Below are positions 1-16,753 of a stretch of 16,753 bases of DNA, one piece after another. A model generated the notes under the pieces. The model had not been told where the DNA came from, did no database searches, and was given only the letters and a program-made list of their open reading frames with translations. This stretch comes from Paraprevotella sp. (GTDB taxonomy: Bacteria; Bacteroidota; Bacteroidia; Bacteroidales; Bacteroidaceae). The stretch covers positions 1 through 16,753 of the forward strand of contig JAFOXE010000238.1 of assembly GCA_017425765.1 (NCBI GenBank), in the 5' to 3' direction. The stretch's first letter is position 1; every line of letters starts with the position of its first letter. The position numbers and the translations under genes were made by a program.

Positions 1-2
1 AG

Positions 3-842
3 CGCATGAATACCGAGTTTCCTATTGCCACCAAATTACTAATAGAAGATGTGTTGGCCATAGGTAAAGTTAATGAGCCTCGCATTGAGCAGCGTTTGCG
101 CCATTATTGTTTGGACTCTACAGTTCAAGTCCTTTTCCAAGATGTACACCGTACTTTTTCTGATGTGTCCGACATTCAAAAGGAACTGTATCAGGTGTTT
201 CAGGCTCTGAAAGACGCCGATCCTTCCTTTCGCATTCCTCGTTTGTACACACAGATTTCAGCATTAAATCAAAGCATAGTTATCGGTGATAGTATTGTAG
301 GAATTAGCTTGGATAAGTATTTAGGCGCCGATTATTCGTTGTATAAGTCTTATTATTATCCTTATCAATTGCGCTCCATGACACGTGAACGTATTGTTCC
401 AGATGTGTTGATATTCTATTTAATGAGCGAATACCCTCTGCGTGAGGAGAGTTCTCATGCAGTGTTGGATCATATCATACAATGCGGGAAGATGAACTGG
501 ATCGTGGCTCGTTTGCGTGGTAATATATCTATGGAGGAACAAATAGGGTTTGACCAGCGTCACACCGATTGGTGCACCAACAATGCGAATAAGATATGGG
601 AATGGGTGCATAAGGAAAAGGTGCTTGAGAGTACTGAAATTACCATGTGGAAGATGTTGATGCAACCACGTGAATATACCGAGGGATTGGGTGACACTTC
701 TCCAGATCAAATAGGGTTGTGGTTGGGAATACATGTGGTAGACGAATTTATGAAACGTAATCCCAACCTCAGTATAGGAGAACTAATGCAGATGACTGAT
801 TACCGCAGAATATGGCTGGAATCTGGTTGTGCACAGAATTAA
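3..842 (+). CDS. gldB: GldB-family gliding motility / envelope protein, 5' partial
   Basis: The protein matches the GldB family of Bacteroidetes, lipoproteins first known from gliding motility in Flavobacterium and present also in non-gliding Bacteroidales. What I see, counting from the ATG at base 6: a conserved centre LGADYSLYKSYYYPYQLRSM (residues 106-125), then RIVPDVLIFYLMSEYPL (129-145), LDHIIQCGK (154-162) and the GLGDTSPDQIGLWLG stretch (227-241) that family members carry near the C-terminus. The reading frame is open to the left edge. No signal peptide or lipobox is visible, whereas family members are usually exported lipoproteins of slightly greater length. I therefore infer that the true start lies upstream and that the ATG at 6 is internal, so only the 3' part is given. 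The stop is TAA at 840-842. The next gene begins 5 bases later, so the two are probably cotranscribed. Its biochemical role is not known; an envelope or secretion-linked role is inference. Confidence 0.75.
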   Translation, partial: RMNTEFPIATKLLIEDVLAIGKVNEPRIEQRLRHYCLDSTVQVLFQDVHRTFSDVSDIQKELYQVFQALKDADPSFRIPRLYTQISALNQSIVIGDSIVGISLDKYLGADYSLYKSYYYPYQLRSMTRERIVPDVLIFYLMSEYPLREESSHAVLDHIIQCGKMNWIVARLRGNISMEEQIGFDQRHTDWCTNNANKIWEWVHKEKVLESTEITMWKMLMQPREYTEGLGDTSPDQIGLWLGIHVVDEFMKRNPNLSIGELMQMTDYRRIWLESGCAQN

Positions 843-847
843 AAAAG

Positions 848-1555
848 ATGGAAACAGCACTATATTTACTCCCTGTAACTTTAGGCGAAACCCCCATAGA
901 ACAGGTCTTGCCTCCTTATAATCGTGAGATTATTCTGCAGATAAAACACTTTATTGTTGAGGATATTCGTTCTGCAAGACGTTTTTTGAAGAAGGTTGAC
1001 CGCAACATCAATATTGACGAACTTGAGTTTTATCCGATGGGAAAGCATGCATCTGTCGATCTATTTGCCGAATACTTAAAGCCTTTGCAAGCTGGTTGTT
1101 CAATGGGCGTAATTTCAGAAGCCGGTTGTCCGGCCGTAGCCGATCCCGGAGCAGACGTAGTAGCTATAGCTCAACGAAAAGGTCTTCGTGTAATTCCATT
1201 GGTGGGCCCATCATCGATGATTCTTGCTGTGATGGCTTCCGGATTTAATGGTCAGAGTTTTGCATTCAACGGTTATTTACCTATTGATAGTGGCGATCGT
1301 GTAAAGAAGATTAAGCAATTAGAGGGTAGGGTGTACGCCGAATATCAAACCCAACTTTTTATTGAAACACCCTATCGTAATGCAAAACTTATGGAAATGC
1401 TCTTGCAAACTTGTCGTCCTCAAACCAAAATTTGTGTGGCAGCAGGAATTACTTGTCCGGAAGAGTACATTTGCACGAAGACGGTTCTGGAGTGGAAAAA
1501 AACGAAGTTGCCCGATTTAAGTAAGATTCCCGCCATCTTCCTTATATATAAGTAA
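848..1555 (+). CDS. RsmI-like SAM-dependent methyltransferase (tetrapyrrole methylase fold)
   Basis: This 235-residue protein has the tetrapyrrole methylase (PF00590) fold seen in RsmI, the enzyme that 2'-O-methylates C1402 of 16S rRNA. Visible landmarks are LYLLPVTLGE at the N-terminus (residues 5-14), the VISEAGCPAVADPG segment (88-101) matching the RsmI SD/EAGxPxxxDPG motif, VIPLVGPSS (115-123), FNGYLP (140-145) and FIETPYRN (171-178). It lacks the C-terminal extension of full RsmI. The N-terminal glycine loop (PTPIGN in RsmI) is changed to PVTLGE, so it is probably a paralogue rather than RsmI itself; substrate unknown. Start choice: the frame is open from an ATG at 812 inside the upstream gene, but the family N-terminus begins at the ATG at 848. 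That start leaves a 5-base gap after the upstream stop and an A-rich leader. It is likely cotranscribed with the GldB gene and ends before a long inverted repeat. Confidence 0.82.
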   Translation: METALYLLPVTLGETPIEQVLPPYNREIILQIKHFIVEDIRSARRFLKKVDRNINIDELEFYPMGKHASVDLFAEYLKPLQAGCSMGVISEAGCPAVADPGADVVAIAQRKGLRVIPLVGPSSMILAVMASGFNGQSFAFNGYLPIDSGDRVKKIKQLEGRVYAEYQTQLFIETPYRNAKLMEMLLQTCRPQTKICVAAGITCPEEYICTKTVLEWKKTKLPDLSKIPAIFLIYK

Positions 1556-1584
1556 ATGTTTCTTTAGATTTTACTCTATAATTT

Positions 1585-1628
1585 TTATCCCCGATATGAA
1601 GTTTATGTTGAATTCATATCGGGGATAA
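1585..1628. terminator. Perfect 16-bp inverted repeat between convergent genes
   Basis: Arms at 1585-1600 (TTATCCCCGATATGAA) and 1613-1628 are exact reverse complements around a 12-base loop. The repeat lies 29 bases after the stop of the + strand methyltransferase gene and 39 bases beyond the stop of the - strand DPP IV gene. That position suits a shared bidirectional terminator. Neither side has a proper T-run after the hairpin, so it may act as an mRNA 3'-end stabiliser instead. Confidence 0.6.
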
Positions 1629-1667
1629 GTTGTGTGGATACGTCTTATTTAGGCATTCTTTCTCATC

Positions 1668-3872
1668 TTATTCCTTCAAGTTCTTGATGAAGAAATTAGA
1701 GATGCTAGAGAATAAGTGATTACGTGTGTTTCCACCAAAGATACTGTGGTTGCGATTGGTGTAAGTAAGCATTGTAAAATACTTGTCGGCTTGCACCAGA
1801 GATTCTGTGTATTCGGCCACGTTGCGGAAATGTACGTTATCGTCGGCCAAACCATGGCATATGAGCAATTCTCCGTGCAGTTGGTTTGCTCTAGCCATAG
1901 GGTTGCGTTCGTATCCTGTTGGGTTTTCCTTAGGTGTACGCATGAAACGTTCGGTGTATACTGTGTCGTAGTAACGCCAACTTGTAGGAGGTGCCACGGC
2001 CACACCGGCGGCAAATACCGGACGACCTTCGCTCATACTCATTAGTGTGTTGAAACCGCCAAAGCTCCATCCCCAAATACCAATATTGTCCTTGTCAACA
2101 TACGGAAGTGAGCCCATGTAGATAGCAGTTTCTACTTGGTCTTTTGATTCCAAGTCGCCCAAGTTTAGGTATGTGCAACGCTCAAAAGCAGCGCCACGTC
2201 CGCCTGTCCCACGTCCGTCTACGCACACCATGATGAAGCCTTGCTGAGCCATGTATTGTTCGTACAAGGTTCCACCCATGTTTCCTGCATTCCAAGAGTC
2301 CACTACTTGTTGTGAACCTGGGCCGCTATATTGGAACAAAATAACCGGATACTTATGGCTTGCATCAAAGTTGGCGGGCTTTACCATATAACCATTAAGT
2401 TCTACACCTTCGCTAGTGGTGAAGGTGAAGAATTCGCGTGAACCCAAGTTTAATTTAGACAGTTTTTCATTTAGGGCCTTGTTGTCCACCAAAACTTTCA
2501 ATGTTTTTCCCTTGTTGTCGCAGAGAGATGTAATGGGTGGTGTGTTGATGTTTGAATATACATTCATAAAGTATTTCAAACTTTTACTGAACACAGCACT
2601 ATTTTGTCCCACTTGTTGAGAAAGTTTTGTGGTTTTTCCTTTCGAGTCTGTGCGATATACGGCAGTTCTCATTGGACTTTCTTGATTACTTGCATAGTAG
2701 AAGTCGCCTGTCTTTTCGTCCATTCCGTAGAAGTCGGTTACTACGAATGCCCCGGTCGTAACCTTTCTCAACAGCGTGCCGTTAAGATTATAATGGTACA
2801 AATGATTGTAACCATCGCGTTCACTCATCAATACGAAACTATTCTTGTAGAACTTAAGGTGTGTATATACTTGCTCTGTAATGTATTTGTCTACATTGTC
2901 GCGAAGAACAAGTTTACATTCGGTAGAACGAGGGTTGGCCATATATACATCCAAACAATCTTGATGACGGTTTTGTGTAAAGATTGCCAATTTGTCGGCA
3001 TCGTCAGTGAATTTGATGCGAGGGATATAACCGTCAGCCGTCAGAGGCAATTTCATTTCACGGATGACACGTGATTTGATATCGTAGGTATGCACGGTAA
3101 CGGTTGAATTTGTTTCGCCTGCTACAGGGTACTTGTATTCGTAACGACCTGGGTACAAGGCATATTCATCTTTAGTCGGCGTACTACCCTTATACCATGG
3201 GAATGAGTATACGGGAACCTTTGATTCATCGTAACGAATCCAGGCTATCATCGTATTGTCAGCGTTGAAGTCGAAGGAACAGTTTGTTGCGAATTCTTCC
3301 TCATATACCCAGTCGGGAATACCATTGATAATTTCGTTGAACTTACCGTCTTTCGTGATTTGACTTTCGCTATTATTAAATAGAAGTTTTACAAGGAATA
3401 GATTGTTGTCGCGTACGAAGGCCACCATGTTTCCGTCGCGTGAGAACATGGGAACTTGTTGCGGGCCATTTTCAGATAATGGAACAAGCGTTTTATTGCG
3501 TACGTTGTATAGGTAATATTCAGCTGTAAACGAGTGTCTGTAAATGGCTTTTGTCTTTGTTTGAATAAGGATGTTGCTCTCGTCGGGCGACATTATGTAG
3601 CCATCAATTCCATTGAGTTTTGCACCTCTGGCTGTGTTTACATCAAAGATAATGCCACTTTGTTCACCGTTTTTGAACGAGTATGATACGATTTGTTTGC
3701 GATCCGGACTGATTCTGGCAAAACTTTCGCCGTCGTTCAAAGGATTTACGCCATAGATTCTTTCGGCCGAATAATGTCCACCACAAAGGTCTTTTAAGGT
3801 TAGTTCGTTTTGGGCATGTGCATAACCCACCGCCAAAAGGCACCACAAGAGTGCTAAAAATGTTCTTTTCAT
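1668..3872 (-). CDS. Dipeptidyl peptidase IV, S9 family, exported
   Basis: Prolyl dipeptidyl aminopeptidase that removes X-Pro/X-Ala dipeptides from peptide N-termini, most likely in the periplasm or outer envelope. It is 734 residues, the usual DPP IV length. A signal peptide occupies residues 1-20 (cleavage after AHA). A beta-propeller (DPPIV_N) fills about 30-480. It contains DWVYEEE (187-193), the double-Glu motif that binds the free amino terminus and defines true DPP IV activity. The alpha/beta-hydrolase domain (about 490-734) carries the catalytic triad: Ser603 in GWSFGG, Asp677 in LADDNVHF and His709 in NRNHS. An in-frame GTG at 3900-3902 would add ten residues. That codon overlaps the -7 promoter box (3902-3909), so I chose the ATG at 3872, which also gives a clean signal peptide. 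It is divergent from the radical SAM gene and convergent with the methyltransferase gene. It probably feeds peptide uptake. Confidence 0.93.
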   Translation of the reverse strand: MKRTFLALLWCLLAVGYAHAQNELTLKDLCGGHYSAERIYGVNPLNDGESFARISPDRKQIVSYSFKNGEQSGIIFDVNTARGAKLNGIDGYIMSPDESNILIQTKTKAIYRHSFTAEYYLYNVRNKTLVPLSENGPQQVPMFSRDGNMVAFVRDNNLFLVKLLFNNSESQITKDGKFNEIINGIPDWVYEEEFATNCSFDFNADNTMIAWIRYDESKVPVYSFPWYKGSTPTKDEYALYPGRYEYKYPVAGETNSTVTVHTYDIKSRVIREMKLPLTADGYIPRIKFTDDADKLAIFTQNRHQDCLDVYMANPRSTECKLVLRDNVDKYITEQVYTHLKFYKNSFVLMSERDGYNHLYHYNLNGTLLRKVTTGAFVVTDFYGMDEKTGDFYYASNQESPMRTAVYRTDSKGKTTKLSQQVGQNSAVFSKSLKYFMNVYSNINTPPITSLCDNKGKTLKVLVDNKALNEKLSKLNLGSREFFTFTTSEGVELNGYMVKPANFDASHKYPVILFQYSGPGSQQVVDSWNAGNMGGTLYEQYMAQQGFIMVCVDGRGTGGRGAAFERCTYLNLGDLESKDQVETAIYMGSLPYVDKDNIGIWGWSFGGFNTLMSMSEGRPVFAAGVAVAPPTSWRYYDTVYTERFMRTPKENPTGYERNPMARANQLHGELLICHGLADDNVHFRNVAEYTESLVQADKYFTMLTYTNRNHSIFGGNTRNHLFSSISNFFIKNLKE

Positions 3873-3901
3873 AAATATAATAAGGTGTAGTTTTCTTTTC
3901 A

Positions 3902-3909
3902 CAAAGATA
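3902..3909 (-). promoter_or_regulatory. Bacteroidetes -7 box (TATCTTTG) for the DPP IV gene
   Basis: On the - strand this reads TATCTTTG, an exact TAnnTTTG match, 29 bases before the chosen ATG at 3872. I see no convincing -33 TTTG partner. Its position excludes the upstream GTG as a start codon. Confidence 0.6.
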
Positions 3910-4017
3910 GTGAATCTTGCAGCCTAAACGCCTATGCCTTTCTTTTTTAACATTGGTTTAACCTAATTACAAAGGTCTAAAAGTGCGTGTGATGTCCTGC
4001 ACATCTGCTTTTTTCAC

Positions 4018-4025
4018 TATCTTTG
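4018..4025 (+). promoter_or_regulatory. Bacteroidetes -7 box (TATCTTTG) for the radical SAM gene
   Basis: TATCTTTG matches TAnnTTTG exactly and sits 23 bases before the ATG at 4049, giving a short leader. It is back-to-back with the DPP IV promoter in the same 176-base divergent intergenic region. No clear -33 element is visible. Confidence 0.6.
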
Positions 4026-4048
4026 TATCGGCCTGATAAAAAATACGT

Positions 4049-4972
4049 ATGGAATCTCCTTATTTATATACCGATTTTAGTAGTTTTCTGCAATGTGAGT
4101 TTCCGTTTAAGGTGCAGAAAATTTCTTTGAATGCCGGTTTCTCATGCCCCAATCGTGATGGCACGAAGGGATGGGGTGGGTGTACCTATTGTAACAACCA
4201 GACCTTTAATCCGGAGTATTGCAGAACAGAGCGTACCATCACCCAACAACTAGAGGAGGGCAAAAGCTTTTTTGCTCGCAAATACCCTGATATGAAGTAT
4301 TTGGCTTACTTTCAGGCCTATACGAATACCTACGACGAAGTGTCAAATATCATTCGTAAATACGAGGAGGCATTGAGCGTGCCCGATGTAGTGGGATTAG
4401 TTGTGGGAACGCGTCCCGATTGTATTCCTGTCGAGTTGTTGGATTACTTGGAGGAACTGAACAAACGTACATTCCTTCTGGTCGAGTATGGCATAGAAAG
4501 TACGAATGATGAAACCCTGAAACGCATAAACCGAGGACATGATTTTGCCGCAACGGTAAAGGCGGTGCATGAAACGGTAGAGCGTGGCATACGCACCGGA
4601 GGACATGTTATTCTTGGCCTCCCAGGCGAAGACCACGACGAATTGATGCATCAAGCCCACGAGATCTCCAACCTGCCGCTAACTACCCTAAAATTGCATC
4701 AATTGCAATTGATACGTGGCACACGAATGGCTCACGAGTATGAGCAGAATCCCGACCAATTTCATTTGTACTCGGCAGAGGAATACATTCGTTTAGCAGT
4801 GGATTATGTAGAACGTATCCGTCCGGATATGGTCATAGAACGCTTCGTTTCGCAGTCGCCTAAAGAACTGCTTATTGCTCCGGATTGGGGATTGAAAAAT
4901 CATGAGTTTACGGCAAAACTAAAACACTATATGCAGCGTACGGGGGCCTACCAGGGGCGCTTGGTACAATAA
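4049..4972 (+). CDS. TIGR01212-family radical SAM protein (YhcC-like)
   Basis: A 307-residue cytosolic radical SAM enzyme of the TIGR01212/YhcC group, whose reaction is not established. The cluster motif is the family form CPNRDGTKGWGGCTYC, with Cys33, Cys45 and Cys48 as the likely [4Fe-4S] ligands; the spacing is wider than the classical CX3CX2C. Other family landmarks are QAYTNTY in the first third, GLVVGTRPDC, LVEYGIEST, GGHVILGLPGE (the SAM-binding strand region) and LKLHQLQLIRGT. Its length is normal for the family and no domain is missing. The start at 4049 fits the promoter at 4018-4025 and the conserved N-terminus. It is divergent from DPP IV, with no evident functional link. The family is distantly related to the Elp3-like radical SAM proteins; a tRNA- or metabolite-modifying role would be speculation. 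No strong terminator follows it. Confidence 0.92.
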   Translation: MESPYLYTDFSSFLQCEFPFKVQKISLNAGFSCPNRDGTKGWGGCTYCNNQTFNPEYCRTERTITQQLEEGKSFFARKYPDMKYLAYFQAYTNTYDEVSNIIRKYEEALSVPDVVGLVVGTRPDCIPVELLDYLEELNKRTFLLVEYGIESTNDETLKRINRGHDFAATVKAVHETVERGIRTGGHVILGLPGEDHDELMHQAHEISNLPLTTLKLHQLQLIRGTRMAHEYEQNPDQFHLYSAEEYIRLAVDYVERIRPDMVIERFVSQSPKELLIAPDWGLKNHEFTAKLKHYMQRTGAYQGRLVQ

Positions 4973-5033
4973 GAATCTAAATCTATCTTTGATTTTTGTG
5001 TGCGAAAACGCCTTTTATGCCGAAAAAATAACT

Positions 5034-5041
5034 TACTTTTG
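5034..5041 (+). promoter_or_regulatory. Bacteroidetes -7 box (TACTTTTG) for the GH105-DUF4861 gene
   Basis: TACTTTTG fits TAnnTTTG and lies 58 bases before the ATG at 5100, leaving a very AT-rich leader typical of Bacteroidetes. A second match, TATCTTTG at 4984-4991, lies further upstream and could be an alternative promoter. Neither has a clear -33 element. Confidence 0.5.
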
Positions 5042-5099
5042 TGAAGTACTATTTGAAAATATATTAAAACATTAATAATAAAACAATTAAATCAGTATT

Positions 5100-7430
5100 A
5101 TGAAGAAGACATCAATGCTTTGGATTTACATGCTCATGTCGTTGCTTCCATATGCTCATGTACATGGTGCCTACATGAGCATGTCGGCACCCAATACACG
5201 AGCATCTGAAAAAACTATTCAGATGATAGTGAAAGCTAATGACTATTGGCAATCCACTCGCAAACCACAAGTATGGGCGTTTTGGGATCAGGCCGCATAC
5301 TATACAGGCAATATGGAAGTATACAAGTTGTTGGGAACACCCGCTTATTTGGAGTATAGCGAAAAGTGGTGTCGTCACAACCAGTGGAAGGGAGCGCTTA
5401 GTAATGATAAGCGTAAGTGGCGCTACGAAACTTATGGAGAAGGACATGATTTTGTATTGTTTGGAGATTGGCAAATCTGTTTCCAGACCTACGTAGATAT
5501 GTATCACCTAAGTCCTGCAGAATACAAGGTAGCACGTGCCAAGGAAGTGATGAGCTACGAATGTCATCATAAAGACAATAAGTTTTGGTGGTGGTCAGAT
5601 GCTTTGTATATGGTGATGCCCGTGATGACAAAAATGTATCATCTTACCGGTGATAAAATGTACTTAGATAAGCTTTATGAAAACTTTCTTTGGAGCGATA
5701 GCTTGATGTTCGACCACGAGGCACAACTATATTACCGTGATGCAAAGTATATATATCCTAAAGTAAAGACGGCTAGCGGAGGAAAGAGCTTTTGGGCTCG
5801 TGGTGATGGTTGGGTCTTAGCGGGATTGGCTAAGGTTCTGGCCGATCTGCCAAAGGATTACGAGCACCGTGATTTCTTTGAATTGCGTTTCCGCCAATTG
5901 GCAGAGGGCGTGGCTCGTTGTCAGCAAGAGCAGGGCTATTGGAGCAGAAGTATGTTGTGCGAAGCTGATGCGCCCGGACCGGAAACCAGTGGAACAGCGT
6001 TCTTTACTTATGGCCTTTTGTGGGGTGTAAACCATGGATATCTTGATCGAGCCACTTACGAGCCCGTTATCAACAAGGCATGGAAGTATCTGAGTGAGGT
6101 GGCTTTGCAGGAGGACGGAAGTATTGGTTATGTTCAACCTATCGGTGAGAAGCCTGACCCAACGCGCACCGTCAACGCTCGTTCGCAAGCACCGTTTGGG
6201 ACCGGTGCGTGGTTGTTGGCCGCTTGCGAAATGGTACGTTATCAGGATAATAGTGTGAATGCAAAGGAAAAAGATTCTTTTACCTTCTCGGTTAAGAATC
6301 CTACTTCATGGAATCGTAGCGATGTAGTGGAGTTGGATGCACATAAAGTTTTTGATCGTTTGGCCATTGGCGGCGGACGTCAGTTTGTGATATGCGATGG
6401 CGATGGCGTGGAGGTGCCTTATCAATTGACTCACGACGACAAAATTTTGATACAGGCTTTTGTACGTGCCAATCAATCTTCTACCTTCCGTGTGAGTAAG
6501 GGCGTTCCCGGTGTGTATACTAATTATGCCAACGGACGAGTGTATACCGAGCGCCAGGATGATTTAGCTTGGGAGAACGATCGCAATGGATGGCGTGCTT
6601 ATGGTCCGGGCTCGCAATCGCGAAATCAAAAGATTTATGGCTTGGACTTGTTTACCAAGAATGCACCATTGCCGGTGGTAGACGACCTATATCACGGAGA
6701 ACTAACTTCGTATGGCATACAAGATCGTATGCGCAAGGCCGGTCGTGGACATGAAACAGAAGCATTCCATCGTACCATGACTTATCACCGCGATCACGGC
6801 CGTGGCATGGATGCCTATACCGTAGGTTCCACTTTAGGTGCCGGAGCACCAGCTTTGATGGTAGACGGTAATTTGCAATATAGTTGGTGTTGGAAGGAGT
6901 GTGAGGTGCTGGACAATGGCCCGTTGCGTTTCACTGCAAAACTTACCTATCATCCGCAAGCCGTAGGCAATGATAAAGACGTTATAGAAACCCGTATCAT
7001 AAGCTTAGATAAGGGGGCACATCTCAATAAGATGCAAGTGGAATATACAAATCTTTCTGCTCCCACCATGTGTGCTGCCGGTGTTGTTGTTCATAAGTCT
7101 GCCCCTGAGGCCTATGCAGTGAACAAGAAACAAGGCTATGTAGCCGTAGCCGATGCGATGGATCATCCCGAAGCACAAAACGGTGAGGTTTACATCGGAT
7201 GCTTATTCTCGGAGAAAATGAAGAAGGTACAATACCTTCCTCTAGAGAAGGAAGTTGCCGGAGGAGTTGGACATGTGTTAGGTATGACCGAGTATCAACC
7301 GGGTCAGAAATTTACATACTATTTCGGTTCAGCGTGGAGCAAGTACGATGTGCCTACTCTTGAGGCATGGCAAGGTGTGTTGAAACAAACACGTGCCAAT
7401 TTGCAACAACCGTTGCAAGTAGTGTTCTAA
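5100..7430 (+). CDS. Exported GH105 (unsaturated uronyl hydrolase) fused to DUF4861
   Basis: A 776-residue exported two-domain protein. Residues 1-23 form a signal peptide (hydrophobic core MLWIYMLMSLLPYA; no lipobox). Residues about 35-382 match the GH88/GH105 (alpha/alpha)6 fold. FWWWSDALYM (162-171) holds the probable acid/base Asp167, corresponding to the catalytic Asp of YteR. Further family landmarks are SFWARGDGWV (230-239), ETSGTAFFTYGLLWG (295-309) and FGTGAWLLAACE (366-377). Such enzymes hydrate and cleave the terminal delta-4,5-unsaturated galacturonate or glucuronate left by polysaccharide lyases. Residues about 393-776 match DUF4861, a domain of unknown function often attached to or encoded near GH105/GH88 enzymes in Bacteroidetes. 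The gene has its own promoter and terminator. No lyase, SusC/D or regulator lies beside it, so the substrate (rhamnogalacturonan, arabinogalactan-protein or other) cannot be settled from context. Confidence 0.88.
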   Translation: MKKTSMLWIYMLMSLLPYAHVHGAYMSMSAPNTRASEKTIQMIVKANDYWQSTRKPQVWAFWDQAAYYTGNMEVYKLLGTPAYLEYSEKWCRHNQWKGALSNDKRKWRYETYGEGHDFVLFGDWQICFQTYVDMYHLSPAEYKVARAKEVMSYECHHKDNKFWWWSDALYMVMPVMTKMYHLTGDKMYLDKLYENFLWSDSLMFDHEAQLYYRDAKYIYPKVKTASGGKSFWARGDGWVLAGLAKVLADLPKDYEHRDFFELRFRQLAEGVARCQQEQGYWSRSMLCEADAPGPETSGTAFFTYGLLWGVNHGYLDRATYEPVINKAWKYLSEVALQEDGSIGYVQPIGEKPDPTRTVNARSQAPFGTGAWLLAACEMVRYQDNSVNAKEKDSFTFSVKNPTSWNRSDVVELDAHKVFDRLAIGGGRQFVICDGDGVEVPYQLTHDDKILIQAFVRANQSSTFRVSKGVPGVYTNYANGRVYTERQDDLAWENDRNGWRAYGPGSQSRNQKIYGLDLFTKNAPLPVVDDLYHGELTSYGIQDRMRKAGRGHETEAFHRTMTYHRDHGRGMDAYTVGSTLGAGAPALMVDGNLQYSWCWKECEVLDNGPLRFTAKLTYHPQAVGNDKDVIETRIISLDKGAHLNKMQVEYTNLSAPTMCAAGVVVHKSAPEAYAVNKKQGYVAVADAMDHPEAQNGEVYIGCLFSEKMKKVQYLPLEKEVAGGVGHVLGMTEYQPGQKFTYYFGSAWSKYDVPTLEAWQGVLKQTRANLQQPLQVVF

Positions 7431-7463
7431 TGAATCTTGTTTAGCATAGAATTTGCAGAAATA

Positions 7464-7503
7464 AATAGGTGCACTTCTCTCTTGGAAGGTGCACCTATTC
7501 TTT
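7464..7503 (+). terminator. Intrinsic terminator after the GH105-DUF4861 gene
   Basis: Arms AATAGGTGCAC (7464-7474) and GTGCACCTATT (7489-7499) pair perfectly. A further 3-bp pairing inside them is set off by one bulge. The hairpin begins 33 bases after the stop codon and is followed by CTTTATATATA, a weak T-rich tail. It faces the terminator of the convergent - strand operon. Confidence 0.75.
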
Positions 7504-7514
7504 ATATATAACGA

Positions 7515-7554
7515 AAACCTCCCTAGGGAATGAAGAATCTCTATAGGGCGGTTT
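7515..7554 (-). terminator. Terminator of the DUF6057-lipoprotein-peptidase operon
   Basis: Arms 7515-7525 and 7544-7554 pair with one mismatch (AAACC-T-CCCTA against TAGGG-C-GGTTT). Read on the - strand, the distal arm ends in GGTTTT followed by CGTTATATATA. It starts about 30 bases past the stop codon of the last operon gene, as expected for a rho-independent terminator. Confidence 0.6.
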
Positions 7555-7586
7555 GTGTATGTCTTTTCTTGCAGTGGAGTAGAGGC

Positions 7587-9857
7587 TTATTTTACCTCGT
7601 CCCAGGCGGGTGGATTCTTCTTCATCAAGTGGCGTACAAAGAAATCGTAGCGTTTGTGTTCGCCAAAGGCGTCGCCCATGGTGTGTTTTCCTCCGGGCAA
7701 TACCACAAGTTCAAAATCCTTTCCTGCACGGATGAGGGCAGCAGCTACTTGCATGGTAGATGCCGGATCGACGTTATCGTCCATTTCGCCCACAACCAAC
7801 ATCAAAGGTCGGGTTAGTTTATGGGCATTCTCTACGTTCGAGCTAGCAATGTAACTACTATCTACAGGATAGCCCATCCACTGTTCGTTCCACCATATTT
7901 TGTCCATACGGTTATCGTGGCATCCGCAACTGGAGTAGGCCGCTTTGTAAAACTCAGGATGGAACAAAACTGCTGCTGTCGACTCTTGTCCACCGGCTGA
8001 TGCACCATATATACCCACATTGTTGAGGTCCATATAGGGATATTTCGCTGCAGCTGCACGCATCCACTCCATGCGGTCGGGAAATCCGGCATCCTTAAGA
8101 TTCTTGTAGCATACGTCCTCAAATTTTTTCCCGCGATATGAGGTACCCATAGCATCCAATTGCACCACGATAAACCCTAATTCAGCTAACGCTGTCATGT
8201 TGTGATTATACGAAAGGAAACTTTTGGGTGTATAAGCATCGCCGGGTCCGGCATATATGTACTCGATAATTGGGTAGCTGCGGTTGGGATCGAAGTTCGT
8301 AGGACGTTGAATCAATCCCCACATCATTGTTTTTCCATCGCGTCCCGGAGCTGCAAACACCTCCGGCATTTGCCATCCTTGTTCCACAAGACGGCTGATA
8401 TCAGCGCAGGATATGATCTGCGTTTCTTCAGGATTCTCTACACTTCGCAACACCGTTACAGGGGCTTGGTCTGCTCGCGAATACGTGTCAATAAGGTATG
8501 TGAAATCTTCGTTAAACTGCACATCATGGTTCCCATTTTCAGGTGTTAGGCATTTCATGTTTTTGCCGTCAAGCCCGATGCTGTAGTAGTGAATCAAATA
8601 TGGATCTTCGTTAGGATTTACTCCGCTTGCGGTAAAATAAATTTTGCCTTTGGTTTCGTCCACTTTTACAACTCGTCTTACTACCCATTCACCACGAGTA
8701 ATTTGTTTCACAACCTTGGCCTTTTCCCAATCATATAAGTATAGGTGGTTCCAATTGTCGCGTTCGCTCATCCATAGCATCTCTCGTTCGTCTTTAAGCG
8801 GATGGCGGAAGTATCTATTGTAGTTTACGAATGTGTTACTTTTTTCTTCTATCACGGTACGTATAGCCCCGCTTGTGGCATCCATTTCCAACACTCGGTA
8901 TATTTGATGTCCTCGTTGGTTGTATTCAAACACCACTTTCGTACCCTCCTTGTTCCATCTTGGACCACGTAAATCGTATTGGTGTGAAAAAAGTTCCGTG
9001 GAGGGTGTAATCGTTTTGCCGGCATCTACATCAAACACGCACGGCACTTTGAATCTGAGTTCATCACCCGGCTTGGCATATTCTTGTTTATGTAGAATAG
9101 GTTGCAGTTGAGTTCGTGGAGCACTTTCCACATAATATACATAGCGTTTTTCTGCGGGGCGGATGCGGTTTCCGCAGATTTTGCGTCCATCAGCGCTCCA
9201 TTGCAGATAACTTGAGTAATAGTTGCCCGGCGTACCGTCGTTGCTTAGTGCTCTTTCGTTCTTTCCATCGACATCCGACACATACACGTTGTCGTTTTTT
9301 ATGTAAGCCACATGTTTGCCGTCCGGTGAGGGAACGGGGCGTCCGTTTTTTTCATCGTCCACTTCCATCCAATGACGCTGACGACGTGAATTTCTTTTTT
9401 GTTCCACGGCATGTTCCTTCTTTACAATCGGTGTGTTGGAACAGCTTTCTTCAACGCTCCAATGAAAGTTACGGAAAACGAAACGCAAGGTTGTGGGATT
9501 TGACGTATCGCAGTAAACATGCTCCAATCGGAGGTGCGAACGTGTGATGTTTTGCTTCATTTGAACAGAGATAGCCGAAGCTATGGAATCCATGTTAACG
9601 GCTCGGATGTCGGTCTTACCGTCTTTAAGCGTACCTACAAAATAAGCCCTGCCTTTAGGTGTATGGGTGGCGTATGAGAAGGTTTGGTTTCCGTACCAAC
9701 GAATTTCTGAGGCTTGGTCGTATACATTTCCCGAATGGAACTTACCATACGCAGAATAGGCGCGTTTATAGTCTTCTGCTGTGCCTTGGGCGCGACACAC
9801 AGCACTACTGATAAATACTCCCAAGAGCAGCCATGAGGCGAATATAAAGTTTTTCAT
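7587..9857 (-). CDS. Exported S9-family serine peptidase with DPP IV-type propeller
   Basis: A 756-residue S9 peptidase, last gene of the three-gene - strand operon. A signal peptide covers about residues 1-24 (MKNFIFASWLLLGVFISSAVCRAQ). A beta-propeller domain follows (about 30-500), including the RHWMEVDDEK segment (161-170) typical of this Bacteroidetes branch. The C-terminal alpha/beta-hydrolase domain (about 505-756) has the full triad: Ser620 in GASAGG, Asp693 in EMDDNVDP and His725 in GGKHTMGD. I see no DW-EE-type double-Glu motif in the propeller, unlike the DPP IV at 1668-3872. A strict dipeptidyl aminopeptidase specificity is therefore doubtful, and prolyl-oligopeptidase or other acyl-peptidase activity is possible. 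An in-frame TTG at 9863 would add two residues, but the ATG at 9857 gives a normal signal peptide and a 9-base gap to the upstream gene. Substrate unknown. The operon context suggests it works with the lipoprotein and the DUF6057 membrane protein. Confidence 0.88.
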   Translation of the reverse strand: MKNFIFASWLLLGVFISSAVCRAQGTAEDYKRAYSAYGKFHSGNVYDQASEIRWYGNQTFSYATHTPKGRAYFVGTLKDGKTDIRAVNMDSIASAISVQMKQNITRSHLRLEHVYCDTSNPTTLRFVFRNFHWSVEESCSNTPIVKKEHAVEQKRNSRRQRHWMEVDDEKNGRPVPSPDGKHVAYIKNDNVYVSDVDGKNERALSNDGTPGNYYSSYLQWSADGRKICGNRIRPAEKRYVYYVESAPRTQLQPILHKQEYAKPGDELRFKVPCVFDVDAGKTITPSTELFSHQYDLRGPRWNKEGTKVVFEYNQRGHQIYRVLEMDATSGAIRTVIEEKSNTFVNYNRYFRHPLKDEREMLWMSERDNWNHLYLYDWEKAKVVKQITRGEWVVRRVVKVDETKGKIYFTASGVNPNEDPYLIHYYSIGLDGKNMKCLTPENGNHDVQFNEDFTYLIDTYSRADQAPVTVLRSVENPEETQIISCADISRLVEQGWQMPEVFAAPGRDGKTMMWGLIQRPTNFDPNRSYPIIEYIYAGPGDAYTPKSFLSYNHNMTALAELGFIVVQLDAMGTSYRGKKFEDVCYKNLKDAGFPDRMEWMRAAAAKYPYMDLNNVGIYGASAGGQESTAAVLFHPEFYKAAYSSCGCHDNRMDKIWWNEQWMGYPVDSSYIASSNVENAHKLTRPLMLVVGEMDDNVDPASTMQVAAALIRAGKDFELVVLPGGKHTMGDAFGEHKRYDFFVRHLMKKNPPAWDEVK

Positions 9858-9866
9858 ATACAAAGA

Positions 9867-11366
9867 TTATTTTCGACCCGAGTAAATTGCTTTTCGGGCT
9901 TCTTTTTTCATGTTCTTGGCCAAGGTTTGAGCCGATACCGTAACCTTTCCTTTCATAAATTCAGGAATGTTATAACTGCGTAGCATGTTGCGATGATGTT
10001 CCGGATTTTTTTGAGGAAGTTCAAATGCTTTTCGTGGCATTCCCGAACTGTCGATGAAAGCAAAGAACGGACGGGTGAAATTTCCGTCGTTTCGGCGACT
10101 GCTTACCACCATCCAGCGTCCGTTGCTGCTCCACGAGTGGTAACTTTCTACATCAGCCGAATTCATTTCCGTAAGCGGTTTTACATTCCCTGTTTGAAGG
10201 TCGAGCATATAAAGGTCGGCATCCTTATGCCAAATGTGGAACACGCCAAATTCTCCCATCGTAAATACTAAGAACTTTCCATCTGGCGAAATACGAGGAA
10301 GTGTGGCACTTTTGTCCATGGACGCCGCGTCGAACACCATTTCACGTGGCCCGAATTTTAGCGTCTGTATATCAAATGACTTACGATATAGCGAATATTT
10401 TATATTCTTGTAGTTGCGAATCAATTCGTATTCTAAAGTCGTGGTATCTTTCTTCTCGTAGTGTGCCGAACAATAGTATAAATACTTGCCATCCGGGCTC
10501 CACCATGGAAAACATTCCATTTCAGCAGAGTCTTGTGCCACGGTATATACTCGGTTATTTTCTAAATCATACAGAATCAAATCACTTTGGGTATCTTGTA
10601 CTTCCACCTTCTGTAAATCGCGGGTATGAAAGCTTTGTCCTGTTAGGTTGGTGGAGTAAGCGATGAATTTTGCTGTGGGATGCCATGCGGGATATACACC
10701 TGCCGATATCGTAGAGTCGGTTTTTAAGTTTATTTTTTGAATATTTCCGTCGTAGTTGATGAGCGTTCCACCGTGTGCCTGACGGCCGTGAAATTGCATT
10801 CTGTTTGGGTTGTAGTTCTGATAGGAATGGCAATTGATACATTGCCCATCTTTTTCGTTCGACGTCAACATGTTGCTGAAGATGATGCTTTCCTCAAAGT
10901 CAGATAGGTTTCTTTGGCAGATCACAAGGTTTTCATATGCCACATACGAAGGTGCTATAAGTCGGTAGGATAGATAAGAATCAATGGAATCAGATTTTAC
11001 CCACATCGTGAAAGGGGTGAATCGTTGCCATGATTTCCCATTACGTACATATATTTCAATGTCTATTTGATTGTTTATGGCACTTTCTGTAATAGTGCGC
11101 CATGTGTTTATGTCGTGACAAACATTTTGACCTTTAATCGTCCACACACCGCCTGGAGTCGTAAACTGCGTAATGTATTCGTCAGCTTCCCACTCAATGC
11201 GAAAGTTCATTGGGGCTATATTGCATGGTATGGTTACGTCGGTATAGTCGGGATATATTGAGGGCTTGTTTTGCACCTTCTCATATTGTTGAGGCACTTT
11301 GACTTCACATGCAGTCATCAAACTGATAAGAGCCAGACCGAAAATAAGTTTTATATAGATGCGCAT
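9867..11366 (-). CDS. Lipoprotein with one CXXCH haem-c motif and a TolB/PD40-like propeller
   Basis: A 499-residue exported protein of unknown function. The signal peptide ends in SLMTAC, with Cys20 as the probable lipidation site, followed by Glu21-Val22. Residues about 30-165 form a region I cannot assign. At 176-180 is CINCH, the classical CXXCH site for covalent haem c, inside a cysteine- and histidine-bearing stretch (about 164-201) with possible distal ligands Met190, His193 or His198. Four PD40/WD40-like blade motifs follow: AWHPTAKFIAYS (227-238), WWSPDGKYLYYCS (288-300), RISPDGKFLVFT (358-369) and SWSSNGRWMVVSS (411-423). A basic tail (KNMKKEARKA) ends the protein. The start at 11366 lies 3 bases after the DUF6057 stop and the stop lies 9 bases before the peptidase start, so translation is probably coupled. 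Haem attachment is inferred from the motif; redox sensing, electron transfer or a purely structural role all remain open. Confidence 0.82.
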   Translation of the reverse strand: MRIYIKLIFGLALISLMTACEVKVPQQYEKVQNKPSIYPDYTDVTIPCNIAPMNFRIEWEADEYITQFTTPGGVWTIKGQNVCHDINTWRTITESAINNQIDIEIYVRNGKSWQRFTPFTMWVKSDSIDSYLSYRLIAPSYVAYENLVICQRNLSDFEESIIFSNMLTSNEKDGQCINCHSYQNYNPNRMQFHGRQAHGGTLINYDGNIQKINLKTDSTISAGVYPAWHPTAKFIAYSTNLTGQSFHTRDLQKVEVQDTQSDLILYDLENNRVYTVAQDSAEMECFPWWSPDGKYLYYCSAHYEKKDTTTLEYELIRNYKNIKYSLYRKSFDIQTLKFGPREMVFDAASMDKSATLPRISPDGKFLVFTMGEFGVFHIWHKDADLYMLDLQTGNVKPLTEMNSADVESYHSWSSNGRWMVVSSRRNDGNFTRPFFAFIDSSGMPRKAFELPQKNPEHHRNMLRSYNIPEFMKGKVTVSAQTLAKNMKKEARKAIYSGRK

Positions 11367-11369
11367 AGC

Positions 11370-13226
11370 TTAGTTGGTTTTAATGTTACGTACTAGGAAA
11401 TAGTAGTAGAAGAAGGTATTGCCAAATTGCGGATAGAAGGCCACAGCTTTCTGCTCCTCACTCATGGTGCCACACTTTTGGTTGAACTCCATGAATGCCT
11501 TGTAAGTGGCTTTCACTTCCGGGTCGAACGGCATTTTGCTGATGTCCACTTTGTTTTCAAGTTGTCCATACAGATAAACGGCTTCTTGATAATGTCGAGG
11601 CATAGTCCTCTCCTTTTCGTGTAAATTGGCGTAGTGGAAAAAACGTGGCCAAAACAAGTCTATATCCTTCAAGAGCATGGCAGAAATAAGTGTTTGCTCT
11701 TGATATAGGGGATCTTCCCCATGTCCTCTAGCAAAGCTGTTCAGCAGATACAATTCTACCAATGTGTTGTCACCATCCAGTTGGTCGCCATAGTTCATCA
11801 TGTGGGTGATAGGACCTAATTCTTCATCGTTTTTGATTAAATCGGGGCGATGAAGTAACGATTCGTATTTCTTAGCCTTATCGCCATGGAACAAGGTTTG
11901 TTTCAATATTTGGATGTATTTCTTGGCCACTTCCCAATCCTCATTGAGCAGTGCAGTTTTGGTCATCACTTTCAAATTTTCTATACTCCAACCAAATTCC
12001 ACACAATCCTCCATGCACCAGCGGTAGGCAAAATTACATTTTCCATAGTGCATATACAGTTGCTTGCCACCGGTTTGTGCCATTCGTACTCCAAAGTCCG
12101 CCTTAGGAGTTGTGCCACCCTCTGGATATGTAAACATCTCGTCGCCCGCTTTACCCATACGGAATAGGGCAAGATTACGATTCATTACGATAAGTCGGGT
12201 GGGAGCACCACCGGAGCCATCTCGTGCAATGCGTAGCACTGTGTTCCAGTCGGCTTCTTCTATGGCACGCGCCATTTTCAACTCTTTCTTAAAATTATGG
12301 TCTTCGTACCAGCGTAGGCTTACGCCCCAAACAACAAGAGCCATTAAACACAATTGAACAGCACCGCACATCCATGCGGGGGATTTCCAGCGTGTAGGAA
12401 TACCTACTGCCACAAGCGGCAACCATGCCACGAACATGGCGTAGTAGGCATATTTGAATTCTGTCAGTATCGTTTCGCCCACTTGAAGGCATGGCATACC
12501 GGCTACATATACAAATTCGCCGGCCGTCTGCTGGTAGATGAAAGCAGCTGCACACGGCACAAGAGCTGTGCTCAACAGAGCTATTATCGTGTTCGCTATG
12601 CGTGTGTTCCATTTTGCGCTTTCTTCGATTAGGTTCAGCAGAGCCATGTATAATGTTCCTGCAAAACTCCATGCACCAAAGAGTGCATATCCGGCTGCTG
12701 CCCATAATATGGTCCATGTCAAACGCAGTCCGTTTCGGTAGGGCAACAGTCGCCAGATCCATAGCGATGCGGCCGAAAAAAACATTCCCAACGTAGGTAC
12801 AAAGATATAGCCTGCCAACTTAACATAGAAGATAAAATAGCCTGTCTGTACAATAGCGGCCAACAGGGCTGCCGGAAGAACAAGCAGAAGTCCGAACCAC
12901 CGTACCGGAAGTCGAAATGCTTGAGATACCATCCATAAAGTAGCCCACCACAACAACACAAGTAGTAGAATTCCCACTTGCGGAATGTATAATATTTGGG
13001 TGCAAAAGGCACCCATCCACGACAAACTTCCTCCGGGGTAGGTGGCCAGCTGTTCATAGAATTGTGCGGTGGGCAGAAACAGGTTTAGCTCTTGGGCGCG
13101 AAACAGAAATTCGCTTTCGCCTCCTAATCCTTTAAGGCCCACAACGAGCAATATACACATCAAAATCAGGTGCCCACCAATGGTTTGCCACATGGGCGAC
13201 ATTTTACTCCATAGTTTTATGTTCAT
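11370..13226 (-). CDS. DUF6057-type polytopic membrane protein with large soluble C-terminal region
   Basis: A 618-residue inner-membrane protein matching, from recall, the Bacteroidetes family DUF6057 (function unknown). About eight hydrophobic segments can be seen near residues 17-35, 74-100, 109-128, 130-155, 168-195, 212-231, 258-277 and 285-304. Between the first two is a roughly 40-residue polar loop containing EFLFRAQELNLFLPTAQFYE and YPGG. Residues about 308-618 are soluble and predominantly helix-like, with short repeated helical stretches (for example NEDWEVAKKYIQIL, 428-441) that resemble TPR-type packing; this is inference. The N-terminus is basic, suggesting a cytoplasmic start. 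It is the first gene of a three-gene operon and begins about 65 bases after a TACCTTTG box. The next gene starts 3 bases after its stop. It may anchor or energise a complex with the downstream haem lipoprotein and S9 peptidase, but no direct evidence shows this. Confidence 0.82.
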   Translation of the reverse strand: MNIKLWSKMSPMWQTIGGHLILMCILLVVGLKGLGGESEFLFRAQELNLFLPTAQFYEQLATYPGGSLSWMGAFCTQILYIPQVGILLLVLLWWATLWMVSQAFRLPVRWFGLLLVLPAALLAAIVQTGYFIFYVKLAGYIFVPTLGMFFSAASLWIWRLLPYRNGLRLTWTILWAAAGYALFGAWSFAGTLYMALLNLIEESAKWNTRIANTIIALLSTALVPCAAAFIYQQTAGEFVYVAGMPCLQVGETILTEFKYAYYAMFVAWLPLVAVGIPTRWKSPAWMCGAVQLCLMALVVWGVSLRWYEDHNFKKELKMARAIEEADWNTVLRIARDGSGGAPTRLIVMNRNLALFRMGKAGDEMFTYPEGGTTPKADFGVRMAQTGGKQLYMHYGKCNFAYRWCMEDCVEFGWSIENLKVMTKTALLNEDWEVAKKYIQILKQTLFHGDKAKKYESLLHRPDLIKNDEELGPITHMMNYGDQLDGDNTLVELYLLNSFARGHGEDPLYQEQTLISAMLLKDIDLFWPRFFHYANLHEKERTMPRHYQEAVYLYGQLENKVDISKMPFDPEVKATYKAFMEFNQKCGTMSEEQKAVAFYPQFGNTFFYYYFLVRNIKTN

Positions 13227-13290
13227 CTTTCTTTATCGGTTTTCCTTATAAGGTAAATTGCGTGCAAGTGTATCGGCACATAAGCACATC

Positions 13291-13298
13291 CAAAGGTA
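13291..13298 (-). promoter_or_regulatory. Bacteroidetes -7 box (TACCTTTG) for the three-gene operon
   Basis: On the - strand this reads TACCTTTG, an exact TAnnTTTG match, 64 bases before the ATG at 13226. No good -33 partner is visible. It is the only promoter-like signal I find for the operon, and the inner gaps of 3 and 9 bases leave no room for others. Confidence 0.5.
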
Positions 13299-13371
13299 CG
13301 AATTAACTGTAGATTATGTATAATTTTTACCTATTTTTTATAAAAAGTGGGCGTGCACGGTTGTTCCTTAG

Positions 13372-16602
<3,231 letters not shown>

Positions 16603-16637
16603 TCGTTCGCAGCCGTCTCGAACATATAGTTTTTGTG

Positions 16638-16669
16638 GCGCCTTCCGACTTGCGGAAGGCGCTTTTTTT
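16638..16669 (+). terminator. Strong intrinsic terminator after the beta-galactosidase gene
   Basis: A perfect 10-bp GC-rich stem (GCGCCTTCCG at 16638-16647, its complement at 16653-16662) with a 5-base loop is followed by seven T residues (16663-16669). It begins 35 bases after the stop codon. The last 84 bases of the window hold no gene that I can support. Confidence 0.95.
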
Positions 16670-16753
16670 GTATTTGCCATTGGGCAGCGTGGATGTGGTG
16701 CACATCTGCGGGTAGAATCAAAATTAGAGCCTGTTTCTAGGAGTTTCTTGAAT

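Follow-up and report, generated by a model that had tools for sequence, protein, structure and literature searches.

The gene of a DUF6057 membrane protein and the gene of a TolB-like lipoprotein carrying a CXXCH motif form an obligate two-gene unit, the members of which are almost never found apart, in gut and rumen Bacteroidales, and the S9 peptidase gene packed behind them in Paraprevotella sp. is an optional accessory of the pair in some lineages. The unit is undescribed in the open-access papers that were searched; none of them mentions DUF6057, and none was found that connects PD40 with haem in Bacteroides or with CXXCH in a lipoprotein. A membrane protein and lipoprotein pair that is obligate and so common, with no described function, is a clear target for study.

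Obligate Pairing of DUF6057 and the Lipoprotein

The pairing was assessed in 61 genomes of the family, belonging to 22 genera, and both partners were present in the same 45 of them. In the remaining 16 genomes, nothing reached E <= 1e-60 with the lipoprotein, and DUF6057 had either no match (eight genomes) or weaker matches only (eight genomes, best 2.9e-16). A same-strand DUF6057 gene was found within 2.5 kb of 106 of the 112 lipoprotein genes and, reciprocally, a same-strand lipoprotein gene within 2.5 kb of 114 of the 117 DUF6057 genes. After deduplication (201 loci), DUF6057 stood directly upstream of the lipoprotein gene in 189 of 219 cases and directly downstream in 18 more. The first-pass annotation had named as a refuting condition that DUF6057 homologues rarely neighbour the lipoprotein or the peptidase in distant genera; the outcome is split, the lipoprotein withstanding this test and the peptidase failing it outside a few genera. 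The paralogous pairs of multi-copy genomes, in which up to six lipoprotein copies occur per genome among the 61, have also diverged jointly (rho 0.55 over 84 pairs, versus a mean of 0.15 and a maximum of 0.31 when the partners were shuffled within genomes). The wider lipoprotein search returned at least 7,974 matches among 8,000 candidates.

Gene Organization in Paraprevotella

The window, that is, the whole analysed stretch of 16,753 nucleotides from Paraprevotella sp. (contig JAFOXE010000238.1), carries the pair and the peptidase gene on the minus strand (Table 1). The open reading frames bear out the earlier reading of three tightly packed genes separated by 3 and 9 bases, with 3 bases between the DUF6057 and lipoprotein genes and, depending on the start codon of the peptidase, 3 (TTG) or 9 (ATG) bases at the second junction.

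Table 1. Positions of the operon genes and flanking signals in the window.
Feature	Positions	Strand	Details
DUF6057 protein gene	11370-13226	-	618 aa, ATG start
TolB-like CXXCH/PD40 lipoprotein gene	9867-11366	-	499 aa, ATG start
S9 peptidase gene	7587-9863	-	758 aa from TTG 9863; ATG two codons on, at 9857
Terminator-like hairpin	7463-7500	-	3' of the S9 peptidase gene
Possible Bacteroidota -7 promoter element TACCTTTG	13291-13298	-	pattern match only

The operon had also been described as bounded by a promoter-like box and a terminator, of which the second was found, as a terminator-like hairpin, and the first is no better than chance. The hairpin (16 pairs, -19.5 kcal/mol, z -4.9 against shuffled sequences, with AUUUCU after it) is absent from the output of the consensus terminator scan; it sits between the peptidase gene and a converging gene that ends at 7430, and may terminate both. 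The box lies 65 bases upstream of the DUF6057 start codon and is regarded as a consensus match only, because the window has 19 copies of TANNTTTG versus 14.4 expected, no accompanying -33 element was seen by eye, and a sigma-70-like scan of 6500-14500 gave 14 matches versus 14.4 expected, that is, no excess.

The Peptidase as an Optional Accessory

The third gene encodes, as had been read from the sequence, an exported propeller-bearing serine peptidase, with matches to Pfam DPPIV_N (165.1 bits, cut-off 22) and Peptidase_S9 (157.1 bits, cut-off 22.6) and with Ser622 within GASAGG, followed by Asp and then His in the expected order (the latter two placed by eye). It shares the propeller and hydrolase domains of the dipeptidyl peptidase IV enzymes, the bacterial members of which are its closest PDB sequences (best E 5.4e-45). 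The Glu pair of the YEEE stretch defines dipeptidyl specificity; this stretch is missing from the third-gene peptidase, whereas it is present in the further S9 gene that the window carries at 1668-3902.

According to the first-pass annotation, the three genes make up one envelope complex coupling the haem propeller to peptide cleavage. The packing of the peptidase gene into the operon agrees with this, as do the 13 orthologues in five genera (g1, g95, g97, g99 and g103 of the 22 searched) that lie directly behind the pair, besides which the same arrangement occurs in three MAG loci (L091, L094, L096). The peptidase tree requires at least three changes in this linkage, which must therefore have arisen or been retained repeatedly. 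However, the other 13 of the 26 orthologues in the 61 genomes are located elsewhere, five of them in genomes devoid of the pair, and 24 of the 45 pair-bearing genomes have no orthologue above 600 bits. The genes downstream of the pair are otherwise mixed: among 92 same-strand, directly downstream genes scanned for a common third member, no Pfam family occurred in more than six (Amidase_3 and Fasciclin in six each, the next in five). An obligate three-gene system is rejected, half of the peptidase orthologues being located away from the pair, and the claim of one general system does not stand. A joint complex in the coupling sense appears very unlikely.

The DUF6057 Membrane Protein

The first protein matches Pfam DUF6057 (PF19529) with 307.7 bits (cut-off 29.8) over positions 25-567 of the 569 of the profile, and its AlphaFold model is of high confidence (mean pLDDT 95.6), in agreement with the earlier description of a polytopic membrane protein with a large soluble tail. 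The membrane part comprises approximately residues 8-308, with nine membrane helices by our reading, and the soluble, TPR-like part approximately residues 309-618; the confident model supports the predicted TPR fold of this tail, which probably stands in the periplasm. Structure comparison gave a TPR resemblance for the tail and a weak GT-C resemblance for the membrane part. A Foldseek search of the PDB with the model gave nothing at E <= 0.001, nor did a PDB sequence search with the single protein at E <= 1; with the DUF6057 profile, TPR proteins scored best (E 0.016). Weak DUF6057 matches outside the order were considered as hints of origin and rejected, since the five inspected ones with Pfam families (MMPL, MacB/FtsX, FtsW in two, and AI-2E transporters) are chance matches between hydrophobic stretches.

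TMTC1-4, PMT and OST are described as having a GT-C membrane core, with a C-terminal TPR part in TMTC (PMC7801869, PMC6801728); DUF6057 likewise has a predicted C-terminal TPR part, and its core may be similarly arranged. One alternative is that DUF6057 works as a GT-C glycosyltransferase, TPR-tailed like the eukaryotic TMTC enzymes, and transfers a lipid-linked sugar at the periplasmic face of the membrane, with the lipoprotein as a dedicated acceptor or docking subunit. If the core does transfer sugars, it would be a bacterial counterpart of the TPR-tailed O-mannosyltransferases. In its first external loop, the protein of the window has the acid pair ESE, and such a DxD/DD-type pair is seen in 60 of 115 DUF6057 rows, namely in 52 of the 63 nearer and 8 of the 54 distant ones, so it is not family-wide. 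DUF6057 differs from the known GT-C enzymes also by about nine helices versus 11 or more and by its constant partner, a bacterial lipoprotein with a haem motif. We regard this alternative as possible but rather doubtful.

The Lipoprotein and Its Putative Haem

The second protein was annotated earlier as a lipoprotein with a CXXCH site and a beta-propeller, and all these elements were recovered: a lipobox ending at Cys20 as read in the sequence, CINCH at residues 176-180, a PD40 match (53.7 bits, cut-off 20.9), and a confident AlphaFold model that supports a whole TolB fold with an N-terminal domain and a six-bladed propeller. TolB of the Tol-Pal system shares this predicted architecture; the present protein is set apart by being a lipoprotein, by its invariant CXXCH hairpin and by its pairing with DUF6057. 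It is not classed as TolB because it reaches 46.5 bits against the cut-off of 343.15 of the curated NCBIfam TolB model. The new Pfam domains PF26549 and PF26550 occur on its relatives, and hydrazine synthase of Kuenenia (5c2v) is among the closest known systems.

The CXXCH motif is kept in 219 of 219 aligned lipoproteins, as is R195 (219/219), with N178 in 218 and H193 in 211; a stretch near the C-terminus (N466, P468) is conserved as well. The motif likely carries a c-type haem. The cytochrome c assembly families PF01578 or PF05140 were detected in 44 of the 45 pair-bearing genomes, both of them in the Paraprevotella genome itself, and neither in one lipoprotein-bearing genome (G177). Among the genomes without NrfA, 39 of the 40 that hold the pair have the assembly genes, versus 4 of the 9 that lack it (p 3.7e-4, kinship ignored), and the same coupling is seen within the genera g85 and g87. 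As four of the NrfA-less genomes lacking the pair still hold these genes, CcsBA has other clients.

It is conceivable, on the other hand, that the CXXCH hairpin is free of haem, serving instead as a site for another metal or acting via its thiols, and that CcsBA is kept for those other clients. Haem-c motifs are normally located at the end of a helix, and Asn at the third position is unusual for haem c; here that position is almost always Asn, and CINCH falls within the propeller strand 175-183 of the model, which was computed without haem. We know of no solved structure with a c-type haem on the beta hairpin of a propeller blade. The genome without either assembly family and the four with assembly genes alone point in the same direction. 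Against this stand the excess of assembly genes in pair-bearing genomes, also inside the two genera, and His193, which could serve as the second axial ligand, and a non-haem hairpin is judged unlikely.

Proposed Mechanism

The reading that we favour, although tentatively and at somewhat less than even likelihood, is a two-protein envelope module in which the TPR tail of DUF6057 docks its own lipoprotein and the haem propeller is the redox or sensing part. DUF6057 would be an inner-membrane protein, the periplasmic tail of which holds the cognate lipoprotein, much as CcmI and NrfG do with apocytochromes through their TPR parts; the CcsBA system would load one c-type haem onto the lipoprotein; and the complex would rely on the haem propeller for redox chemistry or for sensing a ligand. 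A GT-C glycosyltransferase may be the ancestor of the membrane core, which in the subgroup of the window may have kept that activity. The binding of apocytochromes by TPR parts has been reported for CcmI and NrfG (PMC3884852), and the likeness would be a membrane-linked periplasmic TPR part with a CXXCH protein as partner; DUF6057 differs by its large polytopic core and by the presence of one DUF6057 per lipoprotein copy.

The mean share of the top residue in DUF6057 is higher on the TPR side (0.46) than on the membrane side (0.36), which was counted for the mechanism. Counted against the mechanism were the low conservation of both sides in the 54 most distant rows (0.34 and 0.31, respectively), the position of CINCH in a strand, the genome G177, and the negative Foldseek search of the PDB.

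A bolder version, which we hold to be improbable, is a new kind of periplasmic module, in which a GT-C-derived membrane protein with a TPR-held haem-c propeller exists in many copies next to particular glycan-use loci, each copy giving one glycan-uptake locus its own redox-controlled membrane step, with the haem on the beta hairpin of a propeller blade. Should the lipoprotein be a cytochrome, it would give bacteria without NrfA a reason to keep cytochrome c assembly and would tie periplasmic redox chemistry to glycan use.

Genomic Neighbourhood and Spread

Other roles of the locus were considered and rejected. For defence, PADLOC gave no match; for a phage role, the PHROGs matches were only of the esterase type, all to the peptidase. 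As to plasmid spread, six PLSDB records match, and two of the three inspected look like chromosomal contigs, holding housekeeping genes, the third being poorly annotated. Parabacteroides distasonis has several pairs, among them a tandem pair next to a putative beta-mannan locus. On the upstream side of the module, 104 genes were listed and the Pfam scan was applied to cluster representatives. The module often adjoins glycan-uptake and glycoside-hydrolase genes.

Conservation and divergence of the pair

In the family set, which comprises the source genome of the window and 60 others with a completeness of 90% or more, the lipoprotein (profile A1 match at E <= 1e-60) was found in 45 of the 61 genomes, and exactly the same 45 hold a DUF6057 match longer than the class of about 390 aa. 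The 16 genomes lacking the lipoprotein contain no DUF6057 match (8) or a weaker one (8; best 2.9e-16), the latter, among those listed, including proteins of 387 and 405 aa in G158 and G172, respectively. A same-strand DUF6057 gene lies within 2.5 kb of 106 of the 112 lipoprotein genes in the 61 genomes, which extends to other genomes the co-encoding pointed out for the window in the first-pass annotation; the six exceptions are three genes with DUF6057 at most 2.5 kb off on the opposite strand, two on other contigs of the incomplete source genome, and one (G151) with DUF6057 about 5.6 kb off. A lipoprotein partner is present for 114 of the 117 DUF6057 genes in the family. Among 201 loci examined in detail (219 lipoprotein genes after deduplication), DUF6057 is the immediate upstream neighbour of 189 lipoprotein genes and the immediate downstream neighbour of 18; for 3 it lies on the other strand, and the remaining 9 stand at an edge or away from it. 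The genome-wide count is the fairer one, because most loci were retrieved via the lipoprotein match and 20 via DUF6057. DUF6057 and the lipoprotein are almost certainly an obligate pair.

The partners diverge jointly (rho 0.55, n=84 pairs; within-genome partner shuffles gave a mean of 0.15 and a maximum of 0.31) and evolve together, with DUF6057 changing faster (median identity 0.20 vs 0.39 for the lipoprotein). Counting the source genome, DUF6057 exceeded the cut-off in 14/119 genomes across the order and 3/148 across the phylum. Contig C235 of the source genome (1827-2948; loci L014, L015) also encodes a product of about 383 aa whose C-terminal end resembles DUF6057, with no PD40 partner in view; family genomes without the pair have comparable proteins of about 385-405 aa.

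The window operon and its peptidase

The window corresponds to contig C214 in a 1.71 Mb assembly in 257 contigs (70.7% complete). The tight three-gene set was borne out, with gaps of 3 and then 3-9 bases, and a terminator-like hairpin is present, though the consensus scan did not report it; the promoter-like box does not rise above chance.

Features of the operon and its surroundings
Feature	Position	Strand	Basis or remark
DUF6057 protein	11370-13226	-	ORF + Pfam scans
CXXCH/PD40 lipoprotein	9867-11366	-	ORF + Pfam scans
S9 peptidase	7587-9863	-	ORF + Pfam scans
Hairpin, 16 pairs	7463-7500		folding
Second S9 gene, DPPIV with WVYEEE stretch	1668-3902	-	about 120 bits vs operon peptidase
GH88 fused to DUF4861 (BT_3233 family)	5100-7430		converges on operon
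LacZ-type GH2	13456-16602		diverges from operon's other end

The suggestion that all three genes form one system did not hold for the peptidase. Its orthologues (> 600 bits) were found in 26 of the same 61 genomes, behind the module in 13 (G000, the source genome, G159, G161, G163, G164, G168, G179, G183, G186, G195, G198, G199, G201) and elsewhere, with no module adjoining, in the other 13, five of which lack the pair (G158, G171, G172, G173, G190). On the peptidase tree the linkage requires four changes, and well-supported branches impose three or more of these, so it was gained or lost more than once. The linkage thus exceeds a frozen accident, yet makes no system, and the peptidase is an accessory of the pair. 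Loci L096, L179, L181 and L185 (genus g95 and a relative) have the order DUF6057-PD40-DUF6057-S9, the second DUF6057 being without its own lipoprotein, and in the first three a MatE transporter-type gene follows S9.

A probable c-type haem

The lipoprotein probably carries a c-type haem. The CXXCH is kept in 219/219 lipoproteins (third position Asn in 218), Arg195 in 219/219 and His193 in 211/219. Among the 49 NrfA-less genomes, a cytochrome c assembly family (PF01578 or PF05140) occurs in 39/40 with the pair vs 4/9 without (Fisher p 3.7e-4); for all 61 genomes the figures are 44/45 vs 11/16 (p 0.004). Within genus g85, G149 and G171 (whose sub-cut-off PF01578 match was scored as absence) lack both pair and assembly genes, whereas G188 and G203 have both, G203 with NrfA too; within g87, G151 and G204 have pair and assembly genes, G172 has neither, and G189 has NrfA and assembly genes. 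Against haem stand G177, in which neither assembly family accompanies the four lipoprotein genes, and a predicted model that places CINCH (the motif, residues 176-180) in a strand.

Possible working of the pair

Because the features conserved across the family are the pairing itself and, to a slightly greater degree than the membrane part, the TPR side of DUF6057, this protein may be read mainly as a membrane-anchored TPR platform serving its cognate haem lipoprotein, possibly with sugar-transfer activity in the window's subgroup. Docking of the lipoprotein on the TPRs has about an even chance of being correct, and the statement as a whole is put forward tentatively. In the open-access literature searched, DUF6057 is mentioned nowhere and no description of this type of pair was found.

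Genomic setting

Of 97 family loci, 18 have a SusD-like gene at a distance of 8 kb or less, where the genome-wide SusD numbers would predict 5.4; the SusD model was derived from these same neighbourhoods, the expectation presumes even SusD spread, and counts are approximate in SusD-rich genomes. Neighbours of representative loci include TonB receptors, SusD, GH10, GH16, GH26, GH28, GH43, GH97 and fasciclin proteins. In Parabacteroides distasonis (L294, 2591-16564), DUF4369 and two tandem DUF6057-PD40 pairs are followed by a run of glycosyl hydrolase, glycosidase, MFS transporter, AGE epimerase and sialate O-acetylesterase genes, which we take to be of the beta-mannan type; GH26-type genes occupy the matching position in L160, L251 and L149. 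Glycan use is a tendency, not a rule, since many loci adjoin housekeeping genes, e.g., pfkA and meaB in P. distasonis. In L112, L115 and L116 the gene ahead of the pair encodes a product of about 1380 aa (Peptidase_M60 in L115, the member scanned), and the one behind the pair is a glucosamine-6-phosphate isomerase-type gene.
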